Source: Streptomyces hundungensis
GTDB lineage: Bacteria > Actinomycetota > Actinomycetes > Streptomycetales > Streptomycetaceae
Assembly (NCBI RefSeq): GCF_003627815.1
Contig: NZ_CP032698.1
Span: forward strand, 2,232,001 to 2,296,000
Reading direction: 5' to 3'
DNA: 64,000 nt
Shown: positions 1-64,000 of the stretch, one piece after another
Layout of the letters: every line of letters starts with the position of its first letter
How positions within the stretch are numbered: position 1 is the first letter of the stretch
Made by a program: the position numbers and the translations under genes
The notes under the pieces: generated by a model
Told to the model about the DNA's origin: nothing
Databases searched by the model: none
What the model saw: the letters and a program-made list of their open reading frames with translations, nothing else

Positions 1-1872
1 CGGGCGAAGGGCCGTTCTGGCCGCCGCCGACAGGGCCTCGGCCAGGCCGCCGATCTCCACGTGGACCACCGCGACCGGCTTCGCGGGCGCGGTCGCGGCG
101 GCCTCGCGCAGGGCGTCCGCGAGGACCTGGCCGTCGCCGGTCTCCATCGCCCCGTGCTCGCCGACCCAGGGAATCGCGGTGACCACGACCGCGTCGCAGG
201 CGTCGTCCGCGAGGGCGGCCACCAGCGCCGCGCGGAAGTCCGCGGGGGTCGCGCCGGTGGTCAGGTCGAGGGGCTTGAGCGGACGCAACCCCTCGGTCAG
301 ACAGGCGTCGTAGGTGAGCAGGCCGAGCGATTCGGAGTTGCCGAGGATCGCCACGCGCGGCCCGGCCGGGAGCGGCTGGCCCGCCAGCAGCAGGCCCGCG
401 TCGACGAGTTCGGTGACGGTGTCGACCAGGATCACTCCCGCCTGGCGCAGCAGCGCCGAGACGGTGGCGTCCGGCACCCGGGTCACCGGGACGGCGTGGC
501 CCGGCGGGGTCGCGCCGCTGTGCCGGGCGCCCTTGACCACCACGACGGGTTTGGCGGCGGCGGTGCGGCGGGCGAGGCGGGTGAACTTCCTCGGGTTGCC
601 GATGGATTCGAGGTAGAGCAGCACCACATCGGTGTCCGGGTCCTCGTACCAGTACTGGAGGAAGTCGTTGCCGGAGAGGTCCGCGCGGTTGCCGCTGGAG
701 ATGAACGTCGACAGGCCCGCGCCGCGCCGGTACAGGCCCGACAGGAGGGCGATGCCGATGGCGCCGGACTGGGTGAACAGGCCGATCCGGCCCGCGGGCG
801 GGGCCTCGGGGGCCAGCGAGGCGTTCAGCCGCACCCCTTGCGCGGTGTTGATGATCCCGAACGCGTTGGGGCCGATCAGCCGCATCCCGTACGAGCGGGC
901 CTGGCGGACCAGGGCGCGCTGGCGCTCCCTGCCCGGCGCGCCGCTCTCCGCGTACTGGGCGGACAGGACGAGAAGCCCCTGGACGCCGTGCTCACCGCAG
1001 TCGGCGACGGCCTCGGGCACCCGTTCGGCGGGCACGGCGAGGATCGCGAGGTCCACCGGTTCGCCGATCGCGCCGAGGCCGGTGTGGGCCGGGACGCCCT
1101 CGATCTCGTGCGGGCCGGGGCCGAGCGCCTTGTTCACGGCGTGGACGCGTCCGGTGAACCCCGCGTCCAGGAGGTTGCGCAGGACCGCGCGCCCGACGCC
1201 GCCGGGGGCGCGGCCCGCGCCGATGACCGCGACCGAGCCGGGCGCGAGCAGGCGCCGCACGGATCGCGCCTCGGCGCGGTGCTCGCGGGCGCGCTGCACG
1301 GCGAGCGACTCGATGGTGGGTTCCAGATCGAGGGTGAGGTGGACCGAGCCGTCCTCGAAGGAGCGCTTCTGCTGGTAGCCGGCGTCCGTGAACACCTTGA
1401 TCATCTTGTTGTTGGCCGGCAGTACCTCGGCGGCGAACCGTCTGATCCCGCGCTCACGGGCGACCGCCGCGATGTGTTCGAGCAGGGTGGAGGCGACGCC
1501 CCTCCCCTGGTGCGCGTCCTGGACCAGGAAGGCCACCTCGGCCTCGTCGGCGGGGGCGGATGCGGGCCGGCCCTGGGCGTTGATGCGGTCGTAGCGGACG
1601 GTCGCGATGAACTCGCCGCCGACGGTGGCGGCAAGGCCGACCCGGTCGACGTAGTCGTGATGGGTGAAGCGGTGGACGTCCTTCGCGGAGAGCCGCGGGT
1701 AGGGCGCGAAGAAGCGGTAGTACTTCGACTCGTCGGAGACCAGCTCGTAGAAGGAGACGAGCCGCTCGGCGTCCTCGGTGGTGATGGGCCTGATGCGCGC
1801 GGTGCCGCCGTCGCGGAGCACCACGTCGGCCTCCCAGTGAGCGGGGTACGCGGGGTCGGACGCCGTCGTCAT
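1..1872 (-). CDS. GNAT / ADP-forming acyl-CoA synthetase fusion protein (partial, C-terminus outside window)
   Basis: The reading frame is open from an ATG at 1872 to the left window edge (624 codons, no stop), so the C-terminus is missing. Residues about 10-170 look like a GNAT acetyltransferase, with an acetyl-CoA loop of the form QDAHQGRGVAS near residue 115. From about 185 on there is a CoA-binding Rossmann domain (SVAVIGAGRAPGGVGRAV) followed by a succinyl-CoA-synthetase-like domain (GLFTQSGAIGIALLSGL). This is the layout of actinobacterial protein lysine acetyltransferases (Pat family, acetyl-CoA-synthetase control), which carry GNAT at the N-terminus, the reverse of the Salmonella protein. 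It is divergent from ptsH. The function is inferred from the family; a metabolic acyl-CoA synthetase role cannot be excluded without the missing ATP-grasp part. Confidence 0.85.
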   Translation of the reverse strand, partial: MTTASDPAYPAHWEADVVLRDGGTARIRPITTEDAERLVSFYELVSDESKYYRFFAPYPRLSAKDVHRFTHHDYVDRVGLAATVGGEFIATVRYDRINAQGRPASAPADEAEVAFLVQDAHQGRGVASTLLEHIAAVARERGIRRFAAEVLPANNKMIKVFTDAGYQQKRSFEDGSVHLTLDLEPTIESLAVQRAREHRAEARSVRRLLAPGSVAVIGAGRAPGGVGRAVLRNLLDAGFTGRVHAVNKALGPGPHEIEGVPAHTGLGAIGEPVDLAILAVPAERVPEAVADCGEHGVQGLLVLSAQYAESGAPGRERQRALVRQARSYGMRLIGPNAFGIINTAQGVRLNASLAPEAPPAGRIGLFTQSGAIGIALLSGLYRRGAGLSTFISSGNRADLSGNDFLQYWYEDPDTDVVLLYLESIGNPRKFTRLARRTAAAKPVVVVKGARHSGATPPGHAVPVTRVPDATVSALLRQAGVILVDTVTELVDAGLLLAGQPLPAGPRVAILGNSESLGLLTYDACLTEGLRPLKPLDLTTGATPADFRAALVAALADDACDAVVVTAIPWVGEHGAMETGDGQVLADALREAAATAPAKPVAVVHVEIGGLAEALSAAARTALRP

Positions 1873-1983
1873 ACCGAAAGCGTACGGGTCGCGGGGCCCT
1901 ACGGGTCGGGGCAAGGTGGGGAAGGCCGATCGGCGGCGCATCCGGGTCCAAGGTCGGTACGAGCACCGCACACCCCATGAGAG

Positions 1984-1999
1984 ACTGGTCTAGACAACC
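1984..1999 (+). promoter_or_regulatory. DasR-type operator (dre) upstream of ptsH
   Basis: The 16-mer ACTGGTCTAGACAACC is a near match to the DasR response element ACTGGTCTAGACCAGT, with the palindromic core TGGTCTAGAC intact. It lies 26 bp before the ptsH start, where promoter or early leader is expected. In S. coelicolor DasR is known to control PTS genes, ptsH included, in response to glucosamine-6-phosphate, so repression of HPr by a DasR orthologue is the likely role. Confidence 0.85.
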
Positions 2000-2024
2000 G
2001 TCAGAGATTTCGAAGGGCAACACC

Positions 2025-2306
2025 ATGGCTGAGCGCCGCGTCAACGTCGGCTGGGCCGAGGGCCTGCACGCCCGCCCCGCGTCCATCTTCGTCCGTGCCG
2101 CCACGGCTGCCGGAGTCCCCATGACGATCGCCAAGGCCGACGGCAACCCGGTCAACGCCGCGTCCATGCTGGCGGTCCTCGGCCTCGGCGCCCAGGGCGG
2201 CGAGGAGATCGTGCTGGCCTCCGACGCCGAGGGCGCGGACGCCGCGCTCGACCGACTGGCCAAGCTGGTCGCCGAGGGCCTCGACGAGCTCCCCGAGACC
2301 GTCTGA
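2025..2306 (+). CDS. ptsH: Phosphocarrier protein HPr
   Basis: This 93-residue cytoplasmic protein passes phosphate from enzyme I to the sugar-specific IIA proteins of the phosphotransferase system. The active-site His15 sits in the standard motif EGLHARPAS, and the Ser47 region (NAASMLAVLGLGA) matches the HPr regulatory-serine helix. Length is typical for HPr. The start was set at the ATG at 2025, preceded by GAAGGG, because an upstream in-frame ATG at 1977 would add 16 residues foreign to the family and would lie across the DasR site. It stands alone, with a hairpin terminator directly behind it. Confidence 0.97.
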   Translation: MAERRVNVGWAEGLHARPASIFVRAATAAGVPMTIAKADGNPVNAASMLAVLGLGAQGGEEIVLASDAEGADAALDRLAKLVAEGLDELPETV

Positions 2307-2326
2307 CCCGGCCGGCCTCACAGCGA

Positions 2327-2364
2327 AGGGACCGCGGGGCCCGCACAGGGCTCGGCGGTCCTTT
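2327..2364 (+). terminator. Terminator after ptsH
   Basis: AAGGGACCGC (2326-2335) pairs with GCGGTCCTTT (2355-2364) around a GC-rich loop, and a short T run follows at 2361-2365. It lies 20 bp after the ptsH stop. Confidence 0.7.
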
Positions 2365-2375
2365 TCCGCTCTCCC

Positions 2376-2442
2376 GGCGCGGCCGTACGCGTAATTTTTC
2401 CGGCGCGGCCATGCGCGCAATATGCGCGGCCCTGTGCGCCAT
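2376..2442. repeat. Three imperfect GC-rich direct repeats between ptsH and the GntR gene
   Basis: Three copies of about 20 bp begin at 2376, 2402 and 2423, each with the pattern GCGCGGCC, two or three variable bases, GCGC or CGCG, then AAT or CAT. The copies differ at a few positions. They fall in the gap between two converging genes, so a regulatory role is not obvious; they may be a small local expansion. Confidence 0.5.
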
Positions 2443-2505
2443 CAACGAATTCCGGGCAGCACTGTGCGGCGCCCCTCGACGCATTCCTTGTATACGACGG
2501 TGCTG

Positions 2506-3183
2506 TTAAGCGCGGGCTCTTTTCGTGTTGACGGCAGATTGCGGAGATCTCACCGCCACGGACGTGCGCAGCCGATGGGCGGAAAAGGAACGCTCGGCGT
2601 GGAGCGCCGTGAGCGAGCGGGCGCGCTCCGCGTCGCCGCGGGCCACCGCGTCGGTGATCGCGCCGAGTTCGGCCCAGGCCTCGGCGGGCCGGGGCGGCGT
2701 CTCGACCACGTACATCCAGGCGATCTTGTGCCGCAACTGCGTGAGCGTCGCGATCAGTCCGGGGCTTACGGAGGCCTGGGTGAGCGTCTCGTGGAACCAG
2801 CCGCCGAGCGAGCGCAGGTCGTCGCCCTGACCGCGCGCGGCCCGGTCCTGACCCAGCCTCACCAGGCCGCGCAGCACCTTGAGATGGGCCTCGGTGCGGC
2901 GCCGCGCGGCGCGCGCGGCGGCCAACGGCTCGACCAGGGCGCGCAGTTCGAGGAGATCGACGGCCTCCACCTCGGTGGGCTCCGCCACCCACGCCCCGGC
3001 GTGCCTGCGGGTGGTCACGAACCCCTCGGCCTCCAGGGTGCGCAGGGCTTCGCGCACCGGGACGCGGGAGACGCCGTAACGGCGCGCGAGGACGTCCTCG
3101 ATGAGCCGGCTGCCGCGCGCCAGGACACCCGAGACGATGTCGTCGCGCAGTGCCGTGCTTATCGAATGCGCCGGAATACTCAT
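2506..3183 (-). CDS. GntR-family transcriptional regulator (FCD type)
   Basis: This 225-residue protein has an N-terminal winged helix (residues about 8-70, containing the motif YGVSRVPVREALRTLEAEG) and an alpha-helical FCD ligand-binding domain (about 80-205). The ATG at 3183 was chosen because GGAGG lies 8 bp upstream; a further in-frame start at 3303 would add 40 non-conserved residues. FCD-type GntR proteins usually bind small organic acids and repress a nearby catabolic gene, but no obvious target adjoins it: it sits between ptsH and a cell-wall peptidase. The ligand is unknown. The last 20 residues, rich in Arg and Ser, lie outside the usual domain. Confidence 0.9.
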   Translation of the reverse strand: MSIPAHSISTALRDDIVSGVLARGSRLIEDVLARRYGVSRVPVREALRTLEAEGFVTTRRHAGAWVAEPTEVEAVDLLELRALVEPLAAARAARRRTEAHLKVLRGLVRLGQDRAARGQGDDLRSLGGWFHETLTQASVSPGLIATLTQLRHKIAWMYVVETPPRPAEAWAELGAITDAVARGDAERARSLTALHAERSFSAHRLRTSVAVRSPQSAVNTKRARA

Positions 3184-3305
3184 GACCGGACCTCCGCCTG
3201 GATTCCCGCGCAACGCGGTCGATCGACATCTGTTCGGCGACTCTATTCCAGGCTTTGTTAATTCCCGGTGACATGGCGGAACCGATGGATATCTTCCGGC
3301 CAACG

Positions 3306-3340
3306 CGAAGGCCCCCGGCGGTGGATGCCGGGGGCCTTCG
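3306..3340 (-). terminator. Strong hairpin terminator after the M23 peptidase gene
   Basis: A perfect 14-bp stem (3306-3319 with 3327-3340, CGAAGGCCCCCGGC and its complement) encloses a 7-base loop. It lies 35 bp beyond the stop of the minus-strand M23 peptidase gene and insulates it from the GntR gene. Confidence 0.85.
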
Positions 3341-3374
3341 GGATGCTCGGGGTGCCGCGCGGGAGCGGGACGTC

Positions 3375-4139
3375 TCAGACGGTGACGCCGTGCGAGCGCA
3401 GATAGGCGATCGGGTCGATGTCCGAGCCGTACTCCGGGCCGGTGCGGGCCTCGAAGTGGAGGTGCGGGCCCGTGGTGTTGCCGGTGTTGCCCGAGAGCGC
3501 GATCTGCTGGCCCGGCTCGACGGTCTGCCCGACGGAGACCTGGATGACCGAGAGGTGGCCGTACTGGGTGTACGTGCCGTCGTTCATCCGGATCACGATG
3601 TTGTTGCCGTAGGCGCCACCGTCACCGGCCTCGACGACGGTGCCCAGACCCACGGCGTGCACCGAAGTGCCGATCCCCGCATGGAAGTCGATGCCCGTGT
3701 GGCTACCGGAGGACCACAGGGATCCGCCGGTCTTGTAGCCGGTGGACACATAACTGCCCGCTATGGGGGCCACGAACGAGTTGAGACGCTTGCGCTCGGC
3801 CTCACGGGCGGCGCGCTCCTTGGCCTCGCGGGCCTCCTGGGCGCGCTGCTCGGCCGCGCGCTTGGCGGCGGCCTCGGCCGCGGCCTGCGCCTGGGCCTTC
3901 GCCGCGGCCTGCTTCTGCGCGTCGGCCTGGGCTCCGAGCTGGTCGGCGAGGGAGTCGCCGATGACGATGGCCTGCGTCAGGCCGGTGTCGACGGTCGCAG
4001 TGGGAGCGGCGACGGCCGGCGAGGCGAGGGTGCCTACGACTCCGGCGGTGGCGAGGGTGGCGATGCCCGCGATGTTCGCGCTGCGGCGCGTCATTCGGCT
4101 GGGCGCGCGATGCTTCCCGGTGGCACGGGTGAACGCCAT
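3375..4139 (-). CDS. Secreted M23-family (LytM-like) metallopeptidase
   Basis: The 254-residue protein has an N-terminal signal segment ending near AVAA at residue 45, a region rich in Ala, Lys, Glu and Arg at about 70-118 that should form a coiled coil, and a C-terminal M23 domain (about 122-254). Zinc ligands are visible as H147 and D151 in HTGIDFH and the HLHF motif near 228. M23 enzymes cut peptidoglycan cross-bridges; the coiled coil resembles EnvC/NlpD-like hydrolases or activators. Expression should depend on the cyclic-di-AMP riboswitch directly upstream, which fits cell-wall hydrolases in Streptomyces. The start is the ATG just after the riboswitch expression platform. Confidence 0.95.
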   Translation of the reverse strand: MAFTRATGKHRAPSRMTRRSANIAGIATLATAGVVGTLASPAVAAPTATVDTGLTQAIVIGDSLADQLGAQADAQKQAAAKAQAQAAAEAAAKRAAEQRAQEAREAKERAAREAERKRLNSFVAPIAGSYVSTGYKTGGSLWSSGSHTGIDFHAGIGTSVHAVGLGTVVEAGDGGAYGNNIVIRMNDGTYTQYGHLSVIQVSVGQTVEPGQQIALSGNTGNTTGPHLHFEARTGPEYGSDIDPIAYLRSHGVTV

Positions 4140-4151
4140 GGAGCGGCGGTG

Positions 4152-4310
4152 TCCTTTCCTTCCATCTCGCCTACCGGGTTAGCTGACGGGTTCGGAGCAG
4201 GAAGGTCTCCTACGGGCTCCTCCGCGGGCGGAGGCGTCCGATTCACCCCAGGGACTGAATGGGTCCCCGGCTCCCCTGGCTCGCGCCGTACGGGGACTCG
4301 GCGATCACTG
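4152..4310 (-). promoter_or_regulatory. Cyclic-di-AMP riboswitch (ydaO/yuaA family)
   Basis: Read on the minus strand, the leader of the M23 gene carries the conserved blocks of the actinobacterial ydaO aptamer in order: GATCGCCGAG, AGCCGGGGACCCA, GGGGTGAATC, TAGGAGACCTTCCTGCTCCG, AACCCGTCAGCTAACCCGGT and AGGCGAGATGGAAGGAAAGG. These regions are highly conserved in front of cell-wall hydrolase genes of Streptomyces. Binding of c-di-AMP normally turns the downstream gene off. The exact 5' boundary is approximate. Confidence 0.92.
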
Positions 4311-4354
4311 TCCGGTGCCGCGGCTGCGACGGGTGGTGACGGACAGCGGGACTG

Positions 4355-4384
4355 ACGCTAGACGTCTGATCTTTCAATCACCAA
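4355..4384 (-). promoter_or_regulatory. Candidate promoter of the riboswitch-M23 transcript
   Basis: On the minus strand TTGGTG (-35, 4384-4379) and TAGCGT (-10, 4360-4355) are separated by 18 bp, placing the transcript start about 40 bp before the riboswitch aptamer. This resembles an HrdB-type promoter; assigned from spacing and sequence only. Confidence 0.5.
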
Positions 4385-4457
4385 ACAGACACCGGATTTT
4401 GTAGCGCACGCCACATGACAGACGGGCAACCTCTCCAATAAACCGGACATAAGGGGA

Positions 4458-4487
4458 GACCCCGGAGGCGCATCCGCCTCCGGGGTC
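4458..4487 (-). terminator. Hairpin terminator after the M16 peptidase operon
   Basis: GACCCCGGAGGCG (4458-4470) pairs perfectly with 4475-4487 around the 4-base loop CATC, 30 bp beyond the stop of the downstream M16 gene. There is no T run, as is usual in Streptomyces. Confidence 0.8.
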
Positions 4488-4516
4488 CCTCGTGTATCCG
4501 CTCGCCCGCGCCTCAA

Positions 4517-5902
4517 TCAGCCCGTGACAACGGTCACTTCGCCGATGCCGAGCGCCCGGACCGGCTCCGCGATCCGCGCGGCGTCGCCGACGAGGATCGT
4601 GACGAGACGGTCGGCGGGGAAGGCGTTGACGACCGCCGCCGTCGCCTCCACGGTGCCGGTCTCGGCGAGCTGGGCGTAGAGCCGGGCCTGGTAGTCGTCG
4701 GGCAGGAACTGCTCGACCTGGTCGGCCAGGGTGCCCGCGACGGCCGCCGCCGTCTCGTACTTGAGCGGGGCGACCCCGACCAGGTTCTGCACGGCGCTCT
4801 CGCGTTCGGCGTCCGTGAGGCCCTCGGCGGCCAGGGTGCGCAGCACCTTCCAGAGGTCCTCAAGGGCGGGGCCGGTGTTCGGGGTGTCGACCGAGCCGCT
4901 GATGGCGAGCATCGCGGCGCCGCCGTCCGGCCCCGAGCGCAGCACCTGGCCGAAGGCGCGGACCCCGTAGGTGTAGCCCTTCTCCTCGCGCAGCACGCGG
5001 TCCAGGCGGGAGGTGAGGGTGCCGCCCAGGCAGTACGTGCCGAGCACCTGGGCCGCCCACACGCGGTCGTGGCGGTCGGCTCCGATGCGGCCGATGAGCA
5101 ACTGGGTCTGGACGGCGCCGGGGCGGTCCACGATGACGACCCGGCCCCTGTCGTCGGCGGTGATCGGCGGGACCGGGCGCGGCTCGGCCAGGTCGCCGGT
5201 CCAGTCCCCGAGGGTGTCCGCGAGGATCGCGTCGAGGTCGGTGCCCGACAGGTCGCCGACGACCACGGTGACGGTCGTCGCGGGCCGCACATACGCCTCG
5301 TAGAAGGAGCGCACCGCTGCCGCGTCGATGGCGGCCACGGTCTCCTCGGTGCCCTGGCGGGGCCGGGACATGCGGGCGGAGGCCGGGAAGAGCTCCTTGG
5401 AGAGCTGCTTGGCGGCGCGACGGGCCGGGTTGGCCTGCTCGTGCGGGATCTCGTCGAGCCGGTTGCGCACCAGACGCTCGATCTCGGTGTCGGCGAACGC
5501 GGGGGCCCGCAGCGCCTCGGCGAGCAGCGCGAGGGCCTTGGGCAGCCGCGAGACGGGCACTTCGAGGGAGACCCGGACGCCGGGGTGGTCGGCGTGCGCG
5601 TCGATGGTGGCGCCGCACCGCTCCAGCTCGGCGGCGAACTCCTCGGCGGAGTGCTTGTCGGTGCCCTCGGTCAGGGCGCGCGCCATGATCGTGGCGACAC
5701 CGTCGAGGCCGGCGGGCTCGGCTTCCAGGGGCGCCGCGAGGAAGATCTCGACGGCGACGACCTGCTGGCCCGGCCGGTGGCAGCGCAGCACGGTCATGCC
5801 GTTGGGAAGCGTGCCGCGCTCGGGGGCCGGGAAGGCCCACGGCGTGGGGGTGCCGGCGGTCGGCCGGGGGTGGAACTCCATGGTCACGACAGCGTCCGTC
5901 AC
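4517..5902 (-). CDS. M16-family peptidase-like protein, non-catalytic partner
   Basis: This 461-residue protein shows the two-domain M16 (pitrilysin/processing-protease) fold: an N-terminal half with NGMTVLRCHRPGQQVVAVEIFL-like sequence and a C-terminal half with the conserved REEKGYTYG stretch. The HxxEH zinc motif is absent; the matching position reads GLDGVATIMARALTEGT. It is therefore the likely non-catalytic subunit, as alpha is to beta in mitochondrial processing peptidase. The GTG start at 5902 overlaps the stop of the upstream catalytic subunit by 4 bp, which implies translational coupling and a heterodimer. Substrate unknown; no signal peptide is seen. Confidence 0.88.
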   Translation of the reverse strand: MTDAVVTMEFHPRPTAGTPTPWAFPAPERGTLPNGMTVLRCHRPGQQVVAVEIFLAAPLEAEPAGLDGVATIMARALTEGTDKHSAEEFAAELERCGATIDAHADHPGVRVSLEVPVSRLPKALALLAEALRAPAFADTEIERLVRNRLDEIPHEQANPARRAAKQLSKELFPASARMSRPRQGTEETVAAIDAAAVRSFYEAYVRPATTVTVVVGDLSGTDLDAILADTLGDWTGDLAEPRPVPPITADDRGRVVIVDRPGAVQTQLLIGRIGADRHDRVWAAQVLGTYCLGGTLTSRLDRVLREEKGYTYGVRAFGQVLRSGPDGGAAMLAISGSVDTPNTGPALEDLWKVLRTLAAEGLTDAERESAVQNLVGVAPLKYETAAAVAGTLADQVEQFLPDDYQARLYAQLAETGTVEATAAVVNAFPADRLVTILVGDAARIAEPVRALGIGEVTVVTG

Positions 5903-7245
5903 TGGCCCGCCTCTTCTTCCTCGTCGTTGCCTGCCTCGGGTGCCCCGGTGGGCTCGTACACCAGGACCGCCCGGTTGTCGGGGCGCAGCGTGGCCGCGGC
6001 GACCGTCCGGACCTCCTCGGCGGTGATGTCCAGGACGCGGTCCACGGCGGTCAGGGCGAGTTGCGGGTCGCCGAACAGCACGGCGTACCGGCACAGTTCG
6101 TCGGCGCGGCCGGCCACGGTGCCGAGCCGGTCGAGCCACTCGCGCTCCAACTGGGCCTGGGCGCGCTCCATTTCCTCCGCGGTCGGGCCCTCGGCGGCGA
6201 ACCGCGCGAGCTCCTCGTCGACGGCTGCCTCGATGTCGTGGACCTCCACGCCGGTGGACGTCTTGACGTCGAGCCAGCCGAGCGAGGGGGCGCCGGCCAG
6301 GCGCAGCAGGCCGAACCCGGCGGCCACCGCGCTGCGGTCGCGGCGGACCAGACGGTTGTGCAGTCGGGAGGACTCGCCGCCGCCGAGCACGGTCAGCGCC
6401 AGGTCGGCCGCGTCGGCCTCGCGGGTGCCGTCGTGCGGCAGCCGGTAGGCGGCCATCAGGGCGCGCGCCGGGACGTCCTCCTCGACGACCTCGCGGAGCT
6501 GACCGCCGATGGTGTCGGGCAGCGTGCCGTCGCGCGGCGGCTGCTTGCCGTCGTGGCCGGGGATGGAGCCGAAGTACTTCTCCACCCAGGCCAGCGTCTG
6601 GGCGGGGTCGATGTCGCCGACCACGGAGAGCACCGCGTTGTTGGGCGCGTAGTACGTCCGGAAGAACTGCCGGGCGTCTTCGAGGGTCGCCGCGTCCAGG
6701 TCGGCCATGGAGCCGATCGGGGTGTGGTGGTAGGGGTGGCCCTCGGGGTAGGCGAGGGCGGTCAGTTTCTCGAAGGCGGTGCCGTAGGGCACGTTGTCGT
6801 AGCGCTGGCGGCGCTCGTTCTTGACGACGTCGCGCTGGTTCTCCATCGACTGCTCGTCGAGCGCGGCGAGCAGCGAGCCCATGCGGTCGGCCTCCAGCCA
6901 GAGCGCGAGCTCGACCTGGTGGGCGGGCATGGTCTCGAAGTAGTTGGTGCGCTCGAAGCTGGTGGTGCCGTTGAGGGAGCCGCCCGCCCCCTGGACCAGC
7001 TCGAAGTGGCCGTTGCCGTGCACCTGGTGGGAGCCCTGGAACATGAGGTGCTCGAAGAGGTGGGCGAGGCCGGTACGCCCCTCGACCTCGTGGCGCGAGC
7101 CGACGTCGTACCAGAGGCACACCGCCGCGACCGGGGTCAGGTGGTCCTCCGAGAGCACCACGCGCAGGCCGTTGGCCAGTCGGTGCTCAGTCGCTGTCAG
7201 ACCGCCGGAGCCGGCCTGCGCTGTGGCCGTGTGACCCATGGGCAT
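5899..7245 (-). CDS. M16-family zinc peptidase, catalytic subunit
   Basis: The 448-residue protein carries the inverted zinc motif HLFEH (His62, Glu65, His66) in GLAHLFEHLMFQG, and the downstream acidic ligand region (DVVKNERRQRYDN). The rest follows the M16B pattern with a peptidase domain and a C-terminal M16C domain. The ATG at 7245 (MPMGH) has GAAGGGA seven bases upstream; earlier in-frame starts would add a low-complexity N-terminus. The acidic tail (DEEEEAGQ) ends in a GTGA overlap with the partner gene. Bacterial enzymes of this pair are called processing proteases by similarity; the natural substrate is not known. Confidence 0.93.
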   Translation of the reverse strand: MPMGHTATAQAGSGGLTATEHRLANGLRVVLSEDHLTPVAAVCLWYDVGSRHEVEGRTGLAHLFEHLMFQGSHQVHGNGHFELVQGAGGSLNGTTSFERTNYFETMPAHQVELALWLEADRMGSLLAALDEQSMENQRDVVKNERRQRYDNVPYGTAFEKLTALAYPEGHPYHHTPIGSMADLDAATLEDARQFFRTYYAPNNAVLSVVGDIDPAQTLAWVEKYFGSIPGHDGKQPPRDGTLPDTIGGQLREVVEEDVPARALMAAYRLPHDGTREADAADLALTVLGGGESSRLHNRLVRRDRSAVAAGFGLLRLAGAPSLGWLDVKTSTGVEVHDIEAAVDEELARFAAEGPTAEEMERAQAQLEREWLDRLGTVAGRADELCRYAVLFGDPQLALTAVDRVLDITAEEVRTVAAATLRPDNRAVLVYEPTGAPEAGNDEEEEAGQ

Positions 7246-7444
7246 GTACGTCCCTTCGTTCGCGATGTGCGGTACCGCCGTGTGACCTACCGGCGGGGAA
7301 GTCCTGGATGGAGAAGTCCTGCCACTGTATGCAAGCGCGCGGGCACCTGGCGAAGTTCCCGGGTCGCGGTCGGCGTTGTCAGTGGGACGGTCCACAATGG
7401 TCGGATCCAGATCCGTTCCGGTACGTGAAGGAGCAGCAGCCGCG

Positions 7445-9907
7445 ATGGCCCGCCGCAGCACGAAGACCCCGCCGCCGCCCGATGACTTCGAGGAGCGGAT
7501 CCTCGACATCGACGTCGTCGACGAGATGCAGGGCTCCTTCCTCGAGTACGCGTACTCCGTGATCTACTCCCGGGCCCTGCCGGACGCGCGGGACGGGATG
7601 AAGCCCGTCCAGCGCCGCATCGTCTACCAGATGAACGAGATGGGCCTGCGCCCCGACCGCGGCTATGTGAAGTGCGCCCGCGTCGTCGGCGAGGTGATGG
7701 GCAAGCTGCACCCGCACGGCGACGCGTCGATCTACGACGCCCTGGTGCGCATGGCGCAGCCGTTCTCCATGCGGCTGCCGCTGGTCAACGGGCACGGCAA
7801 CTTCGGCTCGCTCGGCAACGACGACCCGCCGGCCGCCATGCGGTACACCGAGTGCAAGATGGCGGACGCCACCTCGCTGATGACGGAGTCGATCGACGAG
7901 GACACGGTCGACTTCGCCTCCAACTACGACGGCCAGGAGCAGGAGCCGGTGGCCCTGCCGGCCGCGTATCCGAACCTGCTGGTCAACGGCTCGTCCGGGA
8001 TCGCCGTCGGCATGGCCACCAACATGCCGCCGCACAACCTGGGCGAGGTCATCGCCGCCGCCCGCCATCTGATCCGCCACCCGCAGGCGGACCTGGAGGC
8101 GCTGATGCGCTTCGTGCCGGGTCCCGACCTGCCGACGGGCGGGCGGATCGTGGGCCTTCAGGGCATCAAGGACGCCTACGAGTCGGGCCGCGGCACCTTC
8201 AAGATCCGCGCCACCGCCTCGGTGGAGAACGTGACGGCCCGCCGCAAGGGGATCGTCGTCACCGAACTGCCCTTCACGGTCGGTCCGGAGAAGGTCATCT
8301 CCAAGATCAAGGACCTGGTCGGCTCGAAGAAGCTCCAGGGCATCGCGGATGTGAAGGACCTGACCGACCGTTCGCACGGGCTGCGTCTGGTCATCGAGAT
8401 CAAGAACGGCTTCGTCCCGGAGGCCGTCCTGGAGCAGCTCTACAAGCTGACGCCGATGGAGGAGTCCTTCGGCATCAACAACGTGGCCCTGGTGGACGGC
8501 CAGCCGCTCACCCTGGGACTCAAGGAGCTCCTGGAGGTCTATCTCGACCACCGCTTCGACGTGGTGCGCCGGCGCAGCGAGTTCCGCCGCACCAAGCGCC
8601 GGGACCGGCTGCACCTGGTCGAGGGCCTGCTCGTCGCCCTGGTCGACATCGACGAGGTCATCAGGATCATTCGGTCGAGTGACAACTCGGCGCAGGCGAA
8701 GGAGCGGCTCATCGAGCACTTCTCGCTGAGCGAGATCCAGACGCAGTACATCCTGGACACCCCGCTGCGCCGCCTCACCCGGTTCGACCGGATCGAGCTG
8801 GAGAGCGAGCGCGACCGGCTGGCCGGCGAGATCGACGAGCTGACCGGGATCCTGGACTCGGACAGCGAGCTGCGCAAGCTGGTCTCGGCCGAACTGGCCG
8901 CGGTCGCCAAGAAATTCAGCACCGACCGGCGCACCGTGCTGCTGGAGTCGGCGGGCTCCTCCGTCACGGCCGTGGCGCTCGAAGTCGCGGACGACCCCTG
9001 CCGGGTGCTGCTCTCCTCGACGGGTCTGCTGGCCCGCACGGCCAACGCCGAGCCGTTCACGGCGGGCGAGGACGACAAGCGCGTCAAGCACGATGTGATC
9101 GTCTCGGCGGTGCCCGCCACCCAGCGCGGCGACGTGGGCGTGGTGACGTCCGGCGGGCGCCTGTTGCGGCTCGCGGTGATCGACCTGCCACAGCTGCCCG
9201 ACACGGCGTCCGCGCCGAACCTGTCGGGCGGCGCGCCCCTGTCGGAGTTCCTCTCCTCGCTGGAGCCGGACGAGACGGTGGTGTGCCTCACCACGCTCGA
9301 CGAGTCCTCACCGGGTCTGGCGATCGGCACCGAGCAGGGCGTCGTCAAGCGCGTGGTGCCCGACTACCCCGCCAACAAGGACGAGTTGGAGGTCATCACC
9401 CTCAAGGACGGTGACCGGATCGTGGGCGCGGCCGAGCTGCGCACCGGCGAGGAGGACCTGGTCTTCATCACCGACGACGCCCAGTTGCTGCGCTACCAGG
9501 CGAGCCAGGTGCGCCCCCAGGGCCGGCCCGCGGGCGGCATGGCCGGCATCAAGCTGACCGACGGCGCCAAGGTCATCTCGTTCACGGTGGTCGACCCGGC
9601 CGGGGACGCGGCGGTGTTCTCGGTGGCGGGCTCGGGCGCCACCCTGCTCGGTGACGCGGCGGTCTCCGCGAAGCTGACGCCGTTCGACCAGTATCCGCGC
9701 AAGGGCCGGGCCACCGGCGGGGTGCGCTGTCAGCGCTTCCTCAAGGGCGAGGACAAGCTGGTGCTCGCCTGGGCCGGTCCGGCCCCGGCCCGTGCGGCGC
9801 AGACCAACGGCGCCCCGGCCCAGCTCCCGGAGATCGACCCGCGCCGCGACGGTTCGGGTACGCCGCTGCTCTCGCCGGTGGCGGTGCTCGCGGGCCCGTA
9901 TGCGTAA
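7445..9907 (+). CDS. parC: DNA topoisomerase IV subunit A (ParC / GyrA-like)
   Basis: The 820-residue protein breaks and rejoins DNA to separate daughter chromosomes, working with ParE (encoded at 34.5-36.6 kb). The winged-helix domain has [13 protein letters not shown] and the catalytic tyrosine at about residue 134 in [10 protein letters not shown]. The quinolone-pocket stretch [17 protein letters not shown] is intact. The C-terminal third (from about 510) has degenerate beta-pinwheel blades without a clear GyrA box, which favours ParC over GyrA. The ATG at 7445 follows GAAGGAG. It is transcribed away from the M16 pair. The name parC also follows the synteny with the Streptomyces parC-parE region. 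Confidence 0.93.
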
Positions 9908-9925
9908 CGGGGAGCGGGGCCCCAA

Positions 9926-11116
9926 CTAGCCGACGGGGTCGGTGAGTTCGCCGAACTCACCGGCCTCGTCCGGCTCCTGGACGTCCCGGCTGAGCTGTTC
10001 GTCCTGTTCGGGCCGATCGTTCTGCTCGGCGGCCCCTTCGTCCTGTTCGGGCTCGGGCACATACCGCAGGACGCCCCACATCGCGTGCTCCGCGGGGGTC
10101 TCGTGGGGGTCCTCGGTGACGCATGCGGCGAGTCGGCGCTCCAGGGCGGGGGCGTCGATCCCGGCCCCGATGAGGACGAGCTCGGTGCGGCGTTCCCGCT
10201 CGCCGGTCCACGGCTCGGGGTGGAAGCGCAGGAACCGGCCGACCGCGTGCACCCCGTAGCGGTTGCGGGGGTCGGCGGCGCCGAAGTCGACGAAACCCTT
10301 GATGCGGTAGAGGCCTTCGGGCCGGGTGTCGAGGAAGGCCATCAGGCGGCGCGGATCGAGCGGCACGTCCGAGGTGAAGGCGACGGACTCGTACCCGGCG
10401 TGCAGATGCGGCCGGTGGCCCCGGCATCCGGTGTGGTGGTCATGGTCCTCGGCGCAGCCGCCGGGCTCCTGATCGTCCAGGAGGTCGTCGAAGGCGAGCT
10501 GTCCGATCCGCTCGGTGATCGGCTTCGGGTCGAAGAAGAGCTCGGGGTCGACCTGGCCGTACGAGGATTCCACCACCGCGGCGCCGGTGCCCAGCGAGGC
10601 GCGCAGCCGCGCAAGCTCCGCCTCCTCGACCCGGTCCGTCTTGTTGAGCACCACCAGGTCGGCGATGGCCAGATGCCGCTCGATCTCGGGGTGCCTGGCC
10701 CGGGTGGCGTCGTACTCCGCCGCGTCGACCACCTCGACCAGACCCCCGTACATGACGCGCGGGTTCTCGCTGGCGAGCAGCATCTTCACGAGTTCCTGGG
10801 GTTCGGCGAGGCCGCTCGCCTCGATGACGATCACGTCGAGGCGGGCGGCGGGCCGGGTGAGGCGGTCCAGGTAGAGGTCGAGTTCGCTGCTGTCGACGGC
10901 GCAGCACAGACAGCCGTTGCCGAGCGAGACGGTGGAGTCGCCGAGCCGGCCCGCCACCGTCATGGCGTCGATCTCGATGGAGCCGAAGTCGTTGACGATG
11001 GCGCCGATGCGGGTGCCTCGGCAGGCGCGGAGCAGATGGTTGAGCAGAGTGGTCTTGCCCGAGCCGAGGAAGCCCGCGAGGACGAGGACGGGGATCTGCT
11101 TGCTCGCGCTGTTCAC
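9926..11116 (-). CDS. CobW-family (G3E) GTP-binding metallochaperone-like protein
   Basis: The 396-residue protein has a Walker A motif GFLGSGKTT (residues 15-23), the CxCC metal motif GNGCLCCAV (Cys69, Cys71, Cys72), an NKTD guanine-specificity motif near 160, and a CobW C-terminal domain from about 245. A His- and Cys-rich stretch (CAEDHDHHTGCRGHRPHLH, around 215-235) is a likely metal-binding loop. The last 40 residues are acidic and low in complexity. G3E proteins deliver or sense metals such as zinc or cobalt; the client is unknown and no Zur-like box was recognised. It converges on parC with only 18 bp between stops, and lies 9 bp downstream of the citrate-synthase gene. Confidence 0.92.
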   Translation of the reverse strand: MNSASKQIPVLVLAGFLGSGKTTLLNHLLRACRGTRIGAIVNDFGSIEIDAMTVAGRLGDSTVSLGNGCLCCAVDSSELDLYLDRLTRPAARLDVIVIEASGLAEPQELVKMLLASENPRVMYGGLVEVVDAAEYDATRARHPEIERHLAIADLVVLNKTDRVEEAELARLRASLGTGAAVVESSYGQVDPELFFDPKPITERIGQLAFDDLLDDQEPGGCAEDHDHHTGCRGHRPHLHAGYESVAFTSDVPLDPRRLMAFLDTRPEGLYRIKGFVDFGAADPRNRYGVHAVGRFLRFHPEPWTGERERRTELVLIGAGIDAPALERRLAACVTEDPHETPAEHAMWGVLRYVPEPEQDEGAAEQNDRPEQDEQLSRDVQEPDEAGEFGELTDPVG

Positions 11117-11125
11117 TGGGGCCTT

Positions 11126-12112
11126 TCAGAGTGCGGGGACCGGCTGCGGCGGGGGCGGGCCCACATAGCGGGCCGCCGGGCGAATGATCTTCGAGTCCGC
11201 CGACTGCTCCAGGATATTGGCGCTCCAGCCGACCACCCGCGCGGCACAGAAGGTGGGGGTGAACATCGCGCGGGGCAGCCCGCACAGCTCCATGACCACG
11301 CCGGCGTAGAACTCGACATTGGTGTGCAGCTCCCGGCCCGGCTTGAGCTCGGCGAGGATCGTCTCGACCTGGCGCTCCACCTCGACGGCGAAGTCCACGA
11401 GCGGCCCGCCGAAGCCCCGCGCGATGTCGCGCAGCATGCGGGAGCGGGGGTCCTCGGTGCGGTAGACGGGGTGGCCGAAACCCATGATCCGCTCGCCGGC
11501 CAGGACGCGTTCGCGGATCCAGCCGTCGATGCGGTCGGGGGTGCCGATCGCGTCCAGGGTGTCCAGGGCGCGGCTGGGGGCGCCGCCGTGCAGGGGCCCG
11601 GAGAGCGCGCCGACCGCGGCGACCAGGCACGCGGCGACGTCGGCGCCGGTGGAGGCGACGACGCGGGCGGTGAAGGTGGACGCGTTGAAGCCGTGGTCGA
11701 TGGTGGAGATGAGGTACTGCTCGATGGCCCGCACGCGCTCGGGCTCGGGCAGTGAACCGGTGAGCATGTAGAGGTAGTTGGCCGCGTACGGCAGGTCGTC
11801 GCGGGGCTCGACGGGCTCAAGGCCCTGGCCGAGCCGGTGCAGGGCGGTCAGCAGGGTGGGCACGGCGGCGCAGGCGGCGAGCGCGTCCTCGGCGCGGCCG
11901 GCGCCGTCCAGGTCGTAGACGGGCCGGAAGCCCTGGGCCGCGCCGAGCAGGGACAGCGCGGTGCGCACTCCGGCGAGCGGGCCGGCCGGGGCGCCGGTGC
12001 GCGCGAGGTCGGGCAGGACCCGGCGTACGCCCTCGGGGAGGTGGCGCAGCCGTGCGGTGCGGGCGGTGAAGGCGGCGCGGGCCGCGGCGTCGGGCAGCTC
12101 GCCGTGGAACAT
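11126..12112 (-). CDS. Citrate synthase-like protein, 5'-truncated
   Basis: The frame from ATG 12112 encodes 328 residues of citrate-synthase fold: catalytic-type histidines in GPLHGGA and MGFGHPVYRTEDPRS, and HTNVEFYAGVVM where the canonical enzyme has NVDFY, so Glu replaces the usual Asp. Family-like sequence continues upstream of this ATG in the same frame (LAHSRTFEDVWHL, to about 12151) but no start codon precedes it. About 50 N-terminal residues found in relatives are missing. The frame meets the equally truncated neighbour at about 12150. The gene may be non-functional, or the sequence may be collapsed here. Confidence 0.8.
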   Translation of the reverse strand: MFHGELPDAAARAAFTARTARLRHLPEGVRRVLPDLARTGAPAGPLAGVRTALSLLGAAQGFRPVYDLDGAGRAEDALAACAAVPTLLTALHRLGQGLEPVEPRDDLPYAANYLYMLTGSLPEPERVRAIEQYLISTIDHGFNASTFTARVVASTGADVAACLVAAVGALSGPLHGGAPSRALDTLDAIGTPDRIDGWIRERVLAGERIMGFGHPVYRTEDPRSRMLRDIARGFGGPLVDFAVEVERQVETILAELKPGRELHTNVEFYAGVVMELCGLPRAMFTPTFCAARVVGWSANILEQSADSKIIRPAARYVGPPPPQPVPAL

Positions 12113-12144
12113 CAGATGCCAGACGTCCTCGAAGGTGCGGCTGT

Positions 12145-13311
12145 GTGCGAGCGTATGTGAGCCGCGGGCAGCTGAGCAGCGAGCGCGCCCCCGGCGGGCG
12201 GGGCTCCACCTTCGACGCCAAGGAGGTCGACGCCCTCGCCCGGCGCGGCGGCCGCAGGGAGCCCCATTCCGCCGGTGCGGGCGGCGAGCTGACGTTCCGC
12301 ACCGCGCTCACCCTGATCGACAAGGACCGCTACTACTACCGCGGCGTCGACGCGGTCGAACTCGCCACCGCCTACGGCTTCGAGGAGGTCGCGGAGTGGG
12401 TGTGGACCGGGCAGCTGACGCACGGTCCGCGCTTCACCGCGCCGCCGCGGTTCCTGGACGCGGCCCGGCTCGCGGTCGGCGCACTGCCCGCGCACAGTGG
12501 CGCGATGGACCGGCTGCGGGCCGCGGCGGTCGCGGTCTCGGCGGCCGATCCGCTGCGCTTCGACCTCGATCCCGCGGCGGTCCTGGGCTGTGGCCGCATG
12601 TTGATCCCGACCCTGGTGGGGGCGCTGCCGACGGTGGGCGCGGAGCACCGGGGCGAGGGCCGGCTCGCCTGGCAGCTGTGGCGGCGCCTGACCTCACTGG
12701 CCCCTGACGAGCAGTCAATTCGCTTGCTCGACACGGCACTTGCCCTACTCATCGACCACGACCTGGCCGCCTCCACGCTCGCCGTCCGGGTGGCGGCCTC
12801 CGCCCGCGCCCATCCGTACGCCGTGGTCTCGGCGGGGCTCGGCGCCCTGGAGGGGCCGTTGCACGGCGCCGCCAGCGGCCTTGCCCACCGCACCCTGGCG
12901 GAGGTGCTCGAACGCGGCGGCGCGGCCCCGGTCGTCGCCGACCATCTGCGTTCGGGGCGGCGGGTGCCGGGCCTCGGCCACCGTCTCTACCCGGGAGAGG
13001 ACCCGCGCGCCCAGGCCCTGTTCGCGCTGCTCGACGCGATCCCCGAGGCCCGCGACGCGCTCGCCGCGGCGCGCGACGTGATCGACACGACGGCCCGGCA
13101 CACCACGCTGCACGCCAACGTGGATCTGGCCCTGGCCGTCATGAGCGTCGCGTTCAAGATGCCCGCCGAGGCCGGCGAGACGGTGTTCGCGGTGGCCCGC
13201 ACGGCGGGCTGGATCGCCCACGCCCTGGAGGAGTACGCGGAACGCCCCCTGCGGATGCGTCCCAGCGGCCACTACATCGGCCCCCGCCCGCCGCGCCCGC
13301 TGCCCGTCTGA
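12145..13311 (+). CDS. Citrate synthase-like protein with partial N-terminal helix-turn-helix, 5'-truncated
   Basis: From a GTG at 12145 the frame gives 388 residues. Residues 3-30 (AYVSRGQLSSERAPGG, FDAKEVDALARR) match the second half of the MerR/excisionase-like helix-turn-helix that precedes this citrate-synthase subtype in streptomycetes; the first half is absent. The catalytic domain follows, with His in GPLHGAA, His in GLGHRLYPGEDPRA and Asp in HANVDLALAVM, all expected for citrate synthase. The GTG start has no ribosome binding site and appears to be a chance codon at the junction with the divergent gene. The body of the enzyme looks intact. Confidence 0.8.
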   Translation: MRAYVSRGQLSSERAPGGRGSTFDAKEVDALARRGGRREPHSAGAGGELTFRTALTLIDKDRYYYRGVDAVELATAYGFEEVAEWVWTGQLTHGPRFTAPPRFLDAARLAVGALPAHSGAMDRLRAAAVAVSAADPLRFDLDPAAVLGCGRMLIPTLVGALPTVGAEHRGEGRLAWQLWRRLTSLAPDEQSIRLLDTALALLIDHDLAASTLAVRVAASARAHPYAVVSAGLGALEGPLHGAASGLAHRTLAEVLERGGAAPVVADHLRSGRRVPGLGHRLYPGEDPRAQALFALLDAIPEARDALAAARDVIDTTARHTTLHANVDLALAVMSVAFKMPAEAGETVFAVARTAGWIAHALEEYAERPLRMRPSGHYIGPRPPRPLPV

Positions 13312-13330
13312 GGCGGCCGGGAACGCGAGA

Positions 13331-13370
13331 GCCCCGGGCCGCCGCGCGGGTGTGCGCGGCGGCCCGGGGC
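13331..13370. terminator. Bidirectional hairpin terminator
   Basis: A perfect 17-bp stem (13331-13347 with 13354-13370, GCCCCGGGCCGCCGCGC and complement) with a 6-base loop separates two converging genes, the citrate synthase and the first beta-helix glucanase. Confidence 0.85.
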
Positions 13371-13419
13371 GCCGAAGGGGCGTCGGGAGTCGTCGAAGGG
13401 GCGTCGAAGTGCCGCTCCG

Positions 13420-15873
13420 TCAGGGGGCGTACGCCTCGAACTCGCTGAACTGGGCGGCCGGCCAGCCGGTGTTGGCGGTCACCGTGAGCCGCAGATAGCG
13501 GGTGGTGGTGTTCGCGGGCAGGGTGAGGGTGGCCCGGTTGCCGGTGGCCGGGTCGAAGGTGTAGCCGCGGCTCGCGAGGAGTTGCCCGTAGGAGCCGTTG
13601 TCGGTGCTGCCGAGCACGGACAGCGTCTGGGTACGGGCGCCCCAGGCGGTCGCGGGCGGCAGCTTCAAGACCAGCCGTCCGACGCTCCGTACCGAGCCGA
13701 GATCGACGGTGATCGACTGCGGGAAGGCGTTGTTGGCGCTCTCCCAGTAGGTGTTGGCGTCGCCGTCGACGGCCTTGGCCGCGTCGTAGACCTGGGTGTG
13801 CGAGGTCTCGGTGACCGGGCGCCCCTTGGCGAGGTCGGGGTCGGCGGGCGGGGTGCTGGGCGACGGCGAGCCGGGACCGGTGGGTGACGGGCTGCTCGGG
13901 GGCGTGGTGGAGCCGCCGTGGTCGTAGTTGGGTTTCGGCCACTCACCGCAGTACGTGGCGGGCAGCTTGCCGTTCCAGCCCGAGTTGCCCGCGCCCTGGG
14001 TGAGGGCGAGGTTGCCGCCGAGGCAGCTGTAGACCGGCTCGGAGAACCCGAGGTTCTTCGCCGTGACCCCGGCCATGCTGAGCTGGGCGGGGTCGTTGAA
14101 CTGGAGGGCGAAGGTGCCGGTGCCGTCGATGTTCACTCGGGAGAAGGAGACGCCCTTGGTGGTGCCGGACACGAAGTGGATGGCCGCGTAGGAGCTGTCC
14201 AGGATGTCGGTGTCGGTGACGTTGACCGCCGCCTTGTCCATGGTGCTGTTACGGGAGTCGAACCAGACCGCGCCGATCGGGAACGGCCAGCCGAGGTCCG
14301 CGTTGCCCGCTCGGATGGTGGTGTTGCGGGCCAGTGTGATGGTGCCCTGGACATCGGTGCCGCTGCCGGGGTTGACGCCGTCGAACCGGTTGCCGACGTG
14401 CAGCCCGCCGCCGTTGGTGACCGTGTCGGCGACGACGTTGTCGGTGGCCGCGTTGTCCCTGCCCCCGTACAGGGCGATGTTGTTGGCGAGGACGGGCGCG
14501 ACCACGGTGTTGTTCTGGAACGTGTTGTTGGCGTCGGTCACGGTGTCCGACCACATGGCCAGACCGTCGTCACCGGTGTTGCGCAGAAAGGTGTTCTCGA
14601 CCGAGGAATGGGTCACTCCCCAGTGGAAGTTGACGCCGTCCGCCGTCTGATCCAGGATCCGGCTGTTCTTTATATGGAAGCCATCCATGGGGCCGTCCAT
14701 CCAGGCACCCACCTTGGTGTGCTGGAGCCATACATTGTCGACGGTGGAGTTGCTGAGGGCGCCGCCGATCCCGTTGACCTGGTCCTCGTCGATCCGCTCG
14801 GTGATCTCGCCCATCAGCGCGAAGTCCTTCAGGACGACGTCCCGGCTGGGCCCGCCCGCCTCGTAGGGGCGTATCCCTCCCTTGTACCCGCCGCCGCCGA
14901 CGTACTTGCCGTAGATGCCGGCGGCCCGGGTGCGGTCGGTGGAGCTGCGGCCGGTCAGCACCGAGTACCAGGGTCCCGCCCCGGCCAGGGTCACCTGGTC
15001 CACCACCACATGGTCGGTGAGCTTGAAGGTGCCCGTGGGGATGTAGACCACCTTGGCCTGGGCCTTTCCGGCGTCGACCGCCCGCTGGAAGGCGGAGGTC
15101 GAGTCGGCCGCACCGCTCGCGTCGGCGCCGTAGTCCACCACGGACAGCGAACCCGCGGGCCGGCCCACCGGGTCCGGTACGAGTTCGAAGTCGGCGAGGT
15201 CCACGACGGCCCAGGGGGTCGCGGCGGTCGACGGCAGCGTCACCCTGACCTTCGCACCCTGGGGCAGGGTCCTGCCCAGCAGCGCGCGGGTCTCGTCGTA
15301 GAAGTGGTGGGGCTTGTCGCCCGGCTGGTTCTGGAAGGGGTAACTGCCGTAGAACCAGCCGTACTTGGAGGTGAAGGTGAGGTCCTTCAGCTTGGCGCCG
15401 CCGGAGCTGAGTTCGACGGGCGCGCTGATGCCGGTGCCCGCCGCGTTGTCCGGGACGCTGTAGCGGATGTCGACGGCGTTGGCGGCTCTGGGCAGCGTGA
15501 ACTCGACGTACTGGCCCGCCGCGTCGAGCTTCACCGCGCTGCGGCCGGAGGCCTCCGAGGGCAGCGTGGTGTAGGTGCGGTCGGGGCCGATGACCGTGCC
15601 GTTGGTGGCGGCGGCCTCCGCCTCCAGCTCGGTGAACGGCACGGTGGCGCCCCGGCCCGCCACGGCCAGCGGGGACAGCGGTGCGGATTCGGCGGCCGAG
15701 GCCGGGGCGCCGCCGCCGAGCCCGGCCGCGCCCAGTGCCACGGCGCAGGCGAGCGAGGCCACCGCGGCGGCGGCCCGCCGGGCGGCCGCGGTGCGCCCGG
15801 GGACCGCCCCGGCGGGCGCGGAGGGCGGTGGCTCCTGACGTACGGCGTCGATCGCCGCTCTGATCATGCGCAT
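13420..15873 (-). CDS. Secreted beta-helix glucanase, probable GH87 alpha-1,3-glucanase, with C-terminal discoidin domain
   Basis: The 817-residue protein has a long Arg/Ala-rich signal peptide ending near ASA at about 60, a carbohydrate-binding-like domain (about 75-220; EASGRSAVKLDAAGQYVEF), a right-handed beta-helix (about 230-650), a Pro/Ser/Thr linker, and an F5/8 type C (discoidin) domain (about 690-817). In the helix, ADGVNFHWG and NTGDDGLAMWSD supply the Asp residues expected at the GH87 active site, where one Asp and an Asp pair catalyse inverting hydrolysis of alpha-1,3-glucan. Either ATG 1 or ATG 3 could start; AAAGGGAG lies upstream. It is last in the sugar-transport operon. Family assignment is by motif and layout, so pectate-lyase-like relatives remain possible. 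Confidence 0.72.
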   Translation of the reverse strand: MRMIRAAIDAVRQEPPPSAPAGAVPGRTAAARRAAAAVASLACAVALGAAGLGGGAPASAAESAPLSPLAVAGRGATVPFTELEAEAAATNGTVIGPDRTYTTLPSEASGRSAVKLDAAGQYVEFTLPRAANAVDIRYSVPDNAAGTGISAPVELSSGGAKLKDLTFTSKYGWFYGSYPFQNQPGDKPHHFYDETRALLGRTLPQGAKVRVTLPSTAATPWAVVDLADFELVPDPVGRPAGSLSVVDYGADASGAADSTSAFQRAVDAGKAQAKVVYIPTGTFKLTDHVVVDQVTLAGAGPWYSVLTGRSSTDRTRAAGIYGKYVGGGGYKGGIRPYEAGGPSRDVVLKDFALMGEITERIDEDQVNGIGGALSNSTVDNVWLQHTKVGAWMDGPMDGFHIKNSRILDQTADGVNFHWGVTHSSVENTFLRNTGDDGLAMWSDTVTDANNTFQNNTVVAPVLANNIALYGGRDNAATDNVVADTVTNGGGLHVGNRFDGVNPGSGTDVQGTITLARNTTIRAGNADLGWPFPIGAVWFDSRNSTMDKAAVNVTDTDILDSSYAAIHFVSGTTKGVSFSRVNIDGTGTFALQFNDPAQLSMAGVTAKNLGFSEPVYSCLGGNLALTQGAGNSGWNGKLPATYCGEWPKPNYDHGGSTTPPSSPSPTGPGSPSPSTPPADPDLAKGRPVTETSHTQVYDAAKAVDGDANTYWESANNAFPQSITVDLGSVRSVGRLVLKLPPATAWGARTQTLSVLGSTDNGSYGQLLASRGYTFDPATGNRATLTLPANTTTRYLRLTVTANTGWPAAQFSEFEAYAP

Positions 15874-15920
15874 GAGGGACTCCCTTTCGTGGGGGACGGA
15901 GCGGGGATGAGCGGACGGGG

Positions 15921-17492
15921 TCAGGCGCGCAGCCAGACCGCCGTGTCCTTGGGGAGCAGCCCGTCGGCGAGGGGGCCGCTCGCGAGCAGGAGCGAGCGGT
16001 GCGCGGGCAGCACGGCCGGCTCCTCGCCGAGGTTGACCACACAGCGCAGGCCGTCCTCACGGGCGAACGCGAGCACCCCGTCCGGGGCGGCGAGCCAGGT
16101 CAACTCTCCGTCGCCGAAGCCCGGTTGGGTGCGTCGCAGCAGGAGCGCCCGCCGGTAGAGCGCCAGCATGGAGGAGGGGTCGCCGGCCTGGCGGTCGGCG
16201 GCGTACCGCTCCCAGCCGGGGGGCTGCGGCAGCCAGGGCGTGGTCCACGGCTCGGCCGTCCAGGGCAGCGGGACGCGGCAGCCGTCGCGGCCGGGGTCGA
16301 CCCCGCCGGAGCGGAAGTGCATGGGGTCCTGGATGCGGTCGAGTGCGATGTCCGCCTCGGGCAGGCCCAGTTCCTCGCCCTGGTAGAGGTAGACCGAGCC
16401 GGGCAACGCGAGCGACAGCAGGGCCGCGGCGCGTGCCCGGCGGGTGCCGAGCGCCAGGTCGGTGGGGGTGCCGAAGCGCTTGGTCGCGAAGTCGAAGCCG
16501 GTGTCCTGGCGGCCGTAGCGGGTGACGGTGCGGGTCACGTCGTGGTTGCACAGCACCCAGGTGGCGGGCGCGCCGACCGGGGCGTGTTCGGCGAGCGTGT
16601 CGTCGATGGAGGCGCGCAGCAGCGCGGCGTCCCAGGGGCAGGTGAGGAAGGTGAAGTTGAAGGCGGTGTGCAGTTCGTCGGGGCGCAGATAGCGGGCGAA
16701 GCGCTCGCTGTCGGGCAGCCACACCTCACCGACGAAGACCGCCCCGAACTCGTCGGCGATCGCCCGCCAGGAGCGGTAGATGTCGTGGAGTTCGTCGCGG
16801 TCGATGTAGGGGTGCCGGTCGACTCCCTCGACGAACTCGGGCAGTTCCGGGTCCTTGGCGAGCAAGGCCGCCGAGTCGATGCGCACGCCCGCCACGCCGC
16901 GTTCGAACCAGAACCGCAGCACGTCCTCGTGTTCCTCGCGCACCGCGGGGTGGGCCCAGTTGAGGTCGGGCTGCTGGGGGGTGAACAGATGGAGGTACCA
17001 CTCGCCGTCCTCGACCCGGGTCCAGGTCTCGCCCGCGAACTGCGAGGGCCAGGCGTTCGGCGGCAGTTCGCCGTGCTCGCCGCGGCCGGGCCGGAAGTGG
17101 AAGAGCTCTCGCTCGGGGCTGCCGGGCCCGGCCGCGAGGGCCGCCTGGAACCATATGTGCTGGTCCGATATGTGGTTCGGCACTATGTCGACGATGGTGC
17201 GCATATTGAGGGCGCGGGCCTCGACGATCAGCTTCTCGGCCTCGGCCAGGGTGCCGAAGGCGGGGTCGATCGTGCGGTAGTCGGCCACGTCGTAGCCGCC
17301 GTCGGCGAGCGGGGACAGATACCAGGGGGTGAACCACAGGGCGTCGACGCCCAGTTCGGCGAGGTAGGGCAGGTTCGCCCGGACGCCCGCGAGGTCGCCG
17401 GTGCCGTCGCCGTCACCGTCGGCGAAGCTGCGTACGTACACCTGGTAGATGGCGGCGGAGCGCCACCAGTCGTCGCTTTCGTGGGCTGCCAC
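15921..17492 (-). CDS. GH13 alpha-glucosidase (AglA-like), intracellular
   Basis: The 523-residue protein is a (beta/alpha)8 GH13 enzyme of the alpha-glucosidase/oligo-1,6-glucosidase type. Visible motifs are DIVPNHISDQH, the nucleophile Asp in GVRIDSAALL (about 206), the acid Glu in FVGEVWLPD (about 250) and the third Asp in CNHDVTR. No signal peptide is present, so it should split imported gluco-oligosaccharides in the cytoplasm. The GTG start has AAAGGACC nearby. It lies 48 bp upstream of the secreted glucanase gene and 110 bp after the permease gene, in one probable operon. Preference for alpha-1,3, alpha-1,4 or alpha-1,6 bonds cannot be read from the sequence. Confidence 0.9.
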   Translation of the reverse strand: MAAHESDDWWRSAAIYQVYVRSFADGDGDGTGDLAGVRANLPYLAELGVDALWFTPWYLSPLADGGYDVADYRTIDPAFGTLAEAEKLIVEARALNMRTIVDIVPNHISDQHIWFQAALAAGPGSPERELFHFRPGRGEHGELPPNAWPSQFAGETWTRVEDGEWYLHLFTPQQPDLNWAHPAVREEHEDVLRFWFERGVAGVRIDSAALLAKDPELPEFVEGVDRHPYIDRDELHDIYRSWRAIADEFGAVFVGEVWLPDSERFARYLRPDELHTAFNFTFLTCPWDAALLRASIDDTLAEHAPVGAPATWVLCNHDVTRTVTRYGRQDTGFDFATKRFGTPTDLALGTRRARAAALLSLALPGSVYLYQGEELGLPEADIALDRIQDPMHFRSGGVDPGRDGCRVPLPWTAEPWTTPWLPQPPGWERYAADRQAGDPSSMLALYRRALLLRRTQPGFGDGELTWLAAPDGVLAFAREDGLRCVVNLGEEPAVLPAHRSLLLASGPLADGLLPKDTAVWLRA

Positions 17493-17601
17493 GGGACGGT
17501 CCTTTCGGGCAGGTCGGATCCCGCCGCCGGCCCCGTTGGTGCGGCGGGGGCAGGGTGGATGGGGCCGGCGGTGGAGTGCGGGGAGGGCGGAGCCGTCGGG
17601 G

Positions 17602-18477
17602 TCAGCCCTTGAGGCCGCCCGCGGTGAGACCGCTCATGATGTTGCGCTGGAACACGATGAAGATGAGCAGGGTGGGGATCGACGCCATGGCGAGGGCGGC
17701 CGTGAGCCAGTTCTCGGGCACCCCCTGGGCGAGCGAGTAGATGCCCACATTGAGGGTCTGTTTGCCGGGGTCGGGCAGGGTGAGCATCGGCCAGAGGAAG
17801 TCCTTCCAGACGCCGACCACCGCGAAGATGGAGACGACGCCGAGGATCGGCCGGGAGAGGGGCAGCACCACCGAGCGCAGGGTCCGCAGCGGGGACGCGC
17901 CGTCGATGGAGGCGGCGTCCAGGAGTTCGCGCGGGATCGAGTCGAAGAACCGCTTCAGCAGGAAGATGTTGAAGGCGTTGGTGACGGACGGCAGCCAGAT
18001 CGCCCAGGGGGTGTTGAGCAGGTTGCGCTTGAAGATCGGCACGTCGAGGACGGTCAGATACTGCGGTACGACGAGGACGGCCGCCGGGATCATGAGGGTG
18101 GCCAGCATCATCGCGAGGATCGCCTTGCCGAACACCGGGCGCAGCTTGGACAGCGAGTAGGCGGCGGCCACGTCCAGGACCAGTTGGAAGGCGAGCGCCC
18201 CGAAGGCGTACCAGACCGTGTTGAGCAGCAGTTTGGCGAAGTCCATCACGCGCCAGGCGTTGGTGAGGTTGTCGGTGTGCACGCCATGCGGGACGAGCGT
18301 CGGCGGGATCCGGGTGAACTCCTCGGTGGACTTGAGCCCGTTGACGGCCATCCAGTACAGCGGCCCGATGAAGACGAGCGTGAACAGCAGCATCACCAGG
18401 GTGAGGACGGTCCAGTAGACGACCTTGCCCCGGGGGCGGCCGAGGGTGGCCGGTGAGATGAGTGTGCGTGTCGACAT
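17602..18477 (-). CDS. Sugar ABC transporter permease (MalG-like)
   Basis: The 291-residue membrane protein has about six transmembrane segments and the ATPase-docking EAA loop near 195-215 (ELLDAASIDGASPLRTLRSVVLPLSRP region). Length and motif fit the second permease of CUT1-type carbohydrate importers. The short cytoplasmic N-terminus begins MSTRTLISPATLG. It follows the MalF-like gene by 61 bp and would form the membrane channel with it. No ATP-binding subunit is encoded nearby. Confidence 0.93.
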   Translation of the reverse strand: MSTRTLISPATLGRPRGKVVYWTVLTLVMLLFTLVFIGPLYWMAVNGLKSTEEFTRIPPTLVPHGVHTDNLTNAWRVMDFAKLLLNTVWYAFGALAFQLVLDVAAAYSLSKLRPVFGKAILAMMLATLMIPAAVLVVPQYLTVLDVPIFKRNLLNTPWAIWLPSVTNAFNIFLLKRFFDSIPRELLDAASIDGASPLRTLRSVVLPLSRPILGVVSIFAVVGVWKDFLWPMLTLPDPGKQTLNVGIYSLAQGVPENWLTAALAMASIPTLLIFIVFQRNIMSGLTAGGLKG

Positions 18478-18538
18478 GGTTCCTCAGTCCGTATCCGGTC
18501 GTCGTTCCTGTCGTAGCCGTCCCTGCACCCCGACGGAG

Positions 18539-19492
18539 CTAGGTGTCGCTGTCGCGGCTGAGGCGTACGTACATCGCCGAGAAGCCCGCGAGCAGCACCA
18601 GCAGGCAGAGGCCGAGCGCCGCGGCGCCGCCGTAGTTGTTGAAGTTGAAGGCGTACTGGTAGATGAGGTAGACCACGGTCGTCGTGGAGCCCTCGGGTCC
18701 CGCGCCGTTGGTGAGCAGGAACGGCTCGGTGAACACCTGCATGGTCGCGATGATCTGCATCAGGAACATCAGCGACAGCACGAGCCGGGTCTGCGGCACC
18801 GTGACGTGCCAGATCTTGCGCAGCAGCCCCGCGCCGTCGAGCTCGGCCGCCTCGTACAGCTCCCCCGGAATGGCCTGGAGCGCGGCCAGATAGACGAGGG
18901 TGGCGCTGCCCATGTTCATCCAGGTCGCCGCGATCACCACCGAGACCATGGCGGTGTCGGTGGACTGGAGCCACTGCTGCGCGGGCAGGCCGAACAGGTC
19001 GAAGATCCGGTTGAACAGGCCGTATCCGGGGTCGTAGAGGTATTTGAAGAGCAGCACCGAGGCGACCGGCGGCAGCATCACCGGCAGATAGACGAGAAGC
19101 CTCAAGTAGCCCTGGCCGTGCCGGAGTTCATTGAGCAGTACGGCGACCAGGAAGGGCAGCACGAAGCCGAGGACCAGGGCGAGGCCCGTGAAGAGGAGGG
19201 TGTTGCGCCAGGCCTGCCAGAACGCCGGGTCGTGGAAGACGTAACTGAGGTTGGACCAGCCGGCCCAGGTGGTGCGCCCGTCCTTGGTCTTCTGGAAGGC
19301 GAGCACGAACTCCCTGACCATCGGGTACCAGGAGAAGAACGCGAAGCAGAGCACGGCGCCGATCAGGAAGCCGTGCGCGGTGAGGTTGCGCCGCAGCGCC
19401 CGGGTGAGCCCGCTGCGCCCGGGCTGTCCGGGCCGCTCGGCGCCCTGGGGCGGGAGGGCCGTCTCCCGTGCGGGCAGTGTGGAGGCCGACAT
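18539..19492 (-). CDS. Sugar ABC transporter permease (MalF-like)
   Basis: The 317-residue permease has about six membrane spans and an EAA-type loop (GELYEAAELDGAGLLRKIW) near 215-235. The start is the ATG at 19492 with AGGAG seven bases upstream; the open frame extends further but into the binding-protein gene region with no homology. It lies 65 bp after the binding-protein gene and pairs with the MalG-like permease. The family imports oligosaccharides; given its neighbours, glucose-containing oligosaccharides from alpha-glucan are the likely cargo. Confidence 0.93.
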   Translation of the reverse strand: MSASTLPARETALPPQGAERPGQPGRSGLTRALRRNLTAHGFLIGAVLCFAFFSWYPMVREFVLAFQKTKDGRTTWAGWSNLSYVFHDPAFWQAWRNTLLFTGLALVLGFVLPFLVAVLLNELRHGQGYLRLLVYLPVMLPPVASVLLFKYLYDPGYGLFNRIFDLFGLPAQQWLQSTDTAMVSVVIAATWMNMGSATLVYLAALQAIPGELYEAAELDGAGLLRKIWHVTVPQTRLVLSLMFLMQIIATMQVFTEPFLLTNGAGPEGSTTTVVYLIYQYAFNFNNYGGAAALGLCLLVLLAGFSAMYVRLSRDSDT

Positions 19493-19557
19493 CGTCACTC
19501 CTGAGTCCGGGGCGGGCGGGGCCGGAGCGTGGGCTCCGGCCCCCGCCGCCGTACGCG

Positions 19558-20979
19558 CTACTGGTTCGCCAGGACCTGGTCGACCCCTGTCTGGGCGGTC
19601 GAGAGCAGCTTCGCGATGTCGGCGTCCTCGTTGGTGAGCACCCCGGACATCGCGTTGTCGAGGACCTTGTAGACCTCCTGCGCCTTGGGCGGCTCGGCCT
19701 TGCCGGGGACCGGATTGCCGAGGTAGGGCGCGAAGTTGGCGACCGGCATGGTGGCGTTGTCGGTACGGGCCTTGAGGTCGGTGGCCTTCACGTCGCCGGT
19801 GAAGAAGTTGGGTTGCGGCACGCCGACCGGCAGGTGGTCGGCCTTGGTGCGGGCCCAGTCGAACTGGCCCTTGCCCGGCGAGAGGTTCTTGAAGTTGAGC
19901 CAGGCGATCGCGGCCTTGATCTTGTCGGGCGAACTGCCCTGCTTGATCATGTAGCCGTTGCCGCCGGTCAGGGTGGCCTTGGCACCGGGGATCGGGCCCA
20001 TGCCGAAGTTCTCGTACTTCGCGCCGAGTTGCTGGACCATGTACGCGATGTCGTCCGGCGCGGCCAGGAACATGCCCAGCTTGTCGGCGGTGATCTGCTT
20101 CTGGAGGTCGCCCCACTTCAGGAGCTGGGTCGGGCTCATGCTCCGGTCGCTCCAGCGCATGTCGTGCAGCTGCTGGAGGAGCTGCTTGCCGGTGGCGTTG
20201 TTGAAGGCGGCCTTGCCGTCGGCGCCCACCACGTCGCCGCCGAGGCTGTACATCGCGGCGGTGAAGTGCCAGCCGCCGGTGTTCTCGGCGCTGTACTCCC
20301 CGTAGCCGTATACGCCGCCGCCGAGCCCCGCGATCGCCCGCGAGTCGGCGCGGACCTCGTCCCAGGTGGCCGGCGGCTTGTCGGGGTCGAGCCCGGCCCG
20401 CTGGAACAGCTTCCGGTTGATCATGATGCCCATCTGGTAGTTGCTGGTGGGCAGGCCGTACATCTTGCCGTCCTTCTTGTACACCCCCATGACGGCCGGG
20501 TCGATGCTGTTCAGGGCGGGGACGGAGGCGGCGGTGACGTACGCCGAGATGTCGGCGGCGCCGTTGTTGTCCAGGACCTGCTGGAGATCGGTGAAGTACG
20601 TGTAGAAGACGTCGGGTTGGGACTTCGCCTTCAGGGCCGCGGTGAAACGGGGCGGCTCCTCGCACTGCCCCGGCGTCGACCTGCCGACGATGTGGACGTT
20701 CGGATACGTCTTGTTGAACGTCGCGACGTCCTGCTTCCACTCCTTGAGCTCGGCGGCCTTGGCGGCAGGCGGCATGCAGTCGATGGTGAGGTCCACCGTG
20801 GTCTTGGGGTCGAGCGGGGCCGCGGGGTCACTCGATCCGGTGCCGGGCTTGCTGTCGCCGCTTCCGGTGTCGCTGCTGGTGCCACAGGCGGCGAGCGCGG
20901 TGAGGGCGAGGGCGCCGGCCAGGGCCGTGGCGGCGGTGCGGCGAAGGCGTGGTGCGGGGCTGAACCAGGTGCGTCTCAT
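19558..20979 (-). CDS. Extracellular sugar-binding lipoprotein of ABC importer
   Basis: The 473-residue protein starts with a lipoprotein signal (LTALAAC, lipid-bearing Cys32) and a Gly/Ser/Thr-rich tether, followed by a type 1 extracellular solute-binding fold (MalE-like, about 60-460). It would capture oligosaccharides at the outside of the membrane and hand them to the two permeases encoded downstream. It is first in the operon binding protein, MalF-like, MalG-like, GH13, GH87. The 212-bp gap upstream separates it from lacI and must hold the operon promoter. Confidence 0.92.
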   Translation of the reverse strand: MRRTWFSPAPRLRRTAATALAGALALTALAACGTSSDTGSGDSKPGTGSSDPAAPLDPKTTVDLTIDCMPPAAKAAELKEWKQDVATFNKTYPNVHIVGRSTPGQCEEPPRFTAALKAKSQPDVFYTYFTDLQQVLDNNGAADISAYVTAASVPALNSIDPAVMGVYKKDGKMYGLPTSNYQMGIMINRKLFQRAGLDPDKPPATWDEVRADSRAIAGLGGGVYGYGEYSAENTGGWHFTAAMYSLGGDVVGADGKAAFNNATGKQLLQQLHDMRWSDRSMSPTQLLKWGDLQKQITADKLGMFLAAPDDIAYMVQQLGAKYENFGMGPIPGAKATLTGGNGYMIKQGSSPDKIKAAIAWLNFKNLSPGKGQFDWARTKADHLPVGVPQPNFFTGDVKATDLKARTDNATMPVANFAPYLGNPVPGKAEPPKAQEVYKVLDNAMSGVLTNEDADIAKLLSTAQTGVDQVLANQ

Positions 20980-21062
20980 CGGGAGGACCCCTTAGGGAGG
21001 AGCGTGGAAGGCCCGTCGCTGACGGCAGCGGGGCGCGGCACACTCAACCACCGGCGCCACAA

Positions 21063-21082
21063 CAGCGCAATATCTCGCGCTG
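21063..21082. promoter_or_regulatory. Inverted repeat upstream of the sugar-transport operon
   Basis: CAGCGC (21063-21068) and GCGCTG (21077-21082) form a perfect 6-bp inverted repeat with an 8-bp AT-rich spacer, about 85 bp before the binding-protein start. It could be an operator or part of the promoter. It does not closely match the repeats at lacI. Confidence 0.35.
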
Positions 21083-21138
21083 ATTTCGTAAAACTTCGAC
21101 AGTGCGTTGTACGCGGCGGGCAGGGTCCGGGCACACAA

Positions 21139-21169
21139 CAGCGCGCCGGGTGGCGGGCCCGGCGCGCTG
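21139..21169 (-). terminator. Hairpin terminator after lacI-type gene
   Basis: CAGCGCGCCGGG (21139-21150) pairs with CCCGGCGCGCTG (21158-21169), 12 bp perfect with a 7-base loop, 23 bp past the LacI-family stop. It separates the regulator from the transport operon, which runs in the same direction. Confidence 0.8.
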
Positions 21170-21191
21170 GGTGACGAGGAGAGGCGATCGG

Positions 21192-22199
21192 CTAGCGCGG
21201 TACCTGCGCGGTCGAGCCGCGCACAACCAGTTCGGGCTCGAAGAGGAGCTCACCCGGGGGCACCACACCGCCCTGGATCTGCGCGGAGAGCAGCTCTACG
21301 GCGGCGCGGCCCATCGCCTCGATGGGCTGGCGCACGGTGGTCAGTGGAGGCTCGGTGCAGTTCATGAACGCCGAGTCGTCGTAGCCGACCACGGAGACGT
21401 CCCGGGGCACGTCGAGCCCGCGGCGCCGGGCGGCCCGCACGGCGCCCAGCGCGAGCGGGTCACTGGCGCAGATGATGCCGGTGACGCCGCGCTCCAGGAG
21501 GCGGGAGGTCGCGGCCTGGCCGCCCTCGAGGGAGAACATCGCGCGCTCGACGCGGTCCTCGGGGAGGGCGGAGCCGGCCGCGGCGGCGAGCGCCCGGGCC
21601 GCGTCCAGCTTGCGCCGCGAGGGGACGTGGTCGGGCGGCCCGAGCACCAGGCCGATGTGCTGGTGACCCAGGGACGTCAAGTGGCGCCAGGCCTGTTCCA
21701 TCGCCACGGCGTCGTCGCAGGCGACCACGGGGAAGTCGAGGTGCTCGATGGCGGCGTTGATGAGGACGACCGGCACCTTGCGGTCGGCGAGCTGCTGATA
21801 GTGCCCGTGCGGGGCGTCGCGCTGCGCGAAGAGCCCGCCCGCGAAGACGACGCCGGAGACCTGCTGCTGGAGGAGGAGATCGACGTAGTCGGCCTCGGAG
21901 ACGCCGCCCTTGGTCTGGGTGCACAGCACGGGCGTGAGCCCCTGCTGGGCGAGGGCTCCGCCGATGACCTCGGCGAACGCGGGGAAGATCGGGTTCTGCA
22001 ACTCGGGCAGGACCAGGCCGACCAGGCGGGCGCGCTCGCCGCGCAGCTGGGTCGGGCGCTCGTAGCCGAGCACGTCGAGCGCCGTGAGCACGGCCTGCCG
22101 GGTGGATTCGGAGACTCCCGGTTTGCCGTTGAGCACCCGGCTGACCGTGGCCTCGCTGACTCCCACCTTCTTCGCCACCTGAGCAAGTCGTCGCGTCAT
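21192..22199 (-). CDS. LacI-family transcriptional regulator of the sugar locus
   Basis: The 335-residue protein has a classic LacI helix-turn-helix (RRLAQVAKKVGVSEATVSRV, residues 3-22, then LNGKPGVSE) and a periplasmic-binding-like effector domain from about 60. The ATG at 22199 begins MTRRLAQV; an earlier in-frame start gives 47 unrelated residues and would cover the operator region. It is placed between the long glucanase gene and the transport operon, all on one strand, and is the obvious candidate to repress both until an oligosaccharide inducer binds. Repeated CGCAAG half-sites just upstream suggest it represses itself. Confidence 0.93.
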   Translation of the reverse strand: MTRRLAQVAKKVGVSEATVSRVLNGKPGVSESTRQAVLTALDVLGYERPTQLRGERARLVGLVLPELQNPIFPAFAEVIGGALAQQGLTPVLCTQTKGGVSEADYVDLLLQQQVSGVVFAGGLFAQRDAPHGHYQQLADRKVPVVLINAAIEHLDFPVVACDDAVAMEQAWRHLTSLGHQHIGLVLGPPDHVPSRRKLDAARALAAAAGSALPEDRVERAMFSLEGGQAATSRLLERGVTGIICASDPLALGAVRAARRRGLDVPRDVSVVGYDDSAFMNCTEPPLTTVRQPIEAMGRAAVELLSAQIQGGVVPPGELLFEPELVVRGSTAQVPR

Positions 22200-22202
22200 G
22201 AG

Positions 22203-22236
22203 CGCAAGACTAGCGCAAGCCATGCAAGCGGTTTGC
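22203..22236. promoter_or_regulatory. Candidate LacI-family operator cluster at the lacI gene
   Basis: CGCAAG occurs at 22203 and 22214, and the palindrome GCAA-GCGGT-TTGC lies at 22224-22236. LacI-family sugar regulators of Streptomyces bind inverted repeats of this kind (TTGC/GCAA half-sites). The cluster lies 4-37 bp before the lacI start, where it would block expression. Confidence 0.55.
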
Positions 22237-22289
22237 GTTGATGGCCAGGACGATCCCCGGCTCGGGGCGGCCCGCTTCCAGGGCGTGCG

Positions 22290-22322
22290 CGTACCGCCCC
22301 GGGGTGCCCCCGGGGCGGTACG
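22290..22322 (-). terminator. Hairpin terminator after the long glucanase gene
   Basis: CGTACCGCCCCGGGG (22290-22304) pairs perfectly with 22308-22322 around the 3-base loop TGC, 15 bp past the glucanase stop. Confidence 0.85.
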
Positions 22323-22336
22323 GCGATGGACCTCCG

Positions 22337-25300
22337 TCACGGATTGATGTTGATCTTGAAGGTCGATGTGGTGTTGCGGATGTCCTGGGCGTTGCCGCTG
22401 AGCTTGAGGCTGGTGAACGTCACCTCGCCGACGGCCGGCCCCTGTCCGGGCTCGGGCAGCTCATTGGCCCAGATCCCGATGCCGGACTTGGCGTCGAAGG
22501 CGTCACCGCTCTTCTTCGCGCCGCTGATGCTGACGTTGGTCAGCACACTGTCCTTGATGGGGTACAGCGGCGTACTGCCGTTGTACTTCGTCTGGAACAC
22601 GATCCCGGAGTACGTCGGATCGACGATGTCGAGGTCGCTGATGCGAATCCCCTGGAACACGTACTCCGCCGAGTACATCCACAGCGCGCCGAAGGCCTGC
22701 GCGCCCCAGAAGTGTCCGCCGGAGCGCACCAGGGAGATGCCCTGGAAGGTCGTGGGATCCGTCCCGAAGCCGAGGGCGGGGATCGAGCCGAACTTCAGCG
22801 TGCCGATGGTCAGTCCGGGATAGGTGAGCATGTCGGCGGCGTACAGGTTCCGGAAGGTGTTGGCGGTGCCTCCGTAGACCGCGAATCCGGCGGCCCGCCA
22901 GGTCAACAGGGCGCTGAGGTTCTCGAAGACGTTGCTTGTCTCGTCCGCGTTGGTGATGTCGGTCGCCGGGAACAGCGCGAAGCTGTCGTCGCCGGTGGAG
23001 CGGGCCTCCACATTGCTGATGGTGTTGTCGCTGCTGCCGTTGGTGAGGTTGATCCCGTCCGCGTACAGATCGCGGACCCGGGAGTTCTTGATGGTGATGT
23101 GGTCGGTGTTGGTGCCCCAGTACAGGCACATCATGTGCTCGACCCACACATTGTCGATCGTCATGTTGGCGACGTTGGCGAAGTTGAACACCTTGCCGGG
23201 ACCGTCGTTGCGCGAGGTGTAGTTGCCGAAGAACCCGAACCCGCTGAACGTGGAGCCGTTGGCGGAGGACTGGACGTCGAAGCCCGCGTCGGTGTTCTCC
23301 TGGTCGGGCGGGGTGGCGAAGCGGGTGAACCAGGGGCCCGCGCCGACCAGCTTCACCGCCTTGCCGTAGACCTGGAACTTGTTGCTCGTGGAGTAGGTGC
23401 CGGGCGGCAGATAGACGCCGACGAGCTTGCCGCTGGTGTCCATCCGCACCTTGTCCAGGGCGTTCTGCACGTCCTGCTGGGCGGTGCCGGCGGGCACGGC
23501 GTAGGCGGCCGGGTCGGGATTCGGGATCTGGGTGACCTGCTCCAGGTTGATGAAGTCGATCGCGTAGGTCGAGGAGTTCGCGGCGTCCTTCTGGAGGCGG
23601 ATGGTGCTGCCCGCCTTCACGGTGTCACCGAGCAGGACGTTGGCCTCGTCGTAGATGTGGCGCGGGCCGCCGGAGCTCGGCGCGTTGTTGGGGCTCGCCT
23701 CGGCGCCGTACTGCCACATGTACTTCGAGCTCAGGTCGATGGCCTTGCGGAAGGCGCCGTCGACGTAGAGGTCGAGGCTCGCGCTGGTGCCACCGCCGCC
23801 CGGCGAGTCCGGGATGGAGAAGCGCGTCACCAGGCTGTTGGTGTCGGCGCGGGCGGTGAACTGCACATAGTTTCCTGTGGAGTTGAGGGTGACGGCCTTG
23901 CGCCCGGAGGCCTCGCCCGCGAGATCGCCGATGGCCCGGTTGGGCCCGACGACCTGGGCGCCGCCGCCCGTCACACCGTCCTCCGCCTCATAGGTGTCGT
24001 AGGGCATGTTGGCGCCGCGCCCCACGAAGAACGCCTGCGCGCTGGTGTTGTTGGCGCGCTTGACCGGCAGCTCGTTGCCGTCGTCGGCGATCACCACCTT
24101 CGCGGTGTACTTGCCGTTGGCGGCCGTCCAGCTGCCGAGGCTCACCGGGGCCGCGGTGGCGCCCGGGTTGAGCGTCCCGTTGTAGGCGCCGGTGAGGGTC
24201 TTCACCGTGGCGCCCTTGTCGTCGAGCAGGGTCAGGGTGATGGCGTGGGCGCCGCCGGTGGAGGCGAGCGTGCCCTGGTTCTTCAGCGTCACGGAGAAGG
24301 TGACGGCCTGGCCCGCCGAGGGCGCGCTCGGCGACCAGTTGACCCCGGAGGCGATCAGGTCGCTGGAGTCGACCGGCTTGATCACCAGGGGGCTGCCCGT
24401 GAAGCTGTTGTTGGTGTCGTTCTGTTCGATGACGGTGTTGTCCGGATCAACGACCGCGCTCAGCGGATAAGTTCCCGCGTCATGGGTGCCGATGGAGGCG
24501 CTCACCGTCTGCGAGGCGCCGGCCGCCAGCGCCCCCACGGTGGCGGTGGCCGCCTTGGAGCCGCCGAGCTGGAAGGCGACGGTGGTGGCGGGCGAGGCGC
24601 TGGTCCCCTTGTTGTGCACGGTCGCCGACAGGGTCACGGCGTCCGATTCGACCGGCGCGGACGGGGCGGCCGTCACCGCGGTGACCTCCAGGTCCGGGTT
24701 GGGCGAGGGCACCCCGACGACCTGGAACTCGGCGATCTGCCCGCCCGTGGCCCCGGTGTTGGAGGTGAACCTGAGCTGGACGTCGGCGACCCGGGCCATG
24801 ACCGGTATGCCCACGGTGTTCCCGCTCGTCGGGTCGAAGGTGTAGTCCTTGGCCGCGACCAGGGAGGTGTACCCGGAGGCGCTCTGCTCGCGCCCGAGCA
24901 CCTCGATGTTCTGGGTGCGCCGGCCCCAGCCGCTGTCCGGGTTGAGCTTGAGGACCACCGTGTTGGTGTCCGCGTTGGCGCCGAGCTTGACGGTGAGGGT
25001 GCTCGGGTAGCCGCCCGGCGCGCTCTCCCAGTAGGTCGTCGTGCTGTTGTCGTTGGCGTTCGCGGCGACGAAGGTGAACGTGGACGAGGAGGCCGAGATG
25101 GGCTTGCCGACCGCGAGGTTGGAGCCGTCCCCGGTCGATGTGCCGTTACGGGTCAGGGTGTTGCTGGCGCCGGACTGGTTGCCCGCCGCGTCCTTGGCCC
25201 GTACGCAGTAGGAGACGGTGACGGTGACCGGCCGGCTGTCGGTGTACGTGGTGACATCGCCCGCCACGCTCTTGAGCAGCTGGTTGTCGGCGTAGATGTC

Positions 25301-26644
25301 GTAGCCGGTGACGCCCACGTTGTCGCTGGAGGCCGCCCAGGTGAGCTTGATCTGTCCGGCCGCCGGTTCCGTATAGGCGAGGTTCGCGGGCGCGGTCGGC
25401 GCCTGGGTGTCGCCCGAACTCCCCTTGCGGGTCACGGTGTTGCTGTTGGCGGACTGGTTGCCCGCCGCGTCCTTGGCCCGCACGTAGTAGGCGACCGTGG
25501 CGCTCGCGGGCTGGGTGTCGGTGTAGGTGGTGACATTGCCCGCGACGCTGGTGCGCAGCTCGCCGCCCGCGTAGATGTCGTACCCGGTGACGCCGGTGTT
25601 GTCGGTGGCCGCGTCCCAGGTCAGCCGGATCTGGCCGGTGGCGGGCTCGGTGTAGGCGAGGTTCCCGGGCGCGGACGGCGGCTGGGTGTCTCCGCCGGTC
25701 GGACCGTAGATCTCCAGCTCGGAGAGCTGACCGCCGGGCTGCGCGGTGTTGCCGGTGATCAGCACCCGTACGTAGCGGGTGGTGACCGCGGTGAACGTGA
25801 TCGGCACGGTGAGGCCGCCCGCCGGGGTGAAGTCATACCCCTGCGCAGCGGTCAGATCCAGGAAGTCGGTGCCGTTGGCGCTGCCCTGGATCCTGAGGGT
25901 CTGGGTGCGGGCTCCCCAGCCGTCCGGCAGCTTGAGGACCACCTTGTCGACCGGCACGGTGGCGCCGAGGTCGGCCTGGATCCATTGCGGGAAGGCGTTG
26001 TTGGCGCTCTCCCAGTAGCTCGCCTTGTTGCCGTCGTTGGCGTTGGCGGCGACATAGGTCTGGGTGGTGCTGCTCGCGGTGAGCGTCTTGCCGAGGGCGA
26101 GGTTGGCGCTGCTCGATCCGGCGGACGCGTGCACTTCGAGGGTGGAGAGCTGGGCCGCCTGCCAGCCGGTGTTCGCCGTGATGTCGATCCGTACGAACCG
26201 GGCCCGTGCGACGGCGAACCCTATCGTCACCGTGTTGCCCGACGCCTGCGTGAAGCTGTACGCGGTGGAGCCCACCAGGGTGCTGAAGCTCGTGCCGTCG
26301 GCGCTGCCCTGCACGGACAGGGTTTCCTTGCGGTCGCCCCAGGACGCGGGGAGCTTGAGGACGACCTCGTCGATCGTGCTCGTGGTGGCGAGGTCGGCCT
26401 GGACCCACTGGGGGAAGGTGCTGCCGGCGCTCTCCCAGTAGGTGGACTGGTCGCCGTCGGTGACGTTCTTGGCGAGGTAGGTGCCGTTCGCACCGGAGGC
26501 CGACGCGGGCTTTCCCGCGGCGAGGTCCGGGCCGCCCGCCGCCGAGGCGGTGAGCGCCGGCCAACCGATCATGAACAGGCTGGTGGCGAGAACCGCGGCG
26601 AGCACCCTCATCCGCGTACGCCATCTCCAACGGTGCGTTCTCAT
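22337..26644 (-). CDS. Large secreted multidomain beta-helix glucanase, probable GH87, with discoidin, Fn3 and CARDB modules
   Basis: The 1435-residue protein starts at ATG 26644 with a signal peptide ending near TASAAG (about 37). Modules in order, by pattern: two F5/8 C (discoidin) domains (about 40-310), two fibronectin type III domains (about 320-500), a third discoidin-like domain (about 510-645), two CARDB domains (about 650-880), a carbohydrate-binding-like domain (about 920-1060) and a right-handed beta-helix to the end. ADGINLTNGSSDN and STGDDSFALFPA align with the ADGVNFHWG and TGDDGLAMW motifs of the 817-residue protein, so both probably share the GH87 fold and active site. The many binding modules suit attachment to insoluble alpha-1,3-glucan, as in fungal walls or bacterial mutan. 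Substrate is inferred. Confidence 0.72.
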   Translation of the reverse strand: MRTHRWRWRTRMRVLAAVLATSLFMIGWPALTASAAGGPDLAAGKPASASGANGTYLAKNVTDGDQSTYWESAGSTFPQWVQADLATTSTIDEVVLKLPASWGDRKETLSVQGSADGTSFSTLVGSTAYSFTQASGNTVTIGFAVARARFVRIDITANTGWQAAQLSTLEVHASAGSSSANLALGKTLTASSTTQTYVAANANDGNKASYWESANNAFPQWIQADLGATVPVDKVVLKLPDGWGARTQTLRIQGSANGTDFLDLTAAQGYDFTPAGGLTVPITFTAVTTRYVRVLITGNTAQPGGQLSELEIYGPTGGDTQPPSAPGNLAYTEPATGQIRLTWDAATDNTGVTGYDIYAGGELRTSVAGNVTTYTDTQPASATVAYYVRAKDAAGNQSANSNTVTRKGSSGDTQAPTAPANLAYTEPAAGQIKLTWAASSDNVGVTGYDIYADNQLLKSVAGDVTTYTDSRPVTVTVSYCVRAKDAAGNQSGASNTLTRNGTSTGDGSNLAVGKPISASSSTFTFVAANANDNSTTTYWESAPGGYPSTLTVKLGANADTNTVVLKLNPDSGWGRRTQNIEVLGREQSASGYTSLVAAKDYTFDPTSGNTVGIPVMARVADVQLRFTSNTGATGGQIAEFQVVGVPSPNPDLEVTAVTAAPSAPVESDAVTLSATVHNKGTSASPATTVAFQLGGSKAATATVGALAAGASQTVSASIGTHDAGTYPLSAVVDPDNTVIEQNDTNNSFTGSPLVIKPVDSSDLIASGVNWSPSAPSAGQAVTFSVTLKNQGTLASTGGAHAITLTLLDDKGATVKTLTGAYNGTLNPGATAAPVSLGSWTAANGKYTAKVVIADDGNELPVKRANNTSAQAFFVGRGANMPYDTYEAEDGVTGGGAQVVGPNRAIGDLAGEASGRKAVTLNSTGNYVQFTARADTNSLVTRFSIPDSPGGGGTSASLDLYVDGAFRKAIDLSSKYMWQYGAEASPNNAPSSGGPRHIYDEANVLLGDTVKAGSTIRLQKDAANSSTYAIDFINLEQVTQIPNPDPAAYAVPAGTAQQDVQNALDKVRMDTSGKLVGVYLPPGTYSTSNKFQVYGKAVKLVGAGPWFTRFATPPDQENTDAGFDVQSSANGSTFSGFGFFGNYTSRNDGPGKVFNFANVANMTIDNVWVEHMMCLYWGTNTDHITIKNSRVRDLYADGINLTNGSSDNTISNVEARSTGDDSFALFPATDITNADETSNVFENLSALLTWRAAGFAVYGGTANTFRNLYAADMLTYPGLTIGTLKFGSIPALGFGTDPTTFQGISLVRSGGHFWGAQAFGALWMYSAEYVFQGIRISDLDIVDPTYSGIVFQTKYNGSTPLYPIKDSVLTNVSISGAKKSGDAFDAKSGIGIWANELPEPGQGPAVGEVTFTSLKLSGNAQDIRNTTSTFKININP

Positions 26645-27029
26645 GTGTCCCCGATCTGCGCGACTAGGGTTTCTGCATGGAAGAGCTACGTATTTTGCGC
26701 TGAGCGGTGAGAGAGTTGCAGAGATGTGTCCATGCGTCCATCCCTGTGACACACCCGGGAAACCCGCGCCCCTCCGTACCGCTGAACCGGAACGATCGCT
26801 TTCCTCCCTGTCGTAGGCGCATGCTGCGGCTTTCCCGGCAGCGCGACAGGCGCCCGCAAGATATCCGCAAACCACGCAAGCGACTTTCATGGGGGCGGGT
26901 GGCCCCCGGGGAGCCGGCTGTGCTGCCCGTCACGGGCGAGTGGCTGGTCCCGGGAAAGGGCCGCGAAGACCGTGCCGCGATCCCCCGGGGATTTCGGGAT
27001 GCGTACCGGGCCGTCTAACGTGCCTGTCC
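26645..27029. other. 385-bp divergent intergenic region, glucanase / sensor kinase
   Basis: This gap must hold promoters for the minus-strand glucanase and the plus-strand sensor kinase. The only structure I recognise is a LacI-type half-palindrome at 26876-26888 and CGCAAG/CGCAAA motifs around 26855-26880. No coding sequence is supported. Confidence 0.6.
26876..26888. promoter_or_regulatory. Candidate second operator for the LacI-family regulator
   Basis: GCAAGCGACTTTC matches the lacI-proximal palindrome GCAAGCGGTTTGC at 10 of 13 positions and is preceded by CGCAAACCAC. It lies about 235 bp before the long glucanase start, farther than a typical repressor site, so the assignment is tentative. 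Confidence 0.35.
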
Positions 27030-28769
27030 ATGACCGCCCCACCGACCAGCACCGCCGCGCGACGGCGGCGCCTGGGCTGGCCGCGGCGGGTGTTCTCCCA
27101 GGTCCTGCTCATGCAACTGGCGGTCGCTGCCGGAGTCGCCGTGCTCGCCACCGGCCTCTTCCTGGCCCCGCTCAGCGCCCAGCTCGACGACCAGGCCATG
27201 CGGCGCGCGCTGGCCATCGCCTCGGCCACCGCCGCCCAGCCGCGCGTCGTCGAGGACCTGCTCGCCTCCCGGCCGTCCGCCGCGGGTCCGGTCCAGGGCG
27301 AGGCGGAACGGATCCGGCGGGCGACGGGCGCCGAGTACGTGGTGGTCATGGACACGCGAGGAGTGCGCTGGTCGCACCCCGACCCCAAGGAGCTGGGCCG
27401 GGTGGTGTCCACCGACCCCGGCGACGTCCTCGCGGGCCATGACGTCATGGAGATCGACAGCGGCACCCTGGGCCGCTCGGCCCGCGGCAAGGTCCCGCTG
27501 CGCACACCGGACGGCACGATCGTCGGCGCCGTCTCGGTGGGCATCGAGTACGACAGCGTGCGGGCCCGGCTCCTCAGCGCGATCCCCGGCCTGCTCGCCT
27601 ACGCGGGCGGAGCGCTGGCGGTGGGCGCGCTCGCCGCCTACCTGATCGCCCGGCGCATCCATAAACAGACCCGTGACCTGGCGTTCTCCGACATCTCCGG
27701 GCTGCTGGCGGAGCGCGAGGCAATGCTGCACTCCATCCGCGAAGGCGTGGTGGCGCTCGACCCCGACGGCCGGATCAGGCTCCTCAACGACGAGGCGCAG
27801 CGTCTGCTGGGCGTCGGCCCCGAGGCGGGCGGCCGGGCCCTGGAGGAGGTCCTCGGCGCGGGCCGGACGACCGAGGTGCTCAGCGGCCGGGTCGAGGGCA
27901 CCGACCTCTTGACCGTGCGCGGTCAGCGCGTCCTGGTCGCCAACCGGATGCCGACGCAGGACGGGGGCGCGGTGGCCACCCTGCGCGACCGCACCGAGCT
28001 GGAGCGTCTGGGCCGCGAGCTGGATTCGACGCGCGGCCTGATCGACGCCCTCCGCGCCCAGGACCACGAGCACGCCAACCGGCTGCACACCCTGTTGGGA
28101 CTGCTCGAACTGGAACTGTACGAGGAGGCCGTCGAGTACGTCACCGAGGTCGTCGGGGTGCACCGCACCACCGCCGAGCAGCTCACCGAGAAGGTCAGGG
28201 ACCCGCTGCTCGCCGCGGTCCTGGTCGGCAAGGCGACGGTCGCCGCGGAACGCGCGGTGGCCCTGAGCCTGTCCCCCGCCACCTGGCTGCCCGACCGGCT
28301 CGTCGACCCCCGCGGCCTGGTCACGGTCACCGGCAACCTCATCGACAACGCGCTCGATGCGACGGCCGGCTCGCCCGGCGCAGCGGTCGAGGTCGAGCTC
28401 CGCGCGCGGGGGCGGACCGTGGTGGTGCGGGTCCGCGACAACGGGCCGGGCGTTCCCGCTGACCGGCGCCAACTGGTCTTCACCGAGGGCTGGACGACCA
28501 AGGAGCCCCCCGCCCACGGCCAACGGGGCCTCGGCCTCGCCCTGGTCGGCCGTTTCGCGGAGCGCATGGGCGGCAGCGCTCGCGTCGGTACGGGGCCGCT
28601 GGGCGGGGCGGAGTTCACCGTCGTACTGCCCGACGCGTTGAGCGAGGCCCTGGGCAAGCGTCGCGAAGGTGAAGCCGTGGGTGAGCCTGGGAGCGAGGTT
28701 CTGGGCGAGCCCGGGAGGGGCGGCGGGTCTGATCCGGACCGGAGCAGGAAGAGGGAGGAGGCACCGTGA
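27030..28769 (+). CDS. Sensor histidine kinase, CitA/DcuS type
   Basis: The 579-residue membrane kinase has one transmembrane segment near 27-50, an extracellular PAS-like (Cache) sensor domain (about 55-175), a second membrane segment near 180-205, a cytoplasmic PAS domain (about 225-325), and a SpoOB-type phospho-acceptor helix with His346 in QDHEHANRLHTLLGLLELE. The HATPase domain shows NLIDNALDA and GLGLALVGRF. CitA/DcuS-type kinases sense di- and tricarboxylates outside the cell. The stop overlaps the response-regulator start (GTGA). The ATG at 27030 lacks a clear ribosome binding site. The C-terminal 35 residues are Gly/Glu/Arg-rich and not conserved. Confidence 0.92.
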   Translation: MTAPPTSTAARRRRLGWPRRVFSQVLLMQLAVAAGVAVLATGLFLAPLSAQLDDQAMRRALAIASATAAQPRVVEDLLASRPSAAGPVQGEAERIRRATGAEYVVVMDTRGVRWSHPDPKELGRVVSTDPGDVLAGHDVMEIDSGTLGRSARGKVPLRTPDGTIVGAVSVGIEYDSVRARLLSAIPGLLAYAGGALAVGALAAYLIARRIHKQTRDLAFSDISGLLAEREAMLHSIREGVVALDPDGRIRLLNDEAQRLLGVGPEAGGRALEEVLGAGRTTEVLSGRVEGTDLLTVRGQRVLVANRMPTQDGGAVATLRDRTELERLGRELDSTRGLIDALRAQDHEHANRLHTLLGLLELELYEEAVEYVTEVVGVHRTTAEQLTEKVRDPLLAAVLVGKATVAAERAVALSLSPATWLPDRLVDPRGLVTVTGNLIDNALDATAGSPGAAVEVELRARGRTVVVRVRDNGPGVPADRRQLVFTEGWTTKEPPAHGQRGLGLALVGRFAERMGGSARVGTGPLGGAEFTVVLPDALSEALGKRREGEAVGEPGSEVLGEPGRGGGSDPDRSRKREEAP

Positions 28770-29443
28770 TCGACGTACTGGTCGTGGACGACGACCCCCG
28801 CGTCGCCGACATCAATGCCGCGTACACCCGGAAAGTTCCCGGATTCCGGGTGGTCGCGCAGGCGCATTCGGCCGCGGAGGCGCTCGCGAGGATCGCCGAG
28901 CACCCGGTGGACCTGGTGCTGCTCGATCACCATCTCCCGGACGAGAACGGTCTGACCTTCGTACGAGAGCTGCGCAGGCTGGGCCACCAGACCGACGTGA
29001 TCATGGTGACGGCCGCCCGGGACGTCGCCACGGTGCAGGCGGCAATGCGCCAGGGCGCACTCCAGTACCTGGTGAAACCCTTCAACTTCGCCGGTCTGCG
29101 CGCCAAGTTGGAGGCGTACGCGGTGCTGCGCCGCACCCTGGACGGCGGCGGCGAGGCCGAACAGGCGGAGGTGGACCGGATCTTCGGGGCGCTGTCCGTC
29201 CCCGCCGAACCCGACCTCCCCAAGGGCCACTCCCCCACCACGGCCGACCTGTTGCGCCGCGTCCTGAAGGAGGCCGAGGGTCCGCTCTCGGCCCAGGAGA
29301 TCGCCGAGCGGGCCGGCGTGAGCCGCCAGACCGCCCAGCGTTATCTGAAACTCCTGGAGCGTGCCGGCCGCGTACGCCTGGGCCTGCGCTACGGCGAAAC
29401 CGGCCGCCCGGAGCACCGCTACGAGTGGGCCGCGTCGTTGTAG
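28766..29443 (+). CDS. Response regulator, CitB/DcuR type
   Basis: The 225-residue protein has a receiver domain (phospho-acceptor Asp54 in VLLDHHLPDENG, acidic pair Asp9/Asp10, Lys near 104 in LVKPF) and a C-terminal helix-turn-helix of the CitB subtype (SAQEIAERAGVSRQTAQRYLKLLERAG). GTG start overlaps the kinase stop by 4 bp, so the two are co-translated. This family usually controls uptake or breakdown of carboxylic acids. The symporter gene on the other side, converging from 29478, is a plausible regulon member but this is inference. Confidence 0.95.
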   Translation: MIDVLVVDDDPRVADINAAYTRKVPGFRVVAQAHSAAEALARIAEHPVDLVLLDHHLPDENGLTFVRELRRLGHQTDVIMVTAARDVATVQAAMRQGALQYLVKPFNFAGLRAKLEAYAVLRRTLDGGGEAEQAEVDRIFGALSVPAEPDLPKGHSPTTADLLRRVLKEAEGPLSAQEIAERAGVSRQTAQRYLKLLERAGRVRLGLRYGETGRPEHRYEWAASL

Positions 29444-29457
29444 GACCGTAGGACGCG

Positions 29458-29493
29458 GCTCACACCGCCCCCGCCGCTCACACCGCCCCCGCC
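29458..29493. repeat. Perfect 18-bp tandem duplication across the symporter stop codon
   Basis: GCTCACACCGCCCCCGCC occurs twice in a row (29458-29475 and 29476-29493). Each copy contains the antisense of a TGA stop, so the symporter gene ends in the second copy and a spare stop lies in the first. Confidence 0.85.
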
Positions 29494-31076
29494 CCCGTGA
29501 GGGCCCGCACCTCCGCCTCCGCGTGCTTCGCCTCGTCCGGCAGGTCCGGGGAGGTCACCGTGCCGAGCCAGCCCGCGAGGAAGCCCAGGGGGATGGAGAT
29601 GAGTCCGGGGTTCTGGAGCGGGAAGAACTGGAAGTCCACGTCGGGGAAGAGCGATTCGGGGCTGCCCGAGACCACCGGCGAGACCAGCACCAGAACCAGC
29701 GCCGGCACCAGGCCGCCGTACACCGACCACACCGCGCCCCGGGTGGTGAAGTTCCGCCAGAACAGCGAGTACAGCAACACCGGAAGGTTCGCGGAAGCGG
29801 CCACCGCGAAGGCCAGACCGACCAAGAAGGCCACGTTGAGGTCCCGGGCCAGCAGGCCGAGCCCGATGGCCACCGCGCCGATCCCCACCGAGGCGAACCG
29901 CGCGACCGTCACCTCGCTGCGCTGCTTCGCGTGCCGGCGCCGCAGCGAGGCGTACAGGTCGTGCGCGACGGACGCCGAGGAGGCGAGGGTGATGCCCGCG
30001 ACCACCGCGAGGATCGTGGCGAAGGCGACGGCGGCGACCACGGCGAAGAGAACCGTTCCCCCGGTGGACCCCGCGCCGCCGCCCAGGTCGTAGGCGAGCA
30101 GCGCGACGGCGGTGTTCCCGGCGGGGTTGGACGCCTTGACCGCGTCCGAGCCGACCAGCGCGGCCGCGCCGAAGCCCAGCACGATCGTCATCAGATAGAA
30201 GCCGCCGATGAGGCCGATGGACCAGACCACCGAGCGGCGGGCCGCCCGCGCGGTCGGCACGGTGTAGAAGCGCGACAGGATGTGCGGCAGTCCGGCCGTG
30301 CCGAGGACCAGGGCGAGCCCCAGGCTGATGAAGTCGAACCGAGCCGTCCAGTCCCCGCCGTATTTGAGGCCGGGTGCGAGGAACTCCTTCGGGTGGCCGC
30401 TGTGTTGGGCCGCCGAGTTCAGCAGCAGATTGATGTCGCCGTGAAAGCGCAGCAGCACCAGGACGGTGAGGGTGATGGTGCCCGCCATGAGCAGGACGGC
30501 CTTCACGATCTGGATCCAGGTGGTGGCCCGCATCCCGCCGAGGGACACATAGACCACCATCAGGGCGCCGACCCCGATGACGGTCCAGTTGCGCGCGGCG
30601 TCGCTGGTGCCGCCGAGCAGCAGGGCGACCAGGCTGCCCGCGCCGACCATCTGCGCCACCAGATAGAGAACGGACACGGTGACCGAGGAAGTTCCCGCCG
30701 CGATCCGCACCGGACGTTCGTTCATCCGGGCCGCGACCACGTCGGCCAGCGTGAACTTGCCGCAGTTGCGCACCAGTTCGGCGACCAGGAGCAGCACCAC
30801 CAGCCAGGCGACGAGGAAGCCGACCGAATACAGCATCCCGTCGTAGCCGAACAGCGCGATGAGACCGGAGATGCCGAGGAAGGAGGCGGCCGACATGTAG
30901 TCGCCCGCGATGGCAAAACCATTCTCCATGGGCGAGAAGAGTCGGCCGCCGGTATAGAACTCCTCGGCGGAGCCGTGTCGGTTGCGGCTCACCCAGGTGG
31001 TGATGGCGAGCGTCGCCGCCACGAACGCGCTGAACAGCAGCAGCGCCAGAGTCTGATGGTCCCCGCCGACGATCAC
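29478..31076 (-). CDS. Sodium:solute symporter, cation/acetate type (ActP-like)
   Basis: The 532-residue membrane protein has about 13 transmembrane spans of the SSS (LeuT-fold) family, with ActP-like features: EEFYTGGRLFSPMENGFAIAGDYMSAASFLG near the start and GLPHILSRFYTVP in the middle. ActP-type proteins take up acetate and related short monocarboxylates with a cation. The GTG start overlaps the stop of the upstream DUF485 gene by 4 bp, the usual arrangement of this transporter pair. Control by the adjacent carboxylate two-component system is possible. Confidence 0.92.
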   Translation of the reverse strand: MIVGGDHQTLALLLFSAFVAATLAITTWVSRNRHGSAEEFYTGGRLFSPMENGFAIAGDYMSAASFLGISGLIALFGYDGMLYSVGFLVAWLVVLLLVAELVRNCGKFTLADVVAARMNERPVRIAAGTSSVTVSVLYLVAQMVGAGSLVALLLGGTSDAARNWTVIGVGALMVVYVSLGGMRATTWIQIVKAVLLMAGTITLTVLVLLRFHGDINLLLNSAAQHSGHPKEFLAPGLKYGGDWTARFDFISLGLALVLGTAGLPHILSRFYTVPTARAARRSVVWSIGLIGGFYLMTIVLGFGAAALVGSDAVKASNPAGNTAVALLAYDLGGGAGSTGGTVLFAVVAAVAFATILAVVAGITLASSASVAHDLYASLRRRHAKQRSEVTVARFASVGIGAVAIGLGLLARDLNVAFLVGLAFAVAASANLPVLLYSLFWRNFTTRGAVWSVYGGLVPALVLVLVSPVVSGSPESLFPDVDFQFFPLQNPGLISIPLGFLAGWLGTVTSPDLPDEAKHAEAEVRALTGAGAV

Positions 31077-31819
31077 CTGTTGGTCTCCCGTGTCGTTCCC
31101 TGTCCGTCGTTGTACCGGGCTCCACGCCCCGGTTCGCCCGGCCGGTCGTACGTGCCGCCGTCCCTGCTGTGGTCGCTTTGGTCGCGGAGGTCGCCATGGT
31201 CGCGGCGGCCGCTGTGGTCACTGTGGTCGCTGTAACTGCCTTGACTGCGCCAGTCGTTCGAGTTGGGCTGACCGTTCAGTCCGGCGTTGGCGCTCCACCC
31301 GGGTCGGCCGTTCAGGCCGGAACGGTGGTCCGGGGTGTTCCGGCTCTTCCGGTGCTGCTGGTTCTGCTCGAAGACGACCCAGCGCAACTCCAGTGCGGCC
31401 CGGTCCCGCCGCAGCCGCGCGTGCCGCGCGTAGGCCCAGGTCAGCAGGAAGGTGGACAGGAACTGGGCCAGCCCGGCGACCATCGCCACGTTCACCGCGC
31501 CGACGACCGGGCGGGACATGAAACCGGGCGCGCTGACCGCGGTGATCACATAGGCGAGATACCAGCCGAAGAAGGCGACAGCCGCCGGGACGACGAAGCG
31601 GTGGTACCGGCGGCGCACCTCCTGGAACGCCGCGCTGCGATGCACCTCGAGGTAGATCTCGGCCGGGCTGAGGCGTTCGTCCTCGTCGGCGCGGTGCTGG
31701 GCGGGCACGGCCACGGGCGCCGGCCCGCCGTCCACTTCGCCCCAGCCCGAGGCCAAGGCGTCATACCAGGGGTCGTCGATCCGCGCCGCCGCGGGATCGC
31801 ACCCCTCCTGCTTCTCCAC
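31073..31819 (-). CDS. DUF485 membrane protein, partner of the acetate symporter
   Basis: The 248-residue protein contains a DUF485 domain (about 60-145) with two transmembrane helices (VVPAAVAFFGWYLAYVITAV and VGAVNVAMVAGLAQFLSTF). DUF485 proteins are coded next to ActP-type symporters and are thought to assist them. The start was set at GTG 31819 because AAGGAGAG lies 8 bp upstream; an ATG 45 bp earlier has no such site. The C-terminal 85 residues are a low-complexity hydrophilic tail rich in Ser, Asp, His, Arg and Gly (SDHSGRRDHGDLRDQSDHS), unusual for the family, which normally ends soon after the second helix. Confidence 0.85.
   Translation of the reverse strand: MEKQEGCDPAAARIDDPWYDALASGWGEVDGGPAPVAVPAQHRADEDERLSPAEIYLEVHRSAAFQEVRRRYHRFVVPAAVAFFGWYLAYVITAVSAPGFMSRPVVGAVNVAMVAGLAQFLSTFLLTWAYARHARLRRDRAALELRWVVFEQNQQHRKSRNTPDHRSGLNGRPGWSANAGLNGQPNSNDWRSQGSYSDHSDHSGRRDHGDLRDQSDHSRDGGTYDRPGEPGRGARYNDGQGTTRETNR
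31165..31235. repeat. Degenerate 9-bp tandem repeat encoding the Asp/His-rich tail
   Basis: Repeats of the type GTGGTCGCT, CGGAGGTCG and TGGTCACTG run through this stretch in the coding frame and give the D-H-S, D-H-G and D-Q-S units of the DUF485 tail. The reading frame is kept, so the repeat is translated. Confidence 0.55.
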
Positions 31820-31937
31820 CGAACAACTCTCCTTGCCCACGGCCCCGTTCGGCCGCGTGCCCAAGGATGGGCAGAACGGACATGCCTTGGGCTCCGCTAT
31901 GCCCCCGACTTCACCCCATTAGGTGATGGGGGCATCG

Positions 31938-32636
31938 TCACGCACCGGAGTCGCCGGGAGGCCGGGACAGCCCGTGCCGGTAGGCGTACCGCATGGCCTG
32001 GACCCGGTCCCGCGCCCCCGTCTTGCCGAAAATGTTGTTGATGTGGGTCTTCACGGTGGCCGTCGAGATGTGCAGGGCTCGCGAGATCTCGGGGTTGGAC
32101 ATTCCTTCGGCGACCAGGCCGAGCACCTCGCCCTCGCGCGCGGTGAGCCCGTCCGGGAGCTCGGCCGGCGCGACGGGGGCGGGATCGGGCGCCGTCACGC
32201 GTTCCAGGAGGCGGCGCTGGACGGAGGGGGCGAGCCCGGCCTGCCCGGCGAGCACGTCCTGTATCGACCTGACGATCTCGTCGCCGCCGGCGTCCTTGGT
32301 GAGATAGCCGCGGGCCCCGGCCCGCAGGGCGGGAAAGAGCGAGTCGTCGTCCGCGTACGTCGTGAGGATCACCACCTCCGTGCCGGGGTGCTCGGAGCGG
32401 ATGCGGCGGGTCGCCTCGACGCCGTCGCAGCGCGGCATCCTCAGGTCCATCAGGACGACGTCCGGGGCCAGTTGGGCCGTGAGGGCGACCGCCTCCTCGC
32501 CGTCCCGTGCCGAGCCGATGACCTCGACGCCGGGCAGCAGCCCCAGCAGCATCACGATGCCCTCGCGCACCACGGACTGGTCGTCGGCCACGACCACCTT
32601 GATCGTCCCCCGCGCCGCGGCCGCGCTCCCGTTCAT
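31938..32636 (-). CDS. Response regulator, NarL/LuxR type
   Basis: The 232-residue protein has a receiver domain with phospho-acceptor Asp64 (VLMDLRMPRCDG) and acidic pair Asp18/Asp19, then a LuxR-type helix-turn-helix (LTAREGEVLGLVAEGMSNPEI, STATVKTHINNIFGKTGARDR). ATG overlaps the kinase stop by 4 bp. It is the output part of the three-gene operon that begins with the membrane protein at 34335. Target genes unknown; the promoter of its own operon carries repeated TCCACCC motifs that could be its binding site. Confidence 0.95.
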   Translation of the reverse strand: MNGSAAAARGTIKVVVADDQSVVREGIVMLLGLLPGVEVIGSARDGEEAVALTAQLAPDVVLMDLRMPRCDGVEATRRIRSEHPGTEVVILTTYADDDSLFPALRAGARGYLTKDAGGDEIVRSIQDVLAGQAGLAPSVQRRLLERVTAPDPAPVAPAELPDGLTAREGEVLGLVAEGMSNPEISRALHISTATVKTHINNIFGKTGARDRVQAMRYAYRHGLSRPPGDSGA

Positions 32637-33823
32637 GCGGGCACCCTCAGTCTCACCACGAAGCCCTCCTCCTCCGGCCCGGCCTCCAATGTCCCGCCGA
32701 GCAGTTCGGCACGTTCCCTCATCCCCAACAGACCGTATCCGCAGCCACTGACAGTGAGCTCCCCCGCCCGCTCACGGGCGCCCGAGTCCCTTACTTCCAG
32801 GGCCACTTCGTCCGCCAGATACTCAAGGCGGACGGCGACGGCCGCACCCGGCGCGTGCTTGCGCACATTGGTCAGCGCCTCCTGCGCCACCCTCCGTACG
32901 GTTTGCGACGCCTCCGCCCGCAGCGGCCTGCGCTCGCCCTCGACCTGGACCCGGGCCCCCGCGGCGAGCCCGTCCCCCGCTCCCGGTCCCTCGATCAGGG
33001 TGTGCAGGAAATCCTCCACCGGGCTCATCTCGCCGCGCAGCGCGGACAGCGCCTGTCGGGTCTCGGCGAGCCCTTCTCGGGCCATGCCCCGGGCGGCCAC
33101 CACCCGTTCCAGAACGGTGTCCCGGAACTCTCCGGGCGGCTCCCGCTCGATCAGCAGCCGCGCCGCCTCCAGGTGCACCAGCTGCGCCGAGAGGCTGTGC
33201 GCCAGCACGTCGTGGATCTCGCGGGCGATCCTGGCCCGTTCGTCCAGCGCCGCCGACTCCGCCTCGGCGGCCCGCGCCGCCCGCTCCTGGGCCAGGAGCC
33301 GCTGGGCGGTGCCGCGTGCCTCGGCGTCGAGTCGCAGCACATACCCGGCGAGTCCAAGCCCGGCCACGGTCACCGCCGCGGTGAGCCAGTTGTCGTCGCC
33401 CGCCACGGTGTAGGCGCCCAGCGCGACGGCCGTGCACGGCACGGCGGCCGCCAGCGGAAGCCGCTCCAGCGCGGTCACCGCGCAGCCGCACCACAGCACG
33501 AGCGCCAGCACCGGCCAGCCCGCCGCCCGGGCACCGGCCGCGGCCCCCATCACCAGGAGCAGCGAGGCCACCGACGGCCAGAGCCGGTGCTCGTAGGTGA
33601 GGCGGAAGAACACGCGGGCCAGCAGGACACACCCCACCACCAGGCCGAACCCCGCCACCCAGGCCCAACCGCCGGCCGCACGGTCTTTGCTGAAGGTGGA
33701 CCAGAGCAGGGCGCCGAACACCAGGGCCCTGATGCCCCAGGCGAGATTGCGTCGGGCGCGGGTCAGGCCGACGCGGGAGAGGGCTTCCCGCGATGGCCAA
33801 CCGAGCCAGGTCTCCTGGGTCAC
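32633..33823 (-). CDS. Sensor histidine kinase, HisKA_3 (DesK/NarX-like) type
   Basis: The 396-residue kinase has four to five N-terminal membrane spans (about 28-180), then the dimerisation helix with phospho-acceptor His near 204 (ARIAREIHDVLAHSLSAQL) and a small HATPase_c domain (QEALTNVRKHA, GYGLLGMRERAELLGG). No extracellular sensor domain is present, so the signal is probably sensed within the membrane. The GTG start overlaps the stop of the upstream membrane-protein gene, and its stop overlaps the regulator start. This kinase-regulator pair is separate from the CitA/CitB-type pair 4 kb away. Confidence 0.93.
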   Translation of the reverse strand: MTQETWLGWPSREALSRVGLTRARRNLAWGIRALVFGALLWSTFSKDRAAGGWAWVAGFGLVVGCVLLARVFFRLTYEHRLWPSVASLLLVMGAAAGARAAGWPVLALVLWCGCAVTALERLPLAAAVPCTAVALGAYTVAGDDNWLTAAVTVAGLGLAGYVLRLDAEARGTAQRLLAQERAARAAEAESAALDERARIAREIHDVLAHSLSAQLVHLEAARLLIEREPPGEFRDTVLERVVAARGMAREGLAETRQALSALRGEMSPVEDFLHTLIEGPGAGDGLAAGARVQVEGERRPLRAEASQTVRRVAQEALTNVRKHAPGAAVAVRLEYLADEVALEVRDSGARERAGELTVSGCGYGLLGMRERAELLGGTLEAGPEEEGFVVRLRVPA

Positions 33824-34335
33824 ACGCGGTCCTTCCACACCTGCCGGGCGGGGCTTTCGGCAGCCACACCGTACGACGCCGGAGCCGACCCGGTCCGCCA
33901 CATCAGGAGGGCGCCGCGGACGAGCAGGGAGGCGGCGAGGGCGAGCAGGAGGGCGCCGGTGCCCAGGTGGATCCCGGCGAGGGCGCCGAGCCCCGCGAGC
34001 CCCACCCGAACGACGATGCCCAGGACCCAGATGCCGGCGGTGGCCTTGGTGCCGCGGGACCACGTGGTGCCGTCGGGCTCGGTCCATATCGTCGATGTGC
34101 AGGCCCAGCCGACGCCCATGAGCAGGCCGATCAGGACTTCCGCGCCGAGCAGGACGGTCGACGCCACCTGGTGGTGCTGGTCCACCAGGCCGCCGTCGCG
34201 CACCGAGAAGAAGACCAGCAGCGCGGGCACCAGCCACCAGCGGCCGCCGCCGTTCACCTGCTGCGGCTTGAGCTGGCGGACCAGTATCAGCGCCACCACC
34301 GCGACGGCTACCAGCACATTGAAAAGCGCGGACAT
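33820..34335 (-). CDS. Small integral membrane protein (DUF1453-like)
   Basis: The 171-residue protein has about five hydrophobic spans (the first at ALFNVLVAVAVVALILV, the last at LGTGALLLALAASLLVRGALL). It looks like the DUF1453/CcdC-like group often found in front of HisKA_3 kinases in actinomycetes. The stop overlaps the kinase start, so it is translated together with the two-component pair and may help the kinase sense its signal. This role is inferred from gene order. Confidence 0.75.
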   Translation of the reverse strand: MSALFNVLVAVAVVALILVRQLKPQQVNGGGRWWLVPALLVFFSVRDGGLVDQHHQVASTVLLGAEVLIGLLMGVGWACTSTIWTEPDGTTWSRGTKATAGIWVLGIVVRVGLAGLGALAGIHLGTGALLLALAASLLVRGALLMWRTGSAPASYGVAAESPARQVWKDRV

Positions 34336-34414
34336 CGAAGCCTCCGGACGACGGGACGGAAAGTCTGTACGTCCAAGACGCTACGGAAACAGCCTGGTCA
34401 GAGGCATCGGCGCA

Positions 34415-34461
34415 GGGGTGGAGCGAGGGTGGAAGTTCCGTCTCCACCCAGGGGTGGAGAC
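34415..34461. promoter_or_regulatory. Repeated GGGTGGA motifs with perfect palindrome upstream of the LuxR-type two-component operon
   Basis: GGGGTGGAG occurs at 34415 and 34451, AGGGTGGAA at 34426, and GTCTCCACC (34440-34448) pairs with GGTGGAGAC (34453-34461) in a perfect 9-bp palindrome. The cluster lies 80-126 bp before the start of the membrane-protein gene. It is well placed for autoregulation by the NarL-type regulator; alternatively the palindrome contributes to the adjacent terminator. Confidence 0.5.
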
Positions 34462-34462
34462 G

Positions 34463-34503
34463 ACGGACGCCGGCCCCCACGAGCTCGGGGGGCCGGCGTC
34501 CGT
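34463..34503. terminator. Strong hairpin terminator after parE
   Basis: A perfect 16-bp stem (34463-34478 with 34488-34503, starting ACGGACGCCGGCCCCC) with a 9-base loop lies 11 bp beyond the parE stop. Confidence 0.9.
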
Positions 34504-34513
34504 CAGGCCGGGA

Positions 34514-36631
34514 TCACGCGTCGATGCGCGAGCGGTCCAGTGTGGCGGCGGAGCTGGTGATGAACTCCTTGCGAGGCGCCACCTCGTTGCCCATCAGCAG
34601 GTCGAAGACCTGCTCGGAGGCTTCCAGATCACCGATGTTGATCCGGCGCAGGGTACGGAAGCGCGGATCCATCGTGGTCTCCGCGAGCTGGTCGGCATCC
34701 ATCTCACCGAGGCCCTTGTAGCGCTGGATGGTGTCCTTGTAGCGGATGTTCTTGCGCTGGAACTCCAGCAGGGTGCTGCGCAGTTCGTTGTCCGAGTACG
34801 TGTAGACGTACTTGTCCTGGCCCTTCTTGGGCTGGACCAGCTCGATGCGGTGCAGCGGCGGCACCGCCGCGAAGACCCTCCCCGCCTCGACCATCGGACG
34901 CATGTACCGCTGGAACAGCGTCAGCAGCAGGATCCGGATGTGCGCGCCGTCGACATCGGCGTCGACCAGCAGCACGATCTTGCCGTAGCGGGCCGCGTCG
35001 ATGTCGAAGGTGCGACCCGATCCGGCCCCTATGACCTGGATGATCGCGCCGCACTCGGCGTTCTTCAGCATGTCGGAGACCGACGCCTTCTGAACGTTGA
35101 GGATCTTGCCGCGGATCGGGAGCAGGGCCTGGAACTCGGAGTTCCGGGCGAGTTTGGCGGTGCCCAGGGCCGAGTCGCCCTCGACGATGAACAGTTCGCT
35201 GCGCTCCACGTCGTCGCTGCGGCAGTCGGCCAGCTTCGCCGGCAGCGAGGAGGACTCGAGCGCCGTTTTGCGGCGCTGCGCCTCCTTGTGCTGGCGGGCC
35301 GCGATCCGCGTCCGCGCAGCCGCGACGATCTTTTCGAGGACGGCCCTGGCCTGCGCCTTCGCATCCCGCTTGGTGGACGTCAGGAACTCCTTGAGCTCCT
35401 TGGCGACCACATGCGCGACGATCCGGTTGGCCGCCGAGGTGCCCAGAACCTCCTTGGTCTGGCCCTCGAACTGCGGCTCGGCGAGCCGGACCGTGACGAC
35501 CGCGGTGAGGCCTTCGAGGGCGTCGTCCTTGACCACGTCGTCCTCGGCGACCCGCAGCATCTTCGCGGAGCGGAGCACTTCGTTGACGGTCTTGGTGACC
35601 GCCCGCTCGAAGCCGCTGACGTGGGTGCCGCCCTTGGGGGTGGCGATGATGTTCACGAACGACTTGAGGTTGGTGTCGTATCCGGTGCCCCAGCGCAGCG
35701 CGATGTCCACGCCCAGTTCCCGGGTGACCTCGGTCGGCGTCATGTGACCGCGGTCGTCGAGGACCGGCACGGTCTCCTTGAACGTGCCCGACCCCGTGAG
35801 GCGCAGTACGTCGTTGACGGCCTTGTCCTGCGCCAGGTACTCGCAGAACTCGCTGATGCCGCCGTCGAAGCGGAACGTCTCCTCGGTCTTGCCCTCGCCG
35901 TCCAGGCCCCGCTCGTCGCGCACGACGATGGTCAGGCCCGGCACCAGGAACGCGGTCTGGCGGGCCCGCTGGTAGAGCGTCTCCAGGGAGAGCTTGGCGT
36001 CCTTGAGGAAGATCTGGCGGTCGGCCCAGTAGCGGATGCGCGTTCCCGTACGGCCCTTGGGCACGCGCTTGCCCTTGAGCAGCCCGTTGCCCGGGTCGAA
36101 GGGCGCGTCGGGACCCTGTTCGGTGAAGATGCCGGGGACGCCGCGGCGGAAGCTGATCGCGTGGGTGGTGCCCCGGTCCACCTCGACGTCCAGGCGGGCG
36201 GAGAGGGCGTTCACGACGGAGGCGCCCACGCCGTGCAGGCCGCCGGAGGCCGCGTAGGAGCCGCCGCCGAACTTGCCTCCGGCGTGCAGCTTGGTCATCA
36301 CGACCTCGACGCCCGAGAGCCCGGTCTTGGGCTCGACGTCGACGGGGATGCCCCGGCCGTTGTCCCGCACCTCGACGGAGGCGTCGTCGTGCAGGATCAC
36401 CTCGATGTGGTCGCAGTGGCCACCCAGGGCCTCGTCGACGGAGTTGTCGATGATTTCCCAGAGGCAGTGCATCAGGCCGCGGCTGTCCGTGGACCCGATG
36501 TACATGCCGGGTCGCTTACGGACGGCTTCGAGGCCTTCGAGTACGAGCAGATGCCGAGCGGTGTAGTTGGAGCCGTCGCGGTCTGCCCCGCTCAGCAGCG
36601 CAGTGGACGGAACGGACGTCTCGGCGGTCAC
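34514..36631 (-). CDS. parE: DNA topoisomerase IV subunit B (ParE / GyrB-like)
   Basis: The 705-residue protein provides the ATPase and Toprim domains of topoisomerase IV, acting with ParC. The GHKL ATPase motifs are clear: WEIIDNSVDEAL, DNGRGIPVDVE, and the GGLHGVGASVVNALS lid. The Toprim domain has FIVEGDSALG and the metal-binding DADVDGAHIRILLLTLF. The C-terminal QRYKGLGEMDADQL motif is intact. The GTG start at 36631 has GAGGAG upstream. In Streptomyces this gene is often labelled a second gyrB; ParE is the likelier role because of the nearby parC. It stands alone, with its own terminator. Confidence 0.94.
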   Translation of the reverse strand: MTAETSVPSTALLSGADRDGSNYTARHLLVLEGLEAVRKRPGMYIGSTDSRGLMHCLWEIIDNSVDEALGGHCDHIEVILHDDASVEVRDNGRGIPVDVEPKTGLSGVEVVMTKLHAGGKFGGGSYAASGGLHGVGASVVNALSARLDVEVDRGTTHAISFRRGVPGIFTEQGPDAPFDPGNGLLKGKRVPKGRTGTRIRYWADRQIFLKDAKLSLETLYQRARQTAFLVPGLTIVVRDERGLDGEGKTEETFRFDGGISEFCEYLAQDKAVNDVLRLTGSGTFKETVPVLDDRGHMTPTEVTRELGVDIALRWGTGYDTNLKSFVNIIATPKGGTHVSGFERAVTKTVNEVLRSAKMLRVAEDDVVKDDALEGLTAVVTVRLAEPQFEGQTKEVLGTSAANRIVAHVVAKELKEFLTSTKRDAKAQARAVLEKIVAAARTRIAARQHKEAQRRKTALESSSLPAKLADCRSDDVERSELFIVEGDSALGTAKLARNSEFQALLPIRGKILNVQKASVSDMLKNAECGAIIQVIGAGSGRTFDIDAARYGKIVLLVDADVDGAHIRILLLTLFQRYMRPMVEAGRVFAAVPPLHRIELVQPKKGQDKYVYTYSDNELRSTLLEFQRKNIRYKDTIQRYKGLGEMDADQLAETTMDPRFRTLRRINIGDLEASEQVFDLLMGNEVAPRKEFITSSAATLDRSRIDA

Positions 36632-37065
36632 GCAGTTCGCTCCTCGCTGAATTTCAATTGCGCCCCCGGTGGGTAAGGGGTCGGCGTCGGTCGCCGGTCA
36701 GAGGGTACCGAGGCCTGGTAGAGCCGTTGTAACGCCACCCTCGCGAATCCTCATGCTAGTCCAGCGTCGCAAACATGTTCGATCCCCCGCAGGGGTGATG
36801 CGGATGTCACGTTCCCATTCAGGCATGAACCATTTAGGCTCCGGGCACGTCCTCATGAACAACCGGCAACCCCGCCGGGAGGGCCAAACGAGACAAGCAA
36901 CGCGAAACCCGTAAAGCTCCGCAATACGGCTCATTCGCCGCCAACCGGCAGCAGACAGCCACCTTGACCAAGAACTTTCGAGGAAAAGCCACGAGCGGGA
37001 ACGTTTTCGGCCTGGTTGGATGTTGACCCTGGTACGACAGCTCGTCGAGCTAGAGAAGAGGCGAC
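36632..37065. other. 434-bp divergent region, parE / small zinc-finger-like gene
   Basis: It holds promoters for both flanking genes. A 13-bp palindrome AGCTCGTCGAGCT lies at 37039-37051 and a TTGACC at 37023-37028 could be a -35 element for the small gene. An imperfect palindrome CAAACATGTTCG at 36771-36782 resembles, but does not fit, an SOS box. No coding sequence is supported. Confidence 0.55.
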
Positions 37066-37296
37066 GTGACTACTGTTCTGACCCCCGCGAGCCCCCTGAC
37101 GGCCGCCGACCGTTGCGACCGCTGCGGCGCACAGGCCTACCTTCGCGTAGTCCTCACCAGCGGCGGCGAACTGCTCTTCTGCGCTCATCACGGACGCAAG
37201 TTCGAGCCGGAACTGAAGAAGATCGCCGCTGACATACAGGACGAGACGGACCGCCTCACCGCGGTGCCCGAGTCCGCAGGCGACGAGGACCACTGA
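37066..37296 (+). CDS. Small conserved actinobacterial protein (DUF7455-like, putative zinc-binding)
   Basis: The 76-residue protein has the pattern CDRCGAQAYLR ... LLFCAHHGRKFEPEL, giving a likely CxxC...CxxH zinc site in the first half, and an acidic helical second half. Proteins of this form are widespread in Actinobacteria, commonly next to hrdB, parE and similar core genes, but no function is known to me. The GTG start at 37066 follows GAGG. Conserved size and position, with a dedicated terminator, argue that it is a real gene. Confidence 0.88.
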   Translation: MTTVLTPASPLTAADRCDRCGAQAYLRVVLTSGGELLFCAHHGRKFEPELKKIAADIQDETDRLTAVPESAGDEDH

Positions 37297-37338
37297 GACC
37301 TCGGATCCGACGAGCCAGGGCCGGTCCAGGACCGGCGA

Positions 37339-37376
37339 CGGGCGGTCACTCCCCGTGCAGGGGGAGTGACCGCCCG
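37339..37376. terminator. Bidirectional hairpin terminator
   Basis: CGGGCGGTCACTCCCC (37339-37354) pairs perfectly with 37361-37376 around a 6-base loop, between the small plus-strand gene and the converging protease gene. Confidence 0.9.
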
Positions 37377-37411
37377 TTCTCATGTCCGCGTCCGCCGGAC
37401 ACCGCCGACCG

Positions 37412-38233
37412 TCAGCCGGCCGCCACAGCGGTCCACGGCACGGCCGCGACCCGGGTGTAGACGCCCGGGTAATCCGGTAGGGCACAGCCGTTCCCCCAGG
37501 ACACCAGGCCGATGAGTTTCCCTCCGGCCACCAGCGGCCCCCCGCTGTCGCCCTGGCAAGCGTCGTGGCCGCCCTTGGGATCGCCTGCGCACAGCATGGT
37601 GGACGCCTCGTACGGCTCATCCGATTTCGGCGGGTAGGCGCGCTCACAGGACGCGTCGGACAGCACGGTGACCGGGCCCGCGTGCAGGGTCGTCGGGTAG
37701 TTGCCCCTGCCCGAGGTGTCGCCCCAGCCGTAGATCATGGCCCGGGTGCCCGCCTGGTACCCGGGGTCGCCCGCCGCGGCCACCGGGATCGGCGTCGTGG
37801 TGGCGGGCAGCTCGGTGGCCAGGGTCAGCACCGCCAGGTCGCCCGCGTTGGTCGTCGGGTTGTAGCCGGGATTGGTCCGCGCGCTCTTCACGGCGACCTC
37901 CTGGCCCTCGGTGGACCGCAGCTCGGTGCGGCCCACGATCACCTTGAGGTCGGACACCTTGGCCACGTCCATGCCCAGCACCTCGGGGCGCAGACAGTGC
38001 GCCGCCGTCAGCACCTGCGTTGCCGAGACCACCACTCCCCCGCAGAACTGGCCCGCCCGCGTACCTCCGAATCGGGCACGGCTGGACAGCGCCACCACCC
38101 AGGGACTCTCCGAGACCTTGATCTCGTTGCCGCCGATGACGACCTCGTCGGCGGCCGCGGGCGGCGGCGTCGCCAGTGCGGTGACCGCAAGGGCGGCCAC
38201 CCCGGAGGCGGCTCGGGCGATGAAGCGGCGCAT
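37412..38233 (-). CDS. Secreted trypsin-like serine protease (S1A)
   Basis: The 273-residue protein has a signal peptide (to about PAAAD, residue 29) and a short propeptide-like segment ending near VVIGG, the new N-terminus after activation. The catalytic triad is visible: His79 (LTAAHC), Asp132 (NAGDLAVLTL) and Ser230 (GDSGGP). Asp224, six residues before the serine, predicts cleavage after Lys or Arg. Six cysteines allow three disulfides. The ATG at 38233 with GGAG upstream is preferred to a start 33 bp earlier. It lies alone between parE-side genes and hrdB. Confidence 0.95.
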   Translation of the reverse strand: MRRFIARAASGVAALAVTALATPPPAAADEVVIGGNEIKVSESPWVVALSSRARFGGTRAGQFCGGVVVSATQVLTAAHCLRPEVLGMDVAKVSDLKVIVGRTELRSTEGQEVAVKSARTNPGYNPTTNAGDLAVLTLATELPATTTPIPVAAAGDPGYQAGTRAMIYGWGDTSGRGNYPTTLHAGPVTVLSDASCERAYPPKSDEPYEASTMLCAGDPKGGHDACQGDSGGPLVAGGKLIGLVSWGNGCALPDYPGVYTRVAAVPWTAVAAG

Positions 38234-38308
38234 ACGGTCTCCTGACTCTTGGTGACACAGGCACACCCAGCGTCATTCAGCACACCGTCCGCCGCACGCG
38301 CGGACACG

Positions 38309-38349
38309 CGCCAGGGCCCGGCCTCTTGGAAAGAGACCGGGCCCTGGCG
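38309..38349 (-). terminator. Hairpin terminator after hrdB
   Basis: CGCCAGGGCCCGG (38309-38321) pairs with 38337-38349, and an inner CTCTT/AAGAG stem extends the hairpin. It lies 21 bp beyond the hrdB stop. Confidence 0.88.
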
Positions 38350-38370
38350 GACGGGCGGGGCGACCGCGAT

Positions 38371-39924
38371 TTAGTCGAGGTAGTCGCGCAGCACCTGCGA
38401 ACGCGACGGGTGGCGCAGCTTCGACATGGTCTTGGACTCGATCTGGCGGATCCGCTCGCGGGTCACGCCGTAGACCTTGCCGATCTCGTCCAGGGTCTTG
38501 GGCTGGCCGTCGGTGAGGCCGAAGCGCATGGAGACCACGCCCGCCTCACGCTCGGAGAGGGTGTCGAGCACCGAGTGCAGCTGCTCCTGGAGGAGCGTGA
38601 AGCTGACCGCGTCGGCCGGCACGACCGCCTCGGAGTCCTCGATGAGGTCACCGAACTCGCTGTCGCCGTCCTCACCGAGGGGGGTGTGCAGCGAGATCGG
38701 CTCACGGCCGTACTTCTGGACCTCGATGACCTTCTCGGGGGTCATGTCGAGTTCCTTGGCCAGCTCCTCCGGGGTGGGCTCGCGGCCCAGGTCCTGGAGC
38801 ATCTGGCGCTGGACGCGCGCCAGCTTGTTGATGACCTCGACCATGTGCACCGGGATACGGATGGTGCGGGCCTGGTCGGCCATGGCGCGGGTGATGGCCT
38901 GACGGATCCACCAGGTGGCGTACGTGGAGAACTTGTAGCCCTTGGTGTAGTCGAACTTCTCGACCGCGCGGATCAGACCGAGGTTGCCCTCCTGGATGAG
39001 GTCCAGGAAGAGCATGCCGCGGCCGGTGTAGCGCTTGGCCAGCGAGACCACCAGACGGAGGTTGGCCTCCAGGAGGTGGTTCTTGGCGCGGCGGCCGTCC
39101 TCGGCGATGATCTCCAGCTCGCGCTTGAGCTTCGGCGCCAGCTTGTCCGCGTTCGCCAGCTTGTCCTCGGCGAACAGGCCGGCCTCGATGCGCTTGGCGA
39201 GCTCGACCTCCTGCTCGGCGTTGAGCAGCGGGACCTTGCCGATCTGCTTCAGGTAGTCCTTGACCGGGTCGGCGGTGGCGCCGGCGACGGCGACCTGCTG
39301 GGCCGGCGCGTCGTCCTCGTCCTCGTCGGACAGGACGAAGCCCTTGCTCTCGCCCTCGGGCTCCTCGTCGTCGCCCTTGCCGGGGGCGGCGTCCTCGAGG
39401 AGCTCCTCGCCCTCGGCGGCCTCGTCCTCGTCGCCCTTCTTGGCGGCGGTCTTCTTCGCCGCGGTCTTCTTGGCCACCGTCTTCTTGGCGGCGGTCTTCT
39501 TCACGGCCGCCTTCTTGGCGACGGCCTTCTTGGGGGCGTCCTCGGCCTCGTCGGCCGGCACGTCCACGTCCTCGGCCGGGGCCGCGGAGGCGGCGACGGT
39601 CCTGGTGGTGGTCACGGTCGTCTTGGCCGCGACCGTCTTGGTGGCGGTGCGCTTCGCCGGGCTCTTCGCTGCGACGCTCTTACGGGTGCGCTTCGGTGAT
39701 TCCGCGGCACTGACCATCAGCGTCACACCCTCTTCCTCGAGGATCTGGTTGAGGCTGCGCAGAACATTCTTCCACTGGGTCGGCGGAATCTGGTCGGCTT
39801 CGAAGGCCCGACGCACGTCGTCGCCGGCGATCTGTCCATCAGCCTTTCCTCGCTCGATGAGCGCCATCACAGACTCGGACTCGGCGATCTCCGGCGGGAG
39901 CGTACGGGATGTGCTGGCCGACAC
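38371..39924 (-). CDS. hrdB: Principal RNA polymerase sigma factor HrdB
   Basis: The 517-residue primary sigma factor has a sigma-70 region 1.1-like N-terminus, a long Lys/Ala/Thr/Glu linker (about 75-210) containing [11 protein letters not shown] histone-like repeats, region 1.2 ([17 protein letters not shown]), region 2 ([32 protein letters not shown]), region 3 and region 4 ([20 protein letters not shown]) ending in LRDYLD. The core is nearly the same as S. coelicolor HrdB as I remember it; the linker differs. GTG 39924 (VSASTSRTL) with AGAGG upstream is preferred to TTG 39930. It is next to whiH, as in other Streptomyces. Confidence 0.98.
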
Positions 39925-40255
39925 GAACAACCTCTCGAAACGATGGAAAACGGCTTCCGGCCCCGCCCAGGATCGGGCCGGAGCCGACGACCACCGGCTG
40001 GGGATGTGCCGGGGGCGCGGGCTGAACCTCGGAGCTGCACAGCGCCACGTATGGCGGCTGTATTCCCTCCTCGGCTGTTACCTCTTAAGTCATCGCCTGG
40101 TTCCGAGGAGTGTTACGCGCAATCTTCGTGGCCCGAGTCACACCCCAAAGGCGACCAAGGGCCCACAAGGGACAGATACCCCGTATGCGGCGCCGTATGG
40201 GGGTGCGCCGGACCCCCGTGAGATCCGGCGGCACGACCCGGCGGCTGGGCTGTTG
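39925..40255. other. 331-bp hrdB leader and promoter region
   Basis: The gap between hrdB and the stop of whiH holds the hrdB leader and promoters. Besides the SigR-like element I see no terminator hairpin of high quality for whiH and no coding sequence that deserves a call. Confidence 0.5.
40041..40066 (-). promoter_or_regulatory. Candidate SigR-type promoter of hrdB
   Basis: On the minus strand GGAAT (40066-40062) and GCT (40043-40041) are separated by exactly 18 bp, close to the SigR pattern GGAAT-N18-GTT. One hrdB promoter in S. coelicolor is known to be SigR-dependent (thiol stress). The -10 differs from consensus at one base. It lies about 120 bp before the start codon. Confidence 0.45.
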
Positions 40256-41140
40256 TCAGTGCTCGCGCGGGGCGGGGACGACCCGCTCCACCTCGGGGTG
40301 GACGGTGAGCAGTTGACGTACGGCCGTCTCGGCGGCGATGGGGTCGCCGTTGGCGAGCGCGTCGACGATCCGCCCGTGGTGCGCGAGGGAGCCCTCCGAG
40401 GGGCGGTCACAGCCGGTGACCGGTGAGCCGGAGACCTGGAGCGCGGACGAGACGATGCCGGAGAGGTGCTCCAGCATCCGGTTGCCGGCGAGCTGGATCA
40501 GCAGGGAGTGGAACTCGGCGTCGGCCCGCGAGAAGGTGATCGAGTCGCCCTGGGTGAGGGCGTGGCCCATGATTTCCACCATGTCGGCGAGGCGCTGCTG
40601 AATGTCCTCGCGGCCGTGACCGGCGGCCAGTCGGGCGGCCAGCGGCTCGATGGTCCAGCGCAGCTCGGCCAGCTCGCGGCGCTGGTCCTCACGCTGGGGG
40701 CCGAAGGCGCGCCACTCAATGATGTCCGGGTCCAGCAGGTTCCAGTCGCTGACCGGGCGGACCCGAGTGCCGACGTTGGGCCGGGCGCTGACCAGACCCT
40801 TGGCCTCGAGCACGCGCAGGGACTCACGGACCACCGTGCGGGAGACCTCGAAGCGCTGGCCGATCTCCTCGGGCACCAGCGGACGGTCCGATCCGAGGTC
40901 GCCGGAGACGATCATCTGACCGAGCTGCTGGACGAGTTGGCCGTGCAGACCGCGGCCGCGACTGCCCGCCGCACGCCGTCCTACCCGGCCGAGTTCCGCG
41001 TCGCCGTTGTCCCACGAGGGGGCGCCGATCCGGCCGGCCGGGCGCGCCTCCCCGTAGGCGTAGCGGTCGAGTTCGCCCTGGGCCGAGAGGCCGGTGTCGG
41101 CGGTGCGGGCGGTCATCATGGTGTGCGCAAGGGTGCTCAT
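40256..41140 (-). CDS. whiH: GntR/FadR-family sporulation regulator WhiH
   Basis: The 294-residue protein has an unstructured N-terminus (about 1-60), a GntR winged helix (about 65-135: IVSGDLGSDRPLVPEEIGQRFEVSRTVVRESLRVLEAKG) and an FCD domain (about 145-285) with the His/Asp metal site residues. Its position directly behind hrdB and its sequence match WhiH of S. coelicolor, needed for septation of aerial hyphae, expressed from a SigWhiG promoter and negatively autoregulated. The start was set at MSTLAHTMM (41140). A SigWhiG-like -10 and a GGTGATCACC palindrome lie upstream. Confidence 0.9.
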   Translation of the reverse strand: MSTLAHTMMTARTADTGLSAQGELDRYAYGEARPAGRIGAPSWDNGDAELGRVGRRAAGSRGRGLHGQLVQQLGQMIVSGDLGSDRPLVPEEIGQRFEVSRTVVRESLRVLEAKGLVSARPNVGTRVRPVSDWNLLDPDIIEWRAFGPQREDQRRELAELRWTIEPLAARLAAGHGREDIQQRLADMVEIMGHALTQGDSITFSRADAEFHSLLIQLAGNRMLEHLSGIVSSALQVSGSPVTGCDRPSEGSLAHHGRIVDALANGDPIAAETAVRQLLTVHPEVERVVPAPREH

Positions 41141-41201
41141 GCACCCTTTGTCGGCGGGACTCCGGCACCCCTTGAGGTCTTTGGTGAAAAGCACACGAAA
41201 G

Positions 41202-41211
41202 GGTGATCACC
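41202..41211. promoter_or_regulatory. Palindrome in the whiH leader, candidate WhiH operator
   Basis: GGTGATCACC is a perfect 10-bp palindrome 62 bp upstream of the whiH start and just behind the proposed transcript start. WhiH is known to act on its own promoter in S. coelicolor, so this is a reasonable operator candidate. Confidence 0.45.
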
Positions 41212-41232
41212 GCCATCCCCGCAATTGACGCT

Positions 41233-41259
41233 TTATCGGAAAGAAGCGGGCATTCCCAA
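41233..41259 (-). promoter_or_regulatory. Candidate SigWhiG promoter of whiH
   Basis: On the minus strand TCCGATAA (41240-41233) matches the SigWhiG -10 element GCCGATAA at 7 of 8 bases. A spacer of 15 bp upstream gives TTGG, which is a poor match to the expected TAAA, so the -35 is weak or misplaced. Confidence 0.4.
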
Positions 41260-41300
41260 GGGAGTTGCGGACAGGACCCCTCTCGCGGGTCGCCGTCGGC

Positions 41301-43025
41301 TCACCAACGGGCCCTCGCACGCAGCCCCGTGACGAGATAGGCGCAGATCAGAACGGTGAGCGAGAGGGCGAGCGCGGCTCCGACGGGCTCGGCCACCAGG
41401 TGCAGAACGGCGATGAGCCAGTGGTCGAGCGCGTGCGGCCACCGCACCCACGCCAGGTCGCGCAGCCGGTCGGGGAGACCCGCGACGGAACGCACCGAAC
41501 GCCCGTCCACGGCCTTCTTCAGAAGCGGTACGACGACCACGGGCACGGCGAGCACCGCCGCGAGACCCGCGGTGGTGGCCCGGAAGATCCCGGCGGCGAG
41601 CAGCCCGGCCCAGGCGCAGCCGACGGTGAGACCGGCCCAGCCCGCGCTCAGGCCGAGCCATTCCTGCGGCTGCCCCGTGACGCCGGCGCCGTAGACCAGG
41701 CGCAGGGCCTCGTAGTCGACGGCGACCGCGAGGGCGGCGATCACCAGGGCCGCGGCGGCGGTCACGACGAGTTTGGCGCCGAGCAGTCCGAGCCGGCGCG
41801 GGACGGTGCCGCGGTCGGCGGCGAGCGCCGGGTAGCGGTATTCGTCGCCGAAGGCGAGGGCGCCGAACAGGCCCGCGCCGAGCGCCGCCGGCGGAAGCGG
41901 CAGCAGGCCGGGCCAGGCGGCGAGGAGACGGGGCTGCGGGGTGTGCCCGGACCGCGCGAGCAGCACGGCCAGGAACGACGACAGGGCCAGAACTCCCGCC
42001 GCCAGAAGGAAAGTTGTCCGTACGCCGAGGAACCTGCGCAGTTCGTAGCGCAGGGGGCGCAGCGGGGCCCGGGTCGGGCGGCGGGTGAGAGGTGGCGGGT
42101 GGGAACCCGGGGGCGGGCTCGTCCGTTCCTGGGGTGGGACGGTGACGCTCGGGCCGGTGTCGCCGATCTCGTCGGCGAGTTGGTGCAGCAGTACGCCGTT
42201 GCGGAAAGCGGTCTCCCCGATCTCCGCGCAGCTACTGCCGTACACGGACAGGTGGTTTCCGTCCTCGGCGACCACTTCGACGGAGCGGTGGGCGGCGCGC
42301 GCCTCGCGGCTGACCAGGGCGCCGAGGCGGGCGGCGTGCGGGGTGACGACGGCGACGCGCGGCCGCAGCCGGGTGCGGGCGAACTCGCCGGCGTCCTGGT
42401 CGGCGACGAGACGTCCGCCGTCGATGGTGACCACCCGGTCGGCGAGCCGGGCGGCCTCCTTGGGGTCGGCGAACGTGCACAGGACGGTGCCGCCGTGCTC
42501 CGCGTGGCCGCGCAGCAGTCCGTGGAGCCAGGCGTTCTCGCGGGGCGAGAGGCCTTCCGCGGGCTCGTCGAGGAGGAGGGTGTGCGGGTCGCCGAGCAGG
42601 GCGGCGGCGAGGCCGAGGCGGCGGTCCATGCCGAGCGAGAGCGTGCCGAGGCGCTGATCGGCGAGGCCGGAGAGGCCGACGACTTCGAGCATCTCCTCCG
42701 CACGCGAGACCGGGACTCCGGCGACCGCGCACATCAGCTTGAGCTGTCCCCGTACGGTACGGGCCGGGTGGCCGGGCACATCGCCGAGGAGGGTGCCCAC
42801 CTCGTGGGCGGGGTGGGCGAGTTCGTGCAGCGGGCGGCCACGGAAGTAGGTCACGCCTCGGCCGGGTTCGAGTTCCAGCATCAGGCGCAGGGCCGTCGTA
42901 CGACCCGATCCGGGAGCGCCGAGCAGGGCGGTGAGCTGCCCGGGTCTCGCCTCGAAGGTGAGGTCGTCCACGGCGGGCGGAAGGTCTCGGCGGGGGGCGC
43001 TGGTCAATCCGATTGCCTGGAGCAT
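41301..43025 (-). CDS. ABC transporter with ATPase and membrane domain fused in one protein
   Basis: The 574-residue protein has an N-terminal ABC ATPase (about 1-215) with a Walker A-like motif GAPGSGRTT in which Arg42 replaces the near-invariant Lys, a signature-like LSLGMDRR and a Walker B LLLDEPAEG. After a Pro-rich linker (about 270-300) a membrane part with about six spans follows (TTFLLAAGVLALSSFLAVLL to the C-terminal LTVLICAYLVTGL). ATPase-first fusions with an exporter-like membrane domain occur beside whiH in streptomycetes. The Lys-to-Arg change would be expected to weaken ATP hydrolysis. Cargo unknown. The ATG at 43025 follows GAGAGAAG. Confidence 0.82.
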   Translation of the reverse strand: MLQAIGLTSAPRRDLPPAVDDLTFEARPGQLTALLGAPGSGRTTALRLMLELEPGRGVTYFRGRPLHELAHPAHEVGTLLGDVPGHPARTVRGQLKLMCAVAGVPVSRAEEMLEVVGLSGLADQRLGTLSLGMDRRLGLAAALLGDPHTLLLDEPAEGLSPRENAWLHGLLRGHAEHGGTVLCTFADPKEAARLADRVVTIDGGRLVADQDAGEFARTRLRPRVAVVTPHAARLGALVSREARAAHRSVEVVAEDGNHLSVYGSSCAEIGETAFRNGVLLHQLADEIGDTGPSVTVPPQERTSPPPGSHPPPLTRRPTRAPLRPLRYELRRFLGVRTTFLLAAGVLALSSFLAVLLARSGHTPQPRLLAAWPGLLPLPPAALGAGLFGALAFGDEYRYPALAADRGTVPRRLGLLGAKLVVTAAAALVIAALAVAVDYEALRLVYGAGVTGQPQEWLGLSAGWAGLTVGCAWAGLLAAGIFRATTAGLAAVLAVPVVVVPLLKKAVDGRSVRSVAGLPDRLRDLAWVRWPHALDHWLIAVLHLVAEPVGAALALSLTVLICAYLVTGLRARARW

Positions 43026-43182
43026 CGCTTCTCTCGCGGTAGGTGAGACCGCTCGGCGGCTGGGCGGGTACCGCAGCAAGATAACGCGACATTTAGGACT
43101 TTTGGCGCAGCGGGGAGGTGAGGTGTGCCGGGGTGTCAGGCCTTGGGGGTGGCGGACGCACGCCCGTGTGCCTTCTGCCGTG

Positions 43183-43947
43183 TCAGACCTCGGGGCGCAG
43201 CATCGGGGGGTTGAGCAGGGTCGCGCCGCCGGCGCGGAACAGTTGGGCGGGGCGGCCGCCCTGGCGGGTCGTGGTGCCTCCGGCCGGGACCAGGAAGCCC
43301 GGGGTACCGGTCACCTTGCGATGGAAGTTGCGCGGGTCGAGGGCGACGCCCCACACCGCCTCGTACACCCGGCGCAGCTCACCGACGGTGAACTCGGCCG
43401 GACAGAAGGCCGTGGCCAGCGAGGAGTACTCGATCTTCGACCGGGCGCGTTCGACCCCGTCCGCCAGGATCCGAGCGTGGTCGAAGGCGAGCGGCGCGGG
43501 CTGCTCGCCGTCGCGCCCGAAGCCGCCCTCCTGGCCGAGCAGGTCCTCGACGGGGGCCCACCGGGCGCTGTGCGCGTCGCCGCCGGCGCGCGGGGCGGGC
43601 AGGTCGGGGGCGAGGGCGAGGTGCGCCACGCTGACCACCCGCATCCGCGGGTCGCGCCGGGGGTCGCCGTAGGTGGCGAGCTGTTCGAGGTGGGCGCCGT
43701 TGGCGAGCGCGGGGGCCGACGGGTCCGAGGCGCACAGCCCCGTCTCCTCGCCGAGCTCCCTGGCCGCCGCGGTGGCCAGGTCCTCGTCGTCGCGCACGAA
43801 TCCGCCGGGCAGCGCCCAGCGCCCCTGGAACGGTGGCTCCCCGCGTCGCACCACGAGCGCGCAGAGCGCGTGGCGGCGCACGGTCAGCACGACCAGGTCG
43901 ACGGTCACGGCGAAGGGGGGAAAGGCCGACGGGTCGTAGGGCGACAT
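43183..43947 (-). CDS. NUDIX domain / winged-helix regulator, NrtR-like
   Basis: The 254-residue protein has a NUDIX box between residues 48 and 71 (GGFVRDDEDLATAAARELGEETGL, residues RE and EE present) and a C-terminal winged-helix part (about 165-245) with FTVGELRRVYEAVWG, NFHRKV and RQGGRPAQLFR. This layout is that of NrtR, an ADP-ribose-binding repressor of NAD synthesis genes, and of related NUDIX hydrolases. No NAD gene adjoins it, so it may act elsewhere or as an enzyme. An inverted repeat TCGTC-N5-GACGA 13 bp before the ATG may be its own operator. Confidence 0.85.
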   Translation of the reverse strand: MSPYDPSAFPPFAVTVDLVVLTVRRHALCALVVRRGEPPFQGRWALPGGFVRDDEDLATAAARELGEETGLCASDPSAPALANGAHLEQLATYGDPRRDPRMRVVSVAHLALAPDLPAPRAGGDAHSARWAPVEDLLGQEGGFGRDGEQPAPLAFDHARILADGVERARSKIEYSSLATAFCPAEFTVGELRRVYEAVWGVALDPRNFHRKVTGTPGFLVPAGGTTTRQGGRPAQLFRAGGATLLNPPMLRPEV

Positions 43948-43960
43948 GCGGCGATCATAG

Positions 43961-43975
43961 TCGTCTGCCTGACGA
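43961..43975. promoter_or_regulatory. Candidate NrtR-like operator
   Basis: TCGTC (43961-43965) and GACGA (43971-43975) form an inverted repeat with 5-bp spacer. With flanks it reads ATAGTCGTC...GACGATAAAC, similar to known NrtR sites with GTC-N-GAC cores. It is located 13 bp before the gene start, so binding would block its expression. Confidence 0.45.
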
Positions 43976-44042
43976 TAAACACTCTCTTCGACATCGTCCG
44001 GCACTTCTTCTCCCGGCGTACCTCGCGGGTCACCCGTCGCGC

Positions 44043-46079
44043 TCAGCCTCCCAACTGGAGCCACGGGGCGGCCTCCTCGACCATGGCGACCCCGAGCCTG
44101 CTGATCCGTACGGTGAACGGCTCCCCCGCGACGCTCAGCCCCGCGAGCCGTACGGCGCCGAGCGGGGCCGACCGCATCGGGTCGAGCGCGACGGTCCGGG
44201 CCGGGGCGTCCGGGCGGATCCCGGCCAGGGCGGTCAGCAGGTGGACGCCGGCCGCGGCCGCCACCGCCGCCGGGCGACAGGCGGCCGGATGGGGCACGGG
44301 CACGCCGTCCGCGGTGCGCTGCTCCCCCGCGTACATCTCGGGCAGCCGGTGACCGAACGCTTCCGAGGCGGCCAGGACTCCCCGCAGCAGAGCGACGGCC
44401 TCCTTCTCGTACCCGGCGGCGGCCAGGCCCGCGACGGCGACGGCGCTCTCGTGGACCCGCACCGCGCCGGCCCGGTGCCCGAACGGGTTGTACCCGGGCT
44501 CCTTGACGGCCAGCCCGCGCAGCCCCCAGCCGGAGTCCATGGCCGGGCCGCCTAGCAGCCGGGCCAGTTGCTCGGTCTGCACCTTGTCCAGGAGGCCGGG
44601 GGCGAGGCGGCCGCCGCCGAGCAGACCCGTGTCCAGCAGGTGGGCGGCGCCCGCCCCGAGCAGGGGCACGGGTCGCCCGTCGGCGGTACGGGCCGCGGCG
44701 GGCCGGCCGCCGCCGAGGTCGTCCAGCCAGAAGTCCGCCCGGAACCGCTCTCTGAGCGCCGCGGCCCGTGCGCGCCAGGTGTCCGCGCCGGGACGGTCGC
44801 ACTCACCGAGCAGTTCCGCGCCGAGCAGCGCGGCCCGATGGACATGGGCCTGGGTCTCCGCCCGGACGAGTCCGGCGGCGCCGGGACCCCGCTCGGCGAG
44901 GTAGCCGTCGTCACCGTCGCGCAGGGCGGTGGCCAGCCAGGCCAGACACCGCTCGGCCGCGGGCAGCAGCTCGGCCACCTCCGCTTCGGGCAGCCCCCAG
45001 CGCCGCGCCTCCGCGAGCACCACCGGAAAGGCGAGGGTGGCCTCCACCCCCGTGCACCCGGGCGGCAGATAGGGCCCGGCGTCCCTGAACGGACCCGGAA
45101 TGAGCCCCAACTCCGGCCCTGGTACGGCCAGTTGACTTCGGGCGAGGGCGCGCAGGGTGGCCGCCGCGAGGCGCGTGGACAGGGGCAGCGCCATCCGCGC
45201 CGCCCAGAGCGCCTCGGCGGGCGCCGCCCCGCACCGCCAGGGGACACCGGCCGCCGCGTACAGGTCGGCCGGGTGGGCCGGGTCGCGGATCAGCAGGGCC
45301 CGCAGATCGTCGATGCTGCGGTGCAGCAGGCCCGCGACCCGTGGGTCGTCGCTCTCCGCCCTGGTCTCCCCGGTGGTGGGCAGCGGGCTCACCCCCTGGC
45401 CGGGCGGTCGCACGGGCCGGCCGGTCCTGATGGTCAGCTGGATCGTGCACGAGCCACCCGGCGGCAGCTCGACGGCCCAGCGCAGCACTCCGGCGGAGGC
45501 CAGCGCGTCGGTCGGCGCGGGTGTGGCCGTCACGGCGCAGTACGCACCGCCCGAACTCCAGCGCATTCCCGAGTCGTGGACGCTGGCGGGCAGTTCGGGT
45601 CCGGCACGGCCGGATGCGACCGCGCCGAGGTCGGCCAGGTCGGTACCGAGCGCGATCTCCACCGGGAGCCTCAGCACCCGGGGCGAGGCACTGGTCAGGG
45701 TGATCCGTTCGATGCCGTCCGCCTGACGGAGACGTTCGACGGAGATCTCGGGGTCGGGCCCGCTGTCCGCCGGCGTGCGCACCACGGCCAGGAACCGGGC
45801 GCGGTCGGCCGATATCGACCTGCCCTGCACGGCGATCGGGTCCCGCCCCGCCACCCTCAACTGGCAGCGGGAGAGCAGCCGTCGGCCGTGCTGGTAGAAG
45901 CCTTCGAGACCGTGCCCGGTGAGCTGTCCGTGTTCCGGCGACACCGCGAGGCCGGGCAGGGCCACGCAGATCACGGCCGCGTGCACGGCCGGGAGTTCGC
46001 CGAGCGACCCGACGGGCCTCGGCGGGACCGGCCCGGGCGTGCTCCCGACCCCGGGGCGGGACGATGCGGTGGGTGCCAT
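44043..46079 (-). CDS. Glycogen debranching N-terminal-domain protein (amylo-alpha-1,6-glucosidase-like)
   Basis: The 678-residue protein starts at ATG 46079 (AGAAGGG upstream). Its N-terminal part (about 35-230; GHGLEGFYQHGRRLLSRCQLRVAGR) is a GDE_N_bis-type beta domain, and the rest (about 240-600) is an (alpha/alpha)6 barrel-like region with DLRALLIRDP, YAAAGVPWRCGAAPAEALWAARMALP and NPFGHRAGAVRVHESA. It resembles bacterial proteins annotated as glycogen-debranching or glucoamylase-like. The substrate is uncertain; no signal peptide is seen, so an intracellular glucan is likely. A short, Ala-rich N-terminus is unlikely to matter. Confidence 0.82.
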   Translation of the reverse strand: MAPTASSRPGVGSTPGPVPPRPVGSLGELPAVHAAVICVALPGLAVSPEHGQLTGHGLEGFYQHGRRLLSRCQLRVAGRDPIAVQGRSISADRARFLAVVRTPADSGPDPEISVERLRQADGIERITLTSASPRVLRLPVEIALGTDLADLGAVASGRAGPELPASVHDSGMRWSSGGAYCAVTATPAPTDALASAGVLRWAVELPPGGSCTIQLTIRTGRPVRPPGQGVSPLPTTGETRAESDDPRVAGLLHRSIDDLRALLIRDPAHPADLYAAAGVPWRCGAAPAEALWAARMALPLSTRLAAATLRALARSQLAVPGPELGLIPGPFRDAGPYLPPGCTGVEATLAFPVVLAEARRWGLPEAEVAELLPAAERCLAWLATALRDGDDGYLAERGPGAAGLVRAETQAHVHRAALLGAELLGECDRPGADTWRARAAALRERFRADFWLDDLGGGRPAAARTADGRPVPLLGAGAAHLLDTGLLGGGRLAPGLLDKVQTEQLARLLGGPAMDSGWGLRGLAVKEPGYNPFGHRAGAVRVHESAVAVAGLAAAGYEKEAVALLRGVLAASEAFGHRLPEMYAGEQRTADGVPVPHPAACRPAAVAAAAGVHLLTALAGIRPDAPARTVALDPMRSAPLGAVRLAGLSVAGEPFTVRISRLGVAMVEEAAPWLQLGG

Positions 46080-46354
46080 TGCGTACCCTTCTGCGCGGCC
46101 CGGGCTGCGACGACGGCGGCGGTCCGGGCGCGGCTGCCGCCGGCCGTGCGACGCGGTGCCCGGGACCGCCCCGCCACCCATGTGAACGCCGCGGGCCTCG
46201 GCCGGGTCACGGACAGGTCGCCCCGCCGGTCCCCTCATCGGAGCCGACCGGCCGTATCCCCCGCGCCCCGCGCCCCTTCCCCTCCCCCTTCCGCGCCCCC
46301 GAGCGCCCACCTCGGATGCCGCGCTCCGTGGCCGGGTCACCCACACCCGCGCCA

Positions 46355-48166
46355 TCACTCCTCCCCGTTCACCCTGCTCGCCCCGTCCACCCTCACCCCA
46401 CCCCGGCGGCGCACCCGGTCACGCGCCTTCCGCGGCCCGGACTGCGGCTCGGACTGCGGCTCGGACTGCGGCTCGGACTGCGGCTCGGACTGCGGCTCGG
46501 ACTGCGGCTCGGAACCACCGCCGAGGCGGTCAGGGCCGTCAGGGCCGTCAGGGCCGCCGGAGCCGTCCACACCGGGCCGAGCGGGTACGGGGCGGCCGGT
46601 TTCGGGGCGGGTCGATTCAAGGCGAGTCGACTCGGGGTGGGTCCGCCCCGTGCGGGCCGAACCACCTTGCCGCCTGGGCGAGTTGGGGCTCCTCTTCGCG
46701 TGCGACGGGGTGGCCTTGCGGGGCGGCTTGGGGCGGGACGCCCGGGAAGCGACTGGCGGCGGGGGTGCCGGGGAGGCCGCGGCGCCCTCGGAGGCCGGGG
46801 TCGCGGGGGCCTCCCCTTCGAGAGGCCCCTCAGAACGGAGGGAGCCCTCGGGGGCCGTCGATCGCAGGACCTCGGGCATCGCCGCGTCCGGTGCCGCGAG
46901 CCGCGCCGCACGTTCCTCCCGTAGGCAGATGCGCAGCTCTTCCGGGTCGAGGCCCTGGTTGCAGGCCTGGTGGAGGAGTTGGGCGAAGCGGTAGTCCGGG
47001 TCGGCCCGCAGGGCCAGGTTGAAGGCCACCCGGGCGTGGGGTTCGTCGCCCGTCGACCAGGAGACCCAGCCCGCCAGGGTGAGCAGCGCGGCGGCATGGT
47101 CCGCGTACCCTCCGACGCACCGGCGGGCCAGCGCTCGCCACAGGCGCAGGGCGGGCCCCGCGTCCGACCCCTCCATCCATTCCGCGGCCCAGTCGCGGGT
47201 CGTACGGTCCTGGAGGCCGAGGATCACCGCCGCCGCCTCGTCGTGGGCGATGAGGCTGTCGTCCAGGTCGTCCGACGCGTTTTTGCCCAGGAGCAGGGTG
47301 CCCGCGCCTCGGCCGGGCGGCGAGAGGGAGCCCGCACCGGGCGCCGGCGGCGGGGCGTCCGCGATGCGGCGCATGAGCCGGGCCGCCAGGTCCAGCGTCT
47401 CGTCGGCGACGCTGCGCCGATCGCCCCTTTCGAGGATGCGGGGGAACATCTCCGCGGCCGCCGCGTCCAGGGCTCGCTCCTGGTCGGTCGCCGCCGGGGA
47501 CCGCCACGGCGCGAACCGCTCCTCCATCTCCCGCAGGGAGCCCCGGACTTGGACCCCCGCGTAGGTCGCCGCGGCCGCCATCACGGAGGTGCCCGGCAGG
47601 GCGAGCGCGCTGCCCTCGGGCGGGCAGCAGCGACTGTCGGGGCAGCAGTACGACCAGTACCGCCCGTCGGAAATGCACAGTGCTTCGCGTACGGGTACGT
47701 CGAGGACGCCGCACGCGATGCGGAGCCGTTGGGCCAGCGGGCGCAGCCGCTCCATCACCTCGCGCCCGGTGCCGTCCAGCGACGGGTCCTGGCAGAGGAA
47801 GACGACGATCCCGTCCGGCCGGGGACCACGTCGTTGGCTTCCCGTCACCAGGCAGTCGGCGAGCTGGTCGGCGATGTCGGGCCACTCCTGGGGCGAGGCG
47901 GGCAGGCCCACCCTGACGCGGCCGCCGAACCTGCCGCTCTCGCCGTGCAGGGCGACCAGCACGACGGAGTCGGTGGGGTGGAAGCCCAGCAGATACGGCA
48001 GTGCGTCGGCCAGTTCGGCCGGGCCGCGCAAGGTGATCCGGGGCTCGGCCGGCGAGCCGTGGGACGCGGTTGTGCGGGATGCGGCCTCGTGGGCCCTGTG
48101 GGCGCCGGACCCGCGGGCGTGGGAGTCGTAGGAGCCGGATTCGTGGTGTTCGTTGGTGTCTCGCAT
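46355..48166 (-). CDS. DUF4192 protein with SEPQ-repeat C-terminal tail
   Basis: The 603-residue protein has a DUF4192 domain over most of the first 420 residues (ITLRGPAELADALPYLLGFHPTDSVVLVALHG at the start; a Cys-rich YCCPDSRCCPPEGS in the middle). DUF4192 is common in actinobacteria and has no known function. The last 180 residues are low in complexity: Pro, Ser, Arg and Glu rich, with six SEPQ units near the C-terminus from a 12-bp DNA repeat, then a basic end. The ATG at 48166 is in a divergent arrangement with recQ across a region with DnaA-box-like repeats. Confidence 0.88.
   Translation of the reverse strand: MRDTNEHHESGSYDSHARGSGAHRAHEAASRTTASHGSPAEPRITLRGPAELADALPYLLGFHPTDSVVLVALHGESGRFGGRVRVGLPASPQEWPDIADQLADCLVTGSQRRGPRPDGIVVFLCQDPSLDGTGREVMERLRPLAQRLRIACGVLDVPVREALCISDGRYWSYCCPDSRCCPPEGSALALPGTSVMAAAATYAGVQVRGSLREMEERFAPWRSPAATDQERALDAAAAEMFPRILERGDRRSVADETLDLAARLMRRIADAPPPAPGAGSLSPPGRGAGTLLLGKNASDDLDDSLIAHDEAAAVILGLQDRTTRDWAAEWMEGSDAGPALRLWRALARRCVGGYADHAAALLTLAGWVSWSTGDEPHARVAFNLALRADPDYRFAQLLHQACNQGLDPEELRICLREERAARLAAPDAAMPEVLRSTAPEGSLRSEGPLEGEAPATPASEGAAASPAPPPPVASRASRPKPPRKATPSHAKRSPNSPRRQGGSARTGRTHPESTRLESTRPETGRPVPARPGVDGSGGPDGPDGPDRLGGGSEPQSEPQSEPQSEPQSEPQSEPQSGPRKARDRVRRRGGVRVDGASRVNGEE
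46441..46512. repeat. Six perfect copies of a 12-bp tandem repeat
   Basis: ACTGCGGCTCGG occurs six times without a mismatch. It is translated on the minus strand as six SEPQ units in the DUF4192 protein. Copy number is a multiple of three bases per unit, so changes would not shift the frame. Confidence 0.95.
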
Positions 48167-48203
48167 GATCCGAGGGTTTCGTGAGCCCCGACTTCCCACC
48201 ACC

Positions 48204-48228
48204 CCTGTGGATAACCTTGTCCACAGGG
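48204..48228. promoter_or_regulatory. Two facing DnaA boxes in an inverted repeat
   Basis: TGTGGATAA (48206-48214, the complement of TTATCCACA) and TTGTCCACA (48217-48225) face each other two bases apart. TTGTCCACA is the preferred DnaA box of Streptomyces. The extended inverted repeat CCCTGTGGA / TCCACAGGG spans 48204-48228. It lies in the divergent gap between the DUF4192 gene and recQ. Confidence 0.65.
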
Positions 48229-48264
48229 CGAAGACGCTGGTCATACAAGTGCCGACCGGCCCGC

Positions 48265-48360
48265 CGCCGGGTCGTGCGGGTCCCGCGGGTCGTGCGGCCC
48301 GCACAGCTCACACGGGGCGTACAGGTCACCCGGGTCGTACAGGTCGTGCGGAGACAGCCG
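48265..48360. repeat. Degenerate GTCGTGCGG-type repeats upstream of recQ
   Basis: Units such as GTCGTGCGGGTC, GGTCGTGCGGCC, GGTCGTACAGGTC and GTCGTGCGGAG recur in a 96-bp stretch, roughly 9-bp periodic. It precedes recQ and lies outside supported coding sequence. Confidence 0.5.
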
Positions 48361-48411
48361 TCGGGAACGGCTCGTTCCGCGATTGTCGGACCCGTCCTGT
48401 TGTATGGGGGC

Positions 48412-50583
48412 ATGGAGCACACGAGCAACGCGGAACTGCGCACGGCGGCCGACACGGTCCTCGCCCGCCTCGTCGGGGACGCCACCGGCACGGCGCGGCT
48501 GCGCGAGGACCAGTGGCGGGCCATCGAGGCGCTGGTCGCCGACAAGCGGCGGGCGCTCGTCGTGCAGCGCACGGGGTGGGGCAAGTCCGCGGTGTACTTC
48601 GTGGCGACCGCCCTGCTGCGCGGCATGGGCGCGGGCCCCACGGTGATCGTCTCGCCGCTGCTCGCCCTGATGCGCAACCAGGTCGAGGCCGCGGCCCGGG
48701 CGGGCATCAGCGCCCGGACGATCAACTCGGCCAATCCCGAGGAGTGGGACACCATCCAGGAGGAGGTCGCGGCGGGCTCCGTGGACGTCCTTCTCGTGTC
48801 GCCGGAGCGCCTGAACAATCCGGACTTCCGGGACAACGTCCTGCCGAAGCTGTCGGCGGCCACCGGTCTGCTCGTGGTGGACGAGGCGCACTGCATCTCC
48901 GACTGGGGCCATGACTTCCGCCCCGACTACCGCCGGCTGCGCACCATGCTGGTCGAACTCCCGCCGGGTGTCCCGGTGTTGGCGACGACCGCCACCGCGA
49001 ACGCCCGGGTGACGGCGGACGTGGCCGAGCAGCTCGGCACCGGCGGCGGCTCGGACGCGCTGGTGCTTCGCGGCCCCCTGGACCGCGAGAGCCTCAGTCT
49101 CAACGTGCTGTCGCTGCCGGACGCGGCCCACCGCCTGGGCTGGCTCGCCGATCACCTCGACGAGCTGCCGGGCTCGGGGATCATCTACACGCTGACGGTC
49201 GCCGCGGCCGAGGAGATCACCACGTATCTGCGCCGGCGCGGGCACACCGTCGCCTCGTACACGGGCAAGACGGAGAACGCGGACCGCCAGCAGGCCGAGG
49301 ACGATCTGCTGGCCAACCGGGTCAAGGCGCTGGTCGCCACCTCGGCGCTCGGCATGGGCTTCGACAAGCCGGACCTCGGCTTCGTGGCCCACCTGGGCTC
49401 GCCCTCCTCCCCGATCGCCTACTACCAGCAGGTCGGCCGTGCGGGCCGTGGCGTGGCGCATGCGGAGGTGCTGCTCCTTCCGGGCCGCGAGGACGAGGCG
49501 ATCTGGAAGTACTTCGCGTCGGTGGCCTTCCCTCCGGAGGAGCAGGTCCGGCGCACCCTCGACGTGCTGGCGCACAGCGAACGGCCCATGTCGCTGCCGG
49601 CCCTGGAGCCTCTGGTGGAGCTGCGCCGCATCCGCCTGGAGACGATGCTCAAGGTGCTGGACGTGGACGGCGCGGTGCGCCGGGTCAAGGGCGGCTGGAC
49701 GACCACGGGCCAGCCGTGGGTGTACGACACCGAGCGGTACGCGTGGGTGGCCCGGCAGCGTTCCGCCGAGCAGCAGGCGATGCGGGAGTACGCCTCGACG
49801 ACGGGGTGCCGGATGGAGTTCCTGCGCCGCCAGCTCGACGACGAGCAGGCAGCGCCGTGCGGGCGCTGCGACAACTGCGCGGGCGCCCGTTTCACCGCCG
49901 ATGTGTCCGGCAAGGCGCTGGACGAGGCGCGCGGCGAGCTCACCCGGCCCGGTGTGGAGGTGGAGCCCCGCAAGATGTGGCCCACCGGGCTCGCCGCGAT
50001 CGGCATCGACCTGAAGGGACGCATCCCGGCTGGTGAACTGGCTTTCCCGGGAAGGGCGTTGGGCCGCCTTTCGGACATCGGCTGGGGCAATCGACTGCGT
50101 CCGATGCTGGCGCCGGGGGCCCCGGACGGCCCGGTGCCCGACGACGTGGTGCAGGCGGCGGTGAGCGTCCTCACCGACTGGGCGAAGGGCTCGGGCGGCT
50201 GGGCCTGCGGCAGCCCGGACGCGCCGCCCCGGCCGGTCGGTGTCGTGACGGTCCCCTCCCGTACCCGGCCCGCGCTCGTCGCCTCGCTCGGCGCACGCAT
50301 CGCGGAGATCGGCCGGATGCCGCTGCTCGGCTCCCTCGCCTACGCCGACGGCCCGGCGGGTGAGCGGATCGCGCAGTCCAACAGCGCGCAGCGGGTCCGC
50401 GCGCTGCACCACGCCTTCGTGGTCCCCGAGGCCCTCGCCTCCGCGCTGGCCGAGGCCCAGGGGCCGGTGCTGCTGGTGGACGACGCCTCCGACACGGGCT
50501 GGACGCTGGCCGTCGCGGCGAGGCTGCTGCGCCGCGCCGGAGCCAAGGGGGTGTTTCCGCTGGTCCTCGCCGTGCAGGCGTGA
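48412..50583 (+). CDS. recQ: RecQ-family DNA helicase with phosphoribosyltransferase-like C-terminal domain
   Basis: The 723-residue protein has the RecQ helicase motifs: Walker A variant VVQRTGWGKSA (Lys58), VVDEAHCISDWGHDFRPDYRRL (DEAH box plus the RecQ loop), TATAN, and SALGMGFDKPDLGFVAHLG with YYQQVGRAGRG. The zinc site follows (CGRCDNC, Cys483, Cys486, Cys489). There is no HRDC domain. Instead the last 130 residues (about 590-723) contain VLLVDDASDTGWTLAVAARLL, which resembles the PRPP-binding loop of type I phosphoribosyltransferases such as ComFC. ATG 48412 was chosen over longer in-frame starts that run through a low-complexity repeat. RecQ repairs stalled forks; the role of the tail is unknown. 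Confidence 0.9.
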   Translation: MEHTSNAELRTAADTVLARLVGDATGTARLREDQWRAIEALVADKRRALVVQRTGWGKSAVYFVATALLRGMGAGPTVIVSPLLALMRNQVEAAARAGISARTINSANPEEWDTIQEEVAAGSVDVLLVSPERLNNPDFRDNVLPKLSAATGLLVVDEAHCISDWGHDFRPDYRRLRTMLVELPPGVPVLATTATANARVTADVAEQLGTGGGSDALVLRGPLDRESLSLNVLSLPDAAHRLGWLADHLDELPGSGIIYTLTVAAAEEITTYLRRRGHTVASYTGKTENADRQQAEDDLLANRVKALVATSALGMGFDKPDLGFVAHLGSPSSPIAYYQQVGRAGRGVAHAEVLLLPGREDEAIWKYFASVAFPPEEQVRRTLDVLAHSERPMSLPALEPLVELRRIRLETMLKVLDVDGAVRRVKGGWTTTGQPWVYDTERYAWVARQRSAEQQAMREYASTTGCRMEFLRRQLDDEQAAPCGRCDNCAGARFTADVSGKALDEARGELTRPGVEVEPRKMWPTGLAAIGIDLKGRIPAGELAFPGRALGRLSDIGWGNRLRPMLAPGAPDGPVPDDVVQAAVSVLTDWAKGSGGWACGSPDAPPRPVGVVTVPSRTRPALVASLGARIAEIGRMPLLGSLAYADGPAGERIAQSNSAQRVRALHHAFVVPEALASALAEAQGPVLLVDDASDTGWTLAVAARLLRRAGAKGVFPLVLAVQA

Positions 50584-50964
50584 ACCACCTCGCCGCCTGA
50601 GGCCGAGCGAGGGTCCTCCCGCTCCTCCACGCGCCCGTTCCTCGCACCCTTCGGGCAGGGGGTCGCCGTACCGCCCCGAGGTCGGCGGAGCCTCGCCGCG
50701 CCAAACCCAAGGCGCGGCCCCCCTGTTGCCCGGCGTTCCGGCGGGAGAGCAGGGGTGATCGGGGGCGCGGCGGGGCAGGGATATGAGTGCCCCACCCGTC
50801 ACTTCGGGCCGACGGCGCAAAGTGCTCGTTGCCGCCCCGACCGGCGACGGCGAGCATGGGGAAACCGCACCCACGCGGCGACCCTGTGGCCCCCCGCAAG
50901 GCCTGCCGTGGTGCCGCCCAGCCGTCCCTGCCGCCCTACGAGCGTGTATCCGGAAGGGAGGACC
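50584..50964. other. 381-bp intergenic region after recQ
   Basis: I see no good hairpin, no strong promoter and no supported coding sequence here. A GGAAGGGAGG ribosome binding site directly precedes the next gene at 50965. Confidence 0.4.
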
Positions 50965-51606
50965 ATGACGTTCCGATTCGCTCCGTCCACGACCCCGGCA
51001 GCGCTGCCCACCCCGATACCGGCCGACTCCTCGAACCGCTTCGGGCGGGTCCTGGAGCCCGCCGAGTGGGCCGCGGCCGGCATTCCCCTGCTGCGCAATC
51101 CCCGCGAGGTCGTCAGCGGGCTGCACGCGCGACACCGGCCCGCCCCGTCGACCGCCGTCGTCGCGGTCCTCGACCACGACGAACGCCTCACGGCCAGCGC
51201 GTCGTTCACCCGGCGCCCGGCGCCGGCCGACGGCTGGGAGTTCCGCAACGCGCTGCTCGCGCAGCTGCGCCGGATCATCCCGCACGACCTGCGCCGCAGG
51301 ACACCGGTGCGTACCGGCGTGCTGCTCTACTGCCGTGAGGGAGACGAGCGTTGGACGCCGGAGGACGGCGCCTGGATGTGGGCTCTGCGTGACGCCTGCA
51401 CCCTGCACGGGCTGCGTTGCGGGGCGTACATCACGCTCACGCGCGGCGGTTGGCAGGTGCTCGGTGAAGGACGGGGCGGCCGCCGGCCCAGCTCGATCGC
51501 GGGGGCCGACTGCCTCGCCGACGCCGCGCACGAGCTGGCCCAGCCGCTGCCGTTGCGCCGCGCCACCGGGGCGGCGGACATGTCGTGGCGCACGGCCGCG
51601 CGCTGA
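50965..51606 (+). CDS. Conserved hypothetical protein
   Basis: The 213-residue protein has no motif I recognise. Its ATG follows an excellent ribosome binding site, GGAAGGGAGG, four bases away. Features: a Pro/Thr-rich N-terminus (about 1-25), then a globular-looking part with LDHDERLTASASFTRRPAPADGW, LLAQLRRIIPHDLRRRTPVRTG, and EDGAWMWALRDACTLHGLRCGAYITLTRGGW. No signal peptide or membrane span. Its place between recQ and rnhB suggests it belongs to the conserved Streptomyces core. Confidence 0.8.
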   Translation: MTFRFAPSTTPAALPTPIPADSSNRFGRVLEPAEWAAAGIPLLRNPREVVSGLHARHRPAPSTAVVAVLDHDERLTASASFTRRPAPADGWEFRNALLAQLRRIIPHDLRRRTPVRTGVLLYCREGDERWTPEDGAWMWALRDACTLHGLRCGAYITLTRGGWQVLGEGRGGRRPSSIAGADCLADAAHELAQPLPLRRATGAADMSWRTAAR

Positions 51607-51724
51607 ACCGCCCCCGCCCGGCCGGGAGTTGGGCCGTGCCGGGCCGACCGGCCCGAGGACCGACCCGGCCCGACCGGCCGGACGAGCGGCCCGGTAGCAC
51701 CCCGGCTCGGCCCGCCCCCGTCGC

Positions 51725-52375
51725 TCAGACTCCCGCGCCGAGGGCCGCGTTGATCCGCTGCGGGTCGCCGCACACGATGAGCAGTGCCTGCGCGCGGGCC
51801 AGGGCGAGCGGCAGTGCGCGGGCGGCCGGGTCGCCGGTGCCGTCCGTGCCGTTGGCGCCCGCCGCGGTGGCCGGGTTGAGGGCGACGACGACCACGGGGC
51901 GGGCCGAGGCCCGCTCCGCGGCGGACGCGGTGGCGTAGAAGACGTCGTCGCGGGCGTCGTGCTGGGCCCAGTAGGCGTCTTCGCCGAAGGACAGCTCGTG
52001 GGCGGCCCAGGGGTGCGGGTCCCCGGTGGTGAGGACCAGGATGTCGCCGGGCGCGCGACCCGTGTCGAGCAGCAGGTCCACCGCCTCGCCGGCGGCGTCG
52101 AGCGCGCCGTCGGCCGGGGCCGGGACGAGCTGGATCTGGGGGCCGGCCGGGCTCGGCGGCCGCGGCGCCGGGGTCGGCGCGGCGCCACCGTGCGAGCGCT
52201 GCGCGGGAGGCGTGGGCCGGGCCGGGCCGGGGACCGGACGTCCGGGCCGCGGTGTGGCCGCGGAACGCGGACCGGGTACGGGATGAGGGGTCTGCGCGGT
52301 GCGGCCGGCGGCCGGGGTGACGCGGGGACCCTGGGCACTCTCGTGAATCTGAGGCTCCTCGGGGATGAGAGGCAT
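51725..52375 (-). CDS. Hypothetical protein with helicase-C-like end
   Basis: The 216-residue protein has a Pro/Ala-rich first half (about 1-80) and a conserved second half: DILVLTTGDPHPWAAHELSFGEDAYWAQHDARDDVFYATA, RPVVVVALNPATAAG and ALPLALARAQALLIVCGDPQRINAAL. The last part resembles the C-terminal motif (ALSRA...LIVVGD) of UvrD/Rep-type helicases, but no Walker A or ATPase motifs are present. It may derive from, or mimic, such a domain. Function unknown. Confidence 0.75.
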   Translation of the reverse strand: MPLIPEEPQIHESAQGPRVTPAAGRTAQTPHPVPGPRSAATPRPGRPVPGPARPTPPAQRSHGGAAPTPAPRPPSPAGPQIQLVPAPADGALDAAGEAVDLLLDTGRAPGDILVLTTGDPHPWAAHELSFGEDAYWAQHDARDDVFYATASAAERASARPVVVVALNPATAAGANGTDGTGDPAARALPLALARAQALLIVCGDPQRINAALGAGV

Positions 52376-52394
52376 GAAGGATGTCTATCAAATG

Positions 52395-52413
52395 CCGGTG
52401 AAAGCCTCACCGG
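52395..52413. terminator. Small hairpin between rnhB and the hypothetical gene
   Basis: CCGGTGA (52395-52401) pairs with TCACCGG (52407-52413) around a 5-base loop. It is upstream of the minus-strand hypothetical gene; it may end the rnhB transcript or act in the leader of that gene. Confidence 0.35.
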
Positions 52414-52595
52414 CGGGTGGGCACAAAGGTGCGATCGGGGCGGAGTCTCCCCGCAACTGGGCGGGAAAGTCCAGGGATTTCAGGACGCGACCCCGGACTT
52501 TCGCCGGTCCGTCAAGCGGACCGGAAGGCTCCGGAAACGTGGCCGCACCGTGCGGGGAACGGAGCGGGAACCAACGGAACCCGTTCCCCCCGGGA

Positions 52596-53306
52596 TCAGA
52601 AGTCGAAGCCGAGCTGTCCCCCGCTTTCGAGTGCGGCCGCCTCCGCGGAGAGCCGCGTCTTCTTCAGATGGCGCCAGCGCGGCATCGCGTCCAGATACGC
52701 CCAGGAGAGCCGGTGGTAGGGGGTGGGCCCCTGGTCCTCCAGCGCCGCCTTGTGCACGGGCGAGGGATAGCCGGCGTTCTCGGCGAAGCCGAACCCCGCG
52801 TACTCCCCCTGGACGCCCGCCAGTTCGGCCATCATCGCGTCGCGGCGCACCTTGGCGATCACCGAGGCGGCCGAGACCGCGATGCAGGACTGGTCGCCCT
52901 TGATCACCGTACGGACCTGCCAGGGAATCCCGAGGTAGTCGTGCTTCCCGTCGAGGATCACCGCGTCGGGACGCACCGGCAGCGCCTCCAGGGCGCGTAC
53001 GGCGGCGAGCCGCAGGGCCGCGGTCATGCCGAGCTCGTCGATCTCCTCGGGCGAGGAGTGGCCGAGCGCGTAGGCGGTGACCCAGCCCTCCAGGACCGCG
53101 GCGAGCTCGGTGCGGCGCTTGGGGCTGATCAGCTTGGAGTCGGTGAGCCCGGTGGGCGGGCGGCGCAGTCCGGTGACGGCCGCGCAGACCGTGACGGGAC
53201 CGGCCCACGCCCCGCGTCCGACTTCGTCGACACCGGCGACGATCTTGGCCCCGGTGGTGGCGCGAATCGAGCGCTCGACGCTGTGGGTGGGTGGTTCGTA
53301 CGGCAT
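52596..53306 (-). CDS. rnhB: Ribonuclease HII
   Basis: The 236-residue enzyme removes ribonucleotides from DNA and RNA from RNA:DNA hybrids. The catalytic acidic residues are visible as Asp27 and Glu28 in [13 protein letters not shown] and an Asp near 119 in [11 protein letters not shown], with a further conserved stretch [12 protein letters not shown]. Size is standard for RNase HII. The ATG at 53306 gives [13 protein letters not shown]. It is followed by the hypothetical gene on the same strand, with 220 bp between. Confidence 0.96.
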
Positions 53307-53391
53307 GGCGCCTGCAAGGTTACGCCGCCGGGCGCGGCCCGCGACACCCAGGTCTCCCCCACCCCCGCCATCCCGGGCGTCCGGCGCGTGG

Positions 53392-54015
53392 TCAGCCGGC
53401 GCGGGGGCGCAGCAGCGGCACCATGACCTGGTCGATCATCGCGGCGATGTCCTCCTCGTCCCAGGCGCTGCCGCACAGCTTGGAGCGGTACATCATCAGC
53501 CCCGGGATCACGTCGAAGACGAGTTCCCCGGTGGCGTCGGGGCGCACGTCGCCCCGCTCGATGCCGCGCCGCACCACCTCGCGCAGGAGCCGGTTGGCGG
53601 GCTCGATCACACGGTGCAGGATCAGTTCCTGGAACCGGTCGGCGGCCGTTTGATCACACTCGTACAGGACCGAACGCAGTGCGTGACCGGAGCGGGAGTA
53701 CATCGTGTCCCGGATGCGCAGGCACAGCTGGTAGAGGTCCTCGCGCACCGAGCCGTGGTCCGGGGCGTCGTCGAGGGCGGCGAAGCCGGAGCGCAGCGCG
53801 TCCGCGACCAGCTCGGCCTTGGACGGCCAGCGGCGGTAGACGGCGGCCTTGCCGGTCCCCGCGCCCGCGGCGACCCCCTCCATGGTGAGGCCGCCCCAGC
53901 CGACCGTGTTCAGCTGCTCCAGGGTGGCGTCGAGGATCGCCCGCTCCAGGACGGGGCCTCGGCGGCGCAGCGAGACGGGGGGCGCGGTGGTGGCGGCCCA
54001 GCGCGAAGTAGCCAT
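53392..54015 (-). CDS. TetR-family regulator of the adjacent efflux gene
   Basis: The 207-residue protein has a TetR helix-turn-helix ([41 protein letters not shown], about 25-70) and an all-alpha ligand domain with [24 protein letters not shown]. The ATG at 54015 begins MATSRWAAT. It is divergent from a DHA2-type MFS gene, the usual arrangement for a repressor of efflux. A perfect 22-bp palindrome in the gap is its likely operator. Ligand unknown. Confidence 0.93.
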
Positions 54016-54030
54016 CGTGTTCTCTCCGTT

Positions 54031-54090
54031 GGGGACTCTCCGCGGGGACGGATATCCCCTGTTGGGGACGGGTGTCCCACCGCCGGGGAC
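54031..54090. repeat. Four GGGGAC repeats, two within short palindromes, in the TetR leader
   Basis: GGGGAC occurs at 54031, 54044, 54064 and 54085. Two copies form inverted repeats, GGGGA-N6-TCCCC (54044-54059) and GGGAC-N4-GTCCC (54065-54078). The cluster is 16-75 bp upstream of the TetR start. Confidence 0.55.
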
Positions 54091-54237
54091 TCGATGCGCA
54101 GCGTACGCGTGCGGGGTGGGATTCCCCCATGGTGGCCCGGCGCCGCCCCGATGTTCCAGACGGCGTCCACCTCCTTCGCCGCCCGGCGCCCCGGCCCGCA
54201 CCCGGGCCGACGCGTCCCCAACTCGCAAGGAAAAGCC

Positions 54238-54267
54238 TTGTGTTCGATCCCGGCGACTCACTATCGT
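54238..54267 (+). promoter_or_regulatory. Candidate promoter of the MFS efflux gene
   Basis: TTGTGT (54238-54243) and TATCGT (54262-54267) are separated by 18 bp, giving a transcript start near 54274, right at the edge of the 22-bp palindrome. Confidence 0.55.
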
Positions 54268-54274
54268 CGGTCGT

Positions 54275-54296
54275 TAGTGAACGGAGACGTTCACTA
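54275..54296. promoter_or_regulatory. Perfect 22-bp palindrome, likely TetR operator
   Basis: TAGTGAACG (54275-54283), GAGA, CGTTCACTA (54288-54296) form a perfect palindrome with 9-bp arms. It starts at the proposed transcript start of the efflux gene and 21 bp before its GTG, an ideal repressor site. Confidence 0.8.
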
Positions 54297-54316
54297 CAGT
54301 TCTAGGGGGAAATCCA

Positions 54317-55876
54317 GTGACGTCCAACCAGATCGGCGCGGCCCCGCCCACGAAGGCCCGGCCGGGACCCGCGGGCCGTTCGGCGCGGCCCGGCATAGCC
54401 CTGACCGTCATCGCGGCGTGCCAGTTGATGGTCGTGCTCGACGCCACCATCGTCAACATCGCGCTGCCGCACATCCAGACCGCGCTCGGCTTCTCCACCA
54501 ATGACCTCACCTGGGTCATCAACGCCTATGCGCTCACCTTCGGCGGGCTGCTGCTGCTCGGCGGCCGGGCCGGCGATCTGCTCGGCCGGCGCCGCATGTT
54601 CATCACCGGCATCCTCGCTTTCACGCTCGCCTCGCTGCTCGGCGGATTCGCCCAGGAGCCCTGGCAGTTGCTCGCCGCGCGCGCCGTGCAGGGCATCGGC
54701 GGCGCCATAGCCTCACCGACCTCCCTCGCGCTGATCGCGACGACGTTTCCCGAAGGCCCGGAACGCAACCGGGCCTTCGGCGTGTTCGCCGCCGTATCGG
54801 CCGGCGGCGGCGCCATCGGGCTGCTCGCGGGCGGCATGCTGACCGACTGGCTGGACTGGCGCTGGGTGCTGTTCGTCAACGTACCGATCGGCGTCTTCAT
54901 CGCGTTTCTCGCACCCCGCTACATCAGGGAGTCGGAGCGCCATCCAGGCCGCTTCGACATCGCCGGCGCACTGACGTCCACCCTGGGCATGGCGGCGCTG
55001 GTCTACGGGTTCATCCGGGCCTCGTCGGACGGCTGGAGCGACTCGCTCACGCTGGGCTCGTTCGCGGCGGCCGTGGTACTGCTGTTCGGGTTCGTCGCGG
55101 TGGAGCGGCGCTCGGCCCAGCCGATCACTCCGCTGCGGATGTTCGCCGACCGCAACCGTTCGGGCACGTACGTGATGATGCTCAGCCTGGCGGCCGGAAT
55201 GTTCGGCATGTTCTTCTTCATCGTCCTGTTCGTGCAGAACGTGCTGCACTACAGCCCGATCAAGGCGGGTCTGGCCTTCCTTCCGGTGACGGTCGCGATC
55301 GTCACGGGCGCCGGCCTCTCCTCCAACCTGCTGCCGAGGCTCGGCCCCAAGCCCTTCATGGTGACCGGCACCCTGCTCACCGGTCTCGGCATGGCCTGGC
55401 TGACCCAGATCGACCCGGACAGCTCCTACGCCGGCGGGATCCTGGGGCCGATGCTGCTGTTCGGCTTCGGCATGGGGCTCAACTTCGTCACCCTGACCCT
55501 GACCGCCGTCTCCGGCGTCGCCGACAAGGAATCCGGCGCCGCCTCGGGCCTGTTGAACACCACCCAGCAGGTCGGCGGCGCGCTCGGCCTGTCCATCCTG
55601 ACGACCGTGTTCGGCACCGCGAGCCGCCACGAGGCCACCACCCAGGTGAAGGACTTCATGGCCCATGCCTCGCCCGAGCAGAAGGCGGCGTTCCTCAACA
55701 CCCGTCAGCTGCCCGCCCCTTGGAGCGACGAGGTGCTCGCCCACGGCATCGGGGTCGCGTTCATCGCCGCCGTCGCGCTGGTCGCGCTGGCGATCCTGAC
55801 CGCCGTGTTCGTCATCCAGGTCCGCAGGAGCGACCTGGAGGCGCTGGGCGGCGCGCCCACCGGAGCGGGCCTGTAG
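54317..55876 (+). CDS. MFS drug efflux transporter (DHA2, EmrB/QacA type)
   Basis: The 519-residue protein has 14 predicted membrane spans, with DHA2 motifs LMVVLDATIVNIALPHIQTALG, GGRAGDLLGRRRMF and ARAVQGIGGAIASPTSLALI. It probably pumps out amphipathic toxic compounds with protons. The GTG start at 54317 is preceded by a weak ribosome binding site. It is transcribed away from the TetR gene, which should repress it. Substrate unknown. Confidence 0.95.
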   Translation: MTSNQIGAAPPTKARPGPAGRSARPGIALTVIAACQLMVVLDATIVNIALPHIQTALGFSTNDLTWVINAYALTFGGLLLLGGRAGDLLGRRRMFITGILAFTLASLLGGFAQEPWQLLAARAVQGIGGAIASPTSLALIATTFPEGPERNRAFGVFAAVSAGGGAIGLLAGGMLTDWLDWRWVLFVNVPIGVFIAFLAPRYIRESERHPGRFDIAGALTSTLGMAALVYGFIRASSDGWSDSLTLGSFAAAVVLLFGFVAVERRSAQPITPLRMFADRNRSGTYVMMLSLAAGMFGMFFFIVLFVQNVLHYSPIKAGLAFLPVTVAIVTGAGLSSNLLPRLGPKPFMVTGTLLTGLGMAWLTQIDPDSSYAGGILGPMLLFGFGMGLNFVTLTLTAVSGVADKESGAASGLLNTTQQVGGALGLSILTTVFGTASRHEATTQVKDFMAHASPEQKAAFLNTRQLPAPWSDEVLAHGIGVAFIAAVALVALAILTAVFVIQVRRSDLEALGGAPTGAGL

Positions 55877-55891
55877 GCGCCCGCACCCAAG

Positions 55892-55921
55892 GAGCCGCCC
55901 CCCTGACCGGGGAGGCGGCTC
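55892..55921. terminator. Hairpin terminator after the MFS gene
   Basis: GAGCCGCC (55892-55899) pairs with GGCGGCTC (55914-55921), extended inside by C/G pairs with a one-base bulge. It lies between two converging genes. Confidence 0.75.
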
Positions 55922-55962
55922 GTTGGCGTTACGCGGACGCAGCGGGGGCGGCCACGGGCGGG

Positions 55963-56883
55963 TCAGCGTGCCGCGCTCGTCGGCACCCAGTCCGGCAGCT
56001 CCTCGGTGCGCTCCAGCCAGTCGGCGGGGGGCGCTCCCGCCGGGGCGGAGGCGATCACTCCGCCGACGATCGCGCAGGTCGTGTCGACGTCGCCGCCGAC
56101 CTGCGCGGTGGTCCAGAACGCGCGCTCGTAGTCGCCGAGCCCGCGCGCCGCCGACCACAGGGCGAACGGCACCGTGTCGTGCGCGCTGGTGCGCCGCCCG
56201 GACCCGAGCACCGCGGCCACGGTCGCCGCGTCGTCGTAGTCGAGCATGTCCCGCGCCCGCCGCAGCCCGGCGCCCACCGCGCTGCGCGGCACCAGCGCGA
56301 TCACCTTGTCGAGCAGGTCGCCCGGCGACGGGGGACCCGCGGGCGCGGCGACCAGGGCGGCGGCCGCCGCCACGGCCATGGCGCCCACGACGGCCTCGCG
56401 GTGCTGGTGGGTGGTGTACGAGGAGATCTCGGCCTGGTGGGTGGCCTGCTCGGGGTCGTCCGCGTACCAGGCGCCGAGCGGGGCGATCCGCATGGCCGAG
56501 CCATTGCCCCAGGAGCCCTGGCCGTTGAAGAGCGCGGAGGCCAGCTCCCGCCAGTCCGCGCCCTCCCTGACCAGGCGCAGCATCCGGTTGACCGCGGGGC
56601 CGTAGCCCCGGTCGAAGTCGTGGTGGTGGGCGAAGGACAGCGCGAGCGCGTCCTGGTCGATCCGGTGGTGGGAGGCGAGCACGGCCAGGACCGAGCAGGC
56701 CATCTCGGTGTCGTCGGTCCACTGCCAGGGGCCCTCGGGCAGGTCCCGGCGCTTGAGGAGGGGGTAGTTGACGGGGACGAAGAACTGGGAGCCCAGCGCG
56801 TCTCCGACGGACAGGCCGCGCAGGCTGCCCAGGGCGCGTACGCAGCGCGTGTCGAGTGATTCGGTGGTGGAGTCAGCGGTCAT
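55963..56883 (-). CDS. ADP-ribosylglycohydrolase-family protein
   Basis: The 306-residue protein has the metal-binding motifs of the DraG/ARH family: WTDDTEMA (about 54-61) and VGGDVDTTCAIVGG (about 262-275). The family removes ADP-ribose from proteins, nucleic acids or small molecules using Mg ions. Start MTADSTTES at 56883. It lies 12 bp downstream of the histidine-phosphatase gene and may share its transcript. The target is unknown. Confidence 0.92.
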   Translation of the reverse strand: MTADSTTESLDTRCVRALGSLRGLSVGDALGSQFFVPVNYPLLKRRDLPEGPWQWTDDTEMACSVLAVLASHHRIDQDALALSFAHHHDFDRGYGPAVNRMLRLVREGADWRELASALFNGQGSWGNGSAMRIAPLGAWYADDPEQATHQAEISSYTTHQHREAVVGAMAVAAAAALVAAPAGPPSPGDLLDKVIALVPRSAVGAGLRRARDMLDYDDAATVAAVLGSGRRTSAHDTVPFALWSAARGLGDYERAFWTTAQVGGDVDTTCAIVGGVIASAPAGAPPADWLERTEELPDWVPTSAAR

Positions 56884-56895
56884 CTCACGGCCACT

Positions 56896-57555
56896 CTATC
56901 CGGTGATCCCGTACGGCTCGGGGGCACGCCACCGCTGAAACGGCCGGTCGAGCGCGTACCGCCCGTCCGCACCGAGCAGCAGCGTCCTGGTCTCGGCGTT
57001 CCCCGGATTGGACAGCGACTCGAAGTCGGCCACGCTCCAGTGGAACCAGCGCATGCAGAACAGCCTCATGGTGAGCCCGTGCGTCACCAGGAGCACATTG
57101 GGCGGGTGGTCGGGCGCCTCGAAACTCCGGTACAGGCTCTCCAGGAACGCCCCTACCCGGTCGTAGACGTCGGCCCCCGACTCGCCCTGGGCGAAGCGGT
57201 AGAAGAAGTGCCCGTACGCGTCCCGGTAGGCCTTCTGGAGTTTGACGTCGTCCCGGTCCTGCCAGTTTCCCCAGTCCTGCTCGCGCAGCCGTGGCTCCTC
57301 GCGGATCCGTACCCGCGCGGGGTCGAGGCCGAAGGCCTGGAACGTCTGGTGCGTCCTGCGGTAGGGCGAGACGTAGACGCTGACCCGCTCGTCCTGGAAC
57401 GTCTCGCGCAGCCGCTCCCCGGTCGCCTCGGCCTGGCGCAGGCCCGTCTCGGTGAGCCCCAGCGCATGGTCGGGCTCACGCTCGTACACGGTGTCGTCGG
57501 CATTGCCCTGCGACTCGCCATGCCGGACGAGGACGATGCGCCGTGGTCGTGCCAT
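56896..57555 (-). CDS. Histidine phosphatase family protein
   Basis: The 219-residue protein has the catalytic RHGESQGN motif near residue 11, the second histidine in LVTHGLTMRL, and conserved arginine/glutamate positions (SPYRRTHQTFQ, REQDWGNWQ). It resembles phosphoglycerate-mutase-like phosphatases of uncertain substrate, with a DUF-like ending. ATG 57555 (MARPRRIVLV) is preferred over a TTG two codons earlier. It precedes the ADP-ribosylglycohydrolase gene by 12 bp. Confidence 0.92.
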   Translation of the reverse strand: MARPRRIVLVRHGESQGNADDTVYEREPDHALGLTETGLRQAEATGERLRETFQDERVSVYVSPYRRTHQTFQAFGLDPARVRIREEPRLREQDWGNWQDRDDVKLQKAYRDAYGHFFYRFAQGESGADVYDRVGAFLESLYRSFEAPDHPPNVLLVTHGLTMRLFCMRWFHWSVADFESLSNPGNAETRTLLLGADGRYALDRPFQRWRAPEPYGITG

Positions 57556-57652
57556 GCCCAAACCCTAGATCGCCCGCGCCACGATCGAGCACTTGTCCGG
57601 CCCCGTCCGGCGTAGCCTCCCCGGAACATCGCGGCCGGGACGGCCCTGGGGA

Positions 57653-58258
57653 TCAGACCGTCCAGGCCGCGTCGAGCTGGACGACGTCGCCGTTGAGGGC
57701 CGCGATGTCGGTCTCGGTCTGGGCGAGCAGGGAGAGCCGCTTCAGGCGGTCGGCCCGGTACTTGCCGCGTTCGGCGGACGACCGCCACATGGAGAGCACC
57801 AGGAACTCATGGCCGGGCGCCTCGGCGAACACGCCGCGCAGCATGCCGGGAGAGCCCGCCATCGCCGGGTTCCAGATCCTCTGCTGCATCAGCGCGAAGT
57901 GCTCGACGCGCTCCTGGTGCACCGTGCAGTGCGCCACGCGCACCACGTCCGCGTCGGTGAAGCGCGGCTCGAAACCGGTCTTCACCTCGAAGCGGTGGTC
58001 GAAGAGCTTGACCTCCATGTCCTTGTACGTGCCGGACTGGGCGCCGGCGAGGCCGTCGTGCGCCCGCGCCATGAAGGAGTCGTAGAACGCCCGGCTCTCC
58101 CAGAAGCCGAAGACATGGGCCACTTCTGGCCGGCTCCGACTCCAGCCGCCGCCCTGCCCCCGGAAACCGGGCTCGCCCAGTAACCCCGCCCATTTCCGCT
58201 GCCCCCGCTCGAAACCGCGGCGGTCCACCACGGTGCAGCGAATCCACTTGACCAGCAC
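57653..58258 (-). CDS. YdbC-like protein (DUF4937)
   Basis: The 201-residue protein appears to consist of two ferredoxin-like (antibiotic biosynthesis monooxygenase-type) halves, with EVAHVFGFWESRAFYDSFM in the first and HEFLVLSMWRSSAERGKY in the second. Related proteins are labelled YdbC or DUF4937; no enzyme activity is known. The GTG start at 58258 (VLVKWIRCTVVDRRGF) fits the family; an ATG at 58291 would add 11 residues. It is divergent from the TerD-like gene. Confidence 0.82.
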   Translation of the reverse strand: MLVKWIRCTVVDRRGFERGQRKWAGLLGEPGFRGQGGGWSRSRPEVAHVFGFWESRAFYDSFMARAHDGLAGAQSGTYKDMEVKLFDHRFEVKTGFEPRFTDADVVRVAHCTVHQERVEHFALMQQRIWNPAMAGSPGMLRGVFAEAPGHEFLVLSMWRSSAERGKYRADRLKRLSLLAQTETDIAALNGDVVQLDAAWTV

Positions 58259-58366
58259 CGCGCCATCGTACGGGGCGCGGGGCCAACTCATGGGCATCCG
58301 GCGCTCGTTGGGACCGTGACAGCATGGAGGCGGACGCGGGGAGACGGATGTGGGGAGGACTTGGCA

Positions 58367-58897
58367 ATGAGCGGTATCGGCAAAGGGCTCGGCACGGTCG
58401 AGGTGGCGCTGCGGTGGGATCCCAGCCCCCTCGGCTCCGCCGCCCACGACCTGGACATCGTCGCCGGGGTCTACTCGGCGGCCGCCCCCGGCGGCCCGCC
58501 CGCCTACGGGGTGTACTTCGACCGCCGCTCCCCGGACGGCACCATCTCGCTCGACCGAGACAGCCGGACCGGCCAGGGCCTCGGGTACGACGAGGTGATG
58601 AGGCTGGAGCTCGGCCGGATGTCCACGGACTACGGGCGCGTGGTGGTGGGGGTGGTCATCCAGCAGCAGGGCGCGGGGCTCACCTTCGGCGAGGTGGCAG
58701 CCCCCGGCGTGCGGGTCCGCGAGGGGTACACCGAACTGTCGAACCACGACTTCGCCGCGGTGGCGGACGCCAGGGCGGCGACGGTCGCCGAGTTCGTCCG
58801 TGGCCCGTCGGGCGCCTGGGAGTTCCTCGACGAGGTCCGCGGATTCGACCTGGCCCCGGACGCGTTCATCGCCTCCATGGGCGCGGCCGACGCCTGA
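58367..58897 (+). CDS. TerD-family tellurium-resistance/stress protein
   Basis: The 176-residue protein has a TerD fold pattern: VEVALRWDPSPLGSAAHDLDIVAGVY, with Asp residues of the calcium site, and DRDSRTGQGLGYDE. ATG 58367 has GGGGAGGA nearby. TerD proteins bind Ca ions and are linked to stress, phage and tellurite resistance; the single copy here, without TerC or TerB, is typical of a Streptomyces core paralogue. The C-terminal part (WEFLDEVRGFDLAPDAFIASMG) is standard for the group. Confidence 0.9.
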   Translation: MSGIGKGLGTVEVALRWDPSPLGSAAHDLDIVAGVYSAAAPGGPPAYGVYFDRRSPDGTISLDRDSRTGQGLGYDEVMRLELGRMSTDYGRVVVGVVIQQQGAGLTFGEVAAPGVRVREGYTELSNHDFAAVADARAATVAEFVRGPSGAWEFLDEVRGFDLAPDAFIASMGAADA

Positions 58898-58960
58898 TCG
58901 CACCGTACGCAGGAGGGGCCGTACGCATGCGGCCGTAGGCACGAGGGCCATAGGCACGAC

Positions 58961-58990
58961 TGAGGGGACCGGCGCGTGCCGGTCCCCTCA
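58961..58990. terminator. Bidirectional hairpin terminator
   Basis: TGAGGGGACCGGC (58961-58973) pairs perfectly with 58978-58990 around the 4-base loop GCGT, between the TerD-like gene and the converging nrdJ. Confidence 0.9.
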
Positions 58991-59042
58991 GTGCGTTGTC
59001 GCTTGTTCAAACCCGCGCGTGGCTAAACCCGCGCGCCGGGTG

Positions 59043-61937
<2,895 letters not shown>

Positions 61938-62091
61938 TGCCGCCTCCCATACGCGGGCAAAAACGCCCAAAAGTGCCTGAATGTTCCCAAGGCACGGTGT
62001 TTGTCTGTTGCCATGGGCGCAGCCGAAGCGCACCCCTGACAGGTCTGGATTGCCGCCGATCGGCGACCGCGAGCCCGCCCGGGCCCCTCGG

Positions 62092-62613
62092 TCAGTCGGC
62101 AGCGGTGGCGGGCACGGGGACCTCGGGGGTCGCGCCGGCCACGCACTCGTCTGATGGATTGTCCCGAGGCTGCCGCTCGCGGAGTTCCACGATGGCCGCC
62201 TCGAAGTCTTCGAGCGTGTCGAACGCCCGGTACACGGACGCGAAGCGCAGGTACGCGACGAGGTCGAGCTCCTGCAACGGGCCCAGTATGGCCAGGCCCA
62301 CGTCATGGGTGGTCAGCTCGGCACTGCCGGTGGCCCGCACCGCTTCCTCGACGCGCTGGCCGAGCTGGGCGAGGGCGTCCTCGGTGACCGGCCGCCCCTG
62401 GCACGCCTTGCGGACGCCGGAGATGACCTTGGTCCGGCTGAAGGGCTCGGTCACGCCGGAGCGCTTGATGACCATCAGCGAGGCCGTCTCCACCGTCGTG
62501 AAGCGACGGGAGCAGTCGGGGCACTGGCGGCGCCGCCGGATCGACGTGCCGTCGTCAGTCGTACGACTGTCGACGACACGGCTGTCGGGGTGCCTACAGA
62601 AGGGGCAGTGCAT
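62092..62613 (-). CDS. nrdR: Transcriptional repressor NrdR
   Basis: The 173-residue protein has the zinc ribbon CPFC...CPDC (Cys3, Cys6, Cys31, Cys34) and an ATP-cone domain (about 49-139: [29 protein letters not shown]). NrdR reads the ATP/dATP state of the cell and represses ribonucleotide-reductase genes. ATG 62613 follows GGAGGG. It is upstream of nrdJ on the same strand, and its own promoter has two NrdR boxes, indicating autoregulation. Confidence 0.97.
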
Positions 62614-62723
62614 GGTTCCCAACCCTCCTTCACAGCACGACTGAATAGCCTCACCAGGCCTGGAATCCGCCCGCGAAGCGACCACAAGCATAGGCGATGG
62701 CCAGGGTCTTGATGGACCATGGA

Positions 62724-62770
62724 CCACAACTTCTGGGCGGCTGTACCAATCCAACCACTAGATCTAGGGT
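62724..62770. promoter_or_regulatory. Two NrdR boxes 31 bp apart
   Basis: The stronger box, CCACTAGATCTAGGGT (62755-62770), has a perfect CTAGATCTAG centre. The weaker, CCACAACTTCTGGGCG (62724-62739), matches it at 10 of 16 positions. Their centres are exactly 31 bp (about three helix turns) apart, the spacing known for paired NrdR sites. They lie 111-157 bp upstream of nrdR. Confidence 0.75.
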
Positions 62771-63090
62771 TTTGCTGCTTATCCGGCCCCTACCGCGTGT
62801 CGGCGGCTCCCCGGTCCGGCCCGGCGATTTCCGGCCGCCCAAGACCTTACGGGACGCGCGTCGCACCGGGGGATCGCGGGGTGCCGGGTGACAGACTGGC
62901 GCCGGCACGCCGTCGTCGCACGCGACACGCGGCGGCTGCCCCGAAGGGCCTTCGAGGGGAGCTCATCAGGCGCCCGCCTCGGCGCTGAACGGTACCGTAA
63001 TGGCCCGAATTGACGTTCGACGGGCCCCCAATCGGGAGTCGCACATACACCCACCCATAAGGCCACGCAGCGCGTTCTGCGATTTTTCAC

Positions 63091-63106
63091 TCGAACGTGT
63101 GTTTGG
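63091..63106. promoter_or_regulatory. LexA (SOS) box of lexA
   Basis: TCGAACGTGTGTTTGG fits the actinobacterial SOS box TCGAAC-N4-GTTCGA, with two changes in the right half. It lies 63 bp before the lexA start and overlaps the proposed -35, which fits autorepression. Confidence 0.75.
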
Positions 63107-63132
63107 CGCAACCTTTCGAAAGCCACTACCGT
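63103..63132 (+). promoter_or_regulatory. Candidate lexA promoter
   Basis: TTGGCG (63103-63108) and TACCGT (63127-63132) are 18 bp apart. The -35 overlaps the SOS box, so LexA binding would block polymerase. Confidence 0.55.
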
Positions 63133-63168
63133 TGTCCAGCTAGGGAGACCAATTCGAGAGGGGCCGAC

Positions 63169-63960
63169 GTGACCACCACCGCAGACAGTGCCACCATCAC
63201 TGCCCAGGACCGCTCCCAGACCCGACGTGAGCCGGTGCATGCCATGAACGACGCAGTCACCAACCAGGGGGCGGACGCCACGCGGCCCGCCCGCTCGCTG
63301 CCAGGCCGGCCCCCAGGGATCAGGGCGGACAGTTCCGGCCTCACCGACCGGCAGCGCAGGGTCATCGAAGTCATCCGGGACTCCGTGCAGCGGCGTGGCT
63401 ACCCCCCGTCGATGCGGGAGATCGGTCAGGCCGTCGGCCTCTCCAGCACCTCGTCCGTCGCCCACCAGCTGATGGCCCTCGAGCGCAAGGGCTTCCTGCG
63501 CCGCGACCCGCACCGGCCGCGCGCCTACGAGGTCCGCGGCTCCGACCAGCCGAGCAGCCAGGCCACCGACACCGCGGGCAAGCCCGCCGCGTCCTATGTG
63601 CCGCTGGTCGGCCGGATCGCCGCCGGTGGCCCGATCCTGGCGGAGGAGTCGGTCGAGGACGTCTTCCCGCTCCCCCGCCAGCTGGTGGGCGACGGCGAGC
63701 TGTTCGTCCTCAAGGTCGTCGGCGATTCGATGATCGAAGCCGCCATCTGTGACGGGGACTGGGTGACGGTCCGCCGCCAGCCGGTGGCCGAGAACGGCGA
63801 CATCGTGGCGGCGATGCTGGACGGCGAGGCCACCGTCAAGCGCTTCAAGCGCGAGGACAACCACATCTGGCTGCTCCCGCACAACGCCGCCTACCAGCCG
63901 ATTCCCGGCGACGACGCGACCATCCTGGGCAAGGTCGTGGCGGTGCTCCGGCGCGTCTGA
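63169..63960 (+). CDS. lexA: LexA repressor
   Basis: The 263-residue SOS repressor has an N-terminal helix-turn-helix ([34 protein letters not shown], about 58-92) and a C-terminal self-cleaving protease domain with the Ala152-Gly153 cleavage site (GRIAAGGPI), Ser187 (VGDSMIE) and Lys224 ([10 protein letters not shown]). The N-terminal extension of about 55 residues is typical of Streptomyces LexA. GTG 63169 ([11 protein letters not shown]) follows GAGAGGGG. It is divergent from nrdR, and represses its own promoter through the SOS box. Confidence 0.97.
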
Positions 63961-64000
63961 CCCCCGCGTCGGCCCCTGACCGGGCCCCGGGACCCTCTGC

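What the first reader, a model, noticed from the sequence alone, without database searches (positions are those of the whole stretch)
13420..26644. Self-contained alpha-glucan (probably alpha-1,3-glucan) utilisation locus inside the conserved core
Two large secreted beta-helix enzymes with GH87-like Asp motifs, an importer (binding protein and two permeases), an intracellular GH13 alpha-glucosidase and a LacI regulator lie together, all on one strand, flanked by core genes (citrate synthase-like genes and a two-component system). The parts form a complete route from insoluble glucan to glucose. A dedicated alpha-1,3-glucan import system would be a less-described trait; fungal wall, dental mutan or nigeran-type polymers are possible targets.
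Basis: partly seen in the sequence, partly recalled or inferred. Interest (0 to 1): 0.75.

Follow-up and report, generated by a model that had tools for sequence, protein, structure and literature searches.

The report
Alpha-1,3-glucan eating gene cluster
This Streptomyces chromosome carries a compact gene set that looks built to cut up alpha-1,3-linked glucan (as in fungal cell walls), import the pieces and turn them into glucose; related sets recur in other soil actinobacteria, apparently with the import machine swapped in some.

Summary
Seven minus-strand genes encode two secreted GH87 enzymes (A, 26647-22337; B, 15873-13420), a LacI regulator, a lipoprotein sugar-binding protein, two permeases and a GH13 alpha-glucosidase. 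Both GH87s match solved alpha-1,3-glucanases (E 2e-117, 7e-118) and keep the three catalytic Asp. It is not the maltose system, which sits separately at 6.12 Mb. A LacI-type operator (CGCGAnATnTTGCG) precedes the importer in 40 of 41 loci; a related site precedes GH87-A. The chromosomal site is empty in 14 of 16 other genomes fetched, so the block is accessory, though common (55-56% of sampled species). New here: the importer (binding protein plus permeases) appears to have been exchanged between lineages while regulator and glucosidase stayed. Not settled: the substrate (alpha-1,3-glucan or nigeran) and the linkage specificity of GH13; nothing was measured. Filed as a new variant of a known kind, the Gram-positive polysaccharide-utilisation locus.

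The parts
22337..26647 (-). GH87-A, secreted multimodular alpha-1,3-glucanase-type enzyme (3 discoidin/F5-8C domains, fn3-like stretches, 2 CARDB, CatAgl_D1+D2)
   Evidence: Pfam (fn3 itself below cut-off); PDB 6k0m E 2.3e-117; catalytic Asp 1197, 1220, 1221
26855..26865 (-). candidate LacI site GATATCTTGCG about 210 bp upstream of the presumed GH87-A start
   Evidence: one of two GAnATnTTGCG sites in the window; same element at matching place in 6 of 6 near relatives, though the core is not rare genome-wide
22290..22322 (.). perfect 15-bp hairpin after GH87-A, likely terminator
21192..22199 (-). LacI-family regulator
   Evidence: Pfam; NCBIfam (no equivalog over cut-off)
21139..21169 (.). perfect 12-bp hairpin after lacI, likely terminator
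21064..21081 (-). LacI-type operator AGCGCGAGATATTGCGCT in front of the importer operon
   Evidence: its core is conserved in 40 of 41 loci and near-unique per genome
19558..20979 (-). sugar-binding protein (SBP_bac_1), lipoprotein by its LAAC motif (recalled signature)
   Evidence: best PDB 7bvt, a binding protein for an alpha-linked gluco-tetrasaccharide
18539..19492 (-). permease 1
   Evidence: PF00528
17602..18477 (-). permease 2
   Evidence: PF00528
15921..17492 (-). GH13 alpha-glucosidase, no signal peptide evident in the sequence
   Evidence: PDB 8yie E 6.3e-146; GH13 motifs RIDSA, GEVWL, NHD (motifs recalled, positions)
13420..15873 (-). GH87-B, secreted alpha-1,3-glucanase-type enzyme with one C-terminal discoidin domain; 47 bp after GH13, so probably in the importer operon
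   Evidence: PDB 7c7d E 7.2e-118; catalytic Asp 412, 435, 436
13331..13370 (.). perfect 17-bp hairpin after GH87-B, likely end of the operon

Best explanation
A self-contained alpha-1,3-glucan utilisation locus of the Gram-positive type. GH87-A and GH87-B are secreted, bind insoluble glucan through their discoidin domains and cut alpha-1,3 bonds (family assignment shown; binding and activity inferred). The released nigero-oligosaccharides are caught by the lipoprotein binding protein and imported by the two permeases, powered by an unlinked shared ATPase of the MsiK/UgpC type at 4.018 Mb (candidate found, partnership inferred). The cytoplasmic GH13 splits the oligosaccharides to glucose (inferred). 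LacI holds two transcription units shut, importer-GH13-GH87-B and GH87-A, until an imported sugar releases it (sites shown, binding inferred). The likely natural substrate is fungal wall alpha-1,3-glucan, which may include alpha-1,4 stretches (recalled).
For: GH87 membership and catalytic Asp (residues from passages of PMC6814745, and PMC10696023). The genome's only two GH87 matches are both here. GH87 and binding protein: 160 both, 127 neither, 8 discordant of 295 genomes; 157, 129 and 9 if five weak binding-protein matches are not counted. Neighbourhood conserved in several actinobacterial families. One operator per locus, shared across the two importer types, rare elsewhere in genomes; a looser version lies upstream of stand-alone GH87-B genes in 14 of 28 loci against 16 of 1120 random windows. 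The maltose system is a separate locus whose binding protein matches the maltose-binding chain 8art at 4.5e-217. The closest solved binding protein holds alpha-linked gluco-oligosaccharides (PMC7676653 passages).
Against: No activity, binding or growth data. Six of 166 genomes with the binding protein have no GH87 match (two of the six have only a weak binding-protein match), so the importer can live without it. In 9 of 40 fetched loci no GH87 hit lies within the stretch. The binding protein's best solved relative is distant and binds an alpha-1,4/1,6 sugar, not nigerose. Several GH87-B relatives are named mycodextranase by sources. Solved GH13 relatives include many named for other substrates, such as oligo-1,6-glucosidase and sucrose isomerase. 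Co-occurrence is not corrected for relatedness. The first operator pattern, with two mismatches allowed, was no commoner in the window than chance (3 against 2.27). Looking for the GH87-A site in more distant relatives gave 2 of 41 loci against 63 of 1965 random windows, though 13 of the 41 rows, the window among them, had no start called.
Confidence: 0.72

Rival explanations
1. The locus is for nigeran (alternating alpha-1,3/alpha-1,4 glucan): GH87-B at least is a mycodextranase, and GH13 cleaves both bond types.
For: Some relatives of GH87-B at 57-66% identity are named mycodextranase by sources; GH87 contains mycodextranases from actinomycetes (PMC10696023 passages; PMC13421300 passages).
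Against: Best solved match of GH87-B is 7c7d, the Streptomyces thermodiastaticus mutanase, and of GH87-A is 6k0m, an alpha-1,3-glucanase. Source names are not evidence of activity. No sequence of the characterised mycodextranase was found for comparison.
Confidence: 0.17
2. Two modules that merely sit together: GH87 enzymes as wall-attacking antifungal enzymes, and an importer plus GH13 for maltodextrins.
For: Six genomes have the binding protein without GH87; 30 of 80 GH87-B-centred loci lack the importer, five of them on stretches under 15 kb; solved GH13 relatives include many of other specificity.
Against: 160/127/8 co-occurrence, conserved neighbourhood across families, a similar operator upstream of stand-alone GH87-B genes, and a separate genuine maltose locus.
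Confidence: 0.08

Closest known systems
Lachnoclostridium phytofermentans nigerose cluster (GH65 nigerose phosphorylase, GH31_u1, ABC transporter genes, LacI; putative GH87 nearby), as told in PMC9061262 (passages)
   Same: GH87, ABC importer and LacI regulator in one region; proposed role in nigerose degradation
   Different: Uses GH65 phosphorolysis and GH31; here a GH13 and two GH87s, in an actinobacterium. Not compared by sequence
Prevotella melaninogenica predicted PUL with PmGH87 (PMC13421300, passages)
   Same: GH87 in a predicted utilisation locus
   Different: TonB-dependent transporter and SusD-like protein, with GH97 and GH99. The paper says that to its authors' knowledge no PUL containing GH87 had been characterised
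Streptomyces maltose locus, here at 6.12 Mb
   Same: Same plan: LacI, binding protein, two permeases, GH13; GH13s 55-57% and LacIs 51-54% identical
   Different: Binding proteins 23% identical, no copy of the operator CGCGAnATnTTGCG, no GH87 hit
Characterised GH87 alpha-1,3-glucanases: Agl-FH1 (6k0u in PMC13421300; 6k0m belongs to the same set by recall), Agl-KA (5zru), Streptomyces thermodiastaticus enzyme (7c7d)
   Same: Catalytic domains and Asp triad
   Different: No import locus is told in the passages I read

Membership tests
GH87 (GH87-A) | CatAgl_D1 + CatAgl_D2 catalytic unit | tested here: met
   254 and 356 bits against cut-off 27
GH87 (GH87-A) | three catalytic Asp, 23 and 1 residues apart (Agl-KA D1067, D1090, D1091; Agl-FH1 D1045, D1068, D1069) | tested here: met
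   D1197, D1220, D1221, aligned with 6k0m and with GH87-B; positions; residues
GH87 (GH87-B) | CatAgl_D1 + D2 and three catalytic Asp | tested here: met
   139 and 67 bits; D412, D435, D436, aligned with Agl-KA 5zru; positions
GH87 (both) | hydrolysis of alpha-1,3-glucan or nigeran | not testable with these tools
   needs enzyme assay
Pectin/alginate lyase (rejected) | stronger match to a lyase family than to GH87 | tested here: not met
   PF12708 60.9 bits on GH87-B, below CatAgl_D1 138.8 and D2 67.1; on GH87-A only Beta_helix (PF13229) and an RGI-lyase sheet domain (PF18370), both below cut-off
Gram-positive polysaccharide-utilisation locus | secreted GH, ABC importer, intracellular GH and regulator in one conserved cluster | tested here: met
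   localisation judged from sequence only
Gram-positive polysaccharide-utilisation locus | co-regulation by the substrate | tested here: inconclusive
   similar operators; no expression data
Carbohydrate ABC importer with shared ATPase | SBP + two permeases, ATPase elsewhere | tested here: inconclusive
   parts met; UgpC-type ATPase at 4.018 Mb over cut-off, with a second, weaker OB_MalK match at 2.496 Mb not examined; that either powers this importer is inferred
Streptomyces MalEFG maltose system | binding protein is MalE | tested here: not met
   8art E 3.7e-8 for this protein against 4.5e-217 for the one at 6.12 Mb

The most novel reading that the evidence does not exclude
The locus is a fixed chassis (LacI, its operator and GH13) on which both ends are exchanged: the importer cassette has been replaced between actinobacterial lineages, and the importer type goes with the kind of GH87 outside, so that uptake is matched to the length or linkage of the oligosaccharides that the enzymes release. 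The operator stays the same across importer types, so a swapped-in transporter is under control at once.
Probability: 0.3. Interest if true: 0.66.

Novelty: new variant of a known kind. Interest (0 to 1): 0.5.

Why it matters
[quoted passage not shown] Secreted GH87 enzymes are studied, but PMC13421300 knew of no characterised utilisation locus with GH87. A common, testable import locus in soil Streptomyces and relatives would help fill that gap, give a marker gene set for feeding on fungal remains, and supply a possible nigero-oligosaccharide binding protein and sensor. The importer exchange is a natural experiment on how uptake specificity follows enzyme products.

Tried and rejected
Rejected: pectate/alginate lyase; maltose locus; core locus of nearly all Streptomyces. 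My first operator guess, AGCGCRA-N4-TYGCGCT, has one exact copy in the window but is no commoner than chance with two mismatches, and a close form was found in the window alone of 41 loci. The upstream regions gave CGCGAnATnTTGCG instead, so that motif was derived from the sequences on which its conservation was then counted. In 50 importer-bearing loci only 7, all Streptomyces, score over 15 with its matrix: in this form the site is specific to the genus.

Led nowhere: a genus search with GH87-B (no answer); a structure model of the binding protein (not completed); the GH87-A upstream site in distant loci (47 loci with GH87-A, 6 left out for short upstream sequence, 2 of 41 with the site). 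I could not place GH87-B against the characterised mycodextranase. The LacI/GH13 pair AmlR/AmlE of Actinoplanes (PMC6828939 passages) and the putative mycodextranase of Paenibacillus JDR-2 (PMC4765114 passages) were not compared by sequence. Papers: nine counted searches, several with capped listings; one search found nothing, probably for its spelling. The listings and the eight papers opened in part showed none that describes this actinobacterial locus; the library lacks most subscription journals. The GH13 ortholog threshold (E 1e-240), the importer-type threshold (E 1e-200) and the loose pattern were set after seeing data. In some searches at most five candidates per genome were scored.

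Agl-KA is 5zru and the 6k0 set is Agl-FH1. The product data for Agl-KA therefore do not bear on GH87-A in particular, and I lowered the novel case from 0.35 to 0.3.

Full report
WHAT IS THERE. Seven genes on the minus strand form the block. In order of transcription: GH87-A (26647-22337, 1436 aa), lacI (22199-21192), binding protein (20979-19558), permeases (19492-18539, 18477-17602), GH13 (17492-15921), GH87-B (15873-13420). Perfect hairpins follow GH87-A, lacI and GH87-B, and none was found between GH13 and GH87-B, which are 47 bp apart (imperfect ones lie between binding protein and permease 1 and between permease 2 and GH13). I infer three units: GH87-A; lacI; binding protein-permeases-GH13-GH87-B.

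THE ENZYMES. Both large proteins carry CatAgl_D1 and CatAgl_D2, the alpha-1,3-glucanase catalytic domains, over Pfam's cut-offs. GH87-A best matches 6k0m (E 2.3e-117); that set is Agl-FH1 of Paenibacillus glycanilyticus (6k0u so named in PMC13421300, passage). GH87-B best matches 7c7d (E 7.2e-118), the Streptomyces thermodiastaticus mutanase (PMC11475409, passages). Agl-KA, 5zru, matches both at about 1e-54 to 1e-53. Agl-KA needs Asp1067, Asp1090 and Asp1091 (PMC6814745 passages) and Agl-FH1 has D1045, D1068, D1069 (PMC10696023 passages). Residues at the same spacing and in the aligned motifs are D1197, D1220, D1221 in GH87-A and D412, D435, D436 in GH87-B. The two catalytic units are only 31% identical, so they are different subtypes. 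The genome has no other match to CatAgl_D2. GH13 shows no evident signal peptide, matches the alpha-glucosidase 8yie (E 6.3e-146) and keeps the GH13 motifs (recalled; positions).

THE IMPORTER IS NOT THE MALTOSE IMPORTER. The binding protein's best solved relative is the distant 7bvt (E 6.9e-20), which binds cyclic maltosyl-maltose (PMC7676653 passages), while the maltose-binding chain 8art gives only 3.7e-8. A profile of 26 sequences keeps 7bvt first, with 8art fourth. The same genome holds a maltose-type locus at 6.12-6.13 Mb with a binding protein, two permeases, two GH13 and two LacI genes, whose binding protein matches 8art at 4.5e-217. No ATPase gene lies in the block; a UgpC/MsiK-type ATPase over the NCBIfam cut-off lies at 4.018 Mb, and a second, weaker OB_MalK match at 2.496 Mb was not examined (the name MsiK is recalled).

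CO-OCCURRENCE. In 295 Streptomyces genomes GH87 (PF22816) is found in 162 and the binding protein (E up to 1e-40) in 166: both 160, neither 127, GH87 only 2, binding protein only 6; Fisher p 3e-73. Five of the 166 have only a weak match (1e-50 to 1e-61); without them the counts are 157, 129, 5 and 4. The GH13 ortholog (E below 1e-240, threshold set after seeing the data) is in 155, and 154 of these have the binding protein. These tests ignore relatedness, so the p-values overstate the evidence.

NEIGHBOURHOOD. I fetched 40 loci of 17-20 kb around the binding protein, 20 with a protein 71-77% identical to the window's and 20 with one 42-51% identical. Binding protein-permease-permease-GH13 is kept in order in 40 of 40 (one, L084, has a GH87 before GH13); lacI lies within the stretch in 33; a GH87 hit in 31 (13 of 20 and 18 of 20). 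Of 80 GH87-B-centred loci, kept from 330 found in genome contigs, 50 hold the importer: Micromonospora and Actinoplanes mostly as lacI-importer-GH13-GH87-B-GH87-A, Microbispora, Planotetraspora, Sphaerisporangium and Acrocarpospora with the importer facing the other way, and six near Streptomyces with the window's own arrangement. Of the 30 without it, mostly Streptomyces, five (L146, L164, L169, L174, L177) are stretches under 15 kb, so some may have it out of sight.

THE SITE. In the window the block lies between a citrate-synthase-like gene and a DcuS-like kinase gene. Five of the 20 loci of the first batch hold the importer core between the same two flanks, four without any GH87 in the stretch and one with GH87-A only. 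I searched 30 chosen genomes for the citrate-synthase-like gene (18 matches including the window) and fetched 16 of the 17 others. No block protein has a match at the site in the 10 that lack the binding protein and in 4 of 6 whose importer lies elsewhere; the other two (L116, L117) keep a lone lacI there, 84-86% identical. What else the short gaps hold was not looked at. The block is therefore accessory, and GH87 genes come and go around a steadier core.

REGULATION. Upstream of the binding protein a site CGCGAnATnTTGCG fits at 10 or more of its 12 fixed bases in 40 of 41 loci and at all 12 in 29. The motif was read off these sequences, so this counts conservation and is no blind test. Searched in 20 genomes that I chose, GCGnGAnATnTTGCG gives 18 hits in 16 genomes, 14 of them in front of the binding protein; the reversed control gives 8. 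The element GAnATnTTGCG occurs twice in the 64-kb window, in front of the importer and in front of GH87-A. All six near relatives have the GATATCTTGCG copy; in five it lies about 5.8 kb from the importer site, as in the window, and in the sixth (L119) the importer site differs by one base and the copy lies near the place expected. These are close relatives and the core is not rare: 109 hits in the six genomes against 64 for the reversed control. So the evidence for the GH87-A site is weak. Upstream of stand-alone GH87-B genes a loose form, CGnnnTnTTGCG, is in 14 of 28 loci against 16 of 1120 random windows, and the tight CGAnATnTTGCG in 5 of 28 against 2 of 1120 (2 of 30 loci dropped for contig ends; the loci are related, and the loose form was chosen). 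In other genera the site differs.

IMPORTER EXCHANGE. Between the two Streptomyces groups (six loci of each) the binding protein is 46% and the permeases 59-60% identical, but LacI is 86% and GH13 82%, as much as within the first group (83% each). LacI rests on only two of the six loci of the first group. In the importer tree the second group's importers join those of Microbispora, Planotetraspora, Acrocarpospora and Actinoallomurus (support 100), away from the first group, with which L065 of the second batch goes (97). In the GH13 and LacI trees both groups lie together in one Streptomyces set (99 and 98), with L065 and the long-branched L084 outside; inside it they are partly sorted, and well-supported branches do not force mixing. 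One Streptomyces clade is rejected for the importer (AU p 0.0012), and the second group plus those other genera is rejected for GH13 (p 4e-5), L084 left out of both tests. These are quick trees, and the groups were named after seeing identities. Genomes with the first importer type more often carry the GH87-A type (56 of 63) than the rest (43 of 97; 42 of 94 without three weak matches; thresholds set after seeing data). I propose that importer type follows enzyme product; this is untested.

LITERATURE. [quoted passage not shown] PMC9061262 (passages) tells of ABC transporter and LacI genes with nigerose phosphorylase and GH31, and GH87 nearby, in L. phytofermentans, so the idea has a precedent. 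PMC11475409 (passages and section 7) reports Streptomyces that use mutan; the words ABC and transporter do not occur in its main text. The searches listed under Tried and rejected showed no paper on this actinobacterial locus.

VERDICT. Observation confirmed; interpretation supported as to kind of system, with the substrate open. New variant of a known kind; interest 0.5.

Noticed in passing
L116 and L117 (unnamed Streptomyces genomes G170, G204): A lone lacI, 84-86% identical, stands beside the citrate-synthase-like gene while the importer operon lies elsewhere in the genome: the regulator seems to have been left behind.
   Followed up: partly
window 19511-19550: 18-bp, 89% complementary hairpin between the binding-protein and first permease genes, possibly setting a higher level of binding protein.
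   Followed up: no
L060, L061: Downstream of GH13 a second, distantly related permease pair (29-33% identity) lies on the opposite strand.
   Followed up: no
G000 6.121-6.130 Mb (L204): The maltose locus holds two GH13 genes and two LacI genes, 51-54% identical to the window's LacI, suggesting that the two systems share ancestry.
   Followed up: partly
window 12145-13311: The second citrate-synthase-like protein is divergent (best NCBIfam score 154 bits against that family's cut-off of 421) and may have another function.
   Followed up: no
Micromonospora loci L180, L187-L189, L191: A recurrent element, TCGATACCTTGC, lies about 125 bp upstream of the binding protein: a candidate operator there (low matrix scores).
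   Followed up: no
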